Positions 1-8,038 of a stretch of DNA of 8,038 nt are shown here, in pieces. The notes beneath the pieces were generated by a model. The model was given only the letters and a program-made list of their open reading frames with translations. It was not told the origin of the DNA and ran no database searches. The first letter of the stretch is position 1; every line of letters begins with the position of its first letter. This stretch comes from Bacilli bacterium (lineage in GTDB: Bacteria; Bacillota_I; Bacilli_A; RF39; UBA660). The stretch lies in contig JAQVDA010000016.1 of assembly GCA_028698535.1 (NCBI GenBank), forward strand, positions 1 through 8,038, in the 5' to 3' direction. The position numbers and the translations under genes were made by a program.

Positions 1-1145
1 CCAGGGTCATTTACACTAAATGGTGTTGTTATAGTACCTTGGGCTAGATTAAATTCCCTACCATTCGGGTGAATAAAGGTTCCGGCACCCAAAGATATAG
101 TTGTACCACTAATAGTTGGTGTTGTTGTATAAGTACCCCCGACCATAATATCATTAAATTTATTATATAGAGCAAAATGAGCATAAGCTTCTATTTCGAT
201 GATTTCATTATTACTATTTTCGGTATTACCATTATGAAGGTCTCTAATATAACGGGTACTAAAGGTATCACTACTGGTATCTTTTTTACTTAAAGGAATT
301 TTCCGATATTCAATAAAAGGACCATACATAATTTCGGTATTACTTTTATTTAATATTATTTGGTGGTCTTCAAGACCTTGCTTACTTAATTGTTTAGCTT
401 CATCAGGGGAAAGTAACATGGTTGATAAGGCTATTTTATAAATTTTACCATTAAAAAAATCAGAACCTTGGTAACCTAAATGAACCGTATTTATTCTTAA
501 AATATTGGTTGTTCCAGTTGTAGCTACTAGATTTTCATTACAATAAACATTATAAGTACCAGCTTGTTTATCTAAAGTTAATACATATCTTAACACACTT
601 GTTCCATTAGAATAAGTATTATTTGTTATCCGAGAATTAGTACCATCAGAAATATTAAGTTTATCACTTGCATATTTAATTACCTGGCTATTATCGAAAC
701 TAATAATGGGTTTATCACTATTTTTTACTACTTCTAAAACAATCGTATTAGCTACCGTTAAAACACTGGTACCACTATCAGCTTTACTACTGCCATTAAA
801 ACTTAAATAAGCCTGACCCTTTATAATATTTAAAGTAACATTAGTGGTAGTTAAATCATAATCGCGCCCTCGATTACCTAGATTAGAGATTCGCTTTAAA
901 TTAAGGGTGTGATTTATTTCATTTAAATCATTATAATCAATCCAACTAGACCACTCGCCACCTTCCGTTATATAACGATATTGTTTCACTATGTTCTGGT
1001 TAACATCACCAAATAATGACTCTAATTTACTTTTTAAGACTCCTTTTTCGACCATGACAATACCTAAAGTAGAAATTAAAAGAGCACCCGCGATTAACAT
1101 AATTAAATACAAAACTGAAGATATGGCAATTCCTCTTCGTCCCAT
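1..1145 (-). CDS. Membrane-anchored LamG-like surface protein, partial (3' end outside window)
   Basis: An uninterrupted frame runs from an ATG at 1145 to the left edge, giving 381 complete codons without a stop. The start is supported by an AGGTGG ribosome site 4 bases upstream and a promoter at 1178-1206. The N-terminus is short and basic (MGRRG), followed by one hydrophobic helix at about residues 6-32. This resembles a signal anchor or a pseudopilin leader (RRG then a hydrophobic run), but the Glu usual at position +5 of mature pilins is Ser here. Residues about 100-255 look like a LamG/concanavalin-A-like lectin fold: a segment DKQAGTYNVYCNENLVATT (192-210) matches the usual strand ending in a YvNGelv-type turn, and FFNGKIYKIALSTMLLSPDE (230-249) matches the family's closing motif. 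The remaining visible part is Thr/Ser/Gly-rich and extracellular in character. The substrate is unknown. It has its own transcription unit, separated from ylbE by a terminator. The anchor is well supported, the LamG call moderately, and a pilin role is only a guess. Confidence 0.72.
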   Translation of the reverse strand, partial: MGRRGIAISSVLYLIMLIAGALLISTLGIVMVEKGVLKSKLESLFGDVNQNIVKQYRYITEGGEWSSWIDYNDLNEINHTLNLKRISNLGNRGRDYDLTTTNVTLNIIKGQAYLSFNGSSKADSGTSVLTVANTIVLEVVKNSDKPIISFDNSQVIKYASDKLNISDGTNSRITNNTYSNGTSVLRYVLTLDKQAGTYNVYCNENLVATTGTTNILRINTVHLGYQGSDFFNGKIYKIALSTMLLSPDEAKQLSKQGLEDHQIILNKSNTEIMYGPFIEYRKIPLSKKDTSSDTFSTRYIRDLHNGNTENSNNEIIEIEAYAHFALYNKFNDIMVGGTYTTTPTISGTTISLGAGTFIHPNGREFNLAQGTITTPFSVNDP

Positions 1146-1177
1146 AATACCACCTACTGTATATTTATTCTACTTTG

Positions 1178-1206
1178 ATTATATAATAAGAAGAGTGTAG
1201 ATGCAA
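1178..1206 (-). promoter_or_regulatory. Sigma-A type promoter of the LamG-like gene
   Basis: Read on the minus strand, TTGCAT (1206-1201) is followed by a 17-base spacer and a perfect TATAAT (1183-1178). The -35 element is weak, but spacing and -10 element are ideal. The expected transcription start lies near 1171, leaving a leader of about 26 bases before the ATG at 1145, with its AGGTGG site in between. The promoter lies downstream of the terminator of the preceding operon, so this gene is probably expressed independently. Confidence 0.6.
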
Positions 1207-1262
1207 TTAAATTGGCTATTTATGGGAATTATTGACGTTTTTATTTACTAATAAACAACAAA

Positions 1263-1283
1263 TAAAACAAGACTCACGTCTTG
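1263..1283 (-). terminator. Rho-independent terminator after ylbE
   Basis: On the minus strand CAAGAC, the loop GTGA and GTCTTG form a perfect 6-bp stem closed by a GNRA-type tetraloop (1283-1268), followed by TTTTATT. It lies about 70 bases after the ylbE stop and ends the parE-parC-ylbD-ylbE unit. The remainder of the 209-bp gap between ylbE and the LamG-like gene holds only the promoter of the latter and A+T-rich sequence; I see no small gene in it. Confidence 0.75.
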
Positions 1284-1354
1284 AAAGCATAATATCATTA
1301 TTTAAAACACTGGTGATGAGAATGATTTACTGAAATATTAAGTGTTAAAGTTAA

Positions 1355-1576
1355 TTAACTAATAATATTCATAAATTTACGAACTAGTTTAATTTTTTCT
1401 AAAAAATCATCTATTTTATCAGTTGTTCTTAGTTTATAACGTTCTTTCATCTCTTCGGCAAAATAATTAAATTGTTCCGGATGGCGATTTAATATTTTAT
1501 ACCAATGGGAGTTTTCTCTTAAGTATCTTTGATAGTTAGGATTAGCTTTAATCTTAAATTGAATATCTAGATTCAT
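1355..1576 (-). CDS. ylbE: YlbE-like family protein
   Basis: This small protein of 73 residues belongs to the YlbE-like family of Bacilli. The identifying part is RYLRENSHWYKILNRHPEQF (residues 17-36), which corresponds to the conserved LREN-x-WY-x-L-x-R-x-P core. The rest is charged and helical, without signal peptide or membrane segment, so it is probably cytoplasmic. The biochemical role of the family is unknown. Its ATG overlaps the stop of the preceding ylbD by one base (TAATG), and a GAGG site lies inside the ylbD end, so translation of the two is likely coupled. The pairing ylbD-ylbE is the same as in Bacillus subtilis. The family call rests on motif recognition from memory. Confidence 0.82.
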   Translation of the reverse strand: MNLDIQFKIKANPNYQRYLRENSHWYKILNRHPEQFNYFAEEMKERYKLRTTDKIDDFLEKIKLVRKFMNIIS

Positions 1577-1923
1577 TAGTCCTCAAATTGTTTATACATT
1601 GGTCTTGGTACATATGGTTCTTTTAAAGCGGTTTTTTTAGTGGTCATCTCCTGAACTAAAGATAATAGATTTTGTAACCCATTAACACCTTTAGATACCG
1701 CGTCCATATTAACATTTCTTAAGCTATTCACTAAATCGCCGAGGCCAACATTACTAATAGAAGATGGGTTATTGAGAACATATTTTTGCCAGATATCATC
1801 GTCTTCACCATATAAACTCCAGGTTTCAAATAATTTTTGCCAAGTAGTATCACCCTTTTTTACAAAAGTAATGAGGGCTGGTTTGGTGCGGACAAATTGT
1901 TTAAATTCGTCAATTTTGGCCAT
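1576..1923 (-). CDS. ylbD: YlbD-like putative spore coat protein
   Basis: This 115-residue protein matches the YlbD family, described in Bacillus as a putative spore coat protein. Visible hallmarks are the N-terminal EFKQFVRTKPALITFVKKG (residues 6-24), the following TWQKLFETWSLYGEDD segment (26-41), and the C-terminal tail with PYVPRPMYKQFED (103-115). The middle is a leucine- and asparagine-rich helical stretch (about 59-92). There is no signal peptide or transmembrane segment. The start ATG has AGGTGA 4 bases upstream. It lies 43 bp after parC with no terminator between, so it is probably cotranscribed with topoisomerase IV, and it overlaps ylbE. A coat function is inferred only from the family name; in a non-sporulating host it would need another explanation. 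Confidence 0.82.
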   Translation of the reverse strand: MAKIDEFKQFVRTKPALITFVKKGDTTWQKLFETWSLYGEDDDIWQKYVLNNPSSISNVGLGDLVNSLRNVNMDAVSKGVNGLQNLLSLVQEMTTKKTALKEPYVPRPMYKQFED

Positions 1924-1966
1924 ATTATCACCTATTAATATATATGCATTAATAAGGCTTTTGTTC

Positions 1967-4489
1967 TTAACTTTCGGTTTTAAATCTTTTTAAAATATCA
2001 TCAACTTGTGAAAATTTATCGTCAATCTCATTTAAGGAGATATTAACCTTATTAGTTGATGTATTATCCTCGCTTGGTTCAAGCCTAGAACTTAATGGTT
2101 GGTAGAGAAAAACATAATCTATTTTTTCTTTAGTTATAATGGAACCGGCACTATAACGATCCATAATTGGTAAATCAGTTAATTTTAAATCAATAATCTT
2201 ATCTTTACTCTTTAAGCCCACTATATTTTTAGTAGCGGTTAGAAGGAACACCATAATGCGATGGGGATTTGTTTTAATATCACGAATTAATAATATACCT
2301 CGTCTTGCCCTGGTCGTTTTAGTAACATCACTTACTCTTACTCTTTTACCAGTCTTTTTATTAGTAAAAAGACTAATATAATCAATTTGATCGGTTTTAA
2401 ATAAAGTGCCACCAACTACCTGATCATCTTTTAGATTAATTGCCTTTACCCCTAAGGTTCTTAAACCAACAATAGGCACTTCCGCAATATCAAACCATAA
2501 ACCATACCCCTTTTGGGTTATAATAAATACCTCAGGGTCATTATTAAGGGCAATATTAGTAACATAATCGTTATCTTTTAATCTTATCGCCGTCATTGGT
2601 TTTGAATACCTTTGAGCTTCAAAATCCTTTAATTTAGTGCGTTTAATCATGCCTTGGTTAGTAAAGAAAGTAATCTCTTTATCATCATTAAAGTTAGTAA
2701 CGGGAGCACAACCAATGATGTTTTCACCTGGTTTAATACTAATCATATTACTAACATGCTTACCTAATTCTTTCCATTTCATATCCCAAATATCATAAAC
2801 GGGGATATATAAATAATTACCAAAATTAGTAAACAAAAGAAGCGTATCGGTCGTTAACATTTCATAACGGGCAATAACATAGTCACCTTGTTTTAAAGTG
2901 GTCTCCTCATTTGAGGCAGCGTATGATTTTAGGGATACTCTTTTTAAATAACCTTCATTAGTAACAATCACAATCGCTTTTTCTTTTGGGACAATCACAT
3001 TATTATCAATTTTAATTTCCCTTATTTCTTCCTTAATAACAGTTAATCTAGATATGTTATACTCTTGTTTAATTTTTTTAAGTTCACTTTTGATAACATT
3101 CTTTAACTTAGTTTCATCATTTAAAATGGCCGTTAAACCATTGATAATAATATTTAAATTATTTAGTTCTTCTTGTAATAAAGTAACATCAGTATTAGTT
3201 AATTTATATAATTGTAAAGTAACAATGGCTTCAGCTTGAACTTCGGTAAAAGTATAGGCTTTGATTAAGTTATGCTTGGCATCTTGTTTATTAATACTCT
3301 TCCTAATCGTTTTAATGATGTCATCTAAGATACTAATTGCTTTAATTAAGCCCTCCACAATATGATGGCGCATCTGGGCATGTTCTAAATCAAAGATGGT
3401 TCTTTTCCTAACCACTTCCTTTTGATGCGTAATATACGCATCTAAAATATCTAAAAGTCCTAATAAGCGAGGTCTTCTATTAACAATGGCGACCATATTA
3501 AAATTATAACCCACTTGCAAGTCAGTGTTTTTAAATAAATAATCAAGGATTAATTCTTGATTAGAACCGCGCTTAAGATCAATAGCAATTCTTAATCCAT
3601 CGCGATCACTTTCATCTCTTACTTCTAAAATACCATCTATTTTTTTATCAATCCTAATATCATCTATTTTTCTAATTAAATTAGACTTGTTAACTTCATA
3701 AGGAATCTCCATGATAATTAATTGATCTTTACCTCTTGCTTTTTCAAACTTAGTTTTGGCTCTAATAATAACTCTACCTTTACCAGTTTTATAGGCTTTT
3801 AAAATACCGTCTAAGCCTTCTACTATACCGCCAGTGGGAAAATCTGGACCTTTAATTAAGGTACTAATTGTTGATATGTGTGAATTAGGACTGTCGAGTC
3901 TTTTAATTACGGCCTCAATTACCTCGCCTAGATTATGAGGGGGAATATTAGTCGCATAACCAGCACTAATGCCACTAGAACCATTAACTAATAAATTAGG
4001 ATAACGGCTAGGTAGAACGGTTGGTTCCATCGTTGTATCATCAAAATTGGGGGCAAATAAAACCGTGTCTTTATCAATATCTTTTAATATCTCATTACTT
4101 ATTTTAGATAGTCGGGCTTCAGTATAACGCATAGCCGCGGCACTATCACCATCGATACTACCTTTATTACCATGCATTTCAATTAAAGGATTCTTTTGTT
4201 TCCACTCTTGGCTCATTCGCACAATAGCGTCATAAACACTCGTATCGCCATGTGGATGATAATTACCAATTACATTACCTACCGTTTTAACACTTTTACG
4301 GTATGGTTTATCATAAGTATTTTTTTCTTTATACATTGCATAAAGAATTCGTCTTTGAACTGGTTTTAAACCATCACGAACATCAGGGATGGCGCGGTCT
4401 TGAATAATATACTTAGAATAGCGTCCAAAACGTTCCCCCATTATCTCTTCTAAGGAATAATCATATATTTTACTTAATAAATCTTGCAT
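1967..4489 (-). CDS. parC: DNA topoisomerase IV subunit A (ParC/GrlA)
   Basis: ParC is the DNA-cleaving subunit of topoisomerase IV, which unlinks daughter chromosomes together with ParE. With the ATG at 4489 the protein has 840 residues. A GTG three codons upstream (4498) stays in frame but has AAGGT only 2 bases before it, so the ATG is preferred. The breakage-reunion domain shows DRAIPDVRDGLKPVQRRILY (about 31-50), the quinolone-region motif HPHGDTSVYD (78-87) and the catalytic Tyr122 in AAMRYTEARL. The tower and coiled-coil part runs to about 490. The C-terminal beta-propeller starts near 503 (AIVIVTNEGYLKR). The GyrA box QRRGGKG is absent, and the sequence follows Bacillus ParC along its whole length, so this is ParC rather than GyrA. 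The acidic, Asn/Ser-rich tail (about 790-840) makes it somewhat longer than the Bacillus protein. It follows parE by 21 bp, counted from the chosen start. Confidence 0.96.
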   Translation of the reverse strand: MQDLLSKIYDYSLEEIMGERFGRYSKYIIQDRAIPDVRDGLKPVQRRILYAMYKEKNTYDKPYRKSVKTVGNVIGNYHPHGDTSVYDAIVRMSQEWKQKNPLIEMHGNKGSIDGDSAAAMRYTEARLSKISNEILKDIDKDTVLFAPNFDDTTMEPTVLPSRYPNLLVNGSSGISAGYATNIPPHNLGEVIEAVIKRLDSPNSHISTISTLIKGPDFPTGGIVEGLDGILKAYKTGKGRVIIRAKTKFEKARGKDQLIIMEIPYEVNKSNLIRKIDDIRIDKKIDGILEVRDESDRDGLRIAIDLKRGSNQELILDYLFKNTDLQVGYNFNMVAIVNRRPRLLGLLDILDAYITHQKEVVRKRTIFDLEHAQMRHHIVEGLIKAISILDDIIKTIRKSINKQDAKHNLIKAYTFTEVQAEAIVTLQLYKLTNTDVTLLQEELNNLNIIINGLTAILNDETKLKNVIKSELKKIKQEYNISRLTVIKEEIREIKIDNNVIVPKEKAIVIVTNEGYLKRVSLKSYAASNEETTLKQGDYVIARYEMLTTDTLLLFTNFGNYLYIPVYDIWDMKWKELGKHVSNMISIKPGENIIGCAPVTNFNDDKEITFFTNQGMIKRTKLKDFEAQRYSKPMTAIRLKDNDYVTNIALNNDPEVFIITQKGYGLWFDIAEVPIVGLRTLGVKAINLKDDQVVGGTLFKTDQIDYISLFTNKKTGKRVRVSDVTKTTRARRGILLIRDIKTNPHRIMVFLLTATKNIVGLKSKDKIIDLKLTDLPIMDRYSAGSIITKEKIDYVFLYQPLSSRLEPSEDNTSTNKVNISLNEIDDKFSQVDDILKRFKTES

Positions 4490-4510
4490 ATTAATCACTT
4501 ACCTTCACTA

Positions 4511-6421
4511 TTATTTTATCTTAAATTCATCTTCCATAGAAAACTCAACATTTTCATCAATCCAATTTTTTCTTGGTTCAACTTTATCCCCCATTAAAAC
4601 CGACACTCTTTTTTCGGCAATGGCGGGATCATTAATACTAACTTTAATTAAAGAGCGCGATAATGGGTTCATCGTCGTTTCCCATAACTGATCAGCATTC
4701 ATCTCTCCTAAACCTTTATATCTTTGAATTGTAACTCCTTTTTTACCATTAACTATTTCTTTTAACTCATTATCATGCCAAGCATAACAACTTTCTTTAT
4801 TAGAGAAAGAGACTTTATAAAGAGGGGGCATCGCAATATATAATTTACCATGTTCTATTAATGGTTTCATATAGCGGTAAAAGAAAGTAAGTAATAATAC
4901 TTGAATGTGCGCCCCATCATCATCAGCATCGGTCATTATAATAACCTTATCATAGTTACATTCTTCAATATCAAAATCACTACCAACTCCTGAGCCAATC
5001 GTATGAACAATAGTGCTTATTTCTTCGTTTTTTAAAACATCATCCAACTTAGTTCTTTCGGTATTAATAACTTTACCACGTAGTGGTAAGATAGCTTGGA
5101 ACTTGCGATCACGCCCCTGTTTAGCACTGCCACCAGCGGAATCGCCTTCAACCAAAAATAGTTCAATTTTCTTTTTATCCTTTGATTGAGCGGGTGTTAA
5201 CTTCCCGCTTAATAATCGTTCTTTAATATTTTTATTTTTACCACGGCGTGCTTCTTCCCGCGCTCTTCTAGAAGCCTCGCGAGCATCTCTACTCTTTAGA
5301 GCTTTTTTAATGATATTAGTCGCAATTACTTTATTTTCTTCTAGGAAAAATTGTAATTGTTCATAAACAATGTTCTCAACAACAGTACGCGCTAGGGGGG
5401 TACCTAACTTTGATTTGGTTTGACCTTCAAACTGAAGAATTTTTTCAGGTACTTTTAAGCTAATAATAGCAGTTAAACCTTCACGGACATCACTACCTTC
5501 AAAATTCTTATCTTTATTTTTTAAATAACCATTAGCTTTCGCATATTCATTAAAAATTCGCGTTAAAGCCGTTTTAAAACCAATCTCATGAGTCCCCCCA
5601 TCAATCGTTTTAACATTATTAACAAAGGAAATAATATTTTCGGCATAGGTTTCCGTATATTGAATCGCAACATCAACTTGAACACCTTCTTTTAAACCAC
5701 TAAATTTAATTGCTTGATGAAGAGTGTTTTTATCTTCATTAATAAATTTAACAAAAGCTTCCAAACCATCTTGGTAGAAAAAAGTAGCGTCTTTTTTATC
5801 TTCCTCATCAATAACTTCAACCGTTAATCCTTTTAAAAGAAAAGCACATTCCTGCATTCTTTCACAAACAGTAGTAAAACTATATAAAGTGGATGTAAAA
5901 ATACTTGTATCCGGCCAAAAACGAACAGTAGTACCAGTTTTATTAGTAGGAGAACCTTTTTTTAATGGGGTAACAACTTTACCGCCATCACCAAAACGAA
6001 TATAATATTCAAAACCATCCCTTTTAATGGTTACTTCCATAGTTTTACTTAAGGCATTAACCACGGCGGCCCCAATCCCATGAAGCCCTCCAGATACCTT
6101 ATAACCACTATCGGAGAACTTCCCACCCGCATGTAAGGTGGTATAAATAACCTCTGGCGTACTTTTACCACTGTCATGTTTACCAACGGGAATGCCACGC
6201 CCTTTATCAATCACACTGACACTTTTATCAGCATGTAAAATTATTTTAATATGGTTACCAAAACCATTAATTACTTCATCAATCGCATTATCGACAATCT
6301 CCCATAATAAATGATGAAGGCCCCTTTTATCAGTTGAACCAATATACATACCGGGTCGTTTTCTAACGGCCTCTAGTCCGGCTAGTACTTTAATTGATTT
6401 CTCGTCATATCTTAGAGTCAT
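4511..6421 (-). CDS. parE: DNA topoisomerase IV subunit B (ParE/GrlB)
   Basis: ParE is the ATPase subunit of topoisomerase IV and pairs with ParC to decatenate chromosomes and relax DNA. The 636 residues are full length for the family. The GHKL ATPase domain has EIVDNAIDEV with the Mg-binding Asn45, DKGRGIP (72-78) with the ATP-binding Asp72, and GGLHGIGAAVVNALS (111-125). The transducer domain carries the QTK loop (334-336). The Toprim domain has VEGDSAGG (424-431) with Glu425, PLRGKVINTE (446-455) and the metal-binding DADDD (498-502). The C-terminal RYKGLGEMNADQLWETTMNP motif lies at 567-586. All catalytic residues I looked for are present. The short, uninterrupted Toprim and the partner parC identify ParE rather than GyrB. 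The start ATG has AGGAAAG 7 bases upstream and its own promoter; an ATG 7 bases further upstream is followed at once by TAA. Confidence 0.97.
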   Translation of the reverse strand: MTLRYDEKSIKVLAGLEAVRKRPGMYIGSTDKRGLHHLLWEIVDNAIDEVINGFGNHIKIILHADKSVSVIDKGRGIPVGKHDSGKSTPEVIYTTLHAGGKFSDSGYKVSGGLHGIGAAVVNALSKTMEVTIKRDGFEYYIRFGDGGKVVTPLKKGSPTNKTGTTVRFWPDTSIFTSTLYSFTTVCERMQECAFLLKGLTVEVIDEEDKKDATFFYQDGLEAFVKFINEDKNTLHQAIKFSGLKEGVQVDVAIQYTETYAENIISFVNNVKTIDGGTHEIGFKTALTRIFNEYAKANGYLKNKDKNFEGSDVREGLTAIISLKVPEKILQFEGQTKSKLGTPLARTVVENIVYEQLQFFLEENKVIATNIIKKALKSRDAREASRRAREEARRGKNKNIKERLLSGKLTPAQSKDKKKIELFLVEGDSAGGSAKQGRDRKFQAILPLRGKVINTERTKLDDVLKNEEISTIVHTIGSGVGSDFDIEECNYDKVIIMTDADDDGAHIQVLLLTFFYRYMKPLIEHGKLYIAMPPLYKVSFSNKESCYAWHDNELKEIVNGKKGVTIQRYKGLGEMNADQLWETTMNPLSRSLIKVSINDPAIAEKRVSVLMGDKVEPRKNWIDENVEFSMEDEFKIK

Positions 6422-6428
6422 ATTACAT

Positions 6429-6456
6429 CTTTCCTATCTCAAATTTAATTATAACA
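6429..6456 (-). promoter_or_regulatory. Extended -10 promoter and ribosome site of parE
   Basis: On the minus strand TGT-TATAAT (6456-6448) is a perfect extended -10 element. The position 17 bases upstream is occupied by the T-run of the yneF terminator, so there is no proper -35 hexamer and the TG extension probably compensates. A start near 6441 would give a leader of about 20 bases. AGGAAAG (6435-6429) is the ribosome site, 7 bases before the parE ATG. Confidence 0.62.
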
Positions 6457-6470
6457 TAACTCTAGATAAG

Positions 6471-6495
6471 AAAAAAACGAGTTTTACTCGTTTTT
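6471..6495 (-). terminator. Rho-independent terminator after yneF
   Basis: On the minus strand AAAAACGAG, loop TAAAA, CTCGTTTTT form a 9-bp stem (6495-6473) and the T-run continues to seven Ts (6477-6471). It begins 7 bases beyond the yneF stop. The hairpin is symmetrical enough to work in both directions, but no plus-strand gene needs it. It separates the sirA-yneF unit from parE. Confidence 0.85.
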
Positions 6496-6501
6496 GTCAA
6501 T

Positions 6502-6711
6502 TTACATATATTTACTCATGGCCTTCATCATTTGATTTACTTGCTTTTGAGATGGTGTTCTACCCATTTGCGTCATCATTACTTTAATCATCTCTTCATT
6601 AATCGGGGGATTATCCTTAACATACTTTAACATGTATTTACGAGCCAAGATGAAACCTAATACCCCACCAATAATAAGACCAAATAAAACATATAATATA
6701 TCCATTAACAT
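6502..6711 (-). CDS. yneF: YneF family (UPF0154) small membrane protein
   Basis: The 69-residue product matches the YneF/UPF0154 family of Firmicutes. A single transmembrane helix lies at about residues 4-24 ([18 protein letters not shown]), followed by the basic [16 protein letters not shown] stretch and the conserved [15 protein letters not shown] tail. This suggests an anchored protein with a cytoplasmic helical tail; its function is unknown. The first ATG is chosen because an AGGAGGT site sits 9 bases upstream; a second ATG two codons later is possible. The gene lies 46 bp after sirA, the same order I recall from Bacillus subtilis, and a strong terminator follows it. Confidence 0.93.
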
Positions 6712-6757
6712 TTTTCATAAACCTCCTTGCATCTTTATTTTACTAAAAATAATTGGT

Positions 6758-7189
6758 TTAAACAAGCATTTCAATAAAGTTTTTATCAAGCCAGAAATAA
6801 TCAAAATTATCGAAATCACAGACGAATAAATCACCTAAACAATCATACAAAGTATTTAAAAAGCAAGTATAATCTTTAGTCGAAACTATTTTTAAATAGG
6901 TATTACTAACCGTTAACTTAGTTATTTCCCCGGTATGAATATTATTAATAATATGGATATTACCATCATACCAATAAGCCACTTCATATTTATGTTTATT
7001 ATAAATATATTCATTAATATCTTTTTTATTAAAGGAACAAAGCATATCAATATAAAGTTTTTGACCCATATTAAAATTACTATAATTAACTTTATAAATA
7101 CCATTAAAATTTTTAAATAATAAGCTTGATTTTTCTTTATAAAGAGAAACAAAAGGACTTTTGATAAAAAAAAGATAATAAGTTCGCAT
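6758..7189 (-). CDS. sirA: SirA-like sporulation inhibitor of replication
   Basis: The 143-residue protein resembles Bacillus SirA (YneE, about 148 residues), which binds domain I of DnaA and blocks new rounds of chromosome replication when cells enter sporulation. Recognisable parts are the N-terminus RTYYLFFIKSPFVSLYKEKS (2-21) and the C-terminal block VCDFDNFDYFWLDKNF (123-138), which aligns with the AIDFDNERYGWLNP-type ending of SirA as I remember it. The middle is divergent. It has no signal peptide or membrane helix, so it should act in the cytoplasm. Position supports the call: yneF follows, as in Bacillus. The ATG has GGTGAGG 4 bases upstream. A perfect Spo0A-type box lies about 45 bases before the start, consistent with Spo0A control. 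The same order with yneF and the motif block make SirA the best call, but low overall similarity leaves some doubt. Confidence 0.84.
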   Translation of the reverse strand: MRTYYLFFIKSPFVSLYKEKSSLLFKNFNGIYKVNYSNFNMGQKLYIDMLCSFNKKDINEYIYNKHKYEVAYWYDGNIHIINNIHTGEITKLTVSNTYLKIVSTKDYTCFLNTLYDCLGDLFVCDFDNFDYFWLDKNFIEMLV

Positions 7190-7204
7190 CTAGCCTCACC
7201 AAGG

Positions 7205-7220
7205 TTATGATAACTCATAA
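7205..7220. repeat. Short inverted repeat in the sirA leader region
   Basis: TTATGA (7205-7210), spacer TAAC and TCATAA (7215-7220) form a perfect 6-bp inverted repeat. A second, overlapping 11-base palindrome GTTATGATAAC lies at 7204-7214. Both sit between the Spo0A-type box and the sirA ribosome site, and overlap possible -10 elements (TATTAT at 7222-7217, TATCAT at 7212-7207 on the minus strand). It might be an operator or chance in A+T-rich DNA. Confidence 0.35.
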
Positions 7221-7223
7221 TAA

Positions 7224-7240
7224 TTTAGAAGATTGTCGAA
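7224..7240 (+). promoter_or_regulatory. Spo0A-type box with degenerate second half upstream of sirA
   Basis: TTGTCGAA (7233-7240, plus strand; TTCGACAA when read toward sirA) is an exact match to the known 0A box TGTCGAA recognised by phosphorylated Spo0A. A weaker half-site TTTAGAA (7224-7230, 5 of 7 matches) precedes it in the same orientation with exactly 10-bp periodicity, the spacing of tandem boxes bound by a Spo0A dimer. The sites lie 35-51 bases upstream of the sirA start, where they could overlap the -35 region of a promoter ending in TATCAT (7212-7207) or TATTAT (7222-7217). In Bacillus subtilis sirA is a direct Spo0A target, so location and neighbour agree. Binding is inferred. Confidence 0.62.
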
Positions 7241-7272
7241 AAGAATTAAATACTAATTTGTCTTTTTATTTA

Positions 7273-8038
7273 TTATGGAAAAACCTTTTTAGGAGTAGTT
7301 CCTTTTGTTGTAGTACCATCCCCTAGTTGACCATATAAATTGTAACCCCATGTCCAAACGCTACCGTCATCTTTAGAAACAATACAATATCCGCCACCCA
7401 AACCAAATGGAAAAGCACCACCAGCCGAAATATATTTAACATTTGTTAAATAGCCTTCACCTCCAATCCCTTTAACTTGAACAGGCGTTAATCTACTTGT
7501 TGTAGTACCATCTCCTAATTGGCCACTACTATTAATACCCCATGTCCAAACTGTATCATCATTTTTTAACGCCACCGTGTGACGATAGCCACCCTTAATT
7601 TGAATTATATTAGTTAAATAACCCTCGCCTTCAGGCCCTTTAACCTGGACTGGGGTATGTCTATCTGTTGTAGTACCGTCACCTAACGAACCAGCTATAT
7701 TATATCCCCAAGCCCAAACTGTGCCATTATTTTTTAGAGCATAAAGACTATGTTGACCAGAGGTAATTTGAACAACATCTGTTAATCCTATTGTTTCCAC
7801 TGGAATTAAGCTAGATTCTGTTGTTTGATTACCAAGTTGACCATAACCATTATAACCCCATGCTAAAACTGTGCCGTTATTGATTAAAGCAGCACTATGG
7901 TATCCCTCAGAACCCATAAAACTATAGCCTTTCCCAGCTACTACCTGTTTTATGTTAGTCAAAACTCCCGTTCCACTTAAATCCTTAACTTGAACAGGAG
8001 TTGCTTTATTTATTGCAGTACCATCTCCTAATTGACCA
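7273..8038 (-). CDS. RCC1-repeat beta-propeller protein, partial (5' end outside window)
   Basis: The reading frame is open from the right edge to a TAA at 7273 (254 complete codons). A TTG near 7962 is an internal Leu, since the repeat pattern continues upstream of it. Four RCC1 blades are visible, each going from a GQLGDGT-type strand through a TPVQVK loop to a TVWAWGYN-type strand: residues 1-63, 64-113, 114-169 and 170-233. A final half-blade LYGQLGDGTT ends the chain, as expected when a propeller closes with the N-terminal strand. Blades 1, 3 and 4 have the long loop with LTN that is common in bacterial RCC1 proteins. Blades 1 and 4 carry extra Gly/aromatic insertions before the HS position. 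RCC1 propellers usually mediate binding; the ligand is unknown here. Bacterial members are often extracellular, but the N-terminus needed to show export is missing. Confidence 0.9.
   Translation of the reverse strand, partial: GQLGDGTAINKATPVQVKDLSGTGVLTNIKQVVAGKGYSFMGSEGYHSAALINNGTVLAWGYNGYGQLGNQTTESSLIPVETIGLTDVVQITSGQHSLYALKNNGTVWAWGYNIAGSLGDGTTTDRHTPVQVKGPEGEGYLTNIIQIKGGYRHTVALKNDDTVWTWGINSSGQLGDGTTTSRLTPVQVKGIGGEGYLTNVKYISAGGAFPFGLGGGYCIVSKDDGSVWTWGYNLYGQLGDGTTTKGTTPKKVFP
7307..7680. repeat. Tandem DNA repeats encoding RCC1 blades
   Basis: The 14-base unit GTTGTAGTACCATC recurs at 7307-7320 and 7499-7512 and, with one change, at 7667-7680. The spacings are 192 and 168 bases, both whole numbers of codons. 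A related copy lacking its first part ends the window near 8018. The units encode the DGTTT turn of successive RCC1 blades, so the repeat reflects blade duplication inside the gene rather than an independent element. Confidence 0.75.

Follow-up and report, generated by a model that had tools for sequence, protein, structure and literature searches.

Does the 7-mer TGTCGAA that stands just before sirA in this 8,038-nt stretch of DNA (hereafter the window) place the gene under Spo0A control? Passages of PMC4285326 and PMC5295017 describe Bacillus subtilis SirA as produced under the control of Spo0A~P and as an inhibitor of replication initiation that acts via DnaA domain I. The first-pass annotation had proposed that this link between sporulation entry and the DnaA brake is conserved in the present, divergent lineage. 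The host spo0A gene and the conservation of the box, taken together, argue for that proposal, and we conclude that the conserved element before sirA is real and almost certainly a functional Spo0A-type promoter element. The features discussed are collected in Table 1.

Table 1. Coordinates of the features at the sirA locus, in window positions.
Feature	Positions	Strand	Remarks
0A box TTCGACA (+ strand TGTCGAA)	7234..7240	-	exact core; predicted in place of the -35 element
Weak second half-box, TTCTAAA towards sirA	7224..7230	-	5/7 match, 10 bp from first box
Predicted -10 element TATCAT	7207..7212	-	pattern match G000:C21:7207-7240; 21 bp after box
Likely ribosome-binding site GGTGAGG	7194..7200	-	G, G, G/T, G enriched 40-43 nt after box start
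sirA, 143 aa, putatively regulated gene	6758..7189	-	PF10747
yneF (UPF0154), next gene downstream of sirA	6502..6711	-	PF03672, 97.2 bits

The 0A core TGTCGAA occupies positions 7234-7240 of the plus strand, opposite to sirA, and reads TTCGACA towards the gene, 51 bp before its start codon. With both strands checked, it is the only exact copy in the window, as the first-pass annotation had stated. The half-site TTTAGAA at 7224-7230, which had been put forward as a second half, does lie 10 bp from TGTCGAA in the same orientation and matches at five of seven bases. The gap between the stop of the upstream ORF (7273) and sirA measures 83 bp (7190-7272). The host genome holds 26 exact copies of TGTCGAA in 670,357 bases (both strands), so about 0.003 copies are expected in that gap, and the earlier estimate of fewer than 0.01 was fair. 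Taken alone, this is modest evidence. Matches with at most one mismatch number 13 across the window against 15.9 expected; since they do not exceed chance, the signal of the 0A box lies in its place and not in its number.

The gene behind the site encodes a SirA protein, with a PF10747 score of 41.1 bits (cut-off 26) over profile positions 1-137 of 140, and the window protein was also assigned the SirA fold; NCBIfam models gave no match for it. The window holds one match each to sirA, ylbE, and yneF. Of the 96 loci compared below, 95 have at least 700 bp and 93 show a yneF match next after sirA; tkt is the immediate upstream neighbour in 60 of the 94 that have room for it. The order tkt-sirA-yneF is also that of B. 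subtilis. In the host genome, where tkt was identified by its Pfam transketolase domains, tkt and sirA are separated by ORFs whose start is type IV pilin-like (GFTLVE; window 7273-8037, L096:1989-4764), which sets this locus apart from that of B. subtilis. One of them contains the N_methyl motif; RCC1 repeats follow one and a glycine-rich domain another, and a run of unknown bases falls inside one pilin-like ORF of the assembly (L096). At the other end of the window (3-1145, minus strand), a 381-aa ORF is cut by the window end; its start is hydrophobic, and no Pfam model matches it. No Rfam family reached the gathering threshold anywhere in the window. A passage of PMC3533761 lists sirA, ylbE, and yneF among the sporulation genes that most bacilli have and clostridia lack.

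Spo0A control presupposes a spo0A gene with an intact DNA-binding domain in the host, and one such ORF is present (G000:C31). Its product carries a receiver domain (77.3 bits) and a Spo0A_C domain (134-137 bits), and it scores 261.8 bits against NCBIfam TIGR02875 (cut-off 200). No gap is needed to align its DNA-binding domain with the crystallised Spo0A domains 1LQ1 and 1FC3, which have the same SRVERAIRHAIEV stretch. Across the family, Spo0A_C was found in 92 of 98 genomes, and SirA (E <= 0.01) in 37 of 58. Three of these 37 sirA-bearing genomes show no Spo0A match and two only a weak one, and three of the five are less than 80% complete. At E <= 1e-30, Spo0A was detected in 32 of the 37 genomes with SirA versus 12 of the 21 without (58 family genomes; Fisher P 0.02), a threshold chosen after seeing the data, so we lean little on this association.

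The conservation of the box was assessed in 110 sirA loci, comprising 30 from family genomes (38 SirA matches, 30 of which came with loci) and 80 from further relatives. The latter were the best 80 of 349 and come mostly from uncultured Bacilli or Tenericutes. After removal of 13 duplicates and of one locus with only 52 bp upstream (L022), 96 regions remained, the window included. Within -62 to -47 relative to the sirA start, TTCGACA occurs exactly in 46 of the 96 and with at most one mismatch in 81, and the exact copies sit at -49 to -55. Ten control windows of 16 bp in the same regions gave no exact match and 0-2 matches each within one mismatch, and 100 rounds of shuffling the upstream regions gave at most one exact match and at most six with one mismatch or fewer. 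Upstream of dnaA, where 25 loci served as control (four with doubtful starts were left out), 11 have the 7-mer with at most one mismatch at any place in 200 bp and one has it exactly. Clustering SirA at 60% identity left the picture in place, with a majority of members within one mismatch in 31 of 38 clusters and a majority exact in 17. The box is also kept where tkt is not adjacent (of 34 such regions, 14 have it exactly and 27 with at most one mismatch), which indicates that it persists while the neighbourhood changes. A phylum-wide search of 392 genomes yielded 16 SirA matches, 15 in the family of the window and one weak match outside it, and therefore supplied no Bacillus-like sirA promoter for comparison.

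The expectation that relatives with sirA keep the box thus holds for 81 of the 96 regions, and the remaining 15 carry more than one mismatch. It fails in three regions (L007, L009, and L029), which have at least three mismatches and whose genomes (G015, G013, and G028) keep Spo0A; loss of the box alongside a retained sirA is therefore confined to a small minority. The nearest relative among the best 80 of 349 (Bacillales bacterium UBA1423, L111; SirA 54% identical) carries TTTGACA, a single mismatch that changes base G5 of TGTCGAA.

G5 is, together with G2 and C4, a base contacted by Spo0A according to PMC3485338. Among the 81 regions, which had been chosen for at most one mismatch to the 7-mer, the columns matching G2, C4, and G5 are 100%, 91%, and 81% conserved. 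These columns carry most information of all, and the flanks carry little. No such constraint is apparent for the second half-box: good matches, of at least five of seven bases, occur at +10 in 6 and at -10 in 5 of the 81 regions, versus 0-2 at the other offsets tested. These are far too few to call the half-box conserved, and we did not retain it as a part of the element.

A -10 element follows the box at a set distance. At a gap of 21 bp, the register in the 81 regions reads T 96%, A 98%, T 75%, A 56%, A/C 90%, T 96%, and the T, A, and final T are present in 43 of the 46 regions with an exact box. With the gap free to vary between 14 and 27, 28 of these 46 regions had their best TATAAT-like hexamer at gap 21 and the other 18 had it elsewhere. 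An alignment on the -10 element only, with no selection on the box, placed the 7-mer within one mismatch 28 nt upstream in 54 of the 96 regions. The same spacing appears family-wide: for TTCGACA-N14..26-TATAAT in 96 family genomes, gap 21 forms the peak with 52 of the 150 matches listed, followed by gap 16 with 22 and gap 20 with 14. The total of 195 pattern matches does not exceed that of the reversed control (238), and a looser box/-10 pattern was about as frequent as its own control. We therefore dropped the totals as evidence and used only the spacing peak. The host genome has no match to TTCGACA-N14..26-TATAAT because its sirA -10 element is TATCAT.

In an ordinary sigma-A promoter, the two hexamers stand about 17 bp apart. 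A scan of the sirA strand found no ordinary sigma-70 promoter with 16-18-bp spacing, and an ordinary sigma-A promoter for sirA was rejected on this ground. As the 21-bp spacing is unlike that arrangement, the box most likely stands in for the -35 element. In B. subtilis, the spoIIG and spoIIE promoters carry a 0A box at -35 with an over-long spacing that Spo0A~P makes up for, and the sirA element resembles them in its box at the -35 region and its long gap. It differs from that type in its single conserved box; Spo0A-activated promoters of B. subtilis usually carry two or more, about 10 bp apart. The available portions of PMC3084206 and PMC10201431 contain nothing on promoter spacing.

Three other explanations of the element were weighed. 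A chance 7-mer in AT-rich DNA would account for one exact copy in 8 kb, which is unremarkable in itself, and for near matches at chance level in the window; TGTCGAA is even rarer in the host genome than its reversed control (26 vs 38). The fixed place of the box in 81 of 96 regions, against 0-2 in the control windows, makes this reading scarcely credible. Nor does shared descent of the whole region explain the pattern, given the low information of the flanking columns and the varying upstream neighbour. It is also improbable, if the least so of the three, that the element is simply a sigma-A -35 hexamer of an ordinary sirA promoter in which Spo0A has no role. TCGACA matches TTGACA at five of six bases, the third place is T in 17% of the 81 regions, and TTTGACA, as in the nearest relative, holds a perfect TTGACA, so sigma-A could account for part of the conservation. 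Against this stand the 21-bp spacing of the aligned set in place of 16-18 bp, the lack of an ordinary promoter in the scan of the sirA strand, and the C found at the third place in 81% of the regions, although C is the rarest base (background 9%) and T would improve a -35 element. A plain -35 hexamer would also leave unexplained the 7-mer found in reverse orientation before spoIIAA-sigF, described below.

Spo0A might, on the other hand, bind the box and repress sirA by blocking polymerase. The box and the promoter region overlap, and repression by Spo0A occurs at some promoters; whether Spo0A activates or represses depends on the position of its site, as stated in PMC4168254. We consider repression highly unlikely. 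No other conserved -35 element lies 16-18 bp before the -10 element, and with the box at -35 the promoter would be weak without an activator, leaving little to repress. The Spo0A~P control under which B. subtilis SirA is produced, as described in the passages of PMC4285326 and PMC5295017, likewise speaks against repression.

The reading we favour is that 7234-7240 is a predicted Spo0A box that replaces the -35 element, through which Spo0A~P would very probably recruit sigma-A polymerase and switch sirA on at sporulation. As sporulation begins, Spo0A~P would rise and bind 7234-7240, and the bound protein would place sigma-A RNA polymerase on the -10 element at 7212-7207. The position of the -10 element predicts a transcription start near 7200, at the ribosome-binding site itself, which would leave a leader of only about 11 nt. 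The SirA then made would hold back DnaA, so that no new round of replication begins. We infer here the binding of Spo0A, activation rather than repression, the start near 7200, and the action of SirA on DnaA.

Other copies of the box suggest a wider regulon. In the host genome, ORFs of at least 60 aa contain 22 of the 26 exact copies, and the four outside precede sirA, spoIIAA-sigF, a histidine kinase gene, and recU. The spoIIA-type operon behind one of them encodes a STAS protein (spoIIAA-like), a SigF-like sigma factor, and a spoVAC-like protein; the SigF-like factor scores 203 bits against TIGR02885, below the cut-off of 321. In 20 sigF loci hand-picked from the search matches, exact TGTCGAA precedes spoIIAA/sigF in 17, in the orientation opposite to that at sirA. 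Upstream of spo0A, exact TTCGACA occurs within 200 bp in 25 of 31 loci (the host's own plus the 30 best-scoring, with starts chosen by script), and the host's own spo0A has only TTAGACA.

The histidine kinase behind the host box is 412 aa long. Kinase genes of four relatives (L066, L075, L079, and L082), one of which encodes a protein 42% identical to the host kinase (L082), have a TTCGACA-N21-TAnnAT promoter, and a second box with 5-7 matching bases lies 10 bp on in these four and in the host. These kinases possibly feed Spo0A, which would form a positive loop. Boxes before sirA, spo0A, spoIIAA-sigF, the kinases, and spoIIP form a coherent set that is hard to explain unless Spo0A reads the 7-mer.

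Several observations accompany these loci. The host kinase gene (L092:541-1779, minus strand) encodes a protein whose first half appears hydrophobic by eye, and its box stands 21 bp before the -10 element. In two relatives, spoIIP lies directly behind TTCGACA-N21-TAnnAT (L074:1553-2518 and L091:1550-2509); the spoIIP gene of B. subtilis is under a later sigma factor. In the spoIIA operon of the host (L094:1584-2671 in G000:C1) and of the relatives (L221-L240), the STAS protein gene is followed by the SigF-like gene with no spoIIAB between them. No STAS ORF lies directly upstream of the SigF-like gene in five loci (L224, L226, L232, L239, and L240). The TGTCGAA before the operon often stands within the longer stretch TTCTAGTTTTGTCGAA, as seen in many loci.

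At the protein level, the residues of the SirA:DnaA contact known from B. subtilis are partly retained. The equivalents of SirA Phe14 and Tyr18 in the window protein are F13 and Y17, and these positions hold F in 17 and Y in 24 of 30 sequences. Gln48 aligns with L45 of the window protein, and relatives mostly have a hydrophobic residue there (Q in 1 of 30). DnaA domain I was read in 25 of the 30 dnaA loci of relatives (L241-L270): Asn47 is absent from all 25 (Met in 18), as is Ala50, and Phe49 is kept in 2, Trp27 in 25, and Thr26 in 21. The B. subtilis-type pairing of SirA Gln48 with DnaA Asn47 was thus not found in these proteins, and the contact residues differ from those of B. subtilis on both sides. 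The host assembly itself has no match to either DnaA model, probably because it is 80% complete. Either both partners have altered the SirA:DnaA contact, or the mode of action of SirA is somewhat different in these bacteria.

The Spo0A-sirA link is already known in B. subtilis; what is new is its persistence in an uncultured small-genome lineage and the one-box promoter layout. In these uncultured bacteria, a single conserved box stands in the -35 place before sirA. The TGTCGAA core less than 100 bp from start codons, present also at spo0A, is shared with the Spo0A boxes of Clostridioides difficile; the targets there are otherwise different, and the available sections of PMC3485338 give no -10 spacing rule. 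In our literature search, which covered mostly papers readable without subscription, we recognised no treatment of Spo0A boxes before sirA in such bacteria.

For the order RF39, the accessible text of PMC10868615 predicts spore formation on the basis of gene content: spoIIAB and spoIIE are reduced or missing, and spoIIGA, spoIIM, spoIIP, and spoIIQ are present; sirA does not occur in that portion of the text. The missing spoIIAB between spoIIAA and sigF, observed at the locus only, fits this description of the order. Thus far, the spore-forming ability of such bacteria has been predicted from gene lists. The conserved box indicates that selection has kept the link between sporulation entry and the replication brake in these uncultured small-genome bacteria, and its predicted role suggests that small-genome relatives likely still brake DNA replication on entering sporulation, as Bacillus does. 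TTCGACA-N21-TATAAT also offers a usable sequence rule with which the Spo0A regulon can be read in organisms that resist cultivation, and a test of which uncultured members still run a live sporulation programme.

Tentatively, and with appreciable doubt, these observations can be joined into a single picture. Spo0A control in this lineage may have been condensed to the code TTCGACA-N21-TATAAT, with almost no leader at sirA. Spo0A would directly command sirA, the histidine kinase (likely a source of phosphate for Spo0A), and, in some members, the engulfment gene spoIIP, and the sigF operon would have lost spoIIAB. The polar SirA/DnaA contact Gln48:Asn47 would have become hydrophobic on both sides, and the brake would have been kept by joint change.

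Two further sets of boxes were noted. Similar small proteins of 164 and 146 aa (L069:994-1485, minus strand, and L085:1552-1989), which share LxQQGVYSSxESM and have no Pfam match, are each encoded behind a TTCGACA-N21-TAnnAT promoter. The fourth intergenic box of the host genome (L105:6118-6181, in G000:C64) lies between the RNase P RNA with a gpsB-like gene and recU; one side of it faces recU and the other what may be a very short ORF, recognised by eye.
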